Assembly (NCBI RefSeq): GCF_020514095.1
Contig: NZ_VTKY01000001.1
Location: 124,001 to 188,000, forward strand
Length of the DNA: 64,000 nt
Direction: 5' to 3'
Source: Synechococcus sp. MU1643
GTDB lineage: Bacteria; Cyanobacteriota; Cyanobacteriia; PCC-6307; Cyanobiaceae
Below, piece after piece: positions 1-64,000 of the stretch (the stretch's first letter is position 1; each line of letters starts with the position of its first letter). The notes under the pieces were generated by a model. It worked only from the letters and a program-made list of their open reading frames with translations, was not told where the DNA came from and searched no databases. The translations under genes were made by a program, and so were the position numbers.

Positions 1-19
1 GAAGCGTGTTTCCTGCACG

Positions 20-634
20 TCAACGGTCGGACTGCGTTTCAGGCTTGTTCACTGGTGCGGGTTCCGGCGATGACTCCTTGGTCTCCTGAGGCAGAGGAAC
101 AAGCCATGCCGTGGCGATGGTGCACGCCAGAGCGACTCCAGCCAGAAGGGGTGGTCCAAGGCGTTTTTGCAGAGGAACGCGATCGACGATCTCCTGACGC
201 TTCAGGGGGCGAGCCTCGGGGAACGTCCAGGTCAGCTTGACCCGGCTGTCCAGCCGCAAGCGATCGAGGCAACGTACCAGATCGGCCAGTTCGGCGTCAT
301 CGAGTTTGAGCTGCAGCGGCTCAACGCCCTCTCGGCTGCTGCGCAGTTCCAGCCGATGGTTGGCTTGATCCGGCGCGATGCTCACAAAACCGCTCTCCTG
401 GCCAAAACGGCGCTGCACCCCAGACAAGCGATGTCTGGCGTAGGGCATCACGGCTCCCATCAGAGCCTCGAGATGATCCCGTGTGCCTTCCAGTTCCGGT
501 GCTCCGACCAACTGCAGCCGCCAGGACGACAGGATGCCGATCGCCTCATTGGAATGGCCGGCGGAGAGGTCGGGAAAGCCCTCGACCACCAGCCGTGCCG
601 CGGTCTGTTCGTATTGGTACGTCGTTTTCAACAT
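20..634 (-). CDS. DUF4335 family protein
   Basis: Protein of 204 residues. The bulk is a soluble domain of the cyanobacterial DUF4335 type, followed by one hydrophobic segment at about residues 163-181 (GPPLLAGVALACTIATAWLV) and a short Pro/Glu-rich tail. This suggests a C-terminally anchored membrane protein. No catalytic motif is visible. It lies 7 bases downstream of a DUF3038 gene on the same strand. These two families are commonly adjacent in cyanobacteria, so they are probably cotranscribed and may act together. The start is ATG at 634. The family assignment is from recognition of the sequence and its neighbour; the function is unknown. Confidence 0.75.
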   Translation of the reverse strand: MLKTTYQYEQTAARLVVEGFPDLSAGHSNEAIGILSSWRLQLVGAPELEGTRDHLEALMGAVMPYARHRLSGVQRRFGQESGFVSIAPDQANHRLELRSSREGVEPLQLKLDDAELADLVRCLDRLRLDSRVKLTWTFPEARPLKRQEIVDRVPLQKRLGPPLLAGVALACTIATAWLVPLPQETKESSPEPAPVNKPETQSDR

Positions 635-641
635 GGTCGGC

Positions 642-1190
642 CTAGGGCGTGGGGTCGAGCAGGGTGGCGCGGAGTCGATCGATTCCTCCTGGGCCTGCGC
701 AGAACGCCAGGGTGCTGATCAGTTCGCGGTGCAGAGGGCCCGCCGGCTCCATCGTGAGAAGGCGAACAACCGCTTCCCGCCGCTGATTCATCCGCTCTTC
801 GATGAGGTCGCGCAGGCGCTCGTGGAACAACTGCCAACGCTGTTGGGTGAGCTGTTCCGGCTCGCGGCTTGAGAGGAGTTGGTGGAGCATTGGGTAGAGC
901 CGATCTGCCATGGCACAAACCAGGCAGATCAGTGATTCGGCGTCCACTGGGTCGAGCTGGTCCCGTCGGGTAGTGCGCCGAAGCGGGTTATGACAGCGCC
1001 GCTTCCAGAGTTCAACCCGGTTAGGGAATTGCGCTTGAAGGCCCATCTGCTGGCTTGTCCAGACCATCGCCTCGCCACCATTGAGATCCAAAGCCTCGAT
1101 GGTCAGCAGCAATAGGTCGAGGCGCTCGACGCCCCGCCGGCTGAGACGCGCGCCGTCGGTGGGTGCGCTTGGGGCTAGAGCTTCAGTCAT
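642..1190 (-). CDS. DUF3038 family protein
   Basis: Soluble protein of 182 residues, rich in Arg and Leu and probably all-helical. It matches the cyanobacterial DUF3038 family in length and in its central Leu-rich stretch ([18 protein letters not shown], then [16 protein letters not shown]). The reading frame extends upstream to 1250, but ATG at 1190 is preferred because the extra N-terminus would run into the divergent apt gene, which starts at 1218. It is the first gene of a two-gene unit with the downstream DUF4335 gene. The function is not known. Confidence 0.75.
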
Positions 1191-1217
1191 GGCTGCGATG
1201 ATGCCAGGGGCACCGCC

Positions 1218-1751
1218 ATGCGTCACCTGGATTTGGATCTTCAGTCGCACATTCGTTCAATTCCAGACTTTCCCAAGCCTGGAATTCTGTTTCGAGACAT
1301 CAACCCACTCCTGCGTTCGCCCGAGGCCATGGCCGAGGTGATTCAGCAGCTGGGACGGTTCTGCGACCAGGTGAAGCCGGATCTGATCGTTGGGATCGAA
1401 TCCCGGGGGTTCATCTTTGGGGCTCCTTTGGCCGGCGACCGACGGCTTGGCTTCGTGCCTGTGCGGAAGCCTGGAAAGCTGGCCGGCGAGGTGGTTGGTC
1501 TGGACTACGTCCTTGAGTACGGCACCGATCGACTGGAGATTCAAGCCGATGCCTTTGAGAATTCTCCCCGGGTCCTGGTGGTGGACGATCTACTGGCCAC
1601 CGGTGGAACTGCTGCGGCGACAGGACAGCTAGTGGAGCAGGCCGGCGGTTGTTTGGTGGGCTTTGCCTTTGTGATCGAGCTGGAGGGGCTCGGAGGTCGC
1701 CAGGCGTTGTCCTCAGGCCAACCCGTGGAAGCGTTGTTGCGCTACGGCTGA
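1218..1751 (+). CDS. apt: Adenine phosphoribosyltransferase
   Basis: Converts adenine and PRPP to AMP and pyrophosphate (purine salvage, cytosolic). The protein has 177 residues, the usual Apt length. The N-terminal [15 protein letters not shown] segment is typical of Apt. The PRPP-binding loop [14 protein letters not shown] lies at about residues 118-131. The dimer/flexible-loop region [13 protein letters not shown] is also present. The gene is divergent from the DUF3038 gene with only 27 bases between the starts, so both promoters must overlap. Its last 10 bases overlap the end of the convergent DUF2949 gene. Confidence 0.95.
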
Positions 1752-1954
1752 CTGTTCTGCCAGTCGAACACCTTCTCCAACTGCTTCAAACTCAACAACC
1801 CGAAGCTCCAAAGCACGATCGGGAGGGGAGCTTGTTCCAGTTCCGCCTGACGTTGCCCTAGTTCCAAGGCGCTGGGACTCAACCCCAAACGGCGCTGCAG
1901 AAAGTGCAGCAGCGCGTCAGTTGCTGGGGGTTGCCGCTGGCTGGACATCACCAT
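1742..1954 (-). CDS. DUF2949 family small protein
   Basis: Protein of 70 residues. It shows the DUF2949 pattern: an N-terminal helix ([19 protein letters not shown]), then [23 protein letters not shown]. The family is small and cyanobacterial with no known function. The start is ATG at 1954; an in-frame ATG two codons later (1948) is an alternative. The 3' end overlaps apt by 10 bases tail to tail. It lies just downstream of the FAD monooxygenase on the same strand (20 bases apart) and may be cotranscribed with it. Confidence 0.7.
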
Positions 1955-1974
1955 GGTCGCGACTCGCGCTGGAC

Positions 1975-3120
1975 TCAGTTTGGCAAGGCCTGCCAGAGCT
2001 GCATGGGGCCGTCACTCATGGCCCGCAGGCTGAGTCGGCGCAACCCAGGGAACTGTTTCAGCAGTAGCAGTGCCAAGCGCCGCAGGGGAAGCAGCAGCGG
2101 TTGGTGGTTGGAAAACACTCGCACCAGAAGATCCGTCGCCAAACCCACCTGGAGCACATCAAGCCAGCGGCTCATCCCGTAGTGCCGAGCGATCGTTGCT
2201 GCGCTGCCGCCCCGCTCCACGGCGCGTAGCAACCCATCTACATCGCGCCAGCAGAGATTGAGCCCTTGGCCTCCCACGGGATGGCAGCGGTGGCCTGCTT
2301 CGCCGATCAGCACGCCCCGGCCGCGATGAAAGCGGCGAGCCAGCAGCCATTGTTGAGGGAAAGCACGGGGTTGATCGAGCAGGCGATCCGGTTCGATCCC
2401 CTGCGGGAGAACAGCGGCCAGCTGATCGAGAAATGCACTGCTTTGCAGCGTGCTGCGTTGCTGGCAACGCTGCCATGGTGCACTCCACACCACCTGGAAG
2501 GTTCCCTGACCCAAAGGCAGAACGGCGAGGGGGCCTTCCGGACGAAACAACTCGCAGGCCCTGTCGTGGGGAAGTCCCCGTAGGACAACTTTTGCGGTGA
2601 GACATCCCTGGCGATAGCGGATGCCCCAGTGACGAATGCCCCAGGCCTCTCGCGTGGGGGAGCGCGGTCCATCAGCCGCCACGATCAGGGCATCAGCGCT
2701 TGGATCAGGGCATGGTTCGGTCAGGTGAACTGCAACGTTGTCATTGGCCTCCAGCCGTGCCAGCAGCAGCTTCATCAATGGCCGGTGATCAAGGATCCAG
2801 CCAATGCCGTCATGGTTCCGATTGGCTGATGCCAGATCGTCCTGTCCAAAGAGAACGCGGGTGTTGGTAGCTCCATCTCGCAGATCAAGGTGACGGAAGG
2901 GCACCAAGGCATTGTGCAGGTCGTGCCAGAGCCCCAAATTTGTCAACAATCGACGACTGGAGTGGGTGATGGCATAGGCGCGGCTTCTGGACTGCAATTC
3001 CGATGACGACAGCGGGTCAAACAGGACCACACGCTGACCTCGGAGGCCGAGAGCAAGAGCTGTAAGGGCGCCGGTGGGACCAGCGCCCAATACATGAATC
3101 TCTGGAAGGGAAGGGACCAT
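1975..3120 (-). CDS. FAD-dependent monooxygenase, UbiH/VisC-like
   Basis: Flavoprotein hydroxylase of 381 residues. The N-terminal dinucleotide-binding motif is VLGAGPTGALTALALGLRG (residues about 10-28). A second FAD contact is IVAADGPRSPTREAWGI in the middle. The typical GEAGHRCHPVGGQGLNLCWRD motif lies near residues 273-292. This layout is that of the UbiH/COQ6 aromatic hydroxylase family. In cyanobacteria the substrate could be a quinone precursor or another aromatic compound, which the sequence does not decide. The start is ATG at 3120. A HLIP gene on the same strand begins upstream (3413) and ends 42 bases before this start. Confidence 0.85.
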   Translation of the reverse strand: MVPSLPEIHVLGAGPTGALTALALGLRGQRVVLFDPLSSSELQSRSRAYAITHSSRRLLTNLGLWHDLHNALVPFRHLDLRDGATNTRVLFGQDDLASANRNHDGIGWILDHRPLMKLLLARLEANDNVAVHLTEPCPDPSADALIVAADGPRSPTREAWGIRHWGIRYRQGCLTAKVVLRGLPHDRACELFRPEGPLAVLPLGQGTFQVVWSAPWQRCQQRSTLQSSAFLDQLAAVLPQGIEPDRLLDQPRAFPQQWLLARRFHRGRGVLIGEAGHRCHPVGGQGLNLCWRDVDGLLRAVERGGSAATIARHYGMSRWLDVLQVGLATDLLVRVFSNHQPLLLPLRRLALLLLKQFPGLRRLSLRAMSDGPMQLWQALPN

Positions 3121-3161
3121 TCAGGGAGTCTGGCCAGCCATCCCAATCCAGCGCGAGGCAA

Positions 3162-3464
<303 letters not shown>

Positions 3465-4121
3465 TCAGCGGCGGCTGTTCAGGCGGAGTTGGCAGAGTTC
3501 CTCAAAGGCTGGACGGAGCAGGAATGGGTACTCGCCAACCCACATCCGCATGCCCGGCAGCCAAGCATCGCTGAGGGCTCCGATCTGTGAGAAATCCTTG
3601 CGCTCACTCAGCACTAGGCAGCGGATCAGGCTGCCGCGTCGGATCGACTGGTGCTTTTTCTCCATCGGAAATGCCACTCGGCCGAGATAGCCCTCCTCGT
3701 CTTCGAGTTCGAGCAGCATCCATGTGCGTCGGTTCTCCACGAGTTCCAGCCGGCCTCGGCTGTCGGCTTGCTCGTGGCGGTTTTCCACCCGTTCTCGGGT
3801 GATCACGTCAGCTATTTCGCCCTCAAACAGTGCAGCCGAGGGATATCGCCGCAGGGTCGCGTTGCGCTGGCCGGCCTGAACGATTGGGCCCCAAAGCACA
3901 TACAGGAAAAAAACGACGCTGATCACCAGCCAGACGGGGCCCCAGCGGCTACCGAGCTGCGCTTGGTTGTAGATCAGGAATGTGATGACTCCACCGATGG
4001 CGGCGATCATCAGGCGCTGCAGCACCTCCTGGGGGTTGCCGAGGGAGAAGCGGAACTGGTTGCCGGTGGCAACGGCAGGGATTAACCGTTGCAGTTCACC
4101 GGGGCGAAGGGGAATGAGCAT
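3465..4121 (-). CDS. Conserved cyanobacterial membrane protein
   Basis: Protein of 218 residues with two hydrophobic segments at about residues 36-52 and 59-80 (LMIAAIGGVITFLIY; VWLVISVVFFLYVLWGPI). They are followed by a charged soluble domain rich in Arg and Glu (ENRRTWMLLELEDEEGYLGR). Homologues in cyanobacteria are often labelled 'phosphate ABC transporter permease', but nothing in the sequence resembles an ABC permease (no EAA loop, too few helices). I therefore treat it as a conserved membrane protein of unknown role. It begins 10 bases after the dapB stop codon on the same strand, so they are probably cotranscribed. Confidence 0.7.
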   Translation of the reverse strand: MLIPLRPGELQRLIPAVATGNQFRFSLGNPQEVLQRLMIAAIGGVITFLIYNQAQLGSRWGPVWLVISVVFFLYVLWGPIVQAGQRNATLRRYPSAALFEGEIADVITRERVENRHEQADSRGRLELVENRRTWMLLELEDEEGYLGRVAFPMEKKHQSIRRGSLIRCLVLSERKDFSQIGALSDAWLPGMRMWVGEYPFLLRPAFEELCQLRLNSRR

Positions 4122-4131
4122 GGTGTCGCCT

Positions 4132-4965
4132 TCAGATCAGGCGCTCAAGGCCATACACAAGGCTGCCGAGGCTGCCCACCTTGCGCACCGTGAGCAGCAC
4201 GCCTGGCATGTAGGCGGAGCGATCGATCGTGTCGTGACGCAGGGTGTAGGTCTCCCCCGGGGCACCGAACATCACTTCCTGGTGAGCCACCAGGCCCGGC
4301 AGCCGCACGGAGTGCAGCCGCAGACCACTGTCCCGCTGTCCACCGCGGCAACCCGCTAGGGATTCGTGCTCGTCCACTTCCTCGGGATTGAAGCTTTTCC
4401 CCAGCTCTTCCATCAGCTCAGCGGTTTTGATGCAGGTGCCGCTGGGGGCGTCGGCCTTGCGGTTGTGGTGCAACTCCGTCAGTTCCGCGTGGTCGTAAAA
4501 CCGTGCCGCTGCGGCTGCCGCTTGCTGCAACAGCACCATGCCCACTGAAAAATTCGGGATCACGGCCCCACCCACGGACGCTTTGGCCGAAAACTCGGTG
4601 AGGTCGTTGAGTTGCTCCGGGGATAACCCCGTGGTTCCGATCACGGGATGAACGCCGTAGGCAATCGCCGCTCGGGTGTGCTCGTACACAACGGAAGGGT
4701 GGGTGAAGTCCACCAGCACGGCGCCGCTGCCGCTGTCCCGCACCGATTGGCTCACAGCGCAGAGACAGCCTTCGAAATCAGCCGTCACGGCCACCTCAAG
4801 CTCGCCCAAGCCCAGCTCCAGGCCCACGTCGGCCCCCTCTTTGCCGGGTGTGTTGTCGATGGCGCCAGCAAGACTGCAGTCTTGGGCTCCCACCACAGCC
4901 TTGATCACCTCGGCGCCCATTCGCCCCAAGGCACCGGCGACAACGACGGGAATCGGACCAGTCAT
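4132..4965 (-). CDS. dapB: 4-hydroxy-tetrahydrodipicolinate reductase
   Basis: NAD(P)H-dependent reductase of the diaminopimelate/lysine pathway. It supplies lysine and the peptidoglycan cross-linker. The protein has 277 residues, normal for DapB. The N-terminal Rossmann motif is [14 protein letters not shown] (about residues 8-21). The catalytic/substrate motif [14 protein letters not shown], with the paired His and the Lys, is near residues 163-176. The middle contains [10 protein letters not shown], another DapB hallmark. The start is ATG at 4965, 118 bases upstream of and divergent from chlH, so this gap must hold both promoters. Confidence 0.96.
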
Positions 4966-5082
4966 GAAAGCGCAGCAGACGCTTCAAAGCCTATGGGTCG
5001 GCTCGTGTAACGGCCGATCAGAAATCCTCGCGTCCCTAGGGCCAGTCACCGTAAGGTTCTTTACATTGCTAAAAGCTCCCAG

Positions 5083-8000
5083 ATGTTCACACAGGTCCGC
5101 TCCGCCGATCGCCGCGTTGCTCCTGTTGAGGGTCAGAACCACAAGTCCGTGATGAAAGCGGTTTATGTGGTACTGGAGCCCCAGTATCAAAACGCCCTCA
5201 CTCAGGCTGCGACGGCACTGAATGCCTCAGGCGGCGATCTCGGGATCGAGCTGAGCGGATATCTGATCGAAGAACTCCGCGACGACGACAACTACGCCGG
5301 CTTCTGTGCCGATGTGGCTGAGGCTGATGTCTTTGTCGCCTCCTTGATCTTCATTGAAGATCTGGCTCAGAAGGTTGTGGACGCCGTTGCCCCACACCGC
5401 GACCGACTCAAGGCGGCTGTGGTCTTCCCGTCCATGCCTGAAGTGATGCGGCTGAACAAGCTGGGCAGCTTCTCGATGGCTCAGCTCGGTCAGAGCAAGA
5501 GCGCCATCGCAGGCTTCATGAAGAAGCGGAAGGAGGCCGGAGGTGCTGGTTTCCAGGACGCGATGCTCAAGCTGCTGAACACCCTGCCCACCGTCCTCAA
5601 GTACCTGCCAGTCGAGAAGGCGCAGGATGCCCGCAGCTTCATGCTCAGCTTCCAGTACTGGCTGGGCGGTACTCCCGATAACCTCCGCAACTTCCTGTTG
5701 ATGCTGGCGGACAAGTACGTCTTCCCAGCGGCAGAAGGTGAGGAGCGTCCAGCGATGGACGTGGCAGAGCCTGAAGTGTTCCCCGACCTCGGGATCTGGC
5801 ACCCCCTGGCTCCTTCGATGTTCGAGGACCTCAAGGAATATTTGAACTGGAACTCCAGTCGCTCAGACCTGTCTGAGGAAGCCCGCAAAGGACCTGTGAT
5901 TGGCCTGGTGCTGCAGCGCAGCCACATCGTCACCGGTGACGATGCGCATTACGTGGCCACCATCCAGGAACTGGAGTTCCGTGGCGCCCGCGTGATTCCG
6001 ATCTTCTGCGGTGGCCTCGACTTCTCGAAGCCTGTCAACGCTTTCTTCTACGACCCGCTGAATCCCGAGCAGCCCCTGGTGGACGGCATCGTCTCCCTCA
6101 CCGGTTTTGCGCTGGTCGGTGGCCCGGCCCGCCAGGACCACCCCAAGGCGATTGAGTCGCTGAAAAAGCTAAACCGCCCCTACATGGTTGCGCTTCCTCT
6201 CGTCTTCCAAACCACCCAGGAGTGGGAACAGAGCGACCTCGGCCTGCACCCAGTGCAGGTGGCCTTGCAGATCGCCATTCCAGAACTTGATGGTGCCATC
6301 GAGCCCATTGTTCTGTCTGGTCGCGACGACGCCACCGGCAAAGCTCACACCCTCCAAGATCGGGTTGATGCCATTGCTGAGCGCGCAATCCGCTGGTCAT
6401 CACTGCGGATCAAGCCCCGCAACGAAAAGAAGCTGGCGATCACTGTGTTCAGCTTCCCTCCCGACAAGGGCAACGTCGGAACGGCGGCTTACCTCGACGT
6501 CTTCGGCTCCATCCATCGGGTGATGCAGGAGATGAAGGCCAAGGGATACGACGTCCAGGACATGCCTTCAACTCCTCGAGAGCTGTTGGAGGCTGTCATC
6601 AATGACGCCGATGCCATGCAGGGTTCCCCGGAGCTGTCCATCGCCCATCGGATGAGTGTCGAAGAGTACGAGCGCCTGACTCCTTACTCCGAGCGGCTTG
6701 AAGAGAACTGGGGTAAGCCCCCCGGCAACCTCAACAGCGATGGCCAGAACCTTTTGGTTTTCGGTCGCCACTTCGGCAACCTCTTCGTCGGTGTTCAGCC
6801 CACCTTTGGCTACGAAGGTGACCCGATGCGCCTGCTCTACTCCCGTAGTGCAAGCCCTCACCATGGCTTCGCCGCCTACTACACCTACCTGCAGAAGATC
6901 TGGAAGGCTGATGCGGTGTTGCATTTCGGCACCCACGGTTCCCTCGAATTCATGCCCGGAAAGCAGATGGGCATGAGCGAAACCTGCTATCCCGATTCAC
7001 TCATCGGTGCGCTGCCCAATCTTTATTACTACGCCGCCAACAACCCCTCCGAGGCCACCATTGCCAAGCGGAGGGGTTATGCCTCCACCATCAGTTACCT
7101 CACCCCTCCTGCCGAAAATGCTGGCCTCTACAGGGGCCTGAAGGAACTGGGTGAACTGGTTGGTTCCTACCAGCAGCTCCGTGAGGGCGGCCGCGGCATT
7201 CAGATCGTCAACACCATCGTTGAGACGGCACGTCAGTGCAACCTTGATAAGGACGTCGACCTTCCTGAGGAAGATGCTTCGACCCTCGAATTGGAGGGTC
7301 GCGATGCCCTCGTGGGTGCCGTCTATCGCCAGTTGATGGAGATTGAAAGCCGTCTCCTTCCTTGTGGCCTGCACACCATTGGCAAGCCTCCCACCGCGGA
7401 GGAAGCGGTTGCCACGTTGGTGAGCATCGCTGCTCTTGAGCGTGAGGAGGATGGTCTGCGCTCACTCCCCGGTCTGCTGGCTGAGGCGATGGGTCGCTCC
7501 ATTGAAGACATCTACAAAGGCAACGACGAGGGCGTGCTCGCTGATGTCGAGCTCAACCGCACGATCACGGAGACATCCCGCGCTGCGATCGGTGCCATGG
7601 TTCGCACCCTCACTGGTCGTGATGGTCGTGTCAGCCTGCGCAACAGCTTTGGTTGGTTCTACGACCTGCTGGCGAGGTTTGGCTTCAAGCTTCCCTCACC
7701 CTGGTTGCGGGCTTGTTGTACGGCCGGTTTCGTTCAGATCGATTCCACCGAGCTCGACAAACTCTTTGCATATCTGCGCTTCTGCCTCGAGCAGGTGTGT
7801 GCCGACATGGAGATGGAGAGTCTCCTGAAGGCGCTGGATGGCGAATACATCCTTCCGGGCCCAGGTGGTGACCCGATTCGGAATCCTGGTGTGCTTCCCA
7901 GCGGCAAGAACATCCACGCGCTGGATCCGCAGGCGATTCCCACCCGTGCCGCGGTGGCTGCGGCCAAGAGTGTTGTCGACAAGTTGATTGATCGTCAGCG

Positions 8001-9093
8001 CGAGGAGCAGGGCACTTGGCCCGAGACCATCGCTTGCGTGCTTTGGGGAACGGACAACATCAAGACCTATGGCGAATCCCTGGCTCAGATTCTCTGGTTC
8101 GTCGGTGTCAAGCCGATGCCTGACTCCGTGGGTCGGGTCAACAAGCTTGAGCTGATTCCCCTCGAAGAACTCGGTCGTCCCCGTGTTGATGTGGTGGTGA
8201 ACTGCTCGGGTGTGTTCCGCGATCTGTTCATCAACCAGATGGCCCTGATTGATCAGGCCGTGAAGATGGCTGCAGAGGCCGACGAGCCCCTGGAGCAGAA
8301 CTTTGTACGCAAGCACGCCCTTGAGCAGGCAGAGAAAGAAGGCATGAGCCTGCGTGATGCGGCCTGCCGGGTGTTCTCCAACGCCAGCGGCAGCTACAGC
8401 TCCAACGTGAACCTTGCGGTGGAGAACAGCACCTGGGAGGAGGAAGGTGAGCTGCAGGAGATGTACCTCTCCCGCAAGACCTTTGCCTTCAATGCTGACA
8501 ACCCTGGTGAGATGAACCAGAAGCGGGAGGTGTTCGAGAACGTGATGAAGACAGCGGACGTGACCTTCCAGAATCTGGATTCAGCTGAGATTTCCCTCAC
8601 CGATGTGAGCCACTACTTCGACTCCGATCCCACCAAGCTGATCGCGGGCCTCCGTGATGACGGCAAAGCCCCCACCAGTTACATTGCTGACACCACCACG
8701 GCCAATGCGCAGGTTCGTTCGCTGAGTGAAACGATCCGCCTGGATTCACGCACCAAGTTGCTGAATCCCAAGTGGTACGAAGGCATGCTCGACTCCGGTT
8801 ATGAGGGTGTGCGAGAGGTGGCCAAGCGCCTCAACTTCACTTTGGGTTGGAGTGCAACCAGTGGTGCCGTAGACAACTTCGTTTACGAGGAAGCCAACGA
8901 GACCTTCATCAATGACCCGGAGATGCGCAAGCGTCTTCTGGAATTGAACCCCAACAGCTTCCGCCAGATTGTGGGCACGCTTCTTGAGGTTCATGGTCGC
9001 GGCTACTGGGAAACCTCAGACGAAAACATCGAACAGCTGCAGGAGCTTTATCAGGAAGTGGAAGATCGGATTGAGGGTGTTGTTACCGACTGA
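5083..9093 (+). CDS. chlH: Magnesium chelatase subunit H
   Basis: Large porphyrin-binding catalytic subunit of Mg-chelatase. With ChlI and ChlD it inserts Mg2+ into protoporphyrin IX, the first committed step of chlorophyll synthesis. The length of 1336 residues is standard for ChlH. Conserved blocks visible include VVYVVLE-type sequence near residue 27, [17 protein letters not shown] near residue 615, and the C-terminal [14 protein letters not shown] region typical of CobN/ChlH. The ATG at 5083 gives the usual MFTQVRSA N-terminus; an internal ATG at 5152 is less likely. chlI and chlD are not in the window. A strong intrinsic terminator follows the stop. Confidence 0.98.
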
Positions 9094-9116
9094 TCTTCAG
9101 GCAAGCGTTGAGCATC

Positions 9117-9149
9117 AGCCAGAGTTCTCTACGAATTCTGGCTTTTTTT
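9117..9149 (+). terminator. Intrinsic terminator of chlH
   Basis: An 11-bp stem (AGCCAGAGTTC paired with GAATTCTGGCT, one G-T wobble) with a five-base loop is followed by seven T residues on the plus strand, 24 bases after the chlH stop. The U-tract is present only in the plus orientation. Confidence 0.9.
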
Positions 9150-9171
9150 GTTGGGGATGAATTGGTTGCAT

Positions 9172-10155
9172 TCAGAGCTGCGAAATGTTGAACTCTGCCT
9201 TTCTTGCTGCAAGGCTGATCTTTGCTGTTTTGAAATCAACTCCAGCCCACTGTTGATACATTTTTAAGCTGCGATTCGTCCCTAATCCGAAGGATTTAAG
9301 TTCGCCAGGATGATCATTGAAGCAACGGATTGCTGCCGGGGCATTGTCGAGGCTGCCAAGCAGTCTGTGAACACGTTTGAGTGAGCGAAGGTTGTACTTG
9401 TGCCAGTCACTGTGATCACCCCAATGAGTAGCTGAATGTTCTGCTGCGGGGTTTTCTGGCTTGTAGAGATGAAAAAGAAGCAGGCGATTTGGGGCGTAGA
9501 TGTTGAAACCCGAAGTCCAAAGTCGTGCCGACATTGCAATCTCTTCCCCATAGAAGTAGAGCTCGGGGTCGTAGGGCACCTCTCTCACGATTGAGCCAGC
9601 TCCGAACAGGAAGCCTCCAGCGATAAAGGCTCCGGGGATAGGACGTTCTGGCTGTTCTTCTGGAAGCTGGAATCGGCTGATGCCTCGTAACTTGAGGATG
9701 CCGTATGAATCGAACTCACCCGCACCCATCACCGGCAATGTTGATGTTTGCAATCGACAGGGTGGTTGAAAGCCGTTGGGGTAAACACTGAGGATGGCTC
9801 GCTCATCGCTGCATTCTTTCCAGGCCTTCAGCAGCAGGTCATCCCAGTGCTCCACGGACCGCATGTGGCTGTCGATCTGAAGTAGGAAATCTTCCCCGCC
9901 GTAAAAGCTTTGGGCCTGCCGACGGGCCCAGCAGGCTCCATGACTTTCCTTTGCATCGAGCCTGACGATCTTCAGGTGTGGATGATTCGGAAATGCACTT
10001 TCTCCCCAGTGGGTTGGGTCGTCATCAGCCAGCTGCAGGCAGATGCCGAAGCGCAGGCGTTCGGGTTGTGCTGCCCTTTCGATCAGGTTGTGCAGCGTGG
10101 CCGGAAGATCCGGGTCTCGGTAAGACGCGATCTGTATGAAGATCGTGGATCTCAC
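9172..10155 (-). CDS. Glycosyltransferase of the GlcNAc (Skp1-type) family
   Basis: Protein of about 327 residues resembling the 'GlcNAc' glycosyltransferase family (Pfam-type PF11397), whose eukaryotic members add GlcNAc to Skp1 hydroxyproline. Hallmarks are an N-terminal IFIQIASYRDPDLPATL, a DXD-like motif in LLQIDSHMRSVEHWDDLL near residues 92-110, and GAFIAGGFLFGAGS followed by DPELYFYGEEIAMSARLW. The acceptor in a cyanobacterium is unknown and could be a surface glycan. The GTG start at 10155 overlaps the folP stop as GTGA, indicating translational coupling; a TTG one codon upstream is an alternative. It is the last gene of the tpiA-folP cluster. Confidence 0.8.
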   Translation of the reverse strand: MRSTIFIQIASYRDPDLPATLHNLIERAAQPERLRFGICLQLADDDPTHWGESAFPNHPHLKIVRLDAKESHGACWARRQAQSFYGGEDFLLQIDSHMRSVEHWDDLLLKAWKECSDERAILSVYPNGFQPPCRLQTSTLPVMGAGEFDSYGILKLRGISRFQLPEEQPERPIPGAFIAGGFLFGAGSIVREVPYDPELYFYGEEIAMSARLWTSGFNIYAPNRLLLFHLYKPENPAAEHSATHWGDHSDWHKYNLRSLKRVHRLLGSLDNAPAAIRCFNDHPGELKSFGLGTNRSLKMYQQWAGVDFKTAKISLAARKAEFNISQL

Positions 10156-11045
10156 CAAAGGGCGGCAGCCATGCGCAGCGTCTGGCTGATGGGGCCTACA
10201 TCGTGCACCCGAAGCACGGCAGTGCGCGCCTGAGCGCAGCGGCAGGCCACGGCAGCGGTCCCCCAGAGCCGCGCTTTCGGTCTGGGCTCGTCGAGCACGG
10301 CACCAATGAAGCGCTTGCGCGAAGGACCGATCAGCACCGGTTGCGGGCCCTCAGTGAGTTGTTCCAGATCCCGCAGCAGCTGGAGGTTCTGCTCGTGGGT
10401 CTTGGCAAAACCGAGACCCGGATCCCAGATGATTTGGCTTTCCAGGACGCCGGCTTGAATCGCGGCCTCACTGCGCTCCCGCAACGCCTCCTTCACATCC
10501 GCAACGACATCGGTATAGGTCGTGAGTTGATCCATGGTTTGGCTGTCACCGCGGCTGTGCATCAGCACCACCGGACAGCCCGCGTCGGAGACCACGCGCA
10601 GCAGATCGGGATCCCGCCTGCCACCGCTCACATCATTGATCCAATTGGCACCTGCCTCCAGTGCTTTGGCGGCAACTGGTGCGAGAAACGTGTCGATGGA
10701 GATCAGGGCCTCTGGGCAGTGCTGCCGGATTGCTTGGAGCGCAGGCAACAGTCGGCGTAATTCCTCCTCGGCGCCAACCTCCTCAGCCCCAGGGCGGGTG
10801 CTCTGTGCTCCCAGATCCAACACGTCAGCGCCATTGCTCAGTTGCCACTGGGCTTCGGCGAGGGCCCGTTCGCTGGCGAGGAATCGTCCTCCATCGCTGA
10901 ATGAATCAGGGGTGATGTTGATAACCCCCATCACTGTTGTGCGTTGGCGCCAGCCCTGGGGCCAGTTGCCTGAATCAAGCTGCTTGGTAGTTGGCAATTC
11001 GTCCAAAGCTTTCAGGCTCCAAGGAAGCTCCCCCCACCAGAACAC
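10152..11045 (-). CDS. folP: Dihydropteroate synthase
   Basis: Condenses p-aminobenzoate with dihydropterin pyrophosphate in folate synthesis. The signature [16 protein letters not shown] lies near residues 38-53. [14 protein letters not shown] (the second DHPS signature), SIDTF, INDVSGG and the C-terminal [10 protein letters not shown] are all present. The frame is open to 11045, which would overlap tpiA by 71 bases. A TTG at 10997 would shorten the protein by 16 residues and the overlap to 23 bases, so the start is uncertain. It lies between tpiA and a glycosyltransferase on the same strand, all with overlapping ends. Confidence 0.95.
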
Positions 11046-11721
11046 CGTCGATATCGCTCATTCCCATCAACTCATCAATGTTGCTGGGCTTGACGGAGCC
11101 GCCGTACTGAATCACCAGATCGGGGGATCCCACCCAGCTTCGAATCAGACCGCAGATGCGGTTGGCTTCTTCGGCAGCGCAGGTTTTGCCTGTGCCGATC
11201 GCCCAGATCGGTTCGTAGGCGACCACTAACTTCTCTGCATCGAGACCCTCGAGTCCCTGCTCGATCTGGCGGCGGATCACCCGTTCGGCTTCGCCCCGTT
11301 CTCGTTGCTCATCGCTTTCGCCAACGCAAACGATCGGAATCAGACCATTGGACTGGGATGACCTGGCCCGGTGGTTGATCTGCTCGTCGCTTTCGCTGAA
11401 GTATTTCCGGGGTTCGCTGTGGCCCACGATCGTGTGGGTCACACCATGCTCCTTGAGCATCGCTGGGGAGATCTCCCCAGTGAAGGCCCCTTGGCCTTCC
11501 CAGTGCACGTTCTGGCTTGACAGGCAGAGACGGGAGTTCTGGCTGAGTTCCGCCATGGTCGACAGCGCCGTGAAGGGTGGTGCCAGCACCAGATCACGGT
11601 CGTCTGGGGTTTCGGTAATCAGTGGCAGGAAGGCTTCCATGAATTCCCGCGACTGGGCGCAGGTCATGTGCATCTTCCAGTTGCCAGCGATCACCGGTCT
11701 GCGCACGCCTTGCTTCCCCAT
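10975..11721 (-). CDS. tpiA: Triosephosphate isomerase
   Basis: Interconverts dihydroxyacetone phosphate and glyceraldehyde-3-phosphate in glycolysis and the Calvin cycle. The protein has 248 residues, normal length. The catalytic Lys lies in AGNWKMHMT near residue 16. The catalytic His lies in [11 protein letters not shown] near residue 99. The catalytic Glu lies in [12 protein letters not shown], and the phosphate-binding YGGSVKPSN and GVLVGGASL are at the C-terminus. The start is ATG at 11721. It heads the minus-strand tpiA-folP-glycosyltransferase cluster, downstream of the S4-domain gene. Confidence 0.97.
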
Positions 11722-11738
11722 GGAATGTGGCAGCCAAC

Positions 11739-11960
11739 TTACGGCCCGGTCGCGTTTTCGCCCCCGACAAAGGACTCCTCCCCTGCAAGCACAACCCGAT
11801 CTCCCGGGGAAAGCTGACGTCCCCGCCGGGTTTCAACGCTTCCATTGACTTCCACTTCACCCATTTGAATGCGTTGCTTCGCTTCACCGCCGGTGGAGAC
11901 CCAACCCTTCCATTTCAGGAACTGATCCAGCTTCATTGGAGAGAGTTCTGATTTCACCAT
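11739..11960 (-). CDS. S4-domain RNA-binding protein
   Basis: Protein of 73 residues made almost entirely of one S4 domain ([42 protein letters not shown], given here as its landmarks MKLDQFL, GGEAKQ and [11 protein letters not shown]). This is the small YaaA/RlbA-like class, which binds structured RNA and is often linked with ribosome assembly. ATG at 11960 is preferred over the longer frame because the extension runs across the start of the divergent ABC gene at 11976. It ends 17 bases before the tpiA start. Confidence 0.85.
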
Positions 11961-11975
11961 TGATACTGTGCCGGG

Positions 11976-13721
11976 ATGCTGACCCCATCCCAGGCCGGAT
12001 TCCGCCGGCTGCTGCCGCTGCTTCGCCCCCACTTGCGGGAACTGCTCTGGGGGGGCTGCTGCATGGTGGTTTACGTCGGTAGCTTTCCGCTGCTCGTGCA
12101 GCTGGCCGGGGACTTGTTCCCAGCGCTGGGGTCGGGCGATCTTGCTCGCGTGTTTCAGCTGATCGGGCTGGCGTTGCTGATCTTTGCTGTTCAGAAAATC
12201 GCCCAGTTCGGTCAGGACTCTCTTCTTGCCGGGCCTGCATTGCTGGTGAGCCAGGACTTACGGCGCGATTTGTTCCGCCGCTTGCAGACCGTGGAGCTGG
12301 GAGCGCTGGAGAAGCTCTCGGCCGGTGATCTCACCTACCGCTTCACAGAAGACGCAGATCGCGTCAGCGAGGTGCTCTACAAGACCATTCACGACACGGT
12401 TCCCAGCGTGCTTCAGCTCTTTGCTGTGCTGGGGATGATGCTTTGGCTCGACTGGAAACTGACGCTGGCCATCCTGTTGCTGGCACCGGTGATCGTCTGG
12501 TTGATCAGCCTGTTTGGTGCGCGCGTTATGGCGGCCACTGAACGCAGTCAGAAAAAGGTGAGTGAACTGGCCGGTCTGCTTGGTGAGGCCATCGAAGGTT
12601 TGCCCCTGGTGCGTGCTTTTGCCGCTGAGCCTTGGCTGCAGGAGCGTTTTGAGACGGAAATCGACCAGCACCGGCAGGCTCGCCACCGCACCTACAGCCT
12701 CTTGGCGCTGCAGCATCCGGTGGTTGGCATCATCGAGGTGGTGGGTCTGTTTGCCGTATTGGCCCTCGGAGCCTGGCGGATTAAGACCGGGGACCTGAGC
12801 ATTGCCGGGCTGAGCAGTTACTTGACGGGGCTGATCGTGCTGATCGATCCCATTGCCCACGTCACCAACAACTTCAACGAATTCCAGCAGGGGCAGGCGT
12901 CGCTGCGACGTCTGCGTGAGATCGAGAGAGAGCCTCAGGAGGCTGCTGATCCAGCCGAGGCGCAATCCATCGGTGCTCTCCGAGGTGATCTGGTTTTTGA
13001 TCAGGTGAGCTTTGGCTATGACCCAGCCCAGCCAGTGCTGCATCAGTTCAATCTGCGGGCGGATGCCGGTCAGGTGCTGGCCATCGTTGGCCCCTCCGGT
13101 GCGGGCAAAAGCACCTTGCTGTCGCTCCTGCTGCGATTTAACACCGTTCAACAGGGTGAGATTTGTCTTGATGGCACCGACATCAGCCTGATGCGCGCCC
13201 GTGAGCTGCGTCAGCAGGTGGCCCTGGTTCCGCAGCGCACAACCGTGTTCTCCGGAACCGTTGCTGAAGCGATTCGGTTCGGGCGTCGTGCGACGGACGA
13301 TGAGGTGCGCGATGCGGCTCGGTTGGCCAATGCGGATGATTTCATCCGTGCCTTCCCCCGGGGGTATGACACCCAGCTTGAGGAACGGGGAACCAACGTT
13401 TCCGGAGGACAACTGCAGCGGATCGCCATTGCCCGGGCGGTGCTTGGCAACCCAGCGCTGTTGCTGCTGGATGAAGCCACCAGTGCCCTCGATGCTGAAG
13501 CCGAGGCTGCGGTGCAACTTGGACTGAAGCAGGCGATGAAGGGACGAACGGTGTTGGTGATCGCTCACCGTCTGGCCACGGTGCAGGAAGCCGATCGAAT
13601 CGTGGTTCTTGAGAAAGGTGCTGTTGTCGATCGAGGAACCCACGATGAATTGATGCAGCGTGGTGGGCGTTATCGCGAATTGTGCGAACGGCAGTTCATT
13701 CGAGATCAGCAAAAGACTTGA
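11976..13721 (+). CDS. ABC exporter, fused membrane and ATPase domains (MsbA-like)
   Basis: Half-size ABC exporter of 581 residues. The N-terminal transmembrane domain has about six hydrophobic segments (residues about 20-310). The ATPase domain follows, with Walker A GPSGAGKST near residue 371, signature VSGGQLQRIAIARA near 475, Walker B LLLLDEATSALDA and switch His in VIAHRLAT. Such proteins work as dimers and export lipids, peptides or drugs; the substrate cannot be read here. Divergent from the S4-domain gene with only 15 bases between starts. A DUF6447 gene follows 49 bases downstream. Confidence 0.93.
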   Translation: MLTPSQAGFRRLLPLLRPHLRELLWGGCCMVVYVGSFPLLVQLAGDLFPALGSGDLARVFQLIGLALLIFAVQKIAQFGQDSLLAGPALLVSQDLRRDLFRRLQTVELGALEKLSAGDLTYRFTEDADRVSEVLYKTIHDTVPSVLQLFAVLGMMLWLDWKLTLAILLLAPVIVWLISLFGARVMAATERSQKKVSELAGLLGEAIEGLPLVRAFAAEPWLQERFETEIDQHRQARHRTYSLLALQHPVVGIIEVVGLFAVLALGAWRIKTGDLSIAGLSSYLTGLIVLIDPIAHVTNNFNEFQQGQASLRRLREIEREPQEAADPAEAQSIGALRGDLVFDQVSFGYDPAQPVLHQFNLRADAGQVLAIVGPSGAGKSTLLSLLLRFNTVQQGEICLDGTDISLMRARELRQQVALVPQRTTVFSGTVAEAIRFGRRATDDEVRDAARLANADDFIRAFPRGYDTQLEERGTNVSGGQLQRIAIARAVLGNPALLLLDEATSALDAEAEAAVQLGLKQAMKGRTVLVIAHRLATVQEADRIVVLEKGAVVDRGTHDELMQRGGRYRELCERQFIRDQQKT

Positions 13722-13770
13722 ATCCCTCTACGATCTGGCCGCCGGCACACCGCCATCCCGGCAATAAACG

Positions 13771-14001
13771 ATGACTGATTCTGCAGCCAACAACCCTGTC
13801 TTGACCTTTGAGGGCAAGCGCTATGACCTCAATACGCTTCCCGATGAGCTCAAGGAACTTGTGCGTGGCATGCAGGTTGCCGACGCTCAGCTGCGGATGC
13901 ACGAAGACACCCTCAAGGTTCTAGCGGTGGGCCGTCAGAGCCTGGCCACACAGCTCAATGAAAGGCTCAAGTCTGTGACTCCGTTGCCTGATCAGGGTTG
14001 A
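13771..14001 (+). CDS. DUF6447 family small protein
   Basis: Protein of 76 residues. The pattern VLTFEGKRYDLNTLPDELKELVRGMQVAD, with a C-terminal helix ending in AVGRQSLATQLNERL, matches the small DUF6447 family (beta-hairpin then two helices). Function unknown. The start is ATG at 13771. It sits between the ABC exporter and a bidirectional terminator. Confidence 0.7.
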   Translation: MTDSAANNPVLTFEGKRYDLNTLPDELKELVRGMQVADAQLRMHEDTLKVLAVGRQSLATQLNERLKSVTPLPDQG

Positions 14002-14010
14002 TCGCCCGCC

Positions 14011-14045
14011 AATAAAAAAGGGGGCTGTTGAGCCCCTTTTTTATT
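14011..14045. terminator. Bidirectional intrinsic terminator
   Basis: A GC-rich stem (GGGGCT and AGCCCC, loop GTTG) is flanked by A6 on the left and T6 on the right, extended by AAT/ATT. It lies between the convergent DUF6447 and symporter genes, so it can end transcripts from both sides. Confidence 0.92.
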
Positions 14046-14059
14046 GCTCGTCGTTATGC

Positions 14060-15412
14060 TCAGTCGCTGAAACTGTAGCCCTTGGTGAGTTTGAACACCG
14101 TTCCGGACAGCAGGATCAAGGCCACGAGGTTCGGGAGAGCCATCAGGCCGTTCAGGGTGTCGGCGATCGACCAGATCACTCCACGGTCGCCGGCGATAGC
14201 ACCAATCACCACAACAGCCACCCAAGTCAAACGAAAGGGCAGCACGGCGGACTGACCGAACAGATAGGTGGTGCAGCGCTCGCCATAGAAGCTCCAGCCG
14301 AGAATGGTTGTAAAGGCGAAGACCACCAACCCCAGGGTGACCACCACGCCGCTTCCTGCGATGCCGGTGTTGAAGGCGGTGATTGAGAGATCTGCTCCGC
14401 TCAGGTTTTCGCCTGCTGCATCGATGATCAGATTGGCTTTGGTGGTGATGATCACCAGAGCGGTCATTGTGCAGATGATCAGGGTGTCGATGAAGGTGCC
14501 CAGCATCGCCACCGTGCCTTGGCGGACGGGATCATCGGTTTTGGCAGCCGCGTGAGCGATCGGAGCGCTCCCCAGGCCTGCTTCATTGGAGAAGATGCCC
14601 CGTTTGAACCCCATCAGCACAACCTGACCGAGGGCACCACCGGCCGCAGCTTTGCCAGAGAAGGCGTTGGAGAAAATTGTGGCGAAGGCTTCAGGCACGC
14701 TCCCCAGATTTGCCAACAACACCAGAAGGCATGCAGCGATGTAGAGGATCGACATCAACGGAACAATGGTGGAGGCCGCCTGGGCGATGCGCTTGATGCC
14801 CCCGATGACGACAGCAAAAACCAGGGCCGCCAAAATCACACCGGTCGCCAGCTTCGGGATGCCGATCAGGCTCAAGGCTGACGACACCTCAAAGGCCTGA
14901 ACCCCGTTGCCGATGCCGAATCCCGCCAACATGCCGAAGAGGGCAAACAGGCCAGCCATCCAGCTCCAGTCGCTTCCGAGTCCGTTGCGGATGTAATACA
15001 TCGGACCACCCACGTGGTTGCCGTCTCCATCGGTTTCGCGGAACTGAACCGCGAGTACAGCTTCGGCGTACTTGGTCGCAATGCCGAAGATCGCGATGAT
15101 CCACATCCAAAAGACGGCACCAGGTCCACCAACGGCAATGGCTCCAGCAACACCGGCGATGTTTCCCGTGCCAATCGTTGCCGACAACGACGTCATCAGC
15201 GCTTGAAAGGGGGTGATCTCTCCTTCGGTTTGAGATGCGGCAGGACGCAGCATCATTGAGATGCCGTAGCCCAGCCGTTGCAGCGGCATGAACCGCAGAC
15301 CCACCATCAGAAGAATGCCCGTTGCGGCAATTAAAAGGACAGTGGGCCATCCCCAGACGATGCTGTTGATCGGGCTATTGATGGCCTGAATGGTCGACTC
15401 GACTCCGCCCAT
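14060..15412 (-). CDS. Sodium:alanine symporter (AGCS family)
   Basis: Inner-membrane Na+-coupled transporter for alanine or glycine, 450 residues from the preferred ATG at 15412. About ten hydrophobic segments are visible. AGCS hallmarks are SLSATIGTGNIAGVAGAIAVGGPGAVFWMW (N-terminal signature), GGPMYYI, and FKRGIFSNEAGLGSAPIAHAAA. The frame is open upstream to a TTG at 15463, but the extra 17 residues are polar and not typical of the family. It is downstream of a DUF3386 gene on the same strand; the two could share a promoter. Confidence 0.92.
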   Translation of the reverse strand: MGGVESTIQAINSPINSIVWGWPTVLLIAATGILLMVGLRFMPLQRLGYGISMMLRPAASQTEGEITPFQALMTSLSATIGTGNIAGVAGAIAVGGPGAVFWMWIIAIFGIATKYAEAVLAVQFRETDGDGNHVGGPMYYIRNGLGSDWSWMAGLFALFGMLAGFGIGNGVQAFEVSSALSLIGIPKLATGVILAALVFAVVIGGIKRIAQAASTIVPLMSILYIAACLLVLLANLGSVPEAFATIFSNAFSGKAAAGGALGQVVLMGFKRGIFSNEAGLGSAPIAHAAAKTDDPVRQGTVAMLGTFIDTLIICTMTALVIITTKANLIIDAAGENLSGADLSITAFNTGIAGSGVVVTLGLVVFAFTTILGWSFYGERCTTYLFGQSAVLPFRLTWVAVVVIGAIAGDRGVIWSIADTLNGLMALPNLVALILLSGTVFKLTKGYSFSD

Positions 15413-15468
15413 GCCTTTCAACAGGTTTGGGCGGATGGTCTCATAGCCGGCTTGTGCCGGCAATCAAC

Positions 15469-16134
15469 TCAGAGTGATTCGAGATCTTCAAAGCGGAAGG
15501 TCTGGCTTCCGGTGGGTGTATCGCCATGGGCTTCGGTGGTCACGACCCGCTCGGCCAGCACCCAGGGGCCATCCCCAGGCAGGGGAGAGAAGCTGTCTTT
15601 GAAGCTGCTGCGACCGCCCCGTGCTTCTCCCGTTGCCGGGTCGGAATACTGACTGGTGTAGGTGTGACTGAGGTAGCCCGCACCCGTGTCGGTGACATCG
15701 GTGGTGTAGATCGTCACGACAGTGCCGTGGATGTGACGGTGAACCATGGTCACCACGTCATCCTTGATGCGGTATTTGTCCCCTGCTCCTTTGCCGCCGA
15801 CCAGGACTTCGGTTCCGACATCGTTGGTGTCACCGGCGGTGAAGGTGTTCTCACCGTGGGTCTGCTCGAAGCTGCGACGCACGCGATGGATGGCGACTTC
15901 CCAGAGCTGGGAATTCACCGCCTTGAGGATCTCTTCGTTTTCGATCCCTTCCACCTTGGCTTTGAGATCTGCGCCGATCTCAAACTTGCCCTCGACCCGT
16001 TGATCCCCCTGCTGCCAGATGCAGCGTCCGCGGTAGCCGGGGAATCCAGGCGCCCAGGTGTAGCGGTTTTCGTAGGCGCGACGGAAGTCATCACGCAGGT
16101 CACTACCAGACTTAACGGGAACGGAGGCTGTCAC
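15469..16134 (-). CDS. DUF3386 family protein
   Basis: Soluble protein of 221 residues without signal peptide or membrane segment. It matches the cyanobacterial DUF3386 family in its N-terminal DLRDDFRRAYENRYTW and the pattern HTYTSQYSDPATGEARGG toward the C-terminus. It is rich in beta-forming sequence. The function is unknown. The start is a GTG at 16134. It is 35 bases downstream of the carB stop on the same strand and 56 bases upstream of the symporter start, so it may be read from the carB transcript. Confidence 0.75.
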   Translation of the reverse strand: MTASVPVKSGSDLRDDFRRAYENRYTWAPGFPGYRGRCIWQQGDQRVEGKFEIGADLKAKVEGIENEEILKAVNSQLWEVAIHRVRRSFEQTHGENTFTAGDTNDVGTEVLVGGKGAGDKYRIKDDVVTMVHRHIHGTVVTIYTTDVTDTGAGYLSHTYTSQYSDPATGEARGGRSSFKDSFSPLPGDGPWVLAERVVTTEAHGDTPTGSQTFRFEDLESL

Positions 16135-16169
16135 AGCGGTGAGATGGCTTCTGCAACCCTACCGGTGGC

Positions 16170-19100
16170 CTAACGCTGCATGGCGTGAACGTCCTGCAGG
16201 GCATGGATGCTGAGCCTTGGCTGTTGCTGGAGCGCTGAGATCGCCTCCACCGCCGCGCGTGCTCCCGCGAGGGTCGTCACCGTTGGCACGGCGTAATCGA
16301 GCGCTGCTCGACGCAGGTACTTGTCGTCATGGGCAGCTTGCCGACCGATCGGTGTGTTGATCACCAGCTGCACCTGTTTGGAGCGGATCTGATCCTCGAT
16401 GTTGGGGCGCCCTTCGTGCACCTTGAGCACCGATTGCACCTTCAATCCCGCGTTGGCGAGAACCTGAGCCGTGCCCGAGGTGGCCGTGACATCGAACCCG
16501 AGTTCGATCAGCCGAGCGGCGATGGGCACCAGCGCCTGCTTGTCCCTGTCGTGGGTGGAGAGGAACACCGTCCCCTGGGTGGGCAGAGCTTCTCCAGCGC
16601 CGAGTTCAGCCTTGGCATAGGCCATGCCGAAACTGTCGGCGGATCCCATCACCTCTCCCGTGGAGCGCATTTCTGGCCCCAGCACCGTGTCCGCCCCCGG
16701 GAAGCGCCGGAACGGCAGCACCGCCTCCTTGATCGACTGAAGCGGTGGCTTCGGTTCGCTGGTCATGCCGATGTCGGTCAGGGTTTCGCCCGCCATCAGT
16801 CGGGTTGCCAGGCGAGCAAGTGGTTGTCCTGTGGCCTTGGCGACGAAGGGAACAGTCCTTGAGGCGCGGGGGTTGGCTTCGATGATGTAGACGACCTCCG
16901 ATCCATCAGTGTTGCGCTGCACGGCGAACTGAAGGTTGATCAGACCCCGCACCTCGAGGGTTTGCGCCAGGGAGAGACTCCAATCGCGAATCGTGTTCAG
17001 TGCCGCCTCGCCGAGGGAGACCGCCGGCAAGCAGCAGGCTGAGTCTCCGGAATGGATTCCCGCCGGTTCGATGTGCTCCATCAGACCACCGATAGTTACA
17101 GCACCGGTGTGATCGCAGAGCGCGTCCACGTCCACCTCAACGGCATTCTCGAGGTACTGGTCAATCAGCACCGGATGGTCTGGCTCCACTTGAACGGCTT
17201 CGCGCATGTAGCGGTTGAGTTCCTCTTCGTCGAACACCACCTCCATGGCTCGTCCGCCCAAGACGTAGGAGGGACGTACGACGACTGGATAGCCCACCCT
17301 CGTCGCCACGGCCCGTGCCTCCTCCTCACTGCGTGCCAATCCATTGCGGGGTTGGCGGATGTTCAGATTCCGGAGGATGGCTTCGAACTGTTCGCGGTCC
17401 TCGGCCCGGTCGATCGATTCAGGAGAGGTGCCCCAGATGCTGGTGCCGGTTGCGCGCCCCTCAGCACTATCAAGCCAGCGCAGCAGGGGAATCGCGAGTT
17501 TTAGAGGCGTTTGTCCACCGAACTGCACCACCACGCCATCGGGACGCTCCGCTTCGATCACATTGAGAACGTCCTCCAAGGTGAGCGGTTCGAAGTAGAG
17601 GCTGTCGCTGGTGTCGTAATCGGTGGACACCGTTTCCGGATTGCTGTTCACCATCACCGTGGTGATCCCTTGATCTTGCCCTGCAAAGGAGGCATGGCAG
17701 CAGCAGTAGTCGAATTCGATCCCCTGCCCGATCCTGTTGGGTCCACCGCCTAGGATCATCATCTTTCGGCCGCCTTCGCGGCGACTTACCTCAGATGAAG
17801 CGGGAAGGGGTTTGAGGGATCCGTCGGCCTGCAGGGTCTGCAAGGGACGCTCGTAGGTCGAGTAGTGATAAGGAGTGGAGGAAGCGAACTCTGCAGCGCA
17901 GGTGTCGACGGTTTTAAAGATGGCGCGAATATCGAGCTGATGACGCCGCTGACGCACCGACAATTCGTCGCTGTTGGTTTGCCACGCGATCTGTCGGTCT
18001 GAAAAACCCAGCTGCTTTGCTTCAAACAGGCTTTCGGCATCCAGCTGCTCCAGGCTTTTGCCCTTGATCAGCCTTGCCTCTGCGTCAATGATGCGTCGCA
18101 GTTTGGCCAGGAACCAGGGGTCAATTCTGCTGATCCGATGAATCTCCTCATCACTGCGTCCGCGCACCATCGCCGTACGCACGCTGAGGATGCGCTCTGG
18201 AGAGGGGGTCCTCAACTGGCGATCCAGCTCGCCATCGGTGAGTTCCGGTTCCTCCCGGTCGCCTCCCCATCCCGAGAATCCCGTTTCCAGGGAGCGCACA
18301 GCTTTCTGGAAGGACTCTTCGAAGCAACGGCCGATGGCCATTGCTTCGCCCACTGATTTCATCGAGGTGGTGAGTACGGCCGGACTGCCTCGGAATTTTT
18401 CGAAGGCGAAGCGCGGGATTTTGGTGACGACGTAATCAATGGTCGGCTCGAAGCAGGCAGGCGTCTTGCCGGTGATGTCGTTGAGGATTTCGTCGAGGGT
18501 GTAGCCGACGGCGAGGCGTGCGGCAATCTTGGCGATCGGGAATCCGGTGGCCTTGCTAGCCAAGGCCGAGGATCGACTCACCCTGGGATTCATCTCAATC
18601 ACCACAACATTGCCGTTGTCGGGATTAATCGCGAATTGGATGTTGCTGCCGCCCGTTGCGACACCGATTTCGCGAATGATGGCGATTGATTGGTCGCGAA
18701 GTCGCTGGTATTCCCGGTCGGTGAGGGTCTGGGCCGGAGCCACCGTGATCGAATCCCCCGTATGCACCCCCATGGGGTCGAGGTTTTCGATGCTGCAGAC
18801 GATCACGACGTTATCCGCCAGATCACGCATCACTTCAAGCTCGAATTCCTTCCAGCCAAGGAGCGATTGCTCGATCAGAATCTGAGAAACCGGACTCGCC
18901 TCAAGTCCGCTCTTGCAGATTGCTGCGTATTCCTCGGGGTTGTAGGCAATGCCGCCGCCACTTCCCCCCAGGGTGAAGGCAGGTCGGATGATCCGGGGAA
19001 AACTGCCGATCGCGGCCCCAACGGCCTCTGCTTCCTCTTGGGTTGAGGCAATCCCTGAAGGGCAGACCTTGACGCCGATGCGCTCCATCGCCTGCTTGAA

Positions 19101-19493
19101 CAGCAGACGGTCTTCTGCTTTCTGGATCGCCTTGAGGTCGGCACCGATCAACTCGACGCCGAAGCGTTCCAGGGTGCCGTTTTCCGCCAGGGTGACTGCC
19201 AGATTTAGGGCGGTCTGTCCACCCATGGTGGGAAGCAGAGCATCCGGGCGCTCCTTTTCGATGACCCGGGTGACGACATCCGGCGTGAGCGGCTCGATGT
19301 AAGTCCGATCAGCCATCTCCGGGTCGGTCATGATCGACGCCGGGTTGGAGTTGATCAGAATGACTTCATATCCCTCGGCTCTAAGGGCTTTGCAGGCCTG
19401 GGTTCCTGAGTAATCGAACTCGCAGGCTTGGCCGATCACAATCGGACCAGATCCCACTAAAAGAATGCGACGCAGGTCAGACCGCCTCGGCAT
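16170..19493 (-). CDS. carB: Carbamoyl-phosphate synthase large subunit
   Basis: Makes carbamoyl phosphate from bicarbonate, ATP and ammonia delivered by CarA, for arginine and pyrimidine synthesis. The protein has 1107 residues, full length. It shows two tandem ATP-grasp halves: [19 protein letters not shown] at residues about 12-30, and its repeat [18 protein letters not shown] near 583-600. The metal-binding [12 protein letters not shown] and [12 protein letters not shown] motifs occur in each half. The C-terminal MGS-like allosteric domain ([18 protein letters not shown]) is present. carA is not in the window. ATG at 19493 is the usual N-terminus. The gene is divergent from the DUF3318 gene. 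Confidence 0.98.
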
Positions 19494-19597
19494 GGGAAAT
19501 CGTCCTTGGCCAAACAGTTCAAGCCTCTCACGCGGCCTTGCCCCGACCGCGGGACTTGGCCTCGCTACGGTGAGTGCAGATCAGCACCAGAGTTGCA

Positions 19598-20233
19598 ATG
19601 AGTGAGCTCCAGCGCCTGAAGGGGCTGCTGCCACCGGAAATGCAGAGCTGGGTGTTTGTGGAATCAGCTGCTGCAGTCGATCCTCCATTGATCACCCTGG
19701 AAGAGATCGGGCGGGATGAAGTGGAGATCCAGGTGGATCTCGATGAATGGGATGCCCTCGCGCTGGACCATCGCAATCTCTTGTTCTGGCACGAGGTTGG
19801 CCGCATTCAGAACGACACGATTCCTCGGGATGGTTGGGAGATGGCGGCTCTCGCCATCGGCCTCGGGGGAGCCATCGGTGAATTGTGGGTTCAGGACGGC
19901 CTGCTGCTGATGATGGCCCTTGGCCTTTCCGGATTCGCGGGCTACAGGCTGTACCTGAAGAACAATTCTGAAAAGCGTCTTCAAGACGCCATCAGCGCTG
20001 ATGAGCGCGCGATTGACCTGGCCTGCCGGTTTGGTTACAGCGTGCCCAATGCCTACCGCAGTTTGGGGGGAGCGCTGAAGGACTTGGTCGAGAAGACCCG
20101 CAAGAAGCGCCGCCGCAGCTACTACGAAGACCGTCTTGAGGCCCTGCGCAAGAGCGCCAGCAAGGCCAGAGCTGAAATGGCCCAACAGGAGGGCTCACGT
20201 AGTTCCGTCACCAGTGAGAATGTTTATGGATAG
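19598..20233 (+). CDS. DUF3318 family membrane protein
   Basis: Protein of 211 residues. A soluble N-terminus (LLPPEMQSWVFVES, LDEWDALALDHRNLLFWHEVGRIQ) is followed by two hydrophobic stretches near residues 90-125 and a strongly basic coiled tail (KTRKKRRRSYYEDRLEAL). The pattern is that of DUF3318, found widely in cyanobacteria. The HEVGR segment faintly resembles a zinc-protease HExxH but lacks the second His. ATG at 19598 was chosen over an upstream start at 19574. The stop overlaps the rsfS start by 8 bases, so the two are translationally linked. Confidence 0.75.
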   Translation: MSELQRLKGLLPPEMQSWVFVESAAAVDPPLITLEEIGRDEVEIQVDLDEWDALALDHRNLLFWHEVGRIQNDTIPRDGWEMAALAIGLGGAIGELWVQDGLLLMMALGLSGFAGYRLYLKNNSEKRLQDAISADERAIDLACRFGYSVPNAYRSLGGALKDLVEKTRKKRRRSYYEDRLEALRKSASKARAEMAQQEGSRSSVTSENVYG

Positions 20234-20582
20234 CGAGAAGCTTGCTGAGTTGGTGGCAGACGCCTGCGATGACCGCAAGGCCACTGATATCCGACTAATC
20301 CGCGTTGATGAAGTCTCCAGCCTTGCCGATTGGATGGTCATCGCCGGTGGTCAGTCCGATGTTCAGGTGCGTGCCATTGCACGGTCTGTTGAAGACCGCT
20401 TGGAGACGGAGGCAGACCTGCTTCCTTTGCGGAAGGAAGGGCTGAATGAGGGGCGCTGGGCTCTTCTGGACTACGGCGACGTCATCGTTCATGTGCTGAT
20501 GCCCGATGAGCGCGGCTACTACGACCTTGAGGCGTTTTGGAGTCACGGTGAAAGCCGAACCTTCTTACCGTCGGATAACTAG
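20226..20582 (+). CDS. rsfS: Ribosomal silencing factor RsfS
   Basis: Binds ribosomal protein L14 on the large subunit and blocks subunit joining when nutrients are scarce. Protein of 118 residues from ATG 20226. Family hallmarks are an N-terminal helix KLAELVADACDDRKATDI, then SLADWMVIAGGQSDVQVRAIARSV, then WALLDYGDVIVHVLMPDERGYYDLE. Length and order are normal for RsfS/Iojap. The ATG lies inside the last codons of the DUF3318 gene. A longer frame begins at 20136 but would add a non-conserved Arg-rich extension. Confidence 0.95.
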   Translation: MDSEKLAELVADACDDRKATDIRLIRVDEVSSLADWMVIAGGQSDVQVRAIARSVEDRLETEADLLPLRKEGLNEGRWALLDYGDVIVHVLMPDERGYYDLEAFWSHGESRTFLPSDN

Positions 20583-20593
20583 CCGCTTGCCCC

Positions 20594-21088
20594 ATGCCAG
20601 AAGCGGTGTCCTGCCCCGTTCCGCCGGAGCAGCGGCCACTTGAAGAGTTTCAGCAGCTCTGCGAGTCATGGTTCTTTTCTTGGCCAGCGGGGCAAGCTCC
20701 TCGCCTGACTCAACGCCTTGCCGGCTTCTGGCTGCTGATACTTCCGGTCTGCAGCTTGATTGCCAGTGGGAGTTGGACCTTGAAGCAGGATCCGCCCAGG
20801 CTCTTGGCCTCAGCCGCTGTTGCAGCTCTTGTGCTCCCCCTGCTGCTACTGGTTCGGCAATGGCTTGGATGGACTTACGTCATGCAGAGGCTTCTGCGTG
20901 AATCCGTCGACTACGAGGAATCCGGCTGGTACGACGGGCAGACTTGGGAAAAGCCGCTGTCCTGGCGGGAACGGGATCTTCTTGTGGCCCGGCATGAGGT
21001 TCGCCCGATCCTTGGTCGTCTGGGACGAGCCATGGCCACATCGGCGGGTTTGATGCTGGCCGGTGCCAGTCTCTGTCAGGCTCTCTGA
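20594..21088 (+). CDS. ycf36: Ycf36/CGLD27 family membrane protein (DUF1230)
   Basis: Protein of 164 residues with the family start CPVPPEQRPLEEFQQLCESWFFSW, landmarks CPVPPEQ and LxxSWFF. Two hydrophobic segments follow at about residues 46-62 and 74-90. Then comes the conserved polar block ESVDYEESGWYDGQTWEKPLSWRERD. The family is shared by cyanobacteria and plastids (CGLD27 in plants, reported to be needed under light or manganese/iron stress); its biochemical role is unclear. It begins 11 bases after rsfS and precedes the asparaginase gene, within a plus-strand run of four genes. Confidence 0.85.
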   Translation: MPEAVSCPVPPEQRPLEEFQQLCESWFFSWPAGQAPRLTQRLAGFWLLILPVCSLIASGSWTLKQDPPRLLASAAVAALVLPLLLLVRQWLGWTYVMQRLLRESVDYEESGWYDGQTWEKPLSWRERDLLVARHEVRPILGRLGRAMATSAGLMLAGASLCQAL

Positions 21089-21105
21089 ACAAATCGGGGT
21101 GTCCG

Positions 21106-22074
21106 ATGACTTTGCCCTCGGGCTTCAGCCCTGCAGCCCGATCCGCCTCAGCCCCCCTTGAGGTCTGTCTGCGGCGTGGATCGATTACGGAATCGGTGCA
21201 TCGCGTTCATGCGGTGGTTTGTGATGGCCGAGGACGGGTGTTGATGTCGGCAGGAAACCCCGGGCAGGAAAGTTTCATTCGTTCGGCTCTTAAACCCTTT
21301 CAGGCTCTGCCGTTTCTTAGCAGTGGAACCGCCGACCAACTGGATGTAGATGAACGGGGCATCGCCATCAGCTGCGCGTCCCATGCGGGTACCAATGCCC
21401 ACGCCCGGGAAGCCTTCAGATTGCTCTGGAAAGCAGAGTTGGACAGCTCCTCACTTCAATGTCCAGTTCCCAATGGGGCTGATAGCCCGCTGCAGCACAA
21501 TTGTTCTGGTAAGCACGCTGCCTTCCTGGCCACCAGTCGAAAGATGGGCTGGCCGATCGAGACCTATCTCCAGCAGGACCATCCGCTGCAGGTTGAAGTG
21601 AACCGCCGGGTCGCTGAACTGATCGGTCTACCTGCTGAGGAATTGGTTGCAGAACGGGATGACTGTGGTGCTCCCACCCTGGTGTTGCAGTTCGCTCAGA
21701 TGGCCTTGCTCTATGCCCACCTAGGCGCTTCACAGAATGCTGAATTCGAGCAGATCAGTCGAGCGATGCTGAGTCATCCCGATCTGGTGGCCGGCGAGGG
21801 TCGTTTTGACACCGAGCTGATGAGGCGCAGCCATGGTCAGGTCTTGAGCAAAGGTGGTGCAGAGGGTATTCAATGCCTCAGCCGCGTTGGTGAGGGTCTT
21901 GGAGTAGCCATCAAGGTGGAAGACGGCTCCCGTCGTGCCAAGCAAGCGGTTGCTCTGCATTTGTTGCGTCAACTGGAGTGGCTCACACCGATGGGGCTCG
22001 ATGAGCTCGATGAGCAGGTACTGGTCGTGAACCCGACCGTCAAGCTCAGAGTGTCCGGTGCCTTGCAGTCGTGA
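21106..22074 (+). CDS. L-asparaginase II-type protein
   Basis: Protein of 322 residues of the Asparaginase_II family (the Rhizobium-type thermolabile enzyme, unrelated in fold to E. coli AnsA/B). Visible blocks are EVCLRRGSITESVHRVHAVV, a Ser-rich FIRSALKPFQALPF, ISCASHAGTNAHAREA, NCSGKHAAFLA and GAEGIQCL. Family members with these Ser/Lys motifs hydrolyse asparagine to aspartate and ammonia, though some are uncharacterised. No signal peptide, so probably cytosolic. It is the last gene of the DUF3318-rsfS-ycf36 run, 45 bases before the initiator tRNA. Confidence 0.85.
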   Translation: MTLPSGFSPAARSASAPLEVCLRRGSITESVHRVHAVVCDGRGRVLMSAGNPGQESFIRSALKPFQALPFLSSGTADQLDVDERGIAISCASHAGTNAHAREAFRLLWKAELDSSSLQCPVPNGADSPLQHNCSGKHAAFLATSRKMGWPIETYLQQDHPLQVEVNRRVAELIGLPAEELVAERDDCGAPTLVLQFAQMALLYAHLGASQNAEFEQISRAMLSHPDLVAGEGRFDTELMRRSHGQVLSKGGAEGIQCLSRVGEGLGVAIKVEDGSRRAKQAVALHLLRQLEWLTPMGLDELDEQVLVVNPTVKLRVSGALQS

Positions 22075-22119
22075 CTTTGCTGTCACGTGCGACACCGACA
22101 TGTATGATTTTCAGGTCGT

Positions 22120-22196
<77 letters not shown>

Positions 22197-22214
22197 ACTC
22201 TGATTGAATAAGAG

Positions 22215-22240
22215 ATCTCCCTAACGGGAGATTTTTTTTT
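22215..22240 (+). terminator. Terminator after the initiator tRNA
   Basis: A 7-bp stem (ATCTCCC/GGGAGAT) with loop TAAC is followed by eight T residues, 18 bases after the tRNA end. The next gene starts 16 bases later, so its promoter must overlap this hairpin or lie upstream of it. Confidence 0.92.
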
Positions 22241-22255
22241 GCTTGTCGTACCTCT

Positions 22256-23899
22256 ATGAGCAGTCGCTCCATGAACTGCGATGGCCCTTGGGACGCCATT
22301 GTTGTTGGCTCGGGAGCGAGTGGCGGCGTGGCCGCCATGACCTTGTCTGAAGCAGGAGCGCGCGTGCTTGTGGTGGAGGCAGGACCTGACCTCAACAGCA
22401 CGCAAGCCTTCGGGTCTGAACCAGGAAATCTGCTGCGGCGGATCGTGGGCCTGATCAGCGGCAGCCACCGCCTGCAGTCCCAGCATCCCGGCTACTGGAA
22501 AGCCAACCCTCGTCTGTATGCCGACGAGCGTCTGCATCCCTACGAGCACCCGGCGGAACAGCCGTTTCTGTGGACGCGAGGTTTGCAGGTTGGCGGCCGC
22601 AGCCTCACATGGGGTGGCATCACCCTGCGTCTCTCGGATGAGGATCTGGCTGGTGTGGATGTGGAGGGTGAACAGGTCAGTTGGCCTTTGCGCAGCGGTG
22701 AGCTGACTTCTCACTACGCCGAACTGGAGCGCTGGCTAGGAGTTCATGGTGGGCGCGATGGTTTGAATCATCTGCCGGATGGCGAAACGCAACCGGCTCT
22801 GGCGGCGACGCCGGCGGAAGAGCGTTTTGCTGAAGCTGTAAGGCAACGGTTGGGTTATCCCGTGATTCCCTCAAGGGGGTTTGGTCCGGCGCCACAGGGA
22901 GAGGATCCCGCCTGGCCTCGTTCCAGCAGTCGCGGCAGCAGCCTTCCCCGCGCCATGGCCACAGGACGCACACAGCTGCTTTCTGCGCATTTGGTGGAGC
23001 ATCTGTTGATGGATGCAGGCGGAGACAAAGCCATTGGTGTGGTTGCCGTTGACCAATCCAACGGCAACCGCAGGGAGTTGAAGGCGGATCTCGTGGTCTT
23101 GGCTGCTTCCACGATCCAGACCGTGTCCATCCTGTTGCGTTCCCGTCGTGGGGAACAGAGCAACGGTTTGGACGACCCTTCAGGACGACTTGGAACACGC
23201 TTGATGGACCATGTGTCCACATCGCAGTTTTTTGCCTTCCCCGAGCCTGTTCAGGGCGATCAGCCCATGCTCACGGGGGCTGGAAGTTTTTTTGTTCCCT
23301 TTGGCCGACACCTGCCATCGGCTGATTTTCAGGGCGGCTATGGCCTCTGGGGTGGCATTGGACGGTTTGATCCGCCGCGGTGGTTGCGGCGTCGCCCTTC
23401 AACCATCACAGGGTTCCTCATTGGTCATGGCGAAGTTCTACCCAGGGCTGACAACAGGGTGACCCTGAGTGAGCGCATGGACCGCTGGGGCGTGCGTGTC
23501 CCCTCGATTGCCTGCCGTTGGAGCGGCAATGAATTGGCAATGGTGGGGCACATGCGCGCTTCAATTCAGGCCTGCATTACCGCCGCCGGAGGCGAAGCCA
23601 AATCGATCAAAGACCTCTTCCACCTGCCCTTGGTTGAGCCTTTCCTGGAGGGAGCTGTTGCGCTATCGGACGGTGCAGCCCCCCCTGGCTACTACATCCA
23701 CGAGGTGGGAGGGGCTGCGATGGGGGGAAGTGAGACCAGCAGCGTTGTTGATTCCTCTAACCGTCTTTGGCGAGCTCCCAACGTTCTTGTGGTGGATGGC
23801 GCCTGTTGGCCGACGTCGGCTTGGCAGAGCCCAACCCTAACGATGATGGCCCTGAGCCGTCGGGCCTGTCTGATGGCCCTCAGTGGTCGGGGCGGATGA
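22256..23899 (+). CDS. GMC-family FAD oxidoreductase
   Basis: Protein of 547 residues with the FAD-binding motif AIVVGSGASGGVAAMTLSEAG at residues about 13-33 (core GSGASGG). The GMC segment TRGLQVGGRSLTWGGI is near residue 105. The C-terminal substrate/FAD domain ends NVLVVDGACWPTSAWQSPTLTMMALSRRAC. These are typical of glucose-methanol-choline oxidoreductases, which oxidise alcohols; the substrate is not evident. The catalytic His region may be HEVGGAAMGG near residue 484. The start is ATG at 22256. The 3' end overlaps the convergent DUF2811 gene by 20 bases. Confidence 0.88.
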   Translation: MSSRSMNCDGPWDAIVVGSGASGGVAAMTLSEAGARVLVVEAGPDLNSTQAFGSEPGNLLRRIVGLISGSHRLQSQHPGYWKANPRLYADERLHPYEHPAEQPFLWTRGLQVGGRSLTWGGITLRLSDEDLAGVDVEGEQVSWPLRSGELTSHYAELERWLGVHGGRDGLNHLPDGETQPALAATPAEERFAEAVRQRLGYPVIPSRGFGPAPQGEDPAWPRSSSRGSSLPRAMATGRTQLLSAHLVEHLLMDAGGDKAIGVVAVDQSNGNRRELKADLVVLAASTIQTVSILLRSRRGEQSNGLDDPSGRLGTRLMDHVSTSQFFAFPEPVQGDQPMLTGAGSFFVPFGRHLPSADFQGGYGLWGGIGRFDPPRWLRRRPSTITGFLIGHGEVLPRADNRVTLSERMDRWGVRVPSIACRWSGNELAMVGHMRASIQACITAAGGEAKSIKDLFHLPLVEPFLEGAVALSDGAAPPGYYIHEVGGAAMGGSETSSVVDSSNRLWRAPNVLVVDGACWPTSAWQSPTLTMMALSRRACLMALSGRGG

Positions 23900-24146
23900 A
23901 CAGATCGTCGAGATAGCGCTCGGTAACGGCGCGGTCGTCACAGCCGTTCTGAAACAGAAAGTGGGCGAGAGCAGAACTCATCACGCGGTATTGGTCCCAG
24001 GTGGGGTTCTCCCCGAGGAAATCCTTCATGCCTCGATAGAGCACCTCGGGGATTTCCGTTTCCAGGCTCACGTAGCTGGCTTTTGAAGCAGTACCGCGCT
24101 CAGTGGTCCCCTTTTCATGGCATCGCTCAAGGTGATTTCGATTCAT
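23880..24146 (-). CDS. DUF2811 family small protein
   Basis: Protein of 88 residues from ATG 24146; a TTG at 24176 would add 10 residues. The C-terminal two-thirds carries the family pattern VSLETEIPEVLYRGMKDFL, DQYRVMSSALAHFLFQNG and VTERYLDDLF. DUF2811 is a small helical family seen in cyanobacteria, with no known function. It is convergent with, and overlaps, the GMC oxidoreductase. Confidence 0.75.
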   Translation of the reverse strand: MNRNHLERCHEKGTTERGTASKASYVSLETEIPEVLYRGMKDFLGENPTWDQYRVMSSALAHFLFQNGCDDRAVTERYLDDLFIRPDH

Positions 24147-24176
24147 TCCTTCCGGCTTGTCCCTGTCCAACGCCAA

Positions 24177-24549
24177 CTATGAAAGCCACATAACCGGCGC
24201 TTGCGTCAAAGCCGTCCACTTTTGTTGAATTGCAGGTGAGACGAGATGAGACGGCAGTCTGTGACTGGGTCTGAGTGCATGAGCAATGACGAAATGCGGT
24301 TGGCCTAGGTCGGATAGGAAGTCTGTCAACCCAGTGGCACGATTCCCTCAGAAATTCACAGGTTGACCGTCACAGCCGGCGGGCCAACTTCTGCCTGTGG
24401 AAAACGACGTTGTTTTTTGTGGAAAAAGAGGGTGGACCCTGGCGAAGCAATTTCGATAAGAAAGCCTGATCTTTGCTTCGTCGCTGCAGTCGCTTTCGAG
24501 AACCGTGTCATTGGTCACTGGGAAACCGTTTCCCTTAAGGGATATGGAC
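24177..24549. other. Intergenic region, no gene recognised
   Basis: 373 bases between the DUF2811 start and the cbiX stop. I see no convincing protein, tRNA or terminator. A 65-codon open frame at 24363-24560 on the plus strand lacks family features and runs into the convergent cbiX end, so I do not call it. The DUF2811 promoter should lie at the left edge. Confidence 0.5.
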
Positions 24550-25668
24550 TCAATCTTTAGGAGTGTCGCTTCTGCGTTGCAGCGTTACCGGCCCAAGGGG
24601 GTGATCGGAATGGGGATAGGGCGGGTGATGGTGCGCATGGCTGTGGTCTGACCCATGGCTTTGGTCTGAAGGGTGGCCGTGGTCATGGGCAATCGGGATG
24701 CCGTCGGGTTGGCAGGCACCCGTGCACTCCAGTTCGCAGAGCGTGCAGCTTTCCGCAAGTCCTTCCACATGGTGGTGGTGGCTTTCCTGAGCACGTCCCA
24801 CGTCCTGTTCGAAACCCAGCACCTGGGCGCGGTACTTGCAAAGTGAGCAGTTCATGGCGGTGTCCCCCCGCAACACCTCTTCGACCCGTTCTTTGAAGGT
24901 GTCCACCACCAAGGTGTGGTCGCCTAGATAGCCCGCAGAGAGAAACTCCACCTCGGGATGATCGGCAGCCACCAGCTCGGTGTGTTGGCGGATTCGGCTC
25001 ACCAGAACCCCTGAAAAGAGGAAATAGGGCACGACCACCACACGGCGGAAGCCCAGCTTTACGGCGTGACGAAGCCCCGGTTCCACCAAGGGGAAGGTCA
25101 CGCCCGAGTACACCGTTTCTCCCCAGCCAAAGCCAAACCCCTCCACCAACAGCCGCGTCACCTTGGCCACGTTGGAGTTGGCGTCTGGATCCGAGGAACC
25201 TCGACCCACCACCACCAGCAGGGTTTCGGCCAGTGGAACGTCGTGCTTCGCCGCATCCAGGCACTCCTGAACGCGGGCTCCGGCGGCCGATACCATCAAC
25301 CGGTCCACCCCCAGCTCCCGGCCGTAATCGATCGGTAAACCCGTTTCGGCCGTGTAGGTGTTCAGGACAGAGGGGATGTCGTTCTTGGCATGCCCTGCAG
25401 CGAAAAGCATGGCTGGAATGGCCAGCACCTTGGTGACGCCTTTTTGCCTGAGCGCTTCAAGGCCATCGCGAAGGATGGGGCGGGCGAATTCCAGGTAGCC
25501 GTGCTCCACCGGCATGGGGGCGAGCCGAGGTCGCAGGGCGTCCACCATCTGTGCGAATTCTTCGACGGCCAATCGGTTGCGACTGCCGTGGCCGCAGATC
25601 AGAACGCCAAGGCGCTCGTTGCTGTTTTCCGCGTGCTGTTCGGCCAAAAGGTCGCTCTGCTGTTCCAA
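24550..25668 (-). CDS. cbiX: Sirohydrochlorin chelatase, long CbiX type
   Basis: Two tandem CbiX/SirB-like domains make a chelatase that inserts cobalt (cobalamin) or iron (siroheme) into sirohydrochlorin. The protein has 372 residues. The catalytic His is in LICGHGSRNRLAV near residue 26. The second half has LLVVVGRGSSDPDAN and VVVVPYFLFSGVL. The C-terminal third adds Cys motifs (MNCSLCKYR near 274-282 and CTLCELECTGAC) and a His-rich tail (HDHGH, HSHAHHHPPYPHSDH). A Cys/His tail of this kind marks the long CbiX form described in Bacillus. TTG at 25668 is the apparent start. Divergent from the FAD oxidase gene with 27 bases between starts. Confidence 0.88.
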   Translation of the reverse strand: MEQQSDLLAEQHAENSNERLGVLICGHGSRNRLAVEEFAQMVDALRPRLAPMPVEHGYLEFARPILRDGLEALRQKGVTKVLAIPAMLFAAGHAKNDIPSVLNTYTAETGLPIDYGRELGVDRLMVSAAGARVQECLDAAKHDVPLAETLLVVVGRGSSDPDANSNVAKVTRLLVEGFGFGWGETVYSGVTFPLVEPGLRHAVKLGFRRVVVVPYFLFSGVLVSRIRQHTELVAADHPEVEFLSAGYLGDHTLVVDTFKERVEEVLRGDTAMNCSLCKYRAQVLGFEQDVGRAQESHHHHVEGLAESCTLCELECTGACQPDGIPIAHDHGHPSDQSHGSDHSHAHHHPPYPHSDHPLGPVTLQRRSDTPKD

Positions 25669-25695
25669 TGGTTTGACGATATCGGTCGCATCGCA

Positions 25696-26901
25696 ATGGA
25701 TTCAGACCGTCCCGTTTTCTTCAATGCGCAGGCGGCTGATGCAAGGCGATCCGGTCTGGTTTCCCCTCGACCAGAGGAGTTGGCAGCTTTGGTTCAGAAC
25801 TGGACTGGCCCCCGGCCGCTGCGTCTCTGTGGTGGTGGGACTACGTCGCGGGCCGCCGTGGCCGATCACTGGACCCTGGATCTTCAAACCCACTTCCAAC
25901 GTTTGGAGTGGCAGCCCGCGGATCAGTCGGTCTGGATTGGAGGGGGCTGCCGCATGGGAGGGGTGCTGGAGGCCTTGCTTCCCTACGGCCGAACCGTGGC
26001 TGCTGGTTTGTCGGGTCTGCCTGGGCTTGGCTATGTGCTCACGGGCGGCATGGGGCCGCTGAGCCGGCAGGTGGGGCTCGCGGTTGATCAAGTACTTGAG
26101 ATCCATGGGGTCTGGGGCGATGGCAGCCCCTTTGCGCTGTCTCGGGCCGCCGATGCTGGTTCGCTGGAGTGGCGGAGCCTATGTGGTGCAGCGCCGTTTT
26201 TGGGGGTGGTGAGCGAGCTGCGCATGAGTACCCAGCCGCTGGTGCCGCTTTGGGTGGAGCAGTGCGTGGTGTCTCCGAATCAACTGCCTGAGTTCATGCT
26301 TCAGGCGGAAGCGGCCGACGCCAGCGCCAGCCTGCAGTGGCACTGGGAGAGCGCTGAGGTGGTGCAGTTGCTCCGGATTGCTGATGCTCCATGGGCTGGT
26401 GCGCAGAAGATCGATGGGTTGCATCAGCTCCCGCCGCTGCGGGGATTGGCTCCAATGCCTCCCCGCTCTCACACGGAGGTGGTTGGCTTGTTGGGGCCAG
26501 CAGCGGCTGAGCTCTGGGGGCCTTTGATGCCGGATTTATGCCGTTTGCTGCAGCACCGTCCTCATCCGATCTGCAGCCTGGCCTGTCAGCAGCTTGGGGC
26601 GGCGACGCAACAGGTTGCGGTGGAGGCCAGCTCATTTGTGCACCGCAACGCCGAGTGGAAACCATGGATCACGGCCGCGTGGACGCCCGGGGATGCCCCT
26701 GGCCAAAGGCGCAGCCTCGCTTGGTTGGAGGAGGTCTGGCAGATTCTCCAGCCGGCCTGCCCTGGTGTGCATCTGGCGCAGTTTCACGACCATCTGCCCT
26801 TCCATCACAAGGAGTTGGAAGCAGCGTTCGGCCCCTGGTTGCTCGAGTTGCGAAAGCTGAAACAGCGCTTGGATCCAGCAGGCACCCTGCCGACGCTCTG
26901 A
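25696..26901 (+). CDS. FAD-binding (PCMH-type) oxidoreductase
   Basis: Protein of 401 residues from ATG 25696. An N-terminal FAD_binding_4-like domain shows RPLRLCGGGTTSRAAV, VWIGGGCRMGGVLEALLPYGRTVAAGLSGLPGLGYVLTGGMGPLSR, landmarks GGCRMGGVL and GGMGPLSRQVG. This is the pattern of glycolate oxidase/D-lactate dehydrogenase-type flavoenzymes. The C-terminal part has no strong motif, and the substrate is unknown. The frame is open upstream to 25390 across the cbiX gene; the ATG after the divergent cbiX start is preferred. The next gene, SulP, follows 30 bases later. Confidence 0.82.
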   Translation: MDSDRPVFFNAQAADARRSGLVSPRPEELAALVQNWTGPRPLRLCGGGTTSRAAVADHWTLDLQTHFQRLEWQPADQSVWIGGGCRMGGVLEALLPYGRTVAAGLSGLPGLGYVLTGGMGPLSRQVGLAVDQVLEIHGVWGDGSPFALSRAADAGSLEWRSLCGAAPFLGVVSELRMSTQPLVPLWVEQCVVSPNQLPEFMLQAEAADASASLQWHWESAEVVQLLRIADAPWAGAQKIDGLHQLPPLRGLAPMPPRSHTEVVGLLGPAAAELWGPLMPDLCRLLQHRPHPICSLACQQLGAATQQVAVEASSFVHRNAEWKPWITAAWTPGDAPGQRRSLAWLEEVWQILQPACPGVHLAQFHDHLPFHHKELEAAFGPWLLELRKLKQRLDPAGTLPTL

Positions 26902-26931
26902 TTTACGGTCGCCGATAACCGGCATCCATTG

Positions 26932-28494
26932 ATGGCCAAACGATTCAGCCCAACCCTGGTGAATCAGTGGTTGGCCAACCCCAGCAAAGACCTGCTTTCG
27001 GGTCTGGTGGTGGCTTTCGCGATGATTCCCGAGGCCATTGCCTTTTCGGGGATCGCTGGGGTTGATCCCAAGGTGGGCCTGTTCGGAGCGTTCTGCCTGT
27101 CGTTGACCATCGCCGTCGTGGGTGGTCGCATGGCCATGATCACCTCAGCCACCGGCTCTACGGCCCTTTTGATGACAGGGCTTGTGGCCACCGGTGAAGC
27201 CAGGGGGCCAGGCCTGGGTGTCCAGTACTTGATGGTGGCCGGGCTCGTGACGGGTCTACTGCAGATCCTCTGGGGTTATCTGCGTCTTGCCTATCAGATG
27301 CGCTTTGTTCCTCAAGGGGTGCTGAGCGGCTTCGTCAATGCGCTTGCCTTGCTTATTTTTCAGGCCCAGCTGCCCCAGCTCGGTCTCAATCTTCATGCTG
27401 GAGATGTTGACCATGGGGCCTCGTCGTTGCTCCCCCATGGCGGCCAGATCCCCGTCGTCTGGGGCTTGGTCCTGCTGGGTCTGGTGATCATCTATGGCCT
27501 TCCCCGGCTGACCCGGGTGGTGCCTTCACAGCTGGTGGCCATCATTGTTCTGACCGCCATCAGTGTGGGATTCAGCTTCGACATCCCCACGGTCAGCAGT
27601 CTCGGCACCCTTCCGGCAGGGCTTCCCTCCTTCAGCCTTCCCTTCGGTGAAAGCGGTGTTCCCTTCAGCTTGGACACCCTTGGCTTGGTGCTCCCCACAG
27701 CCTTGGCCATCTCCCTGGTGGGTCTGATGGAAACCTTCCTGACCCAGGACATCCTCGACGACAAGACCGATACCACCACCAATAAAAACGTTGAGGCCAG
27801 GGGGCAAGGCATCGCCAATATCGTCGCGTCCCTGTTCGGTGGCATGGCCGGCTGTGCCCTGGTGGGTCAGTCCGTGATGAATGTGGACAACGGCGGTCGC
27901 ACGCGGCTCTCAACCCTGTTCTCGGGGGTGAGCCTGCTGGCGATGATCCTGCTGGCAGGGCCCTGGCTCAAGCAAATTCCGATGGCGGCCCTGGTGGCCG
28001 TGATGATCAGCATCGCTGTCAGCACCGCTGACATCAACGGTCTGCGCAATCTGCGTCGCATCCCCAAGAGCGACACCTCGGTGATGTTGATGACCTTTGC
28101 CGTCACGATGCTCACCACCCCTCACAACCTCGCCCTTGGCGTGTTGGCTGGCGTGGCACTGGCAGGAATTCTGTTCAGCCGCAAGGTGGCCAAGGTGATT
28201 CAGGTGGAGGCTGTCGAGATCGGTGATCAGGAGCGGTTGTACCGCGTGCAGGGGCAGCTGTTTTTTGTGAGCAAGGTGTATTTCCTTCAGGGATTTGATC
28301 TTCACGACCATCCAGAGCGCATCACGATTGATCTCTCCCAAGCCCATATTTGGGACCAGAGCGGCGTGGCTGCGTTGGATCAGCTCATCCGCAAATACCG
28401 CAGCGGTGGATCTGTTGTCAGCGTGATTGGTCTGAACGAGGAAAGCCTTGATCTGTTCGAGCGGATCGGCGGTCAGGAATCAGCCCATGCATGA
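26932..28494 (+). CDS. SulP-family anion transporter with STAS domain
   Basis: Inner-membrane transporter of 520 residues. The N-terminal part holds about ten to fourteen hydrophobic helices, starting [33 protein letters not shown] (SulP signature; core [12 protein letters not shown]). The C-terminus is a STAS domain ([23 protein letters not shown]). SulP proteins carry sulfate, bicarbonate or other anions. The cyanobacterial bicarbonate transporter BicA belongs to the family, but this sequence is not close enough by eye to assign that role. ATG at 26932 follows a TTG codon in frame. The 3' end overlaps a convergent small gene by 22 bases. Confidence 0.9.
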
Positions 28495-28796
28495 GCCTCA
28501 GCTTGGTTGGCATGACAGGCACTGAGGTCTTGGCGCATCGCCATGAGCCGCTGCTGAATCTGCACGTCATCAGGGTTGATCGCCATGTACTGCTCGGTGA
28601 CATCGTTGCCGATACTCATTAATAGGCAAAGGGTCTGAACATCACGTCCGGCTCGTTGTTGAGCACTCTCTAGAAGAAAACTCAACAGAGCCATCTTGTT
28701 GTTGTAACTGCCACGGTCTTGTTCTTCCCATGCGACAGCACCGGGAGCAGTGGTTCCAGCGATCAGTCCGGCCAAAAGGCAGGCCCAGACCCTCAT
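28473..28796 (-). CDS. Small secreted protein, function unknown
   Basis: Protein of 107 residues with an N-terminal signal peptide (VWACLLAGLIAGTTAPGAVAW, likely cleavage after AVA). The mature part is helical and acidic, with two Cys residues (TLCLLMSIGN and LSACHANQ) that could form a disulfide. I do not recognise a family. The start is ATG at 28796. It is convergent with the SulP gene (22-base overlap) and divergent from the amino-acid transporter operon, whose first start is 90 bases away. Confidence 0.65.
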   Translation of the reverse strand: MRVWACLLAGLIAGTTAPGAVAWEEQDRGSYNNKMALLSFLLESAQQRAGRDVQTLCLLMSIGNDVTEQYMAINPDDVQIQQRLMAMRQDLSACHANQAEAHAWADS

Positions 28797-28886
28797 TGCA
28801 CCATTGTTGATTGCCGTGAACGTAGATCGGACGTGATGGCTTTGCTCGGGATCTGGGACAATCCCACCCGATTCGTACCAACGCTG

Positions 28887-29948
28887 ATGTTCCGATCCAG
28901 TTCGCGTGTTCTGATCGTTGCGTTGGCCGGGTTGTCCTCTTTGCTTGCGTCCTGCGCGTCACTGGACAGTGCGGCTGGATCGCGTCTTGATCTGGTCAAA
29001 GCGCGTGGAGAGTTGCTTTGTGGGGTGAGCGGCAAGATTCCAGGCTTCAGTTTTCTCAGCCCTGATGGGCGTTACACCGGCCTGGATGTCGACATCTGCC
29101 GTGCCATGGCTGCTGCTTTTGTTGGTGATGCTGAGAAGGTTCAGTACCGGCCTCTAACCGCGCCTGAGCGGTTCACGGCCTTGCGATCGGGCGAGATCGA
29201 TCTGTTGTCCCGCAACACCACCCACACCCTCAGCCGCGATGCGGTGGGGGGCAACGGGTTGCGCTTTGGGCCTGTGGTGTTCCATGACGGACAGGGCCTG
29301 ATGGTGAATGCCACCAGCGGAGTGCGTGTGCTGGCTGATTTGAGTGGTAAGTCCATTTGCGTGGGATCGGGCACCACGACCGAGCAAAACCTCAACGATG
29401 CCTTCGCTTCCCAGGGGCTTCCTTACACACCAATCAAATACCAAGACCTCAATCAGGTGGTTGGCGGCTACCTCCAGGGGCGCTGCGAAGCCATGACGTC
29501 TGATCGGTCGCAACTGGCTGCGGCACGCTCAGGTTTCAGTGATCCCCAGGCGCATCTGATCCTTGATGACCGGATTAGCAAGGAGCCCTTGGCTCCAGCT
29601 GTGGTGGGGGGGGACCAGCCCATGGGTGATGCCATGACTTGGGTGGTCAACGCCCTGATCGAAGCCGAGGAACGGGGCATCACCCAAGGGAATGTGGATG
29701 CGGTGGTGAAGCAAGCCGCAGCCGATCCCTCCCAAACCGCTCTGCGGCGCTTCTTGGGTGTGGATCCAGGCCTGGGCCGAAAACTCGGACTGGCCGATGA
29801 CTTTGTCGTTCAAATGATCCGTGCCACCGGCAATTACGGCGAGATCTACAACCGCCATCTCGGACCGGACAGTGCTGTGGCGATTCCAAGGGGGGCGAAC
29901 CGCCTGGGCGGTGAAGGTGGTTTGATGATTTCCCCACCGTTCACCTGA
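28887..29948 (+). CDS. aapJ: General amino-acid ABC transporter, substrate-binding protein
   Basis: Periplasmic binding protein of 353 residues. A lipoprotein signal (VALAGLSSLLASC, lipobox Cys near residue 22) leads into the SBP_bac_3 fold: RGELLCGVSGKIPGFSF, GLDVDICRAMAAAF, and TLSRDAVGGNGLRFGPVVFHDGQGLMV. This long form, with about 100 extra residues compared with single-amino-acid binders, is typical of AapJ/BztA/NatF. ATG at 28887 is chosen over an upstream frame start because the signal peptide begins there. Its TGA overlaps the next ATG (TGATG); four genes form one operon. Confidence 0.93.
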   Translation: MFRSSSRVLIVALAGLSSLLASCASLDSAAGSRLDLVKARGELLCGVSGKIPGFSFLSPDGRYTGLDVDICRAMAAAFVGDAEKVQYRPLTAPERFTALRSGEIDLLSRNTTHTLSRDAVGGNGLRFGPVVFHDGQGLMVNATSGVRVLADLSGKSICVGSGTTTEQNLNDAFASQGLPYTPIKYQDLNQVVGGYLQGRCEAMTSDRSQLAAARSGFSDPQAHLILDDRISKEPLAPAVVGGDQPMGDAMTWVVNALIEAEERGITQGNVDAVVKQAAADPSQTALRRFLGVDPGLGRKLGLADDFVVQMIRATGNYGEIYNRHLGPDSAVAIPRGANRLGGEGGLMISPPFT

Positions 29949-30838
29949 TGCGGCAGCGTCGTCTTCTGGTTCAGGTTGGTGTCGCCGCCGTTCTGATCGG
30001 CCTTCTGGCTCTGTTGGTCAACAATCTGGCCGTCAATCTGATCCGGACGGGCTTGGGGCTGGGTTTTGGCTGGCTGGGTCGACCCGCTGGTTTTGCACTG
30101 GCGGAAACAGCTCTCCCCTATGCCCCATCCGATAGCTACCTCTGGGCCTTGACCATCGGTTGGCTTAACAGCCTGAAGGTGATCGCAGCTGGTCTGGTGT
30201 TGGCCACCGTCCTGGGTGTGGCTGCTGGTGCAGCCCGCAGCAGCAATAACCGTTTGCTGAGCAGCCTGGCTGGGGGCTACGTGGCGTTGATTCGTCAGAT
30301 TCCTCTGCTCCTGCAGTTGCTGTTCTGGTATTTCGTTGCCTTCCTTGGCCTTCCGTCGGTGCCGATCGGTGGGTTGATCCGGCTTTCGAATCAGGGCATT
30401 CAGTTGTTAGGCCTGAATCTCAGCGTTGAATTTTGTGCGGTTCTTGTCGGGCTCACGGTGTTCACGGGTGCGTCGATTGCAGAGATCGTGCGCGGTGGCA
30501 TCAACGCTGTGCCAAGGGGCCAGTGGGAGGCCTTTCGCAGCCTTGGACTTGGGGAAGGGCTAGGGCTGCGTCGGATTGTGTTGCCCCAGGCGCTTCCGGC
30601 GATTCTTCCTGCGCTCACGAGCCAATACCTCAATCTCGCGAAGAACAGCACCCTGGCGATTGCCGTGGGCTACGCCGATCTCTACGCCGTCAGTGACACC
30701 ACCATCACCCAAACCGGCCGCGCCATTGAAGGCTTCCTGCTGCTGCTGCTCAGCTTTCTGCTGCTGAATTTGTTGATCAGCGGCGGCATGGCTGCCTTCA
30801 ACCGTGCCGTTCTGGGCCGTCTCAACAGGAGCCGTTGA
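29948..30838 (+). CDS. aapQ: General amino-acid ABC transporter, permease Q
   Basis: Inner-membrane permease of 296 residues with several hydrophobic segments. The EAA-type loop EIVRGGINAVPRGQWEAFRSLGLGEGLGLRRIVLPQALPAILP (landmarks EIVRGG and EAFRSLGL) contacts the ATPase. TM helices before it (GLVLATVLGVAAGAA) match the HisM/AapQ family. It pairs with the following permease to form the channel for a broad range of amino acids. The start overlaps the aapJ stop by one base. Confidence 0.92.
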   Translation: MRQRRLLVQVGVAAVLIGLLALLVNNLAVNLIRTGLGLGFGWLGRPAGFALAETALPYAPSDSYLWALTIGWLNSLKVIAAGLVLATVLGVAAGAARSSNNRLLSSLAGGYVALIRQIPLLLQLLFWYFVAFLGLPSVPIGGLIRLSNQGIQLLGLNLSVEFCAVLVGLTVFTGASIAEIVRGGINAVPRGQWEAFRSLGLGEGLGLRRIVLPQALPAILPALTSQYLNLAKNSTLAIAVGYADLYAVSDTTITQTGRAIEGFLLLLLSFLLLNLLISGGMAAFNRAVLGRLNRSR

Positions 30839-31812
30839 TGAACCGTTGGTTGGATCGTGGGATCACCCTGCTACTGCTGGCTCTGCTCGGATGGGCTGGC
30901 TGGTCAATGCTGCATTGGCTGCTGTTTGGGGCTGACTGGTCTGTGGTGACCACAAATCTGCCGCTGTATGCCGTGGGCAGTTTTCCAGCGGATCAACGCT
31001 GGCGACCGCTGCTGTGGATGGCTGCACTGATCACGCTCACGCTGCTGACCCTCGTCGGTCCAAAGCATGGCTGGCTTCGCCGTTGGTTGCCGTTGTTCTG
31101 GATCGTGATGGCACCGCTGGGTCTCTGGTTTTTGGCCGGAGGTTTGGGCTTGCTGCCGGTGGGCACGCGCAGTTGGGGTGGTCTGACGCTCACGCTGCTG
31201 CTTACGGGAGGCAGTGGTGCTTTGGCGCTTCCGTTGGGGATCCTCCTAGCCCTCGGCCGGCGCAGTGATCTGCCAGTGATGCGTTGGATCAGCGCTGCTT
31301 ACATCGAGCTGATGCGGGCTGTGCCGTTGATTGCGGTTCTGTTTTTCGGACAACTACTGATTCCGTTGTTCCTGCCGCCAGGGCTTGAGATCAATCGGGT
31401 TCTGCGGGCGCTTGTGGCTTTCGCTTTGTTTGCAGCGGCATACATCGCAGAGGATGTGCGCGGTGGACTGCAGGCGATTCCGCCCACCCAGCGGGAAGCT
31501 GCAGCCGTGCTGGGGCTGTCGCCACGTCAATCGCTGCAATTGGTGGTGCTGCCGCAGGCACTGCGGGTTGCGCTTCCTTCGCTCACCAACCAGGCGGTGG
31601 GTTTGCTGCAAAACACAAGCCTGATGGCCATTCTGGGTTTGGTGGAATTACTGGGCATCAGCCGCAGCCTGTTGGCGAATCCAGCTTTCATCGGCCGCTA
31701 TCTGGAGGTCTATCTCTGGCTTGCTGCGGTTTACTGGCTGGCGTGTACGGCCATGGCGCTACTGGCCCGCCACCTGGAAGTTCAGCTTGACCCTGCCCGC
31801 TCCGCCTCATGA
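30838..31812 (+). CDS. aapM: General amino-acid ABC transporter, permease M
   Basis: Second permease, 324 residues. It has the longer N-terminal extension with extra helices that distinguishes AapM from AapQ. The EAA loop is EDVRGGLQAIPPTQREAAAVLGL, landmarks EDVRGGLQ and EAAAVLGLSP. ATG at 30838 lies directly on the aapQ stop (TTGATG); a TTG one codon upstream is an in-frame alternative. It ends ATGA-overlapped with the ATPase gene, consistent with tight operon translation. Confidence 0.92.
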   Translation: MNRWLDRGITLLLLALLGWAGWSMLHWLLFGADWSVVTTNLPLYAVGSFPADQRWRPLLWMAALITLTLLTLVGPKHGWLRRWLPLFWIVMAPLGLWFLAGGLGLLPVGTRSWGGLTLTLLLTGGSGALALPLGILLALGRRSDLPVMRWISAAYIELMRAVPLIAVLFFGQLLIPLFLPPGLEINRVLRALVAFALFAAAYIAEDVRGGLQAIPPTQREAAAVLGLSPRQSLQLVVLPQALRVALPSLTNQAVGLLQNTSLMAILGLVELLGISRSLLANPAFIGRYLEVYLWLAAVYWLACTAMALLARHLEVQLDPARSAS

Positions 31813-32552
31813 CTGTTGCCATTCGTGCCACTGATCTGGTCAAGAGCTATTCCCAAGGGGTTCGAGCTCTCGATGGCGTCACCCTTGAGGTGAACAGCGG
31901 CGAAGTGCTTGTGGTGATGGGCCCTTCTGGGTCCGGTAAGAGCACGCTGATCCGTACCTTCAATGGTCTGGAAACGCTGGACGGCGGTGCTCTTGATGTG
32001 CTCGGGGTTTCCTTGGATGCCACCCATGGTGAACGTCAGGTGCGGGCGATTCGCAAGCGCGTGGGGATGGTGTTTCAGCAGTTCAACCTGTTTCCTCACC
32101 TTTCCATTCTCGACAACATCACCCTTGCTCCGATCAAGGTGCAACAGCGTGCCAAGGCGTCTGCCGAGGAGCGGGCGATGGAGCTTCTTGATCAGATGGG
32201 GATTCGCGAGCAGGCCTACAAGTACCCGGCGCAGCTCAGTGGTGGTCAGCAGCAGCGGGTGGCAATCGCCCGGGCTCTGGCGTTGGATCCTGAGGTGATG
32301 CTGTTCGACGAGCCCACCAGCGCCTTGGATCCGGAGCGGGTGAAGGAAGTGTTGGATGCGATGCGTCAGTTGGCCAAAGGCGGCATGACGATGGTGGTTG
32401 TCACCCACGAACTGAGCTTTGCCCGTGAGGTGGCGGATCGGGTGATGTTCATGGATCTGGGCCAGGTGGTGGAGACCTCCGATCCAGAGACGTTCTTCAG
32501 CAATGCCAGGGAAGAACGCAGCCGCAGGTTCCTTAATCAGATGCAGCACTAA
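31809..32552 (+). CDS. aapP: General amino-acid ABC transporter, ATPase
   Basis: ATPase of 247 residues that powers the AapQM permease. Walker A GPSGSGKST near residue 38, Q-loop VFQQFNLFPHL, signature LSGGQQQRVAIARAL near residue 142, Walker B VMLFDEPTSALDPE, switch His in VVVTHELSFA. The sequence is the polar amino-acid type (GlnQ/HisP/AapP). Last gene of the operon. A short convergent membrane-protein gene starts 28 bases away on the other strand. Confidence 0.94.
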   Translation: MTVAIRATDLVKSYSQGVRALDGVTLEVNSGEVLVVMGPSGSGKSTLIRTFNGLETLDGGALDVLGVSLDATHGERQVRAIRKRVGMVFQQFNLFPHLSILDNITLAPIKVQQRAKASAEERAMELLDQMGIREQAYKYPAQLSGGQQQRVAIARALALDPEVMLFDEPTSALDPERVKEVLDAMRQLAKGGMTMVVVTHELSFAREVADRVMFMDLGQVVETSDPETFFSNAREERSRRFLNQMQH

Positions 32553-32579
32553 ACGGCTTGCACAGCCTCGTGCATTGCT

Positions 32580-32912
32580 TCAGGCCGACTGTCGTTCTCT
32601 CCAAGCCTCAGTGGGCTTTCGGCTGTTCTTTTGGTGCGTTGCAGCTTGGCTGACAGTCCGAGGCTTCGAATGCTGCTCCTTCCAATGGAGGTAGGCAGTC
32701 ACGCTGATCAGCCAAAGCACCACAAAAGCGAGGGTCAGAGCCAGTCCGTGCATCCGAAAAAAAGTCAGCACGATATGGATGGATATGGCGACTGAGCCCC
32801 CTATCAGAAACGTATTGCTCAGGAGCGAAGCGACGGTTGTCCTGAAGGATTTCAACTCTGTCGCTCCACTCGGGCTCACATTACCGAGCAACAATTGTGA
32901 TGCCAGCCCCAT
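32580..32912 (-). CDS. Small membrane protein, function unknown
   Basis: Protein of 110 residues with two hydrophobic segments, about residues 33-50 (SNTFLIGGSVAISIHIVLTF) and 57-75 (LALTLAFVVLWLISVTAYL). A basic, Arg/Lys-rich C-terminal tail (KEQHSKPRT, KKNSRKP) follows. No family recognised. The start is ATG at 32912. It stands alone between the aap operon end and the cyAbrB terminator, so it probably has its own promoter at 32913-32947. Confidence 0.55.
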   Translation of the reverse strand: MGLASQLLLGNVSPSGATELKSFRTTVASLLSNTFLIGGSVAISIHIVLTFFRMHGLALTLAFVVLWLISVTAYLHWKEQHSKPRTVSQAATHQKNSRKPTEAWRERQSA

Positions 32913-32947
32913 CGTGGCTGCGGTATGCCCCGGGTTGCTTTGTTGCC

Positions 32948-32978
32948 AAAAAAAGCCCCTCCTTGTGGTGAAGGGGCT
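32948..32978 (-). terminator. Terminator of the cyAbrB gene
   Basis: Read on the minus strand, AGCCCCT pairs with AGGGGCT around a loop, followed by seven T residues. It is 35 bases past the end of the cyAbrB gene. Confidence 0.88.
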
Positions 32979-33013
32979 GAGAGGGATTCACCTTGGGGTG
33001 ATGGATCAGTTGA

Positions 33014-33403
33014 TCACTCGTCAACTTGGTCGGCAGCTTCGCTGTGCTCCGCAGCTGCACCCGTGGGGATCAGACGGATGGCTTTTTTGCCAAGCTTGAT
33101 CTCAAACTCGTCACCGGGTTCCAGGTTCAGCATGGCGGTGTAAGCCTTGCCGATCAGCAGATTGCCGTTCCCCTGCACTTTGGCGATGTAGCTCAGCTTG
33201 CGACCGCCTTTGCCAATCGCAGCACCACCGCTGCTCAAATTCACGCCCTTGGCTTCAAGCAGAGCTTCGTAGAAGGCTGTGAAATTCAGGCGATCACCAC
33301 CATCTTTCTTGTCAGAGACGTATCCGCAAGCTCTTACCAGGTCGGATTTGGAAACATCTCCAAGCTCTTTGACCTTGGCAAGCAGATCGGAACCGGTCAG
33401 CAT
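33014..33403 (-). CDS. cyAbrB-type transcriptional regulator
   Basis: DNA-binding protein of 129 residues of the cyanobacterial AbrB class (Sll0359/Sll0822-like), which control carbon, nitrogen and other global responses. N-terminal helical part (LTGSDLLAKVKELGDVSKSDLVRACGYV, landmarks KSDLVRACGY) and FYEALLEAKG. The AbrB-like beta domain is at the C-terminus (KLSYIAKVQGNGNLLIGKAYTAMLNLEPGDEFEIKLGKK; landmarks NGNLLIGKAYT and LEPGDEFEI). Unlike bacillary AbrB, the DNA-binding domain lies at the C-terminus, as in all cyAbrB. A strong terminator follows. Confidence 0.9.
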   Translation of the reverse strand: MLTGSDLLAKVKELGDVSKSDLVRACGYVSDKKDGGDRLNFTAFYEALLEAKGVNLSSGGAAIGKGGRKLSYIAKVQGNGNLLIGKAYTAMLNLEPGDEFEIKLGKKAIRLIPTGAAAEHSEAADQVDE

Positions 33404-33595
33404 TTTAAATGCGTCTCAATGGATACATAGTTCATAACTGGTTGGCTGGCTGGATGTCAATCATTCGAGCCGATATTGCTAAGGCTTAGTGGTTTGAAAG
33501 GTTGGTATCTAGGGATGCGTCTCTGTGGTCTGGCTTTTGAGACTGCTCCCCTGCGATGAAGTTTGACGGGCTGATTTTGAGGCCTCCTCAGTGGT

Positions 33596-33787
33596 TTAAA
33601 CCTCAGGACTGTCGGAGGGTTCACAAACGATCGTGTACTCGACACGATCATCATCAGAGCAGCAAAAATCGCCGTAGTAACGCTCAAGTTCATCGTAGGC
33701 AGCGTCGTAGCTGTCAAAGCGCTGCCTTGTCAGCCCATCCTCTGATTGATCACTGCGCACGATGCGATGGCGCGAAGCTGGCTGCAT
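33596..33787 (-). CDS. Small acidic protein, function unknown
   Basis: Protein of 63 residues. Features: TRQRFDSYDAAYDELERYYGDFCCSDDDRVEYTIV, landmarks DSYDAAYDELERYY and FCCSDDD. The adjacent Cys pair and acidic cluster could bind metal, though this is unproven. The start is ATG at 33787. It lies between cyAbrB and the AEC transporter on the opposite strand. I believe it is real because its composition is protein-like and no better gene occupies the stretch. Confidence 0.5.
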   Translation of the reverse strand: MQPASRHRIVRSDQSEDGLTRQRFDSYDAAYDELERYYGDFCCSDDDRVEYTIVCEPSDSPEV

Positions 33788-33875
33788 CAGCTGGATCCAC
33801 GCGGCCGATCGGGCGTCAGATTAAGCCTGTGGCTGGGGCATCATTTACCTCAGTTTTCTAGGGTCAATTTGTCTG

Positions 33876-34790
33876 GTGGAGGTGCCAATTCTTCGGTTTT
33901 TGCTGGAGCTTGTGCCCTCTCTTCTGCTTGGGTTCTGGGCTGGTCGACGCCATGAAACCCTGTCCACCCGATTGGCTGCACCGCTGGTGCGCTTTGGTGT
34001 GCCGATCAGTGTGATGGGCCTGCTCTTGAAAGGTGGCCTCAGCGGCGACATGTTGCAGGCCGCAGGTCTTGCGGTGCTCGCGATGGGCCTTGTTCTGGTG
34101 GGGGCCGCGCGCCTGCCGGGATTGGCTGAGCTGGCGTCTCCCATGCTGCGGCTCGGCAGCTGCACCGGAAACACGGCCTATTTCGGGGTTCCTCTTGCCC
34201 TGGCCTTCCTCCCTGACGAAGCTCTGCCCATCAGCATTGGCTACGACCTCGGGGCGACACTGCTGGTCTGGAGCCTGGGACCGCTGCTGATCGGGAGGCA
34301 GGTCGATGGTTCCAAACGGTTACGTGGTCTTCTGAGCAGCGTTGCTGGGAGTCCTGCAACCCAAGGACTGATCGGCGCTTTGCTGGTTCAGGCGACCCCA
34401 TGGTCTGGAGCGATGGCCGATGCGCTGTGGTGGCCCTCCCGCTGCGTGATTGTGCTGGCTCTGATGGTGGTGGGCATGCGCCTGGGCAGCATTCATCGTC
34501 ATGGCATCGCTCCAGTGGCCCGTCCTGTGCAGCTGCTCAAGCCACTGGTGGCCAAACTCCTGCTTTACCCGTTGCTCCTGTTGCTGCTTGCATCGTTGTT
34601 GAAGTTCAAGCCTTTGATGGTTCAGGCGGTTGCTCTGCAAGGAGCCGCACCGACGGCGATCTCTCTTTTGCTGATTGCAGAGTCTGTGGGTGCTGATCAG
34701 GAGCAGGCCGCAGGTCTGGTGTTTTGGAGCACGCTGCTGGCATTGATGACAGCGCCTGCATGGGGCGTGCTGCTGCGATCTCAGTTCTGA
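33876..34790 (+). CDS. AEC-family (auxin efflux carrier-like) permease
   Basis: Membrane protein of 304 residues with about nine to ten hydrophobic segments. Landmarks of the family: LVRFGVPISVMGLLL near the N-terminus, GNTAYFGVPLALAFLP in the middle, and ALQGAAPTAISLLLIAE near residue 260. Bacterial members export or import organic acids such as malate; the substrate here is unknown. The GTG at 33876 is the frame start; a second GTG two codons later is possible. Tail-to-tail with the alkB-like gene, overlapping 10 bases. Confidence 0.85.
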   Translation: MEVPILRFLLELVPSLLLGFWAGRRHETLSTRLAAPLVRFGVPISVMGLLLKGGLSGDMLQAAGLAVLAMGLVLVGAARLPGLAELASPMLRLGSCTGNTAYFGVPLALAFLPDEALPISIGYDLGATLLVWSLGPLLIGRQVDGSKRLRGLLSSVAGSPATQGLIGALLVQATPWSGAMADALWWPSRCVIVLALMVVGMRLGSIHRHGIAPVARPVQLLKPLVAKLLLYPLLLLLLASLLKFKPLMVQAVALQGAAPTAISLLLIAESVGADQEQAAGLVFWSTLLALMTAPAWGVLLRSQF

Positions 34791-35365
34791 AAACGGCGAA
34801 AGGTGAGGTTGATGCGGGTGCTCTGCACTTTGCGCCGCTGGGGAACACTGTGCATCCAGCGGCTCTGACACCCCGGGTGCATCACCAGAAGGTCACCATC
34901 GGCCAACGGCAGAGACATCTTCAGCTGAGCAGTGTTGCGGTGGCGGAGCTGAAAATCCCGCGTCGCCCCGAGTGAAAGGGAGGCAATCGGAGCCCGCTGA
35001 TCAATTTCCGGTTCGTCATCGGCGTGCCAACCCATGCGGTCATCGCCATGGCGATACAAATTGAGCAGGCATCCGTTGAAGTGTGTCTCACAGGCTTCAT
35101 TCACCTGGTGGAGTAATGGCTTGAACCATTCAGGCCAGCCACAGCCGGTGTGAATGGCACCGCTGTAGCGGTAGTGAATTCCTTCATTGGCAAGAAACAC
35201 CGTCATTCGGGGGACCGGGTGGCGCTTGCCATAGACCTGAACGACGGGCTGCTCCCACTGGAGCTGGTGTTCAAGCTGTGTTTGCCAGTGCCTGGCAAGA
35301 TCTGGCTTCAGCCAACCCTCATGCAGGGACCAGTCCGTTACAGCTGCGGCTGGATGGATGGCCAT
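34781..35365 (-). CDS. alkB: AlkB-like 2-oxoglutarate/Fe(II) dioxygenase
   Basis: Oxidative demethylase of alkylated DNA/RNA bases. Protein of 194 residues from ATG 35365; a longer frame to 35458 is rejected for lack of conservation. The Fe-binding motif HxD is in GWHADDEPEID near residue 127, and the second His is in RWMHSVPQ near residue 180. The 2OG-binding Arg is in RINLTFRRF at the C-terminus. The substrate loop PRMTVFLANEGIHYRYSG is typical of the ALKBH2/3-type group. Divergent from the DUF723 gene (58 bases). Confidence 0.9.
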   Translation of the reverse strand: MAIHPAAAVTDWSLHEGWLKPDLARHWQTQLEHQLQWEQPVVQVYGKRHPVPRMTVFLANEGIHYRYSGAIHTGCGWPEWFKPLLHQVNEACETHFNGCLLNLYRHGDDRMGWHADDEPEIDQRAPIASLSLGATRDFQLRHRNTAQLKMSLPLADGDLLVMHPGCQSRWMHSVPQRRKVQSTRINLTFRRFQN

Positions 35366-35423
35366 TCGTGACGTCGGATGACGAGGTCGCTTCGTTCCCG
35401 CGACTGTCCCATACATTCGGTGC

Positions 35424-35741
35424 ATGGGAGCCCGCATTACCCAAGACGAATTCCTCAAGCGCGCCGTACAGCGCTTCGGTGATCAATTCGATTACAGCTT
35501 GATCCGCTGGCGCAGTTTCAAGAGTCCCGTTCAAATCCGTTGCAACGCCCATCCGGTTCAACCGATCACGATCACACCGGAAAAGCATCTTCAAACCCTG
35601 GGTGGATGCCGTCATTGCCTGCGCGAGAGACGTATCGCCTTGCTGGAGAGGGAACTCAATCGCAAATCAGCTGAGCGTCCGGATGCCGTCGCTCACGAGC
35701 CTTCGGTCAATCTGGAATTCACCCCGAAACGAAATGGTTAA
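35424..35741 (+). CDS. Stand-alone DUF723-like zinc-ribbon protein
   Basis: Protein of 105 residues. The pattern FLKRAVQRFGDQFDYSLIRWRSFKSPVQIRCNAHPVQPITITPEKHL, then GGCRHCLRERR (landmarks FDYSLI, IRCNAHP, CRHC), matches DUF723. In other proteins this module is joined to endonuclease or homing-type domains. Here it stands alone, with a basic tail (LLERELNRKSAERP). Two Cys pairs could bind zinc. Function unknown. The start is ATG at 35424; it is divergent from alkB, and the shared 58-base gap is the likely promoter region. Confidence 0.6.
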   Translation: MGARITQDEFLKRAVQRFGDQFDYSLIRWRSFKSPVQIRCNAHPVQPITITPEKHLQTLGGCRHCLRERRIALLERELNRKSAERPDAVAHEPSVNLEFTPKRNG

Positions 35742-35764
35742 TGGTGCTGCCTAGCCAAGCCTGA

Positions 35765-36658
35765 TCAGGCTTTCAGGCTGACCCGCTGATAGCAGAACCA
35801 AAGCCACTGTTGAAATAGAAGGTTTCGGTGGGACCGCCACAGGGTCTGGGGTTGGGCTGCATCGAAATTTTCAGGCGGAGGAACATCTCCCCGGGCCTGG
35901 TCGCGTTCCATTTCTCCGAGGATCCGTCCCACGTTGTATTCGGGGTGGCCGAGGTGCATGAGCTGACGCTGATCCGGTGTCTCGAAAATGGTGTAGCCAA
36001 CGTGTTCGCCGTGGGCGAGCAAACGAAGACGTCCATCCCGTTCGGCGCCTTCCATGGCGGCATCCGGTAGTCCGGCATGACGGCTTTGGGGGCAGACGAA
36101 ATGGTCGTCTTGGGTTCCCATCAACGGATGCCCCGGAACAAGGCTGCGCATCGGGTAGATCCCGAACAGCTTCTGCTGGAAGGCCACCTTGTCGACGCCT
36201 GCAAGGTAGGCGAGGGCGAAACCGGCCCAGCACAGGCCTAGGGTGCTGGCACAAGTGCTTCGCGCTTTCTCGATTAACTGGACCAGTTCATTCCAGTAAC
36301 TGACCTTTTCAAAGGGCAGGTGTTCCACGGGGGCACCGGTGATGATCAAGCCATCCAGGGGACCTTGGGACAAGGCTTCATCCCAGCTCACATAGAGCTG
36401 GTCGAGATGGTTTTGATCCCAACTCTTGTAGGCATGGGAGTTGAGTCGAATCCAAATCGGTTCGATCTGCAGCACCGAAAGGCCCAGTGGATGCAGCAGG
36501 TTGAACTCGTACTGCTTGCCCAGCGGCATGATGTTCAAAATGCCGATACGCAGGGGCCGAATGTCCTGGCGTTCGGCCTGTTCAGGCTGAATCCAGGAAA
36601 TCCGGTTGCGTTCAACCTCCGCGATTTTGTGGTAACTGCCAGGAAGGATCAGCGCCAT
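35765..36658 (-). CDS. metA: Homoserine O-acetyltransferase (MetA-type)
   Basis: Acylates homoserine, the first step toward methionine. Protein of 297 residues. The catalytic Cys is 143 (LGLCWAG); the His/Glu partners are in HLGHPEYN near residue 242. In this family the residue after TGAPV decides acyl-CoA use: Glu favours acetyl-CoA, Gly succinyl-CoA. Here it is Glu112 (TGAPVEHLPF), pointing to acetylation. That fits the immediate upstream neighbour, metY, which uses O-acetylhomoserine. ATG at 36658, 17 bases after the metY stop. Confidence 0.93.
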   Translation of the reverse strand: MALILPGSYHKIAEVERNRISWIQPEQAERQDIRPLRIGILNIMPLGKQYEFNLLHPLGLSVLQIEPIWIRLNSHAYKSWDQNHLDQLYVSWDEALSQGPLDGLIITGAPVEHLPFEKVSYWNELVQLIEKARSTCASTLGLCWAGFALAYLAGVDKVAFQQKLFGIYPMRSLVPGHPLMGTQDDHFVCPQSRHAGLPDAAMEGAERDGRLRLLAHGEHVGYTIFETPDQRQLMHLGHPEYNVGRILGEMERDQARGDVPPPENFDAAQPQTLWRSHRNLLFQQWLWFCYQRVSLKA

Positions 36659-36675
36659 GGGGGCTGGGTCTTTAT

Positions 36676-38702
<2,027 letters not shown>

Positions 38703-38745
38703 CCGCTTCCTGGATCACGCCAGGTCTCAGCGTAGGTGTCGATGC

Positions 38746-39720
38746 TCACCGGTTTGGTGATCTGCTGGCGGGGTTGTCCTGCAGATGCTTCTCAACCGAG
38801 ATGCGCTGTGGTTGGTTGTAACCCACCGGCAGCCAAAGATCGCCGTCTGCAGCATTGAAGTGGATTTCCCAGTGATACAAACCGGTGTAGGCCGTGGGGT
38901 CCTCTTTCATCAGTGAGGCATAGAGCAGTACGGCGCGGCCGTAGTAATCGCTGTTGTTGTAGCCCCAGAGGCCGCGGCGAATGTCCTGCAGTCCGCCCCG
39001 CCTGACCAGGTAGCGCGCTGCTGCCTGGATGGCGTCGTTGGGATCGCGGATGTCCCCGGCGCCAATCCCAGGTTCAGCCCAGGTGGTAGGTAGGAACTGC
39101 ATCGGGCCCTGGGCATTGGCTACGGAGATGCCATCGATGCGACCCATGCCCGTTTCAACCAGATTCACGGCCGCCAATACCTCCCATTCGATCCTTGTCG
39201 CCGCCTCGGCCTTGCGGTAATAGCTGAGCAGATCCGCCGCCGGTTCGGGCTGAATGATCCGCCAGGCGGGGAGCATCGTCGGCCCACGGCCGCGGCTCAT
39301 GCGAACGAATTCGCGCCGTGCCGCCAGGTGGCGTTCGGCCACGCTGCGCCAGCGCGGGGGTAACGCCTTCACGACCTGCTGAGATCTGGGTTCGTCTGTC
39401 GATAAGACCCGGTAGATCACCTGCTGTTGATGGCCGAGATCGGGCAGTGCCTCGGCCGGTGTGGCGGGATCCCTTAGAGCCTGTTCAACAGCAACCAGCA
39501 GTGCTGCCAGCTCGGCTGACTCCGCTGGCACAAGGGGGTACTGACGGCCGCCTTTCGTTGTCGGTTGGCTGGCTTGGGCCGGAAGCAGCACTGGTGCCAT
39601 CACCACTGGCTTGGGAACCACCGCTTCGGCTTCAGCCTGCGGCTGTTTTGGTTTCAGCAAAAGCCCAGTCAGCAGGCTTGCCGTGATGGCCGAGACAACC
39701 AGCACATTGCGGCTGCGCAT
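38746..39720 (-). CDS. Lytic transglycosylase, SLT domain
   Basis: Periplasmic peptidoglycan-cleaving enzyme of 324 residues. N-terminal signal/anchor LVVSAITASLLTGLLL. The SLT domain follows at about residues 170-290: EVLAAVNLVETGMGRI holds the catalytic Glu, and VANAQGPMQFLPTTWAEPG and DPNDAIQAAARYL follow. A Pro-rich linker comes after the signal. The family cuts murein to 1,6-anhydro products during wall remodelling. ATG at 39720; the neighbours on both sides are unrelated in role. Confidence 0.88.
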   Translation of the reverse strand: MRSRNVLVVSAITASLLTGLLLKPKQPQAEAEAVVPKPVVMAPVLLPAQASQPTTKGGRQYPLVPAESAELAALLVAVEQALRDPATPAEALPDLGHQQQVIYRVLSTDEPRSQQVVKALPPRWRSVAERHLAARREFVRMSRGRGPTMLPAWRIIQPEPAADLLSYYRKAEAATRIEWEVLAAVNLVETGMGRIDGISVANAQGPMQFLPTTWAEPGIGAGDIRDPNDAIQAAARYLVRRGGLQDIRRGLWGYNNSDYYGRAVLLYASLMKEDPTAYTGLYHWEIHFNAADGDLWLPVGYNQPQRISVEKHLQDNPASRSPNR

Positions 39721-39759
39721 GGTGAGGCAGGGGCGCTGTGCTGACCCTACCGGTGCGGT

Positions 39760-40335
39760 TCAGGCTGAAAGAAAGGTGCTGCGGTCGTGAAAGTCCGCCT
39801 TGCGGCCGTGGCTGAGGGCCCAATGGCTCAGACCCTCCTGCCCGCGGTCCATTACAGCCGTCAGTGCCAGGTCTGGACAGACGCCTGGTGTCCACCAGGG
39901 CTCCAACGCGATCCGGGCGTCGAGCCGCAGTTGGTGCACCCCGCGTTGCAGTCGCACCGTTGGGGGCATGCTCAGCTCCTGCTGAGTTTGGCCACTGCGG
40001 TAGCCATCGAAGCGATAGACCGCCCAATCGCCATTGGCAGCCAGATTCACTTCCCAGTAGCGCTGCTCTCCAGGGGCAGCGATGAATGCCTCGAAGCAGG
40101 TGGTGGTCCAGAGCTCATCTTTGCGCTGCCCCTGTTGGGGCCCATCGTTCAGTCCCACCGGCAGCTTCAGGACGTCGATGCCCTTGGCCGCGCGGGCCAG
40201 AATCCCATAGCTGAGTTCCAGCCAACCCTCGCGCCTCCACACCAGCTCGGCGCTGATCTGGACCCCCGGTGAAATGGACCGTTCAAAGGGAATCAGGCGG
40301 CAGGCCTGACGCAGCATCACGGCTGAACGCGCCAT
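39760..40335 (-). CDS. DOMON-like domain protein
   Basis: Protein of 191 residues composed of a beta-rich DOMON-like domain: WLELSYGILARAAKGIDVLKLP, DELWTTTCFEAFIA and YWEVNLAANGDWAVYRFDGYR (landmark DELWTTTCFEAF). DOMON-like domains bind sugars or haem; this subgroup is found alone in cyanobacteria and its ligand is unknown. No signal peptide. Start ATG 40335, one base after the stop codon of the phosphotransferase-like gene, so the two are certainly cotranscribed. Confidence 0.78.
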   Translation of the reverse strand: MARSAVMLRQACRLIPFERSISPGVQISAELVWRREGWLELSYGILARAAKGIDVLKLPVGLNDGPQQGQRKDELWTTTCFEAFIAAPGEQRYWEVNLAANGDWAVYRFDGYRSGQTQQELSMPPTVRLQRGVHQLRLDARIALEPWWTPGVCPDLALTAVMDRGQEGLSHWALSHGRKADFHDRSTFLSA

Positions 40336-40336
40336 C

Positions 40337-41455
40337 TCAGAGGCTTGGGCTTTCCTGCTGCTTCAGCCGCGCAACCAGTTGCTCCAGTGCGTTGAACTGC
40401 TGCTCAACCGCTTCGGTCAGTCGGAACTGCACCAGGGCCCGTTGCAGGTTGTGCCCGGGTCGATCGCAGCGGAAATACACATCGCCCTCCAAATGATCCG
40501 TCAGAAAGCGCAGGCCAAGCTCCATGGGGATCAGGCGGATGCAGTGGGGCAGATAGTGCAGGTCCCAGTCACTCAGGAAACCACCAGCCACGGATAGGTA
40601 GCCGGTGAGGATCGCCTCACAGAGCTCCATGTCGAAGCGCACATCGTTGAGGCAGAGGGTTTCCTCACCGGCTGGATTGCAGCAGGAGCGCACACAGTCG
40701 CCGATGTCGTAGTGAACGAGCCCCGGTTTGACGGTGTCCAGATCGATCAAGCCGATCGCCTGGCCGCTGGCCTCATCGATCATCACGTTGTTGATCTTCG
40801 GGTCTCCGTGGATGGGCCGGTGATGGAGTTCGTCGCGGGCGAGGGCTGCTTCCAGAACATCGACGCTCTGGCGACGCGCTTCGATGAAGGCGCAGGCGTC
40901 ACGTTCAGAAGGCCCCAGTCGGTCTGAGGCCCTGGCGACGGCATCGAAGTGTTGGAGGTAGGCCGGCGTGACGTGGAAATTTTCGAGGGTGTCCGCCAGT
41001 TGATCGGTGGGCAGATCGCTGATCAGGTGGTGGAACATTCCCAGCCCGTACCCCACTTCCTGGGCGTGGGCACTGTCCCGGATGACATCGCTGGTGGTCG
41101 CTGCGCCGATGTAGGTGATGGAGCGCCAGAACTCTCCGTTCTGTTCGATCCAGGGGGAGGCCTCTCGCCGACAGGGAACGACCCTGGGCACTTCCCAGCG
41201 CCTCCCCTTCAGTTGTGGGGGTGGAGAGGCGAGACGGCGTTCCATGTGATCGCCCAGGGCCTTCAGGTTCTGCATCACCAGGTCAGGCCGATCGAACACA
41301 TTTGTGTTCATGCGTTGCATGACGAAGGCTCCGCCCTGTCCCTCGTGGGTCACGAGGAAGGTTTCGTTGACGTTGCCTGAACCAAGGGATCGAATGGCTT
41401 TAATCCCCTCGCGAGGATGGAAGCGATCGGCGATGGCTTCCAGGGCCTCGGTCAT
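40337..41455 (-). CDS. Aminoglycoside-phosphotransferase-like kinase
   Basis: Protein of 372 residues with the APH/choline-kinase fold. An N-terminal nucleotide loop (SLGSGNVNETFLV) is followed by the Brenner-type catalytic motif HRPIHGDPKINNVMID near residue 212, with Asp in HGDPK, and the Mg-binding IGLIDLDTVKPG. The substrate may be an amino sugar or other small alcohol; resistance to an antibiotic is not implied. ATG at 41455 is preferred over 41467. Operon with the DOMON-like gene downstream, suggesting a sugar-related role (inference). Confidence 0.8.
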   Translation of the reverse strand: MTEALEAIADRFHPREGIKAIRSLGSGNVNETFLVTHEGQGGAFVMQRMNTNVFDRPDLVMQNLKALGDHMERRLASPPPQLKGRRWEVPRVVPCRREASPWIEQNGEFWRSITYIGAATTSDVIRDSAHAQEVGYGLGMFHHLISDLPTDQLADTLENFHVTPAYLQHFDAVARASDRLGPSERDACAFIEARRQSVDVLEAALARDELHHRPIHGDPKINNVMIDEASGQAIGLIDLDTVKPGLVHYDIGDCVRSCCNPAGEETLCLNDVRFDMELCEAILTGYLSVAGGFLSDWDLHYLPHCIRLIPMELGLRFLTDHLEGDVYFRCDRPGHNLQRALVQFRLTEAVEQQFNALEQLVARLKQQESPSL

Positions 41456-41537
41456 GAACGGTCGCATGGGTCTCAGACTGCACCTTGCCGCTGTTCTGGT
41501 GCTCTGCCCCGTTCAGGTGTGCAGAACTACAGCCGAC

Positions 41538-43052
41538 TCAGGCCTCGAGCTGGCTTTCGATCACATCCATTAACTCCAAGTAGGCCGGCACCCCGGTCTC
41601 ACCGTTCTCGTCCAGAGCCATCTTGCTGCCCATGGCTTGATTGGCGTTGTCGGCAATCACGGCATTCACCACAAGCTCCAGGGCTTTGGGCACATCGAGG
41701 TTCTGAAGCGCTTCGGCGTAGCGACGGCTGTGGCTGGGTCGCACGGATTCCTGGCAGTAGTTGGAGAGTTCCCGGCTTTCGGTCATGACCCGGTAGGCGG
41801 TTTCCTTCACGCCTGCCCGCCCGTAGATCGCCATGTACAGCAGGTTCACCATGGAGGCGTCGTTCGCCGGGATGGCGTACTTGCGGGCGATCTGAGGCCA
41901 GTACCGCAAGGATTTGAGGCCCTCCAGGCCGCCTTTGCGCAGCCCTGCGGCTTCACACCACTGTTCCAACTCCTCCATGGAATGGGGGCAGCGGCCCTGA
42001 TCCCGCATAGCTTCGGCCATTACTTGCCCGGCCTGGAAGTTGCGGGTGGGGCTGCCGGAGACCGGCCGCATCATGCTGCCGCGCACATCTGCCACCATTG
42101 CGGTGAGCTGGCTGAAGGTGTGGTCCCGCACCCGCTCGAAGTCGCCATCGCGTACCAGGGTGGATTCGATCCTCGGCACGGCATAGCCCAGTTCCGTCAG
42201 GGGAAAGGGCTGACGGTGGTAGAGCCGTTGGCGGTCGGGGCGTGCCATCGACACGGTGGCTGCCTGGTCCAGGCACTGGTTCAGCAGCAGGGTCAGCAGC
42301 GTTGGCAACACCCCGGGGTTGTCCTGATGGAAGCCGTAGCCGAAGCCGGCGAACACCGAGGCCATGTTTTTGGCGGCTTTGATGAACTGTCCCTCCACGT
42401 TGTGAACACCGGCGGAGACCTGGATGTTCGGGGACAGTTGATCCATCAGTTGGGCCCCCAACATGGCTGTCAGGGCATTGGGATGACAGAAGTTGGCCGT
42501 GAAGCTGTCGAAGGGGTTGCGTAGCGCTCCATGGCGGTGGAAGCCGGAGAAGAAAGCGAGCTCCGGTTCTTGTTCACACAGCACATAGGCGCTGTTGCTG
42601 ATCGGGTCATGGCTGAAGGATCCCGCCAGGCAGGCCAGCACCACCTGTTTCCGATTGAGCTCCTTCCGCAGGCGACAGGCTTCCTGGAGGTCTTCTTCGA
42701 TGTGATTGCTGTTGGCGCTGAGCACCACGAGCTCACAACTCTCGATCAGATCACTCAAGGTGTTGGCGACCAGGTCACCGCTGCTGCGGTGACCGCCCAT
42801 GTTGAGCACGGTCTCCACATGCTCATCGTCCATCGTTGCAATCGTCTCTTTGGGGAACGCTCCCAGGAGGTCCCGGCCAGGGCGAGGGGCCAGCAGCAGA
42901 CGCCCTTTGGCGTTCTGCATGGCGCAGTTGTAGGCCAGCGAGGCGGGATAGAGCCCGACGCTGAAGAACCCCACCTTGCCGGTCGAGAGCTCCTGCACGC
43001 GCCGGCGGATTGCGCCGGCGTCAAGGCTCTGATCGAAGAAGGAATTGCGCAT
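41538..43052 (-). CDS. Conserved protein with dehydrogenase-like N-terminus
   Basis: Protein of 504 residues. The N-terminal segment GKVGFFSVGLYPASLAYNCAMQNAKGRLLLAP (core GFFSVGLYPASLAYN) resembles a Rossmann fold of the glycerol-3-phosphate dehydrogenase superfamily, but the glycine pattern is atypical. A later helical part contains VEGQFIKAAKNMASVFAGFGYGFHQDNPG, with Lys and Asn like the catalytic helix of that superfamily. I cannot name a reaction. The start is ATG at 43052. The gene stands alone; a 218-base gap with no feature precedes it. Confidence 0.6.
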   Translation of the reverse strand: MRNSFFDQSLDAGAIRRRVQELSTGKVGFFSVGLYPASLAYNCAMQNAKGRLLLAPRPGRDLLGAFPKETIATMDDEHVETVLNMGGHRSSGDLVANTLSDLIESCELVVLSANSNHIEEDLQEACRLRKELNRKQVVLACLAGSFSHDPISNSAYVLCEQEPELAFFSGFHRHGALRNPFDSFTANFCHPNALTAMLGAQLMDQLSPNIQVSAGVHNVEGQFIKAAKNMASVFAGFGYGFHQDNPGVLPTLLTLLLNQCLDQAATVSMARPDRQRLYHRQPFPLTELGYAVPRIESTLVRDGDFERVRDHTFSQLTAMVADVRGSMMRPVSGSPTRNFQAGQVMAEAMRDQGRCPHSMEELEQWCEAAGLRKGGLEGLKSLRYWPQIARKYAIPANDASMVNLLYMAIYGRAGVKETAYRVMTESRELSNYCQESVRPSHSRRYAEALQNLDVPKALELVVNAVIADNANQAMGSKMALDENGETGVPAYLELMDVIESQLEA

Positions 43053-43270
43053 GCCGGCAAGACTAAGCAGCGTTGCCGATGAGACTGCTCACCGCAAACA
43101 GACGCCATTCCCTTGGGTGATGCGGGGTTTCGCCCAAACGCGTGCTCTGAACTGACTCAACTCAACCACTCTTAATGGCTGCAGATCGTTTTGGAGGCCT
43201 GCAAAGCATCTGCCAAGGTGGAAGATTGAATGAAGGAACTAAGCGTAAAAAAAAATAGCAATTGAATGAC

Positions 43271-43834
43271 TCAAAGGCCCATGATCATTCTGTAATTCGG
43301 GTTGGATCTTGTTCGCTCATTGAGGGCCTGGATTTCTGGATAAGCCGAGAGATCTTCGTTGGGATAAAAAATAGGGAGGTAGCCCAAGTATGCGTTGACT
43401 GCACAATCGGCGGCTGTCCAGTGGTCACCTAATAAATAATGCTTTTTTGAATAGAGGTCATTCAGGGTCGCCATCAGTCTCGGAAACTCCCGCTCTTTGT
43501 TCGATGGAACGAACAAAGCGATCGCCAGTGTGGAGTTGGCGAAAAGAATCCACTGGCTGATGGAGGCGCGTGTTGCGAGGTCTTTGATCTCGTTAGCGTA
43601 GTTCTCGGAGAGGTACTGAAGAATCGCCCCCGACTCAAAAAGCACCAAACCATTGCTGTCGTCTTTGAGGGCGGGCAACTTGCCGAAAGGATTCACCTCT
43701 AAGAAGCTCGTTGCAAGATTTTGACGAGCGGCTAGATCAATGTTGACGTATTCGTAGGAAATTCCCTTTTCTGCCATGTACCATTTCGGCATCGAAACAC
43801 GGGTCTTGGGGCCGCCGTAGAGATAAAGCGTCAT
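43271..43834 (-). CDS. Glutathione S-transferase family protein
   Basis: Protein of 187 residues. The thioredoxin-fold N-terminus (LYLYGGPKTRVSMPKWYMAEKGISYEY, landmark NPFGKLPAL and ESGAILQYLSENY) is followed by an all-helical C-terminus with WTAADCAVNAYLGYLP. These are standard GST landmarks for glutathione conjugation or stress protection; the substrate is unknown. ATG at 43834, chosen over a GTG one codon upstream. The composition is more AT-rich than the genes on either side, hinting at a different history. Confidence 0.85.
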   Translation of the reverse strand: MTLYLYGGPKTRVSMPKWYMAEKGISYEYVNIDLAARQNLATSFLEVNPFGKLPALKDDSNGLVLFESGAILQYLSENYANEIKDLATRASISQWILFANSTLAIALFVPSNKEREFPRLMATLNDLYSKKHYLLGDHWTAADCAVNAYLGYLPIFYPNEDLSAYPEIQALNERTRSNPNYRMIMGL

Positions 43835-44133
43835 CACTGATTTTTGATAATATTCATGCTATCTCTCGGGATCAAATAGTGCTGTTGCGCTGCGAATGCT
43901 CTGCTCAGTATTGATGTCAATGTTGGATGCCTTGATGGCGATCCCGTTGTGCTGGAAATTTTGCGTGCAAATCTGTTCCGTGGGATTGCAAGAAACATCT
44001 GTTTGATAACAGTCTGGGGCGGCTGTGCAGGTGTCTTTACGGGCAGGCCCGGTTCAACATGCTGTAATGCGCTTAAACCATTGCTACCAGCCGTGATCTG
44101 CTGGGGGCGTACCGCTGGCCTGCGGCGGTTGTT
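43835..44133. other. Intergenic region, only doubtful open frames
   Basis: 299 bases between the GST start and the small plus-strand pair. The open frames here (for example 43949-44176 plus) have Cys/Gly-rich composition with no family features. The GST promoter should lie near 43840-43900. Confidence 0.4.
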
Positions 44134-44346
44134 TTGTCCAGCCTTGTTCTGGCGGTCACGGCCGCCAGGCTGTTGAGTCGGCCCATCCCCATCCCCATCG
44201 CGATTCAGGGTGGATTGCAGGTCGACAAGTTGGTGCTCCCGCCCAGTGTCACCATCCGCTCCGTCACCCCTTTGCCGGTCGTGGTGCAGGAGCAGGTGAC
44301 CATCGGCGGCGATGCGCCCCGGCGATTGAAGGCCCTGTATCGGTGA
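44134..44346 (+). CDS. Small membrane-anchored protein (pair member 1)
   Basis: Protein of about 70 residues. A hydrophobic N-terminal helix (SSLVLAVTAARLL) is followed by a short Val/Pro-rich beta-like part (IPIAIQGGLQVDKLVLPPSVTIRS, QVTIGGDAPRRL). No family recognised. The apparent start is TTG at 44134, but the frame is open from 44077 without an ATG, so the true start is uncertain. The stop overlaps the following GTG (GTGA), indicating translational coupling with the next small gene. Confidence 0.5.
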   Translation: MSSLVLAVTAARLLSRPIPIPIAIQGGLQVDKLVLPPSVTIRSVTPLPVVVQEQVTIGGDAPRRLKALYR

Positions 44347-44540
44347 AATCGATTGCGGGGACTGTGTCGGTGAATGCCGATGCACGGGTCAGCGGGGTGG
44401 CATGCAAGGTGTCTGTCACGGCTGATGATCCACTGGCTGTGCGAGCCGACGTTTCTGTCGACAAGAAAATCACGATCGGCGGCAAGGTCGATATTGAGGG
44501 CAAGGTGAAGCCGTCTTTGCTTCCGGTTCCGATGCCCTGA
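44343..44540 (+). CDS. Small Val-rich protein (pair member 2)
   Basis: Protein of 65 residues with a repeated beta-like pattern: SVNADARVSGVACKVSVTADDPLAVRADVSVDKKITIGGKVDIEGKV (landmarks ITIGGKVDIEGKV and VRADVSVDKK). It has no membrane segment. It shares the 'TIGG' turn and Val-rich style with the preceding protein, suggesting related folds. GTG start overlaps the upstream stop. It ends one base before the stop of the convergent Rieske gene at 44541. Function unknown. Confidence 0.5.
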   Translation: MKSIAGTVSVNADARVSGVACKVSVTADDPLAVRADVSVDKKITIGGKVDIEGKVKPSLLPVPMP

Positions 44541-45911
44541 TCAGCGGTTGCGTGGGGCCTGGCCGTTGCCGATGGTCAGGCCCAGCTCCCAACGGTTGAG
44601 TTGCCGCAGTGCCAAGGCCGAGAGTGCGGCGCTCACCAAGCCGATGCTGCTCCAAGTGTTGCCCTGCTGGATGCCCACAAGAACGGCGGATCCCCAGAGC
44701 AGGGCCCAGGCCCAGGGTCGGCCAGCGCGAATCCGCGCAAGCGCCGTCGAGCAGCTGCGGCAATGGATGGTGTGGCTGGCGTACCGATCCATCAGCGCCG
44801 TAGTGGTTTGCCTCGGAGGTAGCTGTTGTCCTGCAAAGGGCTCGCCGCCGTTGGCATTCAACCAGCGATGCAGCGCCGCCACGTAGACGTCGGCCGTCGT
44901 GGGCATGAAAAAACTGCGTTTTACGGTGGGGCTACCTCCGGCTCGCTCCACCACCCGTTCCTGCCAGTGCAAGAACACCTGATCGTCCTCCAACACCTTG
45001 TGATTGCCGATGTGCTGCAACCAGCGGGGACGCAATCCGATCAGCAGGCGGGGGATGGCGGATTGGAACTGGAAGGGGAAGCGGGCGAAAAGGCGGCATT
45101 CGCCACGGCGAATCGGCACGGCGTACACCACCGTGAGGATCCGCCCGAAGCCCTTGGCGGTGAGGTCATGCCACATCAGTTGCGGTGCATGAAAGCTGGT
45201 GGATTGGGCGCCGAGCTTGCCCCGACGCGGCCCCTCGTCCCAGTAGGCCGTGAAGCCCTTGGCGTCTTCCCCCGTGATCGTGGCCTCCACGGGTGCAGCG
45301 TTCTCCCGTTTGCCAACGGTCTTGTGATGGGTGAAGGGAACGTGACTCACATCCAGCACGTTCTCCAGCAGGGTCACGGCGTCCATCGGGAGGTCCCGGA
45401 AGGTGTCTTGCACCGTCCAGCTGTCGGGGTTGTCCTCCAGTGCCGGCACCAGGGGGAGCTGACTGGGGTGGGAGGCATCGGGGGCACCCATCCAGACGAA
45501 CAGCAGCCCCTGCCCCGTGGCTGTCGGCAGGCTGGCGCAGCGGGACCGACGGTTGTTGGGCTGGGTGTTGTCGAGGGCCTGTGGCACGCGCTGGCACTGG
45601 CCGCTGCCGTCGAAACTCCAGCCGTGGTAAGGGCATTCGAGCAATCCTTCCTCGTTGATCCGCCCTTCGCTGAGGGGGACCAGACGGTGGGGGCAGACGT
45701 CAGGGAAGACGCGCCAACTCGATTCGGCGCGATCCCACCAGATCACCAGATCCCGCTCCAGCAGTGTGAACCGACTCGGCTGTTTGGGGTCGAGGTCCTG
45801 CACATAGCTGATCGGCCACCACTGTTCGGTCCAGGTGGGGTGCATGGCAGGAGCATCAAGGCCGTCATGTTCGCTAGCCGGATGGCCTGGCTGCGGTGTT
45901 TCTCTTGCCAT
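44541..45911 (-). CDS. Rieske oxygenase, pheophorbide a oxygenase type
   Basis: Protein of 456 residues. The Rieske [2Fe-2S] site is CPHR (residues about 73-76) plus CPYHGW (about 93-98). The mononuclear iron region is ENVLDVSHVPFTHH near residue 190. The C-terminus carries a CxxC pair (HCRSCSTAL, near residues 383-386) and two hydrophobic helices. Rieske core, C-terminal CxxC and membrane helices are the layout of PaO/Tic55/CAO-type enzymes, which act on chlorophyll breakdown products or related rings. The substrate is inferred, not shown. ATG at 45911; an ATG at residue 22 is an alternative. Divergent from stpA. Confidence 0.85.
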   Translation of the reverse strand: MARETPQPGHPASEHDGLDAPAMHPTWTEQWWPISYVQDLDPKQPSRFTLLERDLVIWWDRAESSWRVFPDVCPHRLVPLSEGRINEEGLLECPYHGWSFDGSGQCQRVPQALDNTQPNNRRSRCASLPTATGQGLLFVWMGAPDASHPSQLPLVPALEDNPDSWTVQDTFRDLPMDAVTLLENVLDVSHVPFTHHKTVGKRENAAPVEATITGEDAKGFTAYWDEGPRRGKLGAQSTSFHAPQLMWHDLTAKGFGRILTVVYAVPIRRGECRLFARFPFQFQSAIPRLLIGLRPRWLQHIGNHKVLEDDQVFLHWQERVVERAGGSPTVKRSFFMPTTADVYVAALHRWLNANGGEPFAGQQLPPRQTTTALMDRYASHTIHCRSCSTALARIRAGRPWAWALLWGSAVLVGIQQGNTWSSIGLVSAALSALALRQLNRWELGLTIGNGQAPRNR

Positions 45912-46023
45912 CAGCGGTTTTGCCTTCCTTCCCCACTGGACTTCTCAGTGGTTTGGAACTAATGAGTGGCGCGACGAAATTGCAGCGCTGAGCCTTCGGC
46001 TGCAGTGACCTCCCTGAACCTCC

Positions 46024-47232
46024 ATGCCCCGTTTGACGCCCGATCAGTTGCTGCAGGAGCTCTCCGGTGCTGAAGACCTGCTGATCGTGCAGGACCTGGA
46101 TGGTGTCTGTATGCAACTGGTGAAGGATCCACTGACGCGGCGCATGGATCCGTCCTATGTGGACACGGTCGCCGCTCTGGATGGCCAATTCGCTGTGTTG
46201 ACCAATGGTGAGCACGAAGGCCGGCGCGGGGTGAACCGCCTCGTGGAGCAGGCCCTGGGGGATCCCGATCTCCCCAAACGCGAGGGCTGTTATCTGCCAG
46301 GCCTGGCGGCTGGAGGGGTGCAGCTGCAGGATCGCTTTGGCGACCTGAGCCACCCCGGCGTCTCGCCGGCGGAAATGGATTTCCTCGCTGCAGCCCCCAC
46401 CCGGATGGAAGCTCTGCTGATGGAGCGATTGCCTGCTCTGCTGCCGCAGCTGGGTGTTGATGATCTGGCTGTGGTGGCCAAAGCCGCGGTGTTGGACACC
46501 CAGGTCTCACCGACCATCAATCTCAACGGGATTTTTGCGCTCGTCCCCGCTGATGTCACCGATCAGCAGGCCCTGCAGTTGATGCTGTCGGAGCTGATGC
46601 ATCAGCTGCTTGCTGAGGCTGCTGATCAGGGACTGGAGGAATCGTTCTTCCTGCATGTGGCTCCCAACCTGGGCCGTGATGCGCAAGGCCAGGAACGGCT
46701 CAAGCCCGCTGCTGCCGGAGATGTGGGAACCACCGACATCCAATTCATGCTCACCGGGTCCATCAAGGAGGCCGGACTTCTGGTGCTGCTCAATCAGCAC
46801 ATCCAGCGCCGTTGGGGTGAATCTCCCTTGGGTGAGACGTTCAATGTGAGAACGGCTCCCCACGATCCCGAGGAGCTGTTGGCTTTGGTGAAGCAGCGCA
46901 TCCCCGCAGAGCGGATGCCGTTGTTGGTGGGGGTGGGCGACACGGTCACATCCACTGCATCGGTTGATGGCACGGGCTGGATGCGTGGGGGGAGTGACCG
47001 CGGTTTCCTCAACCTGCTGCAGGACCTTGGTGCCTGGTGCGGTCAACCCAATCGTGTTGTTCTCGTCGACAGCAGTCATGGAGAAGTGGATCGCCCCAGT
47101 CATGCCGATGGGACATTGCAAGGCATCACCGATCCGGAGGACCCCCTGCGGATTGACGCCCTCATGCCTGACGGCCCGGAGCAGTACATCGCCTGGTTCC
47201 GTCAGCTCTCTGATCGTCGCCGTGTGGGTTGA
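46024..47232 (+). CDS. stpA: Glucosylglycerol 3-phosphatase
   Basis: Removes phosphate from glucosylglycerol-phosphate, the last step in making the salt-protective solute glucosylglycerol. Protein of 402 residues, close to Synechocystis StpA. The HAD-type nucleophile motif is QDLDGVCM, with Asp24 and Asp26. Landmarks ADVGTTDIQFMLTGSIKEAGLL and GVGDTVTSTASVDGTGWMRGGSDRGFL match the family. The partner synthase gene ggpS is not in the window. The protein is cytosolic. ATG at 46024; the 112-base gap to the divergent Rieske gene holds both promoters. Confidence 0.92.
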   Translation: MPRLTPDQLLQELSGAEDLLIVQDLDGVCMQLVKDPLTRRMDPSYVDTVAALDGQFAVLTNGEHEGRRGVNRLVEQALGDPDLPKREGCYLPGLAAGGVQLQDRFGDLSHPGVSPAEMDFLAAAPTRMEALLMERLPALLPQLGVDDLAVVAKAAVLDTQVSPTINLNGIFALVPADVTDQQALQLMLSELMHQLLAEAADQGLEESFFLHVAPNLGRDAQGQERLKPAAAGDVGTTDIQFMLTGSIKEAGLLVLLNQHIQRRWGESPLGETFNVRTAPHDPEELLALVKQRIPAERMPLLVGVGDTVTSTASVDGTGWMRGGSDRGFLNLLQDLGAWCGQPNRVVLVDSSHGEVDRPSHADGTLQGITDPEDPLRIDALMPDGPEQYIAWFRQLSDRRRVG

Positions 47233-47316
47233 TCAGCTGCTCTGCCGCTGTGGTATCCGTTTCTCCCGCCTTGATGCGTTCTGTCTGGAAGAATCAGCCT
47301 CATTCGAAGTGAGCCG

Positions 47317-48261
47317 GTGACTGTCGTAGAGAGCGTTTTCCCGCACCTGAAGCGCGGACAGCTCACAACGTTGCAGGTCAATCTCGGCTACCGCTGCAAC
47401 CAAAGCTGTGCCCATTGTCATGTCAATGCAGGGCCCACCCGCACCGAGATGATGTCAGCGGATCTGCTGGCGTTGATTCCGCAAATCCTTGAACGGCATT
47501 CAATCTCCTGCCTCGATCTCACGGGGGGAGCACCGGAGTTGCACCCCAGCTTTCGCGCGTTGGTGCGTCAGGCGCGCTCCCGCGGCACCACCGTGATTGA
47601 CCGCTGCAATCTCACGATCCTCAGTGAACCCCGCCAGGAAGATCTGGCTGAATTCCTGGCGGAGCAGGGGGTTTGCATCACGGCCTCCTTGCCCTGCTAC
47701 AGCGCCGAGAACGTAGACCAACAGAGGGGCGATGGCGTGTTTGAGCGCAGCATCAGCGGGCTGCGACAGCTCAATGCCCTGGGCTATGGAACGGGCGATC
47801 CAAGCCGGCAGCTGGATCTCGTCTACAACCCGCTGGGTCCGGTTCTGCCTCCTCCTCAGCAGGCCTTGGAGGCGGATTACAAGAACGCCCTGGGCGGGTT
47901 GGGAATTCGCTTCGATCGTCTACTGACGTTGGCGAACATGCCCATTCAACGTTTCGCCAAGCAACTGGAACGCAGTGGCGACTTGCAGCGCTATCAGACA
48001 CTTCTGGAGGACGCACACAATCCGGACAATCTGGGGGCTGTGATGTGCCGTCAGCTGATCAGTGTGGATTGGCAGGGCTATCTCTACGACTGCGATTTCA
48101 ATCAGCAGCTCGGCCTGCCCTGCCCCGGGGAGGTCCGTCACCTTCGCGATCTGATCTGCCTTGAGACCGTTCCGATGGATCAGCCCATCCACACGGGGGG
48201 GCATTGTTTTGGCTGCACCGCTGGCGCCGGGTCAAGTTGTGGCGGCGCGCTTCAGGGCTGA
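47317..48261 (+). CDS. arsS: ArsS-like radical SAM protein (arsenosugar synthesis)
   Basis: Radical SAM enzyme of 314 residues. The 4Fe-4S motif CNQSCAHC is near residues 28-35, and SAM-binding DLTGGAPELHPSF (the GGxP region) follows. The C-terminal Cys-rich domain (DUF3641-like) ends FGCTAGAGSSCGGAL. The architecture is that of ArsS, which transfers a deoxyadenosyl group to methylated arsenic in arsenosugar synthesis. The methyltransferase ArsM is not adjacent here. GTG start at 47317, 84 bases after stpA. Confidence 0.85.
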   Translation: MTVVESVFPHLKRGQLTTLQVNLGYRCNQSCAHCHVNAGPTRTEMMSADLLALIPQILERHSISCLDLTGGAPELHPSFRALVRQARSRGTTVIDRCNLTILSEPRQEDLAEFLAEQGVCITASLPCYSAENVDQQRGDGVFERSISGLRQLNALGYGTGDPSRQLDLVYNPLGPVLPPPQQALEADYKNALGGLGIRFDRLLTLANMPIQRFAKQLERSGDLQRYQTLLEDAHNPDNLGAVMCRQLISVDWQGYLYDCDFNQQLGLPCPGEVRHLRDLICLETVPMDQPIHTGGHCFGCTAGAGSSCGGALQG

Positions 48262-48303
48262 TTTGCGCGTTATGGGCATAGTGGGTGGATGTGTAATGAG
48301 GCC

Positions 48304-48525
48304 ATGCCGATGCAACGCATTTGTTGTGCTGTGGTCGCATTGATGCTCACGGCGACAACGGCCTTGGCCGGATCCCATGGCAAGCCCAAGCAGGCGATGT
48401 TCAAGACACAGGCTGAAGCCGTGGCGGCGGCCCCAGGCTTTGGCTGCACGGGTGCTCACCAGATGGGTGAGATGTGGATGGTCTGCGACAAGCACGGTGA
48501 TGCAGACCACCACGGGGCTCACTGA
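48304..48525 (+). CDS. Secreted DUF3721 protein
   Basis: Protein of about 73 residues. A signal peptide (CCAVVALMLTATTALAG, cleavage after ALA) precedes one DUF3721 module: MFKTQAEAVAAAPGFGCTGAHQMGEMWMVC (landmarks FGCTGAHQMG and WMVC), and a His/Asp-rich end (KHGDADHHGAH) that could bind metal. Start taken at ATG 48304; in-frame ATGs at 48289 and 48310 are alternatives. It is followed 3 bases later by a second DUF3721 gene, so the two form a tandem pair of related proteins. Confidence 0.75.
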   Translation: MPMQRICCAVVALMLTATTALAGSHGKPKQAMFKTQAEAVAAAPGFGCTGAHQMGEMWMVCDKHGDADHHGAH

Positions 48526-48528
48526 TTC

Positions 48529-48924
48529 ATGACTGAAGGAGGGCACTGCGGCAGCAAGCCGAAGCGGATCGCGATCGGGGTGGCTCCCCTCGGCACCATC
48601 TCCATCGGCATCGTGCCGATGGGGGTGATCTGCATCGGCGTGGTCCCGATGGGTGTGGTTTCGATTGGTGTGGTGGCGATGGGCGTAATCAATGCCGCCA
48701 TCGTCGGGATGGGATTGGTAGCTGTCGGTGTGAACACCATGGGGGTGATCACCGCCGGCCCGATGAGCATGGGGTTGATTCAGATTCGCTCCACCACCAA
48801 TCCCCGCTATCTGGCCTATCCCAGTCGCGCCGAGGCAGAGGAACAGGCTCGCCAATTGGGTTGTGAGGGTGTGCATCGCATGGGCGATCGCTACTGGATG
48901 CCCTGCAACGAGCATCCTCAGTAA
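48529..48924 (+). CDS. DUF3721 protein with short-repeat N-terminal domain
   Basis: Protein of 131 residues. Residues about 12-80 are a run of near-repeats of the kind GIVPMGVICIGVVPMGVVSIGVVAMGV (period about 10), rich in Gly, Val, Ile and Met. They probably form a stacked beta structure or membrane-inserted hairpins. The C-terminal part is a DUF3721 module (YPSRAEAEEQARQLGCEGVHRMGDRYWMPC). Fusion of a repeat stack with DUF3721 is unusual. ATG at 48529, 3 bases after the upstream DUF3721 stop. Function unknown. Confidence 0.75.
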   Translation: MTEGGHCGSKPKRIAIGVAPLGTISIGIVPMGVICIGVVPMGVVSIGVVAMGVINAAIVGMGLVAVGVNTMGVITAGPMSMGLIQIRSTTNPRYLAYPSRAEAEEQARQLGCEGVHRMGDRYWMPCNEHPQ

Positions 48925-49028
48925 GCAGCCCGCTCGCTTGCTTCACAAAAGCTTCGGAAGACTTCTGTTGCTCACGCCTTTTCAGTGGCCCTGGTGTTGG
49001 CTTCAGTGTGCGAAACAGGGCGCATCTG

Positions 49029-49229
49029 ATGTCACCATCGTCGCCACGCCAACGTCTTCAAACCCTGCTCAGTGCCCGATGGTTGGAAATGGGTGAAGTG
49101 TCGTTGATGCATCACCGCCAGGTTCAGATCTTGCTGAACACCTTGAGACGCGAAAAAGAACTGGTGTCTGTGCAGCTGATTGACCTTTTGGTGGCTGATC
49201 TCTACGACAAGGAATTTCGCGCCGAATGA
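49029..49229 (+). CDS. Small basic protein, function unknown
   Basis: Protein of 66 residues from ATG 49029. It is helical and charged (RQRLQTLLSARWLEMGEVSLMHHRQVQILLNTLRREKELVSVQLIDLLVADLYDKEF; landmarks LLVADLYDKEF and MHHRQVQILL). A frame start at 49008 and an internal ATG at 49089 are alternatives. No family recognised. It ends 15 bases before the convergent fur stop. Confidence 0.5.
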   Translation: MSPSSPRQRLQTLLSARWLEMGEVSLMHHRQVQILLNTLRREKELVSVQLIDLLVADLYDKEFRAE

Positions 49230-49244
49230 TTCAGGTGTTGCGAT

Positions 49245-49700
49245 CTACCCCTGACATTTGGGGCAGATCGCGCGCACGTTCAGGCTCGCCTCAATCAACT
49301 GAAAACCAACATGGGCGGCGGCAGTAGCTCCTGCTGCCAGCACGGGTTCACTTTCGAATTCCTCGGTGCGGCCGCAGCGGATGCACACCACATGGTGATG
49401 TTGGCGGTGATCGTCAACGGCAAGCTCGAAGCGTCGACCCCCTTCACTGAGCTCCAGCTCCTGGAGCAGACCCATGTCGGCCAGCAAGCGCAGGGTGCGA
49501 TACACGGTTGCCAGAGACACCTTCATCTCAAGTGCTGCCAGCTGCTGGTGCACCTCTTCGGCACTGAGGTGGTAGCCCGACCCAATGCGTTCGAACAGCT
49601 CAAGAACCCGTTTGCGTTGCGGGGTCAGGCGGCGCCCGTCCTGATGCAGCCCCTGCTGCAGGGTGATGTCCGTGGCGGCAGGTGCGGAGGACGATGTCAC
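49245..49700 (-). CDS. fur: Fur-family transcriptional regulator
   Basis: Metal-responsive repressor of 151 residues. The winged-helix part has RRLTPQRKRVLELF and VSLATVYRTLRLLADMGLL. The metal site HRQHHHVVCIRCGRTEEFE holds a CxxC, and a second CPKC lies near the C-terminus. The overall pattern is closest to cyanobacterial Fur/FurA rather than PerR or Zur, but this is by eye. The GTG at 49700 is preferred because AGGAG lies five bases before it; the frame continues upstream to 49784 without such a site. Confidence 0.85.
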   Translation of the reverse strand: MTSSSAPAATDITLQQGLHQDGRRLTPQRKRVLELFERIGSGYHLSAEEVHQQLAALEMKVSLATVYRTLRLLADMGLLQELELSEGGRRFELAVDDHRQHHHVVCIRCGRTEEFESEPVLAAGATAAAHVGFQLIEASLNVRAICPKCQG

Positions 49701-49846
49701 AGCTTCTCCTCGCTCATTCTCAAGACTAGGCCTTAATGAGAGTCCTGTCTCGCCCTCAGGATCAGGACCCTGGTCGGATCCCATCGGTTGCCGATGAGAA
49801 AGATGAATGTTGGTGATAGCGTCCGCCGGCGCTGTCGTTCTGGTCG

Positions 49847-50113
49847 ATGGAAACCCACGTCCTCACCTTTACCATCACCAAGTCATTTGCTGAATGGGTC
49901 GCCACCTATGACGCATCCCTGCCGCTTCAGAAAATCGCTGGCATCACCTCCCTTTACCGGGGAGTCAGCAAGGACGACCCCAGCAAGGTCTGCGCGGTGA
50001 TGCAAGCCGCTCCCGGGGTGATGGAGCAATTCATCTCCGACAACACTGACACGATCGCCGCTTCAGGACATGTGATTGAAAGCACCGTGAGTCAGGTTTT
50101 CGTCGACAGCTGA
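49847..50113 (+). CDS. DUF3764 family protein (chromosomal copy)
   Basis: Protein of 88 residues with the DUF3764 pattern VLTFTITKSFAEWVATYDA, then GVSKDDPSKVCAVMQAAPGVMEQFI and ASGHVIESTVSQVF (landmarks KDDPSK and SGHVIESTV). The fold is probably ferredoxin-like. A paralogue is encoded inside the island (60093-60371). ATG at 49847; the TGA overlaps the next ATG by one base, so it is linked in translation to the Trp-rich gene. Confidence 0.75.
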   Translation: METHVLTFTITKSFAEWVATYDASLPLQKIAGITSLYRGVSKDDPSKVCAVMQAAPGVMEQFISDNTDTIAASGHVIESTVSQVFVDS

Positions 50114-50346
50114 TGGCCTGGCGTCCTGCTCGGGCCTGGACCAGCCAAAGCCCGGTTTCCGGTTACCGCCACTTCGAGCTGATCACGCAAGGGGGAAGTG
50201 GTCCGCAGCGATGGGTCGAGTTGGAGGCTGTGCTGGCTCCGTCGCATCGCGAACGGGTTCTCTGGAGTGAGCTCAAGGATCCAACCCGCTGGAGCAGCGG
50301 CTGGCAGTCCATCCCTAAGAGCGATGAGGATTCTTCAACTCAGTGA
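50113..50346 (+). CDS. Trp-rich TIGR02450-like protein
   Basis: Protein of 77 residues with five Trp: [48 protein letters not shown] (landmarks GYRHFELI and RWSSGW). This is the small Trp-rich TIGR02450 pattern. Function unknown. The ATG overlaps the DUF3764 stop (TGATG), and its 3' end overlaps the phosphodiesterase start by 23 bases. Such nested overlaps suggest a three-gene operon. Confidence 0.7.
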
Positions 50347-51085
50347 CCCACACCTGGTAGCCGCTGATCAGGGGCCGGTGCGGAGACGGCCGGCCCTTGC
50401 TCACTTTGAGCGAGCTCTTCAGGTTGGTGGCGCCATGAACCCCGATTTGGTGCTGGTGACGGGGGACCTTTGCCAGGACGAAAGCTGGGGTGGTTATGTC
50501 CGGCTGCGGCGGGCTTTAAGCCAACACGTGCGCTGCCCGGTTGCTCTGCTGCCCGGCAATCACGATCACCCGCTGCTTCTGGATGCTGTGCTGGGCAGGA
50601 CGTGGGCAATAGCTCCCGCTGATTTGCTGGTGCAGGGCGTGAGAGTGCTGCTGCTGAGCAGCCATCGGGTGGGTTCAGCTGCCGGCGAGCTCGGCCCGCT
50701 TCAGCTTCGTTGGCTGGCGCAGCGCCTGCAGTGTTCTGAGCGCCGTGATCTGCCCCTGGTGGTCGCTCTTCATCATCCACCGATCGCCATCGGTGATGCC
50801 GGCATGGATGCGATCCGGCTCCTCGATCAGGCTTGTCTTGAGGAGCTGTTGCGTCCCCATCGGGCCCTGCAGGTGGTGCTCTTTGGACACATCCATCAGC
50901 ATTGGCAGGGCTCCTGGGCAACGCGGCCTGACGTATTGCTGCTTGGATGCCCCTCCACGCTCAGCAGTTTCAAAGCGGTGCAGCCCTGCCCCCTGGGTCG
51001 TGCCGATGATCCTGGGGGAAGGCTGCTCGAGGTGACGCCTGAGGGAAACGTTCAACACCAAGTGCTGCGCTGGAGCAGTGTCTGA
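50324..51085 (+). CDS. Metallophosphoesterase, CpdA-like
   Basis: Calcineurin-type phosphoesterase of 253 residues. Metal-ligand motifs in order: LQLSDPHLV near residue 5, LVTGDLCQD near 43, LPGNHDHPL near 72, and [11 protein letters not shown] near 183. This matches the cyclic-AMP phosphodiesterase CpdA and Icc family; the nucleotide substrate is inferred. ATG at 50324 starts inside the TIGR02450-like gene and is preferred over the upstream frame at 50198. It ends 2 bases before the stop of the convergent small gene. Confidence 0.88.
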
Positions 51086-51087
51086 GC

Positions 51088-51339
51088 TCAGCCCATTCCC
51101 TTCTGCGACTCTCGGAAGGCCTTGAGTTTGTCGATGTCCTTCTCTTCGTCGATGGAATAGTCCGTCAGGATCAAGGCCTTGCCGATGGTCCCCAGGGCGT
51201 ACTCGATCCGGTCGAGATCACGGCGTCCGTCGTCATTCAGCCGTGCTGCACGAATCACCTCAGGGAGCAGTTGGTCGGCCAACTGCTCCAGTGCTGATGC
51301 GATCGCTTTGGCCTGCTGGAGCGGCTCGGAGTCACCCAT
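51088..51339 (-). CDS. Conserved small helical protein
   Basis: Protein of 83 residues, mostly helical: ALEQLADQLLPEVIRAARLNDDGRRDLDRIEYALGTIGKALILTDYSIDEEKDIDKL (landmarks DLDRIEYALGTIGKAL and IDEEKDIDKL). Acidic, without Cys or membrane segment. No function known. ATG at 51339. Just downstream of the 2OG-oxygenase gene on the same strand (42 bases). Confidence 0.6.
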   Translation of the reverse strand: MGDSEPLQQAKAIASALEQLADQLLPEVIRAARLNDDGRRDLDRIEYALGTIGKALILTDYSIDEEKDIDKLKAFRESQKGMG

Positions 51340-51381
51340 GAATCCTGAACAGATGCAATCGGAAGACTCTGACAGTTCTCT

Positions 51382-52152
51382 TCAAAAGCCTTTGGCCGTG
51401 GGCCGCTGACTGGAGAGGGAGACGTTGCCCAGAGGTTGCTGTTGGGTGGCGGGCTGCTGCATTGCTGTTGGTGCAACACCCGGCGCTGCAACAACATTGA
51501 AGGCCAGCGACCAGCGTTCCCCATCGCCGCGGAAGGGCATCACGGAATGGGGTTGCCAGGCCGGGAACACGTAGAACTCACCGGGGACGGGCAGCACATA
51601 GTGCGCCATGCCGGTGCGGAACGACTGAATGTGCCAGTCTTCCGGACCGTGGAAGCAGAGTTGGCCATCAAAACTGTTGGCGTTGATCTGCGGTGGCACC
51701 TTCAGAAAGATCACTCCTGAAAAGCTGCCGCCATGGGTGTGGGTGGGGTTGTAGTCACCTGCGGTCTGGCAATTGAGCCAGAGATTAATCATCTGCAAGC
51801 GGTAGCGACCTGGAACCCAGGGGCCGCGACCCTGGGGAGGTTGACGGTCCATCACATGGCGGATCCAGCGATCACAGGCCGGCAGCAGGTGGTCGTTGCT
51901 GAGCTCCTGCACGCCGGGTTGATCAGGCCTTAGTTCGCGCTGCTGACGCAGCTGACCTGCCAGCTTCGCCGATGCATCGGGGCTGGCATCAGGGTGGGCG
52001 AGAACGCTTTCGCTCAGCGCAGTCAGCTGCTGGAGTAGGGGATCCGGCAGGGTGCCCCGAAGGATTGAGCGGGGAAACAGATCGAGAACGTCCACCACTG
52101 ATTGGTCTGCTGCAGGCCATCGTGGCAGCCCCAAAGTGGGACCACCGTTCAT
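51382..52152 (-). CDS. 2-oxoglutarate/Fe(II) oxygenase-like protein
   Basis: Protein of 256 residues from ATG 52152. The double-stranded beta-helix pattern is NPTHTHGGSFSGVIFLKVP (His-x-His), followed by DWHIQSFRTGM and a C-terminal FYVFPAWQPHSVMPFRGDGERWSLAFNV, holding the second His (PHSV) and the Arg (GERWSL). This looks like the TIGR02466-type putative 2OG oxygenase family. The substrate is unknown. The longer frame to 52530 is rejected because it would run antisense through the secreted gene. The ATG triplet overlaps, face to face, the first ATG of the divergent gene. Confidence 0.78.
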   Translation of the reverse strand: MNGGPTLGLPRWPAADQSVVDVLDLFPRSILRGTLPDPLLQQLTALSESVLAHPDASPDASAKLAGQLRQQRELRPDQPGVQELSNDHLLPACDRWIRHVMDRQPPQGRGPWVPGRYRLQMINLWLNCQTAGDYNPTHTHGGSFSGVIFLKVPPQINANSFDGQLCFHGPEDWHIQSFRTGMAHYVLPVPGEFYVFPAWQPHSVMPFRGDGERWSLAFNVVAAPGVAPTAMQQPATQQQPLGNVSLSSQRPTAKGF

Positions 52153-52162
52153 GTTGATCGTG

Positions 52163-52663
52163 ATGCTGCGACACGCCCTCCTGCTGCCTGTGCTGCTTGG
52201 AAGCTGTGTTGCTGCGGCAGCCTCTGATCTTCCTGGGCAACGGGGGCCAACGACAGTGCTGCTGCAGGGCGATGAGCTGCAGCTCAGCACCCGCCGAACG
52301 GCCGAGCTGTTCCCAGACGGCAACCGCATCTGGAAGGTTGAATTGCATCGCGGTGCGCGCTTGCTGGCCAGCTGGCCAGCAGCCAGTGGTTTGGCCGGGC
52401 GCCAGAGCGCTGATCGCCGCTGGAGCCCCGGCAACGCAGCCCCTTTGCCCGTCGACAGGTACAGCCTGGGGCGTCCGGAGCCGTGGGGGAATGACCTCTG
52501 GTTCGACCTGACCCCTCGCTTCGATACCACCCGCAGTGCCTTTGGAATTCACCGGTGTTATCCCGGCACAGGCTGCATCTGCATTCCCAAGCACGCAGAC
52601 ATCGACGCCTTGGCCAGTTGGGTCAAGGCCTCTGGGATTCGCACCCTGAAGGTGTTGAACTGA
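52163..52663 (+). CDS. Secreted L,D-transpeptidase-like protein
   Basis: Protein of 166 residues. A signal peptide (LRHALLLPVLLGSCVAAAASD) is followed by a YkuD-like layout: VLLQGDELQLSTRRTAELFPDGNRIWKVELHRGARL, PVDRYSLGRPEPWGNDLWFDLTP, then AFGIHRCYPGTGCICIP with a His and a Cys where L,D-transpeptidases carry the active site. Motif spacing is shorter than the classic HG...SxGC, so activity is unproven. ATG at 52163 keeps clear of the divergent gene; an in-frame ATG at 52151 is the alternative. Confidence 0.6.
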   Translation: MLRHALLLPVLLGSCVAAAASDLPGQRGPTTVLLQGDELQLSTRRTAELFPDGNRIWKVELHRGARLLASWPAASGLAGRQSADRRWSPGNAAPLPVDRYSLGRPEPWGNDLWFDLTPRFDTTRSAFGIHRCYPGTGCICIPKHADIDALASWVKASGIRTLKVLN

Positions 52664-53068
52664 TGTCTAGGCATTCAGCTGCAGCCGTCCCAGGTTCGGT
52701 CTCGAACGGAATTTGTGAATGTCGAAAAATCGTCGCCGTCTTCCCTGCAATCTCGTTTTTTCGGCTCATGATGCGTCTTTCAAGCCACTATTGGGCTTGA
52801 AAGCCGGGCCGAGCGATGCCCGACGGGAACTCCGATTTGGCTTCTGCTTTAGCTGGGGCAAAATCCGCTCGTTCTTAAGAAAATTGGTTGTGTATTGCTG
52901 AATTCTTATTCATCCGTCAACGTGCTTTTGTGGTCGAATCGCTCCGGTGATGCATCACCGTCGACCACACAACATTCCTCGTCCATCAAATACCTGGTTG
53001 GCCCGGAGCATCGTCCTTCCTCCTGAGGCTTACGACAACGGAGTCGATCCATCGTCTTGATCGGATTC
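52664..53068. other. Intergenic region with one hairpin
   Basis: 405 bases with no convincing gene. A 60-codon frame (52719-52901) crosses the hairpin and lacks family features. The promoter of the permease gene should lie at the right end. Confidence 0.5.
52778..52802. other. Perfect hairpin, role unknown
   Basis: TTTCAAGCC and GGCTTGAAA form a 9-bp perfect stem with loop ACTATTG. No T-run follows, so it is not a standard terminator. It may end or stabilise the transcript of the secreted gene 115 bases upstream, or be part of a small RNA. Confidence 0.5.
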
Positions 53069-54070
53069 ATGGACGTCAGCATCTGGATGATCGTTGGATT
53101 CCTGCTGGCGGCCTATTCCGTGGTGGCGAACGACTCGCTCCAGACCCTCGGCACCTATCTCTCCTCCAACCGGAAACGCACGCCGAAGCCCGTGCAGATG
53201 CTGTTCATCTGCACTGTGACCTGTGGAGTTCTGCTGTTGGGCTGGTTCTTCAACAATGGTGATCCCACGTGGGGGCGGCTCAGTGTGCCTGGTAAGGAGT
53301 TTCCCTGGCCCGAGCCGTTCACCTGGGTCTATGTGCTTCCACCCCTCGCTGTTGTGGCCTTGACCCAGTGGGGAGCACCGGTGAGCACCTCGTTTCTGGT
53401 GTTGTCATCGTTCATGCCCGCCAACATCGGCACGCTGCTCAGCAGCTCTCTTACGGGGTACGGCCTTGCCTTCGGCGTCGGCCTGGCGGCTTACGGCCTG
53501 GGATTGTGGTCGCTGGAGCGATGGGTGTTCTGCAGTTCCCAGGACGGCAAAGACCCCAGCAAGGTTTGGTATGGCCTGCAGTGGTTCTCCACCGGGTTTC
53601 TCTGGTGCATGTGGCTGGTGCAGGACCTGGCCAACATTTTTGTGTTCTTGCCGCGCCAGTTGCACCTCGTCCCGATGCTCATCTGCACGCTGGTGCTCTG
53701 CGTAGGAACTTGTGTTCTTGTGGCCACCGGGGGTGGGCCGATTCAGGCCGTGCTCCGCACCAAGACCAACAGTTCCGATCTGCGCTCGGCAACGCTTATC
53801 GATTTTTTGTTCGGTCTTTGCCTGCTCTACAAGGCATTCCTCTCCAGCTTCCCCCTCAGCACCACTTGGGTGTTTTTGGGCTTAATAGGCGGCCGTGAAT
53901 TGGCCTTGCGGATCAAGCAACAAGCCTCAGACGTTCTTTTCACCAACCGGGAGGCGGGCAGTGCTATCAAGGTCATCGGTTCGGATCTCTGGAAAGCCGC
54001 CGTTGGCGTTTTGGTGAGTGTGGTGATCGCCCTCAGCATTCAGCCCCTCGCTCAGTTCACCGCAGGCTGA
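53069..54070 (+). CDS. PiT-like permease, divergent
   Basis: Membrane protein of 333 residues with about nine to ten hydrophobic segments. The N-terminal SVVANDSLQTLGTYLSSN (residues 17-34, Asn21-Asp22) is like the GANDxAN motif of PiT phosphate transporters. A second inverted half has SSFPLSTTWVFLGLIGGRE near residue 260, like PiT's P-x-S-T-T-x-V. Divergence from classical PiT is large, so the substrate (phosphate or another anion) is uncertain. ATG at 53069 is preferred over a TTG at 53057. Confidence 0.65.
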   Translation: MDVSIWMIVGFLLAAYSVVANDSLQTLGTYLSSNRKRTPKPVQMLFICTVTCGVLLLGWFFNNGDPTWGRLSVPGKEFPWPEPFTWVYVLPPLAVVALTQWGAPVSTSFLVLSSFMPANIGTLLSSSLTGYGLAFGVGLAAYGLGLWSLERWVFCSSQDGKDPSKVWYGLQWFSTGFLWCMWLVQDLANIFVFLPRQLHLVPMLICTLVLCVGTCVLVATGGGPIQAVLRTKTNSSDLRSATLIDFLFGLCLLYKAFLSSFPLSTTWVFLGLIGGRELALRIKQQASDVLFTNREAGSAIKVIGSDLWKAAVGVLVSVVIALSIQPLAQFTAG

Positions 54071-54113
54071 CCCCTGTGGTCAGCGCCGTGATCCATTGCT
54101 AGGGCAGAGAGGG

Positions 54114-54461
54114 ATGAGCCCCTCCATGGCATGTTGTGTTGTCTTGTCGCTGTTGCTGCCCTGGTTGATGGGCGGGTCTGCCTTCGCCAGACCTGAGCCG
54201 CAGCTCAGTGCCAGGCAAACCATCCTCGAGGCGAACAGCCACCTGATTGCCGATGGCTGGCGTCCTGCCCCGGAAAAAACGCCTACGCCCGAGGAGCGGC
54301 AATGGGCATCTGTTGCGCTCGAAAGCCTCTCTGCCTGCTCTGGCACAGGCTTTGGCTTCTGCCGCTTTGATTACCGCCGAGATCTGCAGCGGCTGTCGGT
54401 GGTGACGGTGCCCAGCGAACCGGGCCGGCCCTCCGTAGGTCGTGTGGAGCGATGGTGGTGA
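54114..54461 (+). CDS. Secreted protein, function unknown
   Basis: Protein of 115 residues. A signal peptide (VLSLLLPWLMGGSAFA, cleavage after AFA) precedes a short mature domain with TPTPEERQWASVALESLSACSGTGFGFCRFDYRRD (landmark CSGTGFGFCRFDYRRDL), where two Cys could pair. No family recognised. ATG at 54114. It ends immediately before the convergent PPOX gene's stop codon at 54462. Confidence 0.6.
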   Translation: MSPSMACCVVLSLLLPWLMGGSAFARPEPQLSARQTILEANSHLIADGWRPAPEKTPTPEERQWASVALESLSACSGTGFGFCRFDYRRDLQRLSVVTVPSEPGRPSVGRVERWW

Positions 54462-55040
54462 TCAGGGGTTCAGCGGCTGCTCTCGCCAGAGCGTGTCCGC
54501 GCGCCAAAGCGTGCGTTGATGGGGATGGGGGCCGAGGTTGAGCCGCTCGACAGTGTCCACGTGAAGCCTCAGCACCACGAAATGCTTTGGCAGCGGCGCA
54601 GTCTCAGCGAGTTGTTCGGGGAATGCCCCCGTGGGGTCTAGCGGATCTGCCGGGGTGGGCCACCCCCAGACAGCCCGTCCCGTATCCGAGAGCTTTTGCC
54701 AGCGCTGCTGGCAAAGCTCAGGTTGCTCGGAGGCAGTGATCAGCTTCACCTTCCCCTGTAGCCGGTACTGCTGGCGGGCTTTTGGGAACAACCAGCACAG
54801 TTCAGAAGCTCCATCGTTGGCGAGTTCCTTCACCTTCTCGCTGCGCTGATCGCTGAACAGTTCGAGCTGTTTGGCTCCGGCCCAGCCGCGGAACACCAGG
54901 GTCCGCACCCGGGGTGCGCCATCCAGTCCCGTTGTGGCCAGTTGCACCCAGCGGGCGGCTACGGAGGGTCCCTCCCGCTGCATGGCCGCGCGCAGCAGAG
55001 GTCTCCATGGGGGTATTGCCTCAGAGATTCCCTCAGTCAT
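54462..55040 (-). CDS. Pyridoxamine 5'-phosphate oxidase family protein
   Basis: FMN-binding split-barrel protein of 192 residues. Landmarks: VQLATTGLDGAPRVRTLVFRGW, ELFSDQRSEKVKEL, CWLFPKARQQYRLQG, and a C-terminal RTLWRADTLWREQPLNP. These match the cyanobacterial PPOX-type (alr4036/Npun_F5749-like) group. The substrate is unknown. ATG at 55040 overlaps the stop of the upstream HDAC-like gene as ATGA, so the two are translated together. Confidence 0.85.
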   Translation of the reverse strand: MTEGISEAIPPWRPLLRAAMQREGPSVAARWVQLATTGLDGAPRVRTLVFRGWAGAKQLELFSDQRSEKVKELANDGASELCWLFPKARQQYRLQGKVKLITASEQPELCQQRWQKLSDTGRAVWGWPTPADPLDPTGAFPEQLAETAPLPKHFVVLRLHVDTVERLNLGPHPHQRTLWRADTLWREQPLNP

Positions 55041-55954
55041 AGAAGGTCAAACAAGCGAGCCTGCTCGGCAGCAGCTCGAACCACGATGGCGTGGCGCTGC
55101 ACCAGGGGCGTGAGGGTGTCATAGCCGCCACCTATCACCGTTGCGGTTGGAATCCTCCGGCGCAGACAGGCATCGAGCACGAGCCGATCTCGCATGTTCA
55201 ATCCCGCATCGCTGAGGGAGAGTCGGCCGAGCCGATCATCGCGATGGGGATCGACGCCTGCGTTGAAGAACACCAAATCCGGCGCGATGGTGTCCAAGGC
55301 ATCGGGCAACCGGTCGGCAATGGCGGCGAGATAGTCGTCATCGCTGGTGCCATCGGCGAGGGGGACGTCGAGATCTCCTTGCACTTTGCGCAAGGGGAAA
55401 TTGCTGGCGGCGTGCACAGAAAGAGTGGTCACCCTTGGGTCGTGTTGAAAGCAGGCTGCTGAACCATCCCCTTGGTGCACATCGAGATCCACGATCAGAA
55501 TTCGCCGCACCTCTCCTTTACCCAGCAACACCCGTGCGGCGACAGCACAGTCATTGAAGATGCAGAAGCCGCTCCCGAAGCCGGGGTGGGCATGGTGGGT
55601 GCCACCCGCCAGATGACAGGCCAAGCCCCGCTCGAGAGCTAGCCGTGCCGTCAATAGGGTGCCGCCCACGGCGAGCCAGGTGCGCTGCACCAAAGGGCGC
55701 GTGGCTGGAAGCCCGATGCGACGTTGCTCGGGACGGGTCAGGCGATCACGGCTGAAGGCTTCGTGATACGAGCGGGGATGAACGCTTTCCAGATCCTTGC
55801 GCGCGATGCTCAAGGGCCGATGCACCTGGTCGGCCTGCACCACTCCCTGCTCCAGCAGTAGTTGATGCAGCAGCCGGAACTTCGCCATCGGAAAGCGATG
55901 GGTGCTCGGCAGCGGCGCGGAGTAGTGCGGGTGGTAAACGACTGGAAGCGGCAA
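55037..55954 (-). CDS. Histone-deacetylase-family amidohydrolase
   Basis: Protein of 305 residues of the arginase/deacetylase fold. Zn-enzyme landmarks: LAGGTHHAHPGFGSGFCIFND (paired His near residues 121-122) and ILIVDLDVHQGDGSAACF (near residues 153-169, metal Asp and His). Near the end is ATVIGGGYD. Bacterial members hydrolyse acetylated polyamines or other amides. ATG at 55954, only 40 bases from the old stop of the island's target gene (TGA at 55995-55997), implying that before insertion all three were in one operon. Confidence 0.88.
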   Translation of the reverse strand: MPLPVVYHPHYSAPLPSTHRFPMAKFRLLHQLLLEQGVVQADQVHRPLSIARKDLESVHPRSYHEAFSRDRLTRPEQRRIGLPATRPLVQRTWLAVGGTLLTARLALERGLACHLAGGTHHAHPGFGSGFCIFNDCAVAARVLLGKGEVRRILIVDLDVHQGDGSAACFQHDPRVTTLSVHAASNFPLRKVQGDLDVPLADGTSDDDYLAAIADRLPDALDTIAPDLVFFNAGVDPHRDDRLGRLSLSDAGLNMRDRLVLDACLRRRIPTATVIGGGYDTLTPLVQRHAIVVRAAAEQARLFDLL

Positions 55955-55998
55955 GGGGCTGTCTCACCCGGGATGGCTCCGCTCCATTCAAGGGTCAG

Positions 55999-56019
55999 GC
56001 AGGCTGCTGGTGCAGCAAC
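55999..56019 (+). repeat. Left attachment-site repeat (attL core)
   Basis: 21-bp sequence beginning GCAGGCTGCTGG and ending GTGCAGCAAC, identical to 63930-63950. On the minus strand it codes LLHQQPA and is followed by the in-frame TGA at 55995-55997, the original stop of the target gene. Confidence 0.92.
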
Positions 56020-56079
56020 ATACCTAATGACCCAGATCCCAGTTTAGACCAAAGTTTTTAAGAATCACTCAGATCGTAT

Positions 56080-56106
56080 GTGCCAAAGCGGTGCCAAATG
56101 GCGTCA
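56080..56106 (+). repeat. Left arm-type repeat (GTGCCAAA doublet)
   Basis: GTGCCAAA occurs twice, 10-11 bases apart, followed by GGCGTCA. The same arrangement, with one mismatch and one indel, is at 63812-63837. Direct copies of short motifs inside each att end are typical integrase arm-binding sites (inference). Confidence 0.7.
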
Positions 56107-56356
56107 GAAGATTCGATCCCTTTGGCACGACTTTCTCCCGACACGTTGCGCCGTGCAAACAACACCAGGTACCGTCAAATTACCGAGAGATAAACGCACA
56201 AGGTTCTGCCTTGCCGTTCTCCTGCCAGGGTCTCCCTGGTCCCTACCTGACATCACCTCATGTGGTGTCGGCGCGTCGGAGGTGACGCGGACCCCTTTTC
56301 AGGTGTTGCACGACAGGCGGTTCTGTTCCCCCCCCCCTTCACTGGAAGCTCAGAAC

Positions 56357-56551
56357 TTGCCGCGTCCGTCTCGCCATCATCACGAATCCAGAACCACCAT
56401 CCGGTGGAATGGAGTCACCATCCGTATCCCGAAGAAGATTCAGGATTTGGCCCTGGAGCGGGACTGCATTCCAACAGGAGTGCTGCTCTATTCAAAGGAA
56501 GCAGTCGCGTTGCTCGACGAAGTAGCTGCCAAGGCGAAGGGATCTAACTGA
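56357..56551 (+). CDS. Small protein at the left island end
   Basis: Protein of about 64 residues. Core: TTIRWNGVTIRIPKKIQDLALERDCIPTGVLLYSKEAVALLDEV (landmarks WNGVTIRIPKK and LLYSKEAV). The start is uncertain: a TTG at 56357 is used, a GTG at 56303 and an ATG at 56078 are in frame but lie before or across a ten-C run and the arm sites, so they are less likely coding. No family recognised. The stop is 9 bases before the HTH gene; probably the first gene of a three-gene unit. Confidence 0.5.
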   Translation: MPRPSRHHHESRTTIRWNGVTIRIPKKIQDLALERDCIPTGVLLYSKEAVALLDEVAAKAKGSN

Positions 56552-56560
56552 CCCCTATCG

Positions 56561-56863
56561 ATGGATCCCGCCCAGCAATGGGTGCATGAGCGAGAAGCTG
56601 CGGAGCTTCTGGCGTTAAAGCACGGCACCCTCAGAACCATGCGTCGTGATCGCAGGCTCCTGCCAGGAGATCACTACATCTTTGCCACTGGCACCGCTGG
56701 TGGCCCCGTCGTCTACAACATCACGGCCATCCGTGAATCAATGGCGCAGCGCACCAAAGATCTGGTGACGGCTGAAGCCAAGCGTCGTGCTGCTTCTAAG
56801 AAGGTAAAGCAGGATTCCATTGAGACTTTTAGCGATGCCCAGCATGTGAGGGCAGGGTCATGA
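56561..56863 (+). CDS. HTH/excisionase-like protein
   Basis: Protein of 100 residues. An N-terminal helix-turn-helix-like part (WVHEREAAELLALKHGTLRTMRRDRRLLPGDHYIF; landmarks EAAELLALKHGTLRTMRRD) is followed by a beta-turn (GGPVVYNITAI). A basic helical tail (KRRAASKKVK) is present. The style resembles MerR/AlpA-like excisionases. The position next to one end, with the integrase at the other, would place both side by side in a circular form, supporting a role in excision. ATG at 56561; it overlaps the next ORF as ATGA. Confidence 0.6.
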   Translation: MDPAQQWVHEREAAELLALKHGTLRTMRRDRRLLPGDHYIFATGTAGGPVVYNITAIRESMAQRTKDLVTAEAKRRAASKKVKQDSIETFSDAQHVRAGS

Positions 56864-57018
56864 GGGATCAGCGAGACGAAAGAACGTCTTTTCAAACCTT
56901 GATTGAGATGGGGAACTTGCCTCCTGATGCGCTCCTCTCGCCTTCAAAAATGAATGAGGGTTTCTATTCCAAGACTCTTCAAACAGCGCGCCAAACTTCC
57001 GGGGGGACATTTGTCTGA
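56860..57018 (+). CDS. 52-residue protein coupled to the HTH gene
   Basis: ATG at 56860 overlaps the HTH stop (ATGA). Polar protein of 52 residues with DERTSFQTLIEMGNLPPDALL and KMNEGFYSKTL (landmarks). No family recognised. Overlap and codon style support a real coupled gene rather than chance. Confidence 0.5.
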   Translation: MRDQRDERTSFQTLIEMGNLPPDALLSPSKMNEGFYSKTLQTARQTSGGTFV

Positions 57019-57115
57019 CGGGGGGATGTTTTGTCGGTAGATGGATAGCGACTCATTTGCTACCACCTTGGCGTGATGCCGGACTATCGCACACAGGATG
57101 AGGAAGATCCTCTAC

Positions 57116-57292
57116 TCAATATCCGCCAATTCTCAGAACCATCTCAAGAGCACTCAAGCCAAAGATGAAGGTGCCGCCAAGCAGCGCAAGTTCCTTCTTG
57201 GATGAAGCCATGGGAAGGAGGGCAGAGCCCATGATGAGGGATGCGAAGAATATTAAGGGATTCTGTAATTCCAAATAAGTGTCTATCGGCAC
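57116..57292 (-). CDS. 58-residue membrane protein
   Basis: Minus-strand frame with GTG start at 57292 and a GGGAG ribosome site about ten bases upstream. Two hydrophobic helices: NPLIFFASLIMGSALLPMA and LALLGGTFIFGLSALEMVL. A short Lys-containing loop (SSKKE) separates them. Too short for usual gene cut-offs, but composition and ribosome site are convincing. A palindrome lies about 40 bases upstream of the start. Confidence 0.6.
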   Translation of the reverse strand: MPIDTYLELQNPLIFFASLIMGSALLPMASSKKELALLGGTFIFGLSALEMVLRIGGY

Positions 57293-57330
57293 AGAAGCCA
57301 GTCTCCCACTAGATGTAACAGAAACTTCAT

Positions 57331-57348
57331 GTACTTGAGTTCAAGTAC
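57331..57348. promoter_or_regulatory. Palindromic operator candidate
   Basis: GTACTTGA-GT-TCAAGTAC is a perfect 8-bp inverted repeat with a two-base spacer. It lies 39 bases upstream of the 58-residue membrane-protein start. A direct repeat ACTTCATGTA flanks it (57324-57333 and 57367-57376). It could bind a dimeric regulator such as the island's LuxR-type protein (inference). Confidence 0.45.
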
Positions 57349-57563
57349 CTACAGATATCGATACACACTTCATGTAACTTTATTTATCTGGTGAGAGTAA
57401 ATCCAGGAGTGTTGTCGCTCGATACACCTCAAGTAGGTTCTGAACTCATGGGTGTTCCTTTTGGCATCGAAAGGCTGGATAGGAACAGAGCAATGCGGGT
57501 GTCTTGAGGCATGGGCCAGACGTGACTGCCTTGAGTATTCCCCGCTGTTGCGCTGGTGATGCA

Positions 57564-57617
57564 GTGGTAACGCAAGACAGGCGTTTTGGCCTGTTATGTG
57601 CCATGTCTCGTTACCGC
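57564..57617. other. Nested hairpin, possible structured RNA
   Basis: Outer stem GTGGTAACG/CGTTACCGC (9 bp, one wobble) encloses an inner hairpin ACAGGC/GCCTGT with loop GTTTTG. No T-run follows. The stretch 57349-57759 lacks a convincing protein, so this may be an RNA element or leader of the gene at 57760. Confidence 0.45.
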
Positions 57618-57759
57618 CCAAAGCCAGACGAACACTCGGAGAAACCAGGTACATAGCAGCGAACTTCTCGTTTCGCGTGTTCGGTCCCTTGGCGGTTTTC
57701 ACCGTCACCGCCATGTCTGTTGGCTGGCGATGGTTATTGCGTCTTCAATTCAGCCTCAA

Positions 57760-57924
57760 ATGTCTACCGAAGTTCGTAACTGGACCATCGTCGCCAAGGC
57801 AATGGAAGCAGCTGGTGCCACATCAAGTCAGATGTATGTCCGCGCCAAAGCATTGGCACAAGGCAAGCTCGACCCCATGCCCACCAGCGCCCCTGAAGCT
57901 CCATACAGCATTTCTGCAGCCTGA
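57760..57924 (+). CDS. 54-residue conserved-looking protein
   Basis: ATG at 57760. Sequence landmarks: EVRNWTIVAKAMEAAGATSSQMYVRAKALAQGKLDPMPTS; helical, ending in a Pro-rich tail (PMPTSAPEAPYS). No family assigned. Frames extending upstream to 57586 cross the hairpin and are probably not coding. Confidence 0.55.
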   Translation: MSTEVRNWTIVAKAMEAAGATSSQMYVRAKALAQGKLDPMPTSAPEAPYSISAA

Positions 57925-57989
57925 GTCATCACCGACTGATCAGCAGCCTTGCCATATCAGCAGGGCTGCAACTCCTTTATGTATCTCTA

Positions 57990-58214
57990 ATGACCAATCA
58001 TCACTTGTCAGTTGAGCAAAGGTTTCATTTGGAAGCAGCCTTCAGAGAGGTCGATGGCTGCGAGGACATTGAAAAGCTCCGTGCTCTTACGAAGCAGATC
58101 ATTACTGCACAGGAGAATGAAAAGGCATTTGCTCGCGAAGCGATGCAGCAGATCCGCAAGGAGATGGAGGCATCTGCTCAGCAGCGGTTCGGATTCAACT
58201 GGGGCCAGAAGTAA
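57990..58214 (+). CDS. Small helical protein, cyanophage/island style
   Basis: Protein of 74 residues: SVEQRFHLEAAFREVDGCEDIEKLRALTKQIITAQENEKAF (landmarks FHLEAAFREVDGCEDIEKL and LTKQII), then a basic helix. All-helical, no Cys motif beyond a single one. The 'LExAFREVDxCxDIExL' style is reminiscent of small proteins in marine cyanobacterial islands and phages, from memory and not verified. ATG at 57990. Confidence 0.55.
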   Translation: MTNHHLSVEQRFHLEAAFREVDGCEDIEKLRALTKQIITAQENEKAFAREAMQQIRKEMEASAQQRFGFNWGQK

Positions 58215-58273
58215 AAGCTTGGATTCACTTGATCAAGTCAGTGACTTTCGCCAGCTTCCTTGGTGGTCCATGT

Positions 58274-58295
58274 AAAAAAAACCGCCTTGCGACGG
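58274..58295 (-). terminator. Minus-strand terminator
   Basis: Read on the minus strand, CCGTC-GCAA-GGCGG forms a five-base-pair hairpin followed by T8. It is 44 bases beyond the stop of the 51-residue gene, which it probably ends. Confidence 0.6.
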
Positions 58296-58338
58296 GGTGA
58301 TGCTGGTAATGATTGTCTGGAAAAAGGTTTTACTTAAC

Positions 58339-58494
58339 TTATTTAGAACAGTATTCAGGCACTTCACGGAAGGGGGGATGTCTGCCCTTATAGCATTCAA
58401 AAAATATACTTAGGACGCCAAACATCATTACGCCAATCAATGTCAACTGACCGGTAAAGGCAAGCCTTTTCAACCATACACGTGGCTTCTGCAT
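58339..58494 (-). CDS. 51-residue membrane protein
   Basis: ATG at 58494. A basic N-terminus (KPRVWLKR) leads into one hydrophobic helix (GQLTLIGVMMFGVLSIFF), then a polar tail with two Cys (ECYKGRHPPFREVPEYC). A terminator follows. Below usual length cut-offs, but the positive-inside layout is typical of a real single-helix protein. No family recognised. Confidence 0.55.
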   Translation of the reverse strand: MQKPRVWLKRLAFTGQLTLIGVMMFGVLSIFFECYKGRHPPFREVPEYCSK

Positions 58495-58659
58495 GAATCG
58501 AGCTTAGATCCAGAATTGGAAGCTGCAAACCTTGAGGTGTAAAAGAAAAATCTCGCCCCGAAAGCACACCATTGAAAGGTCATCAGGAAATTGCGTCACC
58601 ATTCCGAGGGATTTATTTAGCTGTTTTTATTCCCTATCTGGTTGGAGGGAGCTCAGAGA

Positions 58660-58989
58660 TTAGGAATGCGAAAACATAAGCCAAATAGCAAATATCAACA
58701 AAGGCAAATCAAGCAGTATCCAGTTGCCAATCCTTGTCTCCTCATATGTTTTGCAAAAAGGTATCTTAATTCTCCATCCACCAGCCTTTTCAATCCAATA
58801 ATTATGCTCTCTTTGCTTGTATCGAATCTCTCTGAAGAAAGTTAAGTATTTTGTTTCTCGTATTCTTACCCCCAGCCTACGGTCCAGCACTGCGTCTCTC
58901 CACTCATAGCTTTCATCTTCGATAAATTTTCCTTTTTTGAAGCGACACCATGACCAGTGATGGATGGTGGCGAAGAAGTAGAAATTCAT
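58660..58989 (-). CDS. AT-rich hypothetical protein with C-terminal helix
   Basis: Protein of 109 residues, rich in Trp, Tyr, Phe and Arg: TIHHWSWCRFKKGKF, YEWRDAVLDRRLGVRIRETKYLTFFREIRYK, WRIKIPF. A C-terminal hydrophobic helix (WILLDLPLLIFAIWLMF) suggests a membrane anchor. The DNA is much more AT-rich than the core chromosome, consistent with recent acquisition. ATG at 58989. No family recognised. Confidence 0.55.
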   Translation of the reverse strand: MNFYFFATIHHWSWCRFKKGKFIEDESYEWRDAVLDRRLGVRIRETKYLTFFREIRYKQREHNYWIEKAGGWRIKIPFCKTYEETRIGNWILLDLPLLIFAIWLMFSHS

Positions 58990-59034
58990 GTTGCTGGTTG
59001 CAGCTGAAGTCTATTCATTGCATAAATTTATCTA

Positions 59035-59181
59035 TTATTTCCAAGAAAGCCATAGTCCTTGTGCATCTCCGTTCCAGCTGAGTGATATTTCCGATGGCTC
59101 TAATCCCTCTTTTGGGTAAATCGTCCTCGCCAGACTGGAGTAGTCGCCCAGATCCCAGTGGTCAGCGCACTGCAGGCTCAA
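59035..59181 (-). CDS. 48-residue frame, possible gene fragment
   Basis: TTG start at 59181. Protein-like sequence: CADHWDLGDYSSLARTIY, KEGLEPSEISLSWNGDAQGLWLSW. The composition looks coding, but the start is weak. It may be a short gene or the remnant of a longer one. Confidence 0.35.
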   Translation of the reverse strand: MSLQCADHWDLGDYSSLARTIYPKEGLEPSEISLSWNGDAQGLWLSWK

Positions 59182-59208
59182 AAGGAGTCACACGTTGAAT
59201 TGCTCTAA

Positions 59209-59367
59209 TCCGCCATCCGATGGGAGGGAGTTCGCGCTCAGTGGTTCGCTCGCACCAATGACTGGCAACAGGTCGAGGACTGCCTCGCCCGTGAACGTCA
59301 CCTCGAAATAACCCTCGATCAAGCGCGGCGCGATGCAGCGTTCGCAGCCGAACACTGCCCCGGTTGA
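59209..59367 (+). pseudogene. Coding-like fragment without a start
   Basis: Between two stops, 52 codons read WEGVRAQWFARTNDWQQVE, DCLARERHLEITLDQARRDAAF. The amphipathic, charged pattern is protein-like, but there is no ATG, GTG or TTG in frame. It overlaps the next frame. Probably the remnant of a disrupted gene. Confidence 0.35.
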
Positions 59368-59605
59368 ACCCGTGGCGACTCATCGCCCCAAACCCCGTCG
59401 CCGGAACCCAGCACGGGCCGAGATCGAGAACGACCTCCTCGAACAGCCCCGCTGGTCATGCCTCCGCCAGCAGCAACGCCTTCAGGCGCAACATCACACC
59501 CCAGAGCAGAACGCTGCTGATCGCCGCAGATGCCGGGCCCTAGTCGAGGGCGGCTTCGGCGCCGACGCAGCCTTCATGGCCCGGTGGCAACGGATTGGCG
59601 GCTGA
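59333..59605 (+). CDS. Basic hypothetical protein, doubtful
   Basis: Protein of 90 residues, Arg/Gln/Ala-rich: HRPKPRRRNPARAEIENDL, PRWSCLRQQQRLQAQHHTPEQNAADRRRC. A GTG near residue 16 is an alternative start, 10 bases after the stop of the fragment upstream. High GC content and low complexity make it uncertain. It might once have been joined to that fragment. Confidence 0.35.
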   Translation: MQRSQPNTAPVEPVATHRPKPRRRNPARAEIENDLLEQPRWSCLRQQQRLQAQHHTPEQNAADRRRCRALVEGGFGADAAFMARWQRIGG

Positions 59606-59661
59606 TCAACCCCCGCCGAAGGCAGGGGCTGCAAAAGCACTTTTCAAGGCGTGAGCCTGAT

Positions 59662-59976
59662 TCAGGCGCCCATCATTTCGAACAACTCCTTGTGGCATGC
59701 ACAGGCTTCCTCATCGGTGAAAGCAGGCTGCATGTCGAATTCAACGCCGAACATCGCGCGCCAAGGAGCGAAGTGCTTGAACAGAACCATGCTGCTTTCC
59801 GCTTTGCAGATCACTACGCCACTGCCGGTTTGAGGACAGTGCGTGCGGCTGATCAACTCGAAGCCGTCAATGTGATCACCTTCAGCGCCGCTAGCCATGT
59901 ACTCAATCAACTTGGCGTAGGCAGCCTTTTGCCCTTCGATCTCGGGGAACTGCCAAGTGACGTTGTAGAGCTGCAT
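59662..59976 (-). CDS. DUF3303-like protein
   Basis: Protein of 104 residues: LYNVTWQFPEIEGQKAAYAKLIEYM, GFELISRTHCPQTGSGVVICKAESSMVLFKHFAPWRAMFGVEFDMQPAF (landmarks HCPQTGSGVVICKA and APWRAMFGVEF). The ferredoxin-like alpha/beta style matches the small DUF3303 family. Function unknown. ATG at 59976. Located downstream of the DUF3764 gene on the same strand; both may be in one transcript. Confidence 0.6.
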   Translation of the reverse strand: MQLYNVTWQFPEIEGQKAAYAKLIEYMASGAEGDHIDGFELISRTHCPQTGSGVVICKAESSMVLFKHFAPWRAMFGVEFDMQPAFTDEEACACHKELFEMMGA

Positions 59977-60044
59977 CTGATCTCAAAAGTGAAGTCGTCT
60001 TCTAGCACTGAAATCTTGAACACCATGCAGCGCAGACGACCTCA

Positions 60045-60069
60045 GCCAGCCTCAGGCGCCCAGCCCATC
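60045..60069 (-). repeat. GWAPEAG tail module, copy 1
   Basis: Minus strand reads MGWAPEAG-stop. Preceded by a tiny frame starting ATG 24 bases downstream of the DUF3764 stop. One of three copies in 720 bases. Confidence 0.6.
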
Positions 60070-60092
60070 TCGTTCATGCTCTTTAAGGGCTG

Positions 60093-60371
60093 TCACGCAA
60101 GCCAACGGGTGATCACGGTGCCTTCATAGACATGACCAGAAGCTTCAACAATCGGTTTGGTTTCTGGGTTCGTGAAGATGTTGTAGAGGACGTCTTCGGG
60201 TCCTTGAAACATCACTGTCGCTCTTTTGGGGTCGTCCTTGAAGACACCAATAAAGAAGGTCTTTACTCCCATCTCGGCAAACATAGCTTGCTGCTCAGGA
60301 GCATTCATATGTGCGCGATATTCCTCAAACGTGTTGCTGAGCTTGAAGTCCAGAACAGTTGTCTCAGTCAT
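60093..60371 (-). CDS. DUF3764 family protein (island copy)
   Basis: Protein of 92 residues: TVLDFKLSNTFEEYRAHM, GVFKDDPKRATVMFQGPEDVLYNIF, VEASGHVYEGTVI. It shares the KDDP and ASGHV landmarks with the chromosomal copy at 49847-50113 but is clearly diverged. ATG at 60371 lies inside the end of the 57-residue frame upstream (8-base overlap), so translation may be coupled. Function unknown. Confidence 0.7.
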   Translation of the reverse strand: MTETTVLDFKLSNTFEEYRAHMNAPEQQAMFAEMGVKTFFIGVFKDDPKRATVMFQGPEDVLYNIFTNPETKPIVEASGHVYEGTVITRWLA

Positions 60372-60537
60372 GGCTAGGACACGTGGAATCGCGACAGATC
60401 ACTTTTAGCCAGCCTCTGGTGCCCAGCCCACTTCCTTTTGCCACGTCGGTGCCCAGAGCTTGCATCGCTTCTTCAGGTGTCGATACTGCTGATAGAAGCT
60501 CACTGAAGCTCAGCTGATGGGAGGGTATGGGAACCAT
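60364..60537 (-). CDS. 57-residue frame, probably frameshifted
   Basis: ATG at 60537. It reads SFSELLSAVSTPEEAMQALGTDVAK, then changes character. Removing one A from the A4 run at 60436-60439 would join it to EVGWAPEAG-stop, the tail found in two other copies. The unshifted form would have 43 residues. It overlaps the DUF3764 start by 8 bases. The N-terminal part loosely recalls Nif11-type leader peptides (unproven). Confidence 0.45.
   Translation of the reverse strand: MVPIPSHQLSFSELLSAVSTPEEAMQALGTDVAKGSGLGTRGWLKVICRDSTCPSHD
60408..60438 (-). repeat. GWAPEAG tail module, copy 2
   Basis: Minus strand, third frame, reads KEVGWAPEAG-stop. It lies out of frame within the 57-residue ORF. Confidence 0.65.
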
Positions 60538-60735
60538 GGTGGGTTTGGAGGGCAGGGGCTCTCTCTTTCCTGCGACCCAGCAGTTGAAGGATGCAGACGC
60601 GACGTTTTATTCATAGGGACGGGGGTAATCACATTCATAGTTGTGGCCGGGCTTGCCTGCTGGCTTGTCCTGTCGGGTAGGTGGACTGTGATGCTGATCA
60701 AACTTGAGCAGAAGATTCGTTCGTTACGTCGCTAA
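60517..60735 (+). CDS. Small Gly-rich membrane protein
   Basis: Protein of 72 residues. Gly-rich N-terminus (GGYGNHGGFGGQGLSLSCDP), then one hydrophobic helix (FIGTGVITFIVVAGLACWLVL) and a basic tail (KLEQKIRSLRR). Two nearby Cys (LSCDPAVEGC) precede the helix. ATG at 60517; its 5' end overlaps, in antisense, the start of the 57-residue frame by 21 bases. No family recognised. Confidence 0.5.
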   Translation: MGGYGNHGGFGGQGLSLSCDPAVEGCRRDVLFIGTGVITFIVVAGLACWLVLSGRWTVMLIKLEQKIRSLRR

Positions 60736-60765
60736 CAAGCTTCAGGAGCCCAGCCCACTTCCTTT
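60736..60765 (-). repeat. GWAPEAG tail module, copy 3
   Basis: Minus strand reads EKEVGWAPEAC-stop, with no start in frame. The DNA shares about 20 contiguous bases with copy 2 and lies directly after the stop of the Gly-rich gene. Confidence 0.65.
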
Positions 60766-60928
60766 TCCAGGTGGGTCGTTTTCTATCTGCCGTGAGTCTT
60801 CCCCGCTCGCCAGACTTCGCCCCATGGCGAATAAGGACCGCAGCAACCACGAACCGCCCCAGAAGCCTGGTGGTGAGGGCTGGCTCTACAGCGAGCAATA
60901 GCAGAAGCTCTGTCACTTCAAGCCCGCG

Positions 60929-61165
60929 ATGGCCACCGTGCATGCGCAGTGGGTTAAAGGCGCTCTTGCCTCCATCGCCGAGCTGACTGACAAAGAACGA
61001 GCGGTGCTGACTCAAGTAGGCAGAGGACTCGGCAACAGCGATATAGCCGAGGAGCTTTTCATCTCAGAGGAGACATGCAAAAGCCACCTTCGGGCAATCC
61101 GTCAAAAGGTTGGCGAGACAGACAGAGTGAAACTTGCTCTCATTGCCATCAGAGCAGGCATTTAA
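60929..61165 (+). CDS. LuxR-type HTH protein
   Basis: Protein of 78 residues consisting of a GerE/LuxR DNA-binding domain without a receiver: ELTDKERAVLTQVGRGLGNSDIAEELFISEETCKSHLRAIRQKVGETDRVKLALIA (landmarks LTDKERAVL, NSDIAEELFISEETCKSHL). This is the complete four-helix HTH. A single-domain regulator inside the element could control its genes; targets unknown. ATG at 60929. Confidence 0.85.
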   Translation: MATVHAQWVKGALASIAELTDKERAVLTQVGRGLGNSDIAEELFISEETCKSHLRAIRQKVGETDRVKLALIAIRAGI

Positions 61166-61295
61166 TTCACCTGAACACATTGATCGGCCCTCTACGAGAG
61201 GCTCCAGCAACGCCTTCTCATTAGCCAATTAAGGCTGAGGCCAAGGATGTCAGCGGTAGGGATTCGGACCTTGGAACACCCAACGTGATTGACGT

Positions 61296-61976
61296 TTAAT
61301 CCTTTGCCCTTTGCTTCTCCAACAAGAGCTTGGCCTTGTCGTAGCGCTTTTGAAAACCAGCTTTCAGTCCCGAGTGCTGGGCCATCAGCTGCGCACGGGC
61401 TCCATCCTTTCTCTTGGTTTCATAAACCCGATCACACAGCTGCCAATAAAGCTGAATGATTCCGATCTCGCGGGCGTAATCCTTCTGCTTGCGCAGGATG
61501 ATCGACACCCGCTTGAAGTAGGTAGGTGCAGGGAACCACCGGTTGATCTGAGCCGACTCCATCTCCGCCTTGCAACAGGCCAGCATGAGATCAAGATCGT
61601 GTTTGTTCTCCGGGGCCTCTTGGAGAACCTCCCAAGTCTGCTTTCCATCGACAAGCGTCTGAGGAAACATCATTCCGAGGATCTCACCGGAGGCCTTGCC
61701 AGCGCACTCGGGTCCGAAATACCAATCGTGATCAGACTTGACGGTCTCTACCAGAGGCGGTTCAGACGGCTTGGGGGGCTTTGCTGAAAGCTCTGAAGCC
61801 TCAGGTATCGGTGTCTCAGAACCCTCTGCTTTGGGGTCTGAGGAACGAGGCTCACGGAAGACAGGCGTCCTTATGTGCCTCGTGCTTTTGGCCTTCTGAA
61901 CTTCTCGATTGAAGACCACCTTGGCGACAACAAAAGCAATCGCCAGGACGGCCAAAAGGAAGCCAAGCAATTCCAT
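61296..61976 (-). CDS. Membrane-anchored hypothetical protein
   Basis: Protein of 226 residues. An N-terminal helix (LLGFLLAVLAIAFVVAKVVF) is followed by a Pro/Ser/Glu-rich linker and a helical cytosolic domain: DHDWYFGPECAGKASGEILGMMFPQTL, KHDLDLMLACCKAEMESAQINRWFPAPTYFKRVSIILRKQKDYAREI (landmarks WYFGPECAGKASG, NRWFPAPTYFKRVSIILRKQKDY). No family recognised. ATG at 61976; an ATG at 61991 is in frame. Confidence 0.65.
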   Translation of the reverse strand: MELLGFLLAVLAIAFVVAKVVFNREVQKAKSTRHIRTPVFREPRSSDPKAEGSETPIPEASELSAKPPKPSEPPLVETVKSDHDWYFGPECAGKASGEILGMMFPQTLVDGKQTWEVLQEAPENKHDLDLMLACCKAEMESAQINRWFPAPTYFKRVSIILRKQKDYAREIGIIQLYWQLCDRVYETKRKDGARAQLMAQHSGLKAGFQKRYDKAKLLLEKQRAKD

Positions 61977-61991
61977 GCCTGAACAGACCAT

Positions 61992-62306
61992 GGGTGTTAA
62001 CAGTCTGGCCGAGGTGACAGTTCATGCCCTTGGAAAGATGTGACTCACTAGGTCGGCGTTGACCTAGTTGATGACGACTGTATCGACGTCAGCGACCTGG
62101 AACAGGGTCGACACCTTTGGGTTCCTGGCACTATGACCCGACTTTTAGTGCCCACCGAAATTTCTTACTGGTACTTGGATGCTTCGATAGGGCAATGCGA
62201 AACAGCCATTTGTCGCATGATTGCTGCTACAGCGCTTTGATTGTTGAATGCGCGATAGACAGCGAGCTGTTTGCTCAATTCGTGGCATTCCTTTTGTTGG
62301 GAGTCC
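61992..62306. other. Island intergenic region
   Basis: 315 bases. Open frames (for example 62117-62314 plus) look non-coding. It may contain the promoters of the diverging genes on both sides. Confidence 0.4.
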
Positions 62307-62402
62307 ATGAGTAAACCGTTGACATGGAAATCATGGCCTCAGCAAGCATGGCGTGATTGTGCCAAGTGCCACAAAATTACATTGCATGAATCGAAGATCT
62401 GA
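62307..62402 (+). CDS. 31-residue CxxC protein
   Basis: ATG at 62307 with GGGAG a few bases upstream. Trp-rich start (LTWKSWPQQAWRD) and CAKCHK, a possible metal-binding pair. Very short, but the ribosome site and composition support it. No family recognised. Confidence 0.4.
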   Translation: MSKPLTWKSWPQQAWRDCAKCHKITLHESKI

Positions 62403-62504
62403 ACGACCAGCCTAAGTATTAATACTCCTAAAAGTTTTATGTGATCAATGATGCAGAGGTAGTGCAATCAGCCTATTAAGGTTTTATTGATATAGGAGAT
62501 GGCT

Positions 62505-62588
62505 ATGGGATTGACTATTCCAGCGCTCTCAATCGGGGTCGTTATGTATCTATTTTTTCACTTTTTGCTGCGAGGCGTGTTCGGCTAA
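62505..62588 (+). CDS. 27-residue membrane peptide
   Basis: ATG at 62505 with AGGAG six bases upstream. Almost wholly hydrophobic: LTIPALSIGVVMYLFFHFLL, ending RGVFG. A single-helix peptide, directly before the convergent integrase end. Function unknown. Confidence 0.45.
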   Translation: MGLTIPALSIGVVMYLFFHFLLRGVFG

Positions 62589-62610
62589 TTAATGAAGCCT
62601 GGCTAATCAG

Positions 62611-63804
62611 TCAGACGTTGACCGCTGCCACGAGGTCTGCCGTCGCGTTTGGCTTGAACCGGGCGTAGCTCTTCAGGTGCACTTCGATGGTGTGCCCCAT
62701 TGCCTCGCTGATGTTGGCGATGGGGATATTGGCAGCGTGCATCCCCTTGGCGTAGCGATGCCGGAATGAATAGGGGGTGAGCTGCTCACCCTGTCGCTTG
62801 GCGTCTTCACGCATCGACAACCAAACCGTCCGCCGGCGCAGATAACGACTTAATGCCTCGCTGCCGTTGCCTTCACTGTTCAACGGCGGCAATTTCTCGC
62901 CCACCTGCAATCGGCTTTGCAGGTTCCAGTTGATCGCAGACCCATCTGCATCGCGCACCAACAAGGGGTGCAGCCTGCGCGGTTGCGTCTTGGCTCCCTT
63001 CGTTCCCCCCATCGACTTCTGATAAATCGTCCAGAGTTCTGCCCTGTTTGCTCCGTCCTTAATCCGGAGATACCGCAACTCCTCAGGGCGCAGGCCGTAG
63101 ACGGAACAGAGCTGAATGGCGAACCGCCAGCGGTTGTGCTTTTCACCCTGAGGCAGGTTGTCGAGGATCTGGAGGATCTGCGCATCACTGAGGGGGTAAC
63201 CGATGCGCTTTGGCTTCAGGGTCTCTGGGAGCGTCGCAGGGGGGAAGTAAATGGGCTTTAGGTGTCCATGTTGCACCGCCCAGTTCAGGAAGCTGTAGAG
63301 CTTCTGCCGGCACATCTGGCGCATCCTTGTGCCCTGTTCCCATTGGGCCAGGCATTGCATCGCTAACGCTTCACCGTCCACTGGGGGTCGGCCTTCGAAT
63401 GCCTTGGCGCAGTTGCGCAGCACAGGCAGATAAAAGCCCTCCCAGGTCTTGTCGCCAGCGTTGGGGACGAACTCCCGGTAAGTCTCGATTAACTGGCTGA
63501 AATCCAGCTTCTGGTGACTGCTGGAGGTGTCGGCGTTTTGTGCGGCCGCGGCAAGGGTGATCTGTCCACCGTTCCAGCGCTTGAAGATCTGTTGGATGCG
63601 GGGCAACGCAAGCGCAGAACCACGCGCAGTCCACTCAAACGGGAGTGAAACAGTCCCCGCATCACGGACTACTAAGCGAATCCGGCCGCGGTTGTTGCGG
63701 ACGTACCAGCTCTCTCCGCAGGTCTCTGCGATCTGACGGCGGAAGGGCTTGATCCAGCTTTCTGTCTCAGAAACGCGGGGCAAGTGAATGAGGCCGGTTG
63801 CCAC
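62611..63804 (-). CDS. int: Tyrosine recombinase (phage-type integrase)
   Basis: Site-specific recombinase of 397 residues. A SAM-like core-binding part (QLIETYREFVPNAGDKTWEGFYLP) precedes the catalytic domain: Arg in VYGLRPEELRYLRI near residue 236, HxxR in YSFRHRYAKGMH near residue 351, and the nucleophile Tyr in HTIEVHLKSYARF near residue 381. Length and order are normal. GTG at 63804, 126 bases from the right repeat. It is the element's own integrase. Confidence 0.93.
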   Translation of the reverse strand: MATGLIHLPRVSETESWIKPFRRQIAETCGESWYVRNNRGRIRLVVRDAGTVSLPFEWTARGSALALPRIQQIFKRWNGGQITLAAAAQNADTSSSHQKLDFSQLIETYREFVPNAGDKTWEGFYLPVLRNCAKAFEGRPPVDGEALAMQCLAQWEQGTRMRQMCRQKLYSFLNWAVQHGHLKPIYFPPATLPETLKPKRIGYPLSDAQILQILDNLPQGEKHNRWRFAIQLCSVYGLRPEELRYLRIKDGANRAELWTIYQKSMGGTKGAKTQPRRLHPLLVRDADGSAINWNLQSRLQVGEKLPPLNSEGNGSEALSRYLRRRTVWLSMREDAKRQGEQLTPYSFRHRYAKGMHAANIPIANISEAMGHTIEVHLKSYARFKPNATADLVAAVNV

Positions 63805-63811
63805 CTGAAGC

Positions 63812-63837
63812 GTGCCAAAGCTGTGCCAAAGGCGTCA
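63812..63837 (+). repeat. Right arm-type repeat (GTGCCAAA doublet)
   Basis: Two GTGCCAAA motifs followed by GGCGTCA, matching 56080-56106 with one mismatch and one indel. It lies in the short gap between integrase start and right repeat. Confidence 0.7.
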
Positions 63838-63925
63838 AGCATCTGCTGACACCTGCCGACACTTGACGACGTAGTAACACTGCGAAAACTGAGTGATCGT
63901 CTGGAGAGCCCCAGTGTTGGCCTTG

Positions 63926-64000
63926 TTATGCAGGCTGCTGGTGCAGCAACCAGTCGTTGAAGCCGCTGGTGTTCAGTTCGCTGATGCAGCTCTGCAGTTT
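63926..64000 (-). CDS. C-terminus of the island's target gene (partial)
   Basis: Runs off the window. Twenty-four codons read KLQSCISELNTSGFNDWLLHQQPA and then TAA (63926-63928); I state only that the last seven (LLHQQPA) come from the att repeat. The gene's identity cannot be told from this tail. Its stop was TGA (55995-55997) before insertion and is TAA now. Confidence 0.7.
   Translation of the reverse strand, partial: KLQSCISELNTSGFNDWLLHQQPA
63930..63950 (+). repeat. Right attachment-site repeat (attR core)
   Basis: Identical to 55999-56019. It forms the last seven codons of the target gene on the minus strand. Confidence 0.92.

Follow-up and report, generated by a model that had tools for sequence, protein, structure and literature searches.

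Changes of target by site-specific integrases are, to our knowledge, poorly documented. The original description of the tycheposons of Prochlorococcus and others is reportedly a 2023 paper in Cell. Like the island analysed here, tycheposons are cargo islands of picocyanobacteria that carry a tyrosine recombinase (PMC10872708, PMC11389934). A tyrosine recombinase and variable cargo, by which tycheposons are recognised, are both present in our element. Its closest relatives share the tRNA border of tycheposons, whereas the element itself borders a protein gene; a search of the 20-kb locus around it (L002) returned no tRNA, and hence no bordering tRNA gene of the tycheposon kind. Another family of tyrosine integrases in variable Prochlorococcus and Synechococcus islands uses other targets, tRNA-Phe and tRNA-Cys (PMC10187409).

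The PICMI phage satellites of Vibrio also integrate at a protein gene's end, that of fis; they measure about 6 kb and have 17-bp repeats, an integrase, AlpA and a primase (PMC10803314). Their target differs from ours, and our element has no replication gene. In the HE-PICI, one integrase clade likewise serves several targets, a group in tRNA-Phe has an integrase very similar to that used at a protein-gene site, and the attP centre has a doubled motif to either side (PMC10111431). HE-PICI are enterobacterial and target prophage late genes, whereas our family would have left tRNA-Pro for a host gene, where a look-alike core is identified. ICEBs1 also has a 7-bp crossover flanked by 5-bp inverted repeats and integrates at secondary chromosomal sites, which are close to dead ends, excising poorly and sometimes able to yield heteroduplex circles (PMC3715440). 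Unlike those secondary sites, our element has the same spacer at both ends and belongs to a lineage present in several species. We consider it probable that this is an island of a tRNA-Pro-family recombinase that moved to a protein-gene look-alike, and that the copy described here is a satellite-like deletion derivative.

An integrase island in the end of an 83-codon gene

The window, a 64,000-bp stretch of Synechococcus sp. MU1643, contains a discrete integrase island of about 7.95 kb, as originally predicted, with an integrase and perfect 21-bp direct repeats (no mismatches) at its ends (Table); empty sites exist in relatives. The element spans 7,952 bp with both repeat copies, or 7,931 bp from start to start. 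Its G+C content is 53.1%, compared with 60.0% for positions 1-55998, where 7,952-bp segments sampled every 200 bp ranged from 58.3% to 61.6%. The predicted matching arm-type repeats are also present, with the form GTGCCAAAGC(G/T)GTGCCAAA, and all 5 elements open to this test carry arm words again at their opposite end, with some exceptions in the details. An Rfam scan of positions 55000-64000 gave no matches. Between positions 8500 and 10400 of L002, no promoter-like sites and four terminator-like sites (1.8 expected) were found, none of the latter between the target and the integrase.

Insertion lies in the C-terminal coding region of an 83-codon ORF, whose frame, as was claimed, is preserved, and so is its C-terminus. 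An uninterrupted site was found in relatives: the target and the complete or nearly complete histone-deacetylase-like gene are adjacent (35-97 bp apart) in 12 of 24 target-bearing genomes. When the window flanks are fused at a single copy of the repeat, all 1,221 bp, junction included, align with G010 (93.7% identity) and G031 (93.6%). Insertions at the same junction in G001 and G033, considered as further members, were rejected as duplications of 296 and 178 bp with no core repeat and no integrase relative.

Among the element ORFs scanned (9 proteins against Pfam, 10 against PHROGs and 6 against NCBIfam), no relaxase or conjugation genes were found, and the claimed absence of structural-phage and conjugation genes is upheld for this set. 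The excisionase-like gene stands less firmly: other elements have related ORFs close to the corresponding end, but excisionase models match it weakly. A PADLOC defence scan gave no matches for six window proteins and one marginal match (E 0.0039) among four from G003, the genome of the sister element.

Table. Features of the island and its flanks (window positions).
Feature	Position	Strand	Remarks
Histone-deacetylase-like gene (flank, outside element)	55037-55954	-	follows target in empty-site relatives
Left 21-bp direct repeat (att, HDAC-side end)	55999-56019	.	GCAGGCTGCTGGTGCAGCAAC
Arm-type tandem repeat, matching that near integrase start	56080-56098	.	
Third arm word, inverted, left end	56121-56128	-	
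ORF, uncertain start	56312-56551	+	related to sister element's 154-aa ORF next to xis (45% over the match)
Excisionase-like HTH protein (candidate directionality factor)	56561-56863	+	weak matches: DUF1233 0.015, phrog_539 0.0018
AAA_25 helicase remnant, 52 codons	56860-57018	+	90% identical over 49 aa to sister's 408-aa helicase, then stop
74-codon cargo ORF	57990-58214	+	relative in G021, 77% identical
109-codon cargo ORF, no family	58660-58989	-	single marginal PHROG match, E 0.033
90-codon cargo ORF	59333-59605	+	relatives (42-56%) in G003, G009, G029, G016
DUF3303 protein	59662-59976	-	Pfam scan
DUF3764 protein	60093-60371	-	copies in G009, G021, G029 at 92-99% identity
LuxR-type HTH	60929-61165	+	C-terminal 78 codons of sister's 233-aa response regulator
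231-codon protein, no family	61296-61991	-	scans without match
Tyrosine recombinase, 397 codons, GTG start	62611-63804	-	Phage_integrase PF00589 E 9e-11; phrog_1 E 1.2e-23
Arm-type tandem repeat near integrase start	63812-63830	.	TTTGGCAC words, 11-bp period
Target gene, 3' part	63926-64000	-	rest of 83 codons to about 64177, beyond window end
Right 21-bp direct repeat (att, integrase-side end)	63930-63950	.	GCAGGCTGCTGGTGCAGCAAC; in target gene's last codons

The integrase family and its two sites

The recombinase contains R239, K263, R348, H371 and Y380, with Y345 at the box-II position instead of the usual His, all of which we take to belong to the recombinase motifs. The original prediction called a protein-gene target unusual compared with tRNA genes. 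The case is stronger than that, since the integrase comes from a family of tRNA-Pro integrases: apart from those at the protein-gene site, the tree contains 24 members (42-82% identical), every one of them at the 3' half of tRNA-Pro(TGG). The tRNA-Pro gene of the window's own genome is intact, 12.4 kb away, and has no integrase relative beside it. The protein-gene site is used by four integrase-bearing elements (window, G003, G014 and G009) and one integrase-less remnant (G029). The tRNA-Pro clade encloses the integrases of the window, G003 and G014 (100/100 and 100/99), and for the first two this holds without G014, whose integrase (L014) is a pseudogene; the tree was built both with and without it. 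The tree excluded truncated or broken integrases (L013, L015, L016), near-copies (L086-L087), distant members (L019, L021-L023), matches lacking an extracted locus (G029a being the one whose target was examined), and a set of loci found later. Some minus-strand loci (L013, L112, L114, L115), read on the wrong side in one comparison, contributed to no conclusion. By contrast with the window integrase, that of G009 is placed elsewhere in the tree, and a single-origin tree for the protein-site integrases is rejected (p 0.0051; 0.029 without the G014 pseudogene); these placements therefore suggest that the family moved to the 83-codon gene at least once, and perhaps twice.

The two sites align ungapped as TTGCT-N5-AGCAR, and the protein-gene site looks like the anticodon stem-loop of tRNA-Pro(TGG), which suggests that the recombinase arms were kept and the crossover region changed. 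The 2.07-Mb genome has 28 matches to TTGCTN5AGCAR, corresponding to a chance of about 1e-4 within the 21-bp repeat. Against the likeness, the pattern is commoner in this genome than its control (31 rows vs 11 read backwards). The similarity is also short, at 11 of 15 bases (10 for a tRNA ending in GCAA), and came to notice once the sites had been seen. A plainer measure is weaker: the best 14-mer of the repeat shares 10 of 14 bases with the tRNA core, and 107 of the 104,021 local positions score as well, or about 0.8% over the 8 offsets. A copy of the tRNA half-site near the integrase start was sought in 26 elements, and 25 could be scored, G018 lacking a core. Scores in the 21 tRNA-Pro elements were 9-12 of 12 (shuffle p 0 to 0.53; 10 of 21 at p ≤ 0.05). 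The copy seen in many of them is not recognisable near the window integrase start, and p for the protein-site elements was 0.95 or more (window, G003, G014) or 0.43 (G009).

As to the number of moves, we tentatively allow for a single switch, in which the G009 element took its protein-site attP from the window's lineage and later swapped its integrase gene, or the reverse. Such an exchange would fit the mosaic nature of the elements, the unresolved fork on which G009 branches, and the identical 15-bp core at both ends of the window, G003 and G009 elements, but it sits poorly with the rejected one-clade tree and with the integrase-side arm of G009, which matches that of the window at 54%, no closer than the tRNA-type arms do (56-66% over 160-161 bases). 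We give about even weight to two independent escapes of the tRNA-Pro integrase family to the same protein gene, each keeping the arms and exchanging the crossover bases alone; that both reached one gene would be explained by the resemblance of the gene's end to the anticodon stem-loop and by its position 12 kb from the tRNA. An impression from reading the alignment that protein-site integrases share specificity residues was dropped, because residues that the integrases of the window, G003 and G009 all have and every tRNA-Pro integrase lacks number 0 (null mean 0.25).

A sister element with phage-satellite genes

The sister element in G003 sits in another species, and its integrase is 99% identical to that of the window. 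Because the integrase DNA of the two genomes is 99.2% identical, compared with 88.9-92.3% for the target ORF and two genes on the other side, the element appears to have moved between species. At the xis ends, identity falls to 63% (arm) and 78% (xis), implying that both elements are mosaics. Truncation of the helicase and response regulator, together with decayed relatives in G014 and G029, might instead indicate a dead relic, in which the repeats and integrase are leftovers and movement has ceased. We regard this as doubtful, given the intact integrase ORF and repeats, the recombinase residues, and the near-identity of the integrase across species.

The G003 element, 12.7 kb in size, carries a helicase, a putative small terminase of cyanophage type and a scaffold-like protein whose C-terminus matches the scaffolds of T7-like cyanophages. 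The terminase assignment draws on homology and gene order, in that a homologue directly precedes the large terminase in phage P-HS2; a fold search with a single-sequence model (mean pLDDT 76) gave 53 matches at E ≤ 10 and none at 0.001. It is thus through its sister that the suggestion of a possible satellite gains substance, and the window copy, with no packaging or capsid-redirecting genes (small terminase, scaffold-like) found and its helicase cut to about 50 codons, falls short of it. That the window element is itself an active, helper-packaged satellite is quite unlikely: the sister's two phage-type genes speak for it, whereas the window copy has no terminase, no scaffold gene and no helicase past 52 codons, the fold search gave no significant match, and viral contigs scanned with the integrase alignment, the terminase-like protein and the helicase yielded no confirmed relative. 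Instead, having lost genes that its sister keeps, the window copy has the appearance of a phage-satellite-like element reduced by deletion. This link between a picocyanobacterial integrase family and phage-satellite genes suggests a route by which islands may travel between oceanic cyanobacteria.

A proposed route from tRNA to protein gene

In the mechanism that we propose, the tyrosine recombinase would act on a circular attP and the final codons of the 83-codon gene and supply an equivalent end, so that the target gene stays intact. The recombinase would descend from a picocyanobacterial family inserting into the anticodon stem-loop of tRNA-Pro(TGG), and its lineage would have shifted to a protein-gene look-alike with paired arms TTGC(T).../...(A)GCAR and a 7-bp spacer. 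The attP would have adapted, its spacer now equalling that of the new site; integration and excision, the latter presumably with the HTH protein, should therefore again be exact. For transfer, the window copy would probably depend on a helper or relative. The reverse order, in which part of the family began at the protein gene and tRNA-Pro is the derived site, could draw on the deep branching of G009 at its unresolved fork, but is highly improbable, as all other tree rows, including the deepest (42-48% identity), are at tRNA-Pro, the target protein is confined to the window's genus (59 genomes of 26 genera searched), and, of 34 genomes examined from the genus, 10 have the 19-base core of the target, with one further occurrence at an unrelated locus.

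If true, two independent escapes would be a natural record of integrases overcoming the secondary-site barrier. Old- and new-site relatives, uninterrupted sites, a remnant marking where the crossover lies and apparent cross-species spread all occur in one genus, and target change is therefore directly testable between two sites 12 kb apart. The remnant, in G029, lies at the same protein-gene site, and its two cores (CAGCAG / CAACAG) are identical but for a single base, which would place the exchange to the left of that base.

Anatomy of the island and its target site

The original prediction of an integrase island bounded by 21-bp direct repeats was borne out: the repeats are exact copies and enclose an integrase, an excisionase-like HTH gene (xis), matching arm repeats, and small cargo genes, including genes for DUF3303, DUF3764, and LuxR-type HTH proteins. 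The element is a real integrase island of ordinary anatomy, with a G+C content of 53.1% compared to 60.0% in window positions 1-55998. Here, G-numbers denote compared genomes (G000 is the genome of the window), and L-numbers denote DNA loci from them.

Coordinates of features in the window and in loci of the compared genomes
Feature	Sequence	Coordinates	Strand
Direct repeat, 21 bp, left copy	window	55999-56019	
Direct repeat, 21 bp, right copy	window	63930-63950	
Integrase	window	62611-63804	minus
Excisionase-like HTH gene	window	56561-56863	
34-base repeats (three)	window	60043-60076, 60406-60439, 60733-60766	
Repeats of G001 insert	L054	6058-6353, 11989-12284	
Repeats of G033 insert	L055	4494-4671, 5914-6091	
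19-base core in G030	L116	4572-4590	
DUF3764 relatives (G009, G021, G029)	L052	8173-8448	
	L066	5216-5491	
	L103	6387-7093	
	L090	5540-5800	

The right repeat lies within the last codons of an 83-codon minus-strand target gene, which extends beyond the window. Both repeat copies end this reading frame in ...LLHQQPA*, with TAA as the stop codon on the island side and TGA on the chromosome side. The target gene matched nothing in Pfam or NCBIfam at the limits used and is present in 24 of the 59 genomes searched (own genome included), all in the genus of the window, which contributes 34 genomes to the comparison set. In tRNA islands, the tRNA piece next to the integrase points away from it; in the window, the target gene is directed towards the integrase, which lies ≈120 bp away on the same strand. 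No terminator-like site was found between the two genes, and we infer that transcripts of the target gene may run on into the integrase.

An HDAC-like gene, complete or nearly so, follows the target by 35-97 bp in 12 of the 24 target-bearing genomes and lies 332 bp away in one more. When the window flanks were joined across the junction, all 1,221 bases aligned to empty-site relatives (93.7% identity to G010 and 93.6% to G031), and thus the repeats form the border of synteny. Related genomes carry the empty site and the repeats line up with that border, so the original prediction survives the refutation test set for it. The integrase family occupies five of the 24 target sites (window, G003, G009, G014, and G029). 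The G009 element (17.1 kb) has GGTTGCTGCACCAGCAG at both ends, and the HDAC-side core of the G014 element is no longer intact. The HDAC-like gene starts 1.3-1.4 kb from the target in G020 and G023 and was not seen in the stretch examined beside the target in G017 and G022. Records of the same elements occur in Synechococcus AG-670-B23, AG-679-D13, AG-670-F04, and MED650, which suggests that the host is a marine Synechococcus.

In G001 and G033, the target/HDAC junction is duplicated and holds an insert of another kind, which in neither genome contains a relative of the window integrase. Their repeats are spaced 5.9 kb (296-bp duplication at 100%) and 1.4 kb (178-bp duplication at 94%) apart, respectively, and both long duplications terminate at HDAC codon 23/24. 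Separately, G030 has the 19-base core of the target elsewhere, in an unrelated context where none of the query proteins matched.

The tRNA-Pro integrase family and the change of target

A search with the integrase covered first 59 genomes and then 300 of its family, and integration sites were read from the sequence upstream of the gene wherever a match came with a locus. All 24 tree rows that are neither protein-site nor outgroup integrases (42-82% identical to the window integrase) adjoin a 3' half of tRNA-Pro(TGG), with the break falling in the anticodon loop. This placement was made by the T-arm pattern for 19 rows, by the tRNA half for G029a (one integrase row of G029), by reading the sequence for G172, and by looking further upstream for G196, G094, and G059. 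As expected of tRNA islands, the far ends in G005, G006, G023, and G026 carry a complete tRNA-Pro together with a relative of xis.

When a distant outgroup was included in the tree, the integrases of the window, G003, and G014 grouped as one clade (100/100) nested among the tRNA-Pro integrases of the genus (100/99), and the G009 integrase fell outside, on an unresolved fork. Forcing the four protein-site integrases together was rejected (p-AU 0.0051), as was forcing together the three that remain without the G014 pseudogene (p 0.0293). Given this nesting and the rejected one-clade trees, it is well supported that the family left tRNA-Pro for the protein gene at least once; a second switch is likely but depends on a single long row. 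What gives the island its value is that a change of target is documented inside a single family and genus, together with the link to satellite-like genes. Among the paper titles and abstract openings listed, none dealt with this element, its target gene, or a picocyanobacterial tRNA-Pro integrase family, although the founding tycheposon paper might describe one; the term tRNA-Pro appeared in one of 15 papers listed out of 55, a study of Sinorhizobium.

In the genome of the window, tRNA-Pro is intact and lies 12.4 kb from the target, a distance similar to that in G031 and G010 (≈12 kb); no integrase relative was found in the stretches searched around this tRNA-Pro. At the integrase start of tRNA-Pro elements, 9-12 of the 12 bases of the tRNA-Pro half-site are repeated 13-62 bp before the integrase alignment start (e.g., L070, L071, and L088; L072 is an exception). 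This copy is inverted in Synechococcus-type rows and mostly direct in others, with a shuffle p of 0.05 or below in 10 of 21 rows. G029 carries several tRNA-Pro elements in tandem. G029 and G009 (L060, L103, and L052) contain multiple 3' halves of tRNA-Pro as well as integrase remnants, which suggests repeated tandem accretion at tRNA-Pro.

Likeness of the two sites

In the direction of the integrase, the tRNA site has the core TTGCTCCCAAAGCA(A/G) and the protein site the core TTGCTGCACCAGCAG; 11 of 15 bases are alike without gaps (G variant), and the differences are confined to the central five. The motif TTGCTN5AGCAR is itself common in the genome, since it gave 31 rows compared to 11 for the pattern read backwards. 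It was counted at 28 distinct places, and the two att copies and the tRNA account for three of them. As computed after the similarity was seen, the chance that one of the other 25 places falls inside the 21-bp repeat is ≈1e-4; a plainer score of 10/14 bases, likewise calculated afterwards, is reached at 107 of 104,021 local positions, or ≈0.8% for the eight offsets of the repeat. By our own after-the-fact arithmetic, a random place lies within 12.4 kb of the tRNA with a chance of ≈1.2%.

The cores of the G029 remnant differ at one base (CAGCAG on the target side and CAACAG on the HDAC side), and the empty sites of G010, G031, and G005 read CAACAG, which places strand exchange to the left of the differing base. 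By contrast to ICEBs1 at secondary sites, for which one study describes a mismatch problem on excision (PMC3715440), the window and G003 elements have an identical 15-base core at both ends, and therefore their excision should escape this problem.

The sister element, cargo, and arm words

The G003 element (12.75 kb) occupies the same site as the window element. Because the integrase DNA is 99.2% identical and the flanks are less alike (target ORF, 92.1%; HDAC-like gene, 92.3%; next gene, 88.9%), we read this sequence comparison to mean that the element has moved between these two species. The xis arm (63%) and xis (78%) are less conserved, indicating a mosaic. Proteins encoded on the G003 element include an AAA_25 helicase (E 9e-22), a response regulator, a T5orf172 protein, and a sodium/glutamate symporter. 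The C-terminus of its 229-aa protein matches PHROG head-assembly and scaffold families (2.4e-12 and 1.7e-6); in phages, this protein matches T7-like cyanophage scaffold or capsid-assembly proteins in 23 records (best E 1e-5), with 33-49% identity over 21-40% of the query in the best 20 of 23. It was found at no other locus among those searched. A 108-aa terminase-like protein belongs to phrog_34910 (unknown function) and matches five cyanophage records annotated as hypothetical (29% identity, 2e-8); in P-HS2, its homologue directly precedes genes matching large terminase, portal, and head families. The terminase-like protein has relatives in G005 (93.5%) and G006 (77%), in both cases within the tRNA-Pro element, plus a 25-aa fragment in G009, and a helicase relative (37%) is in the tRNA-Pro element of Prochlorococcus AG-422-M20. 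Of the helicase, the window element retains 52 codons (90% over 49 aa), and of the regulator its C-terminal third (86%); a search of the element for terminase- or scaffold-like matches found none. A deletion derivative is the best reading of it.

The DUF3764 gene is surrounded by three 34-base repeats, 76-85% alike and at spacings of 363 and 327 bp, which perhaps mark the ends of related small genes or cassettes. DUF3764 relatives in other genomes are 92-99% identical, in G029 next to a 98% identical DUF3303, and DUF3764 seems to be cargo moving between islands.

Upstream of many of the integrases are 8-10-bp words in tandem, with a period of 11 bp, that vary from element to element. Eight elements entered the comparison, six with their own far end; G022 had none, and G029a was paired with a neighbour's, without a match. 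The integrase end has an exact tandem in five of the six (G000, G003, G023, G005, and G026), and in all five at least one tandem 8-mer recurs at the own far end (three of five 8-mers in G005). Among these, a word is common only to the sisters G000 and G003, except for one of their 8-mers found once in G005. The G006 tandem is imperfect, and hence the script assigned no word; its far end carries words of the G022 integrase end, as does that of the G029 neighbour. In rows compared by eye, the residue that follows a conserved W (or F) of the N-terminal domain appears to track the word: K with TTTTGC(A/G)CAC, WW with CTCACCACAC, and Y mostly with TTTNGCAC. Arm words differ between close integrases but recur at both ends of an element, and they seem to go with N-terminal residues, a possible natural recognition code. 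The integrase ends and far ends concerned are in L062+L104, L059+L105, L063+L106, L064+L107, L002, and L050.
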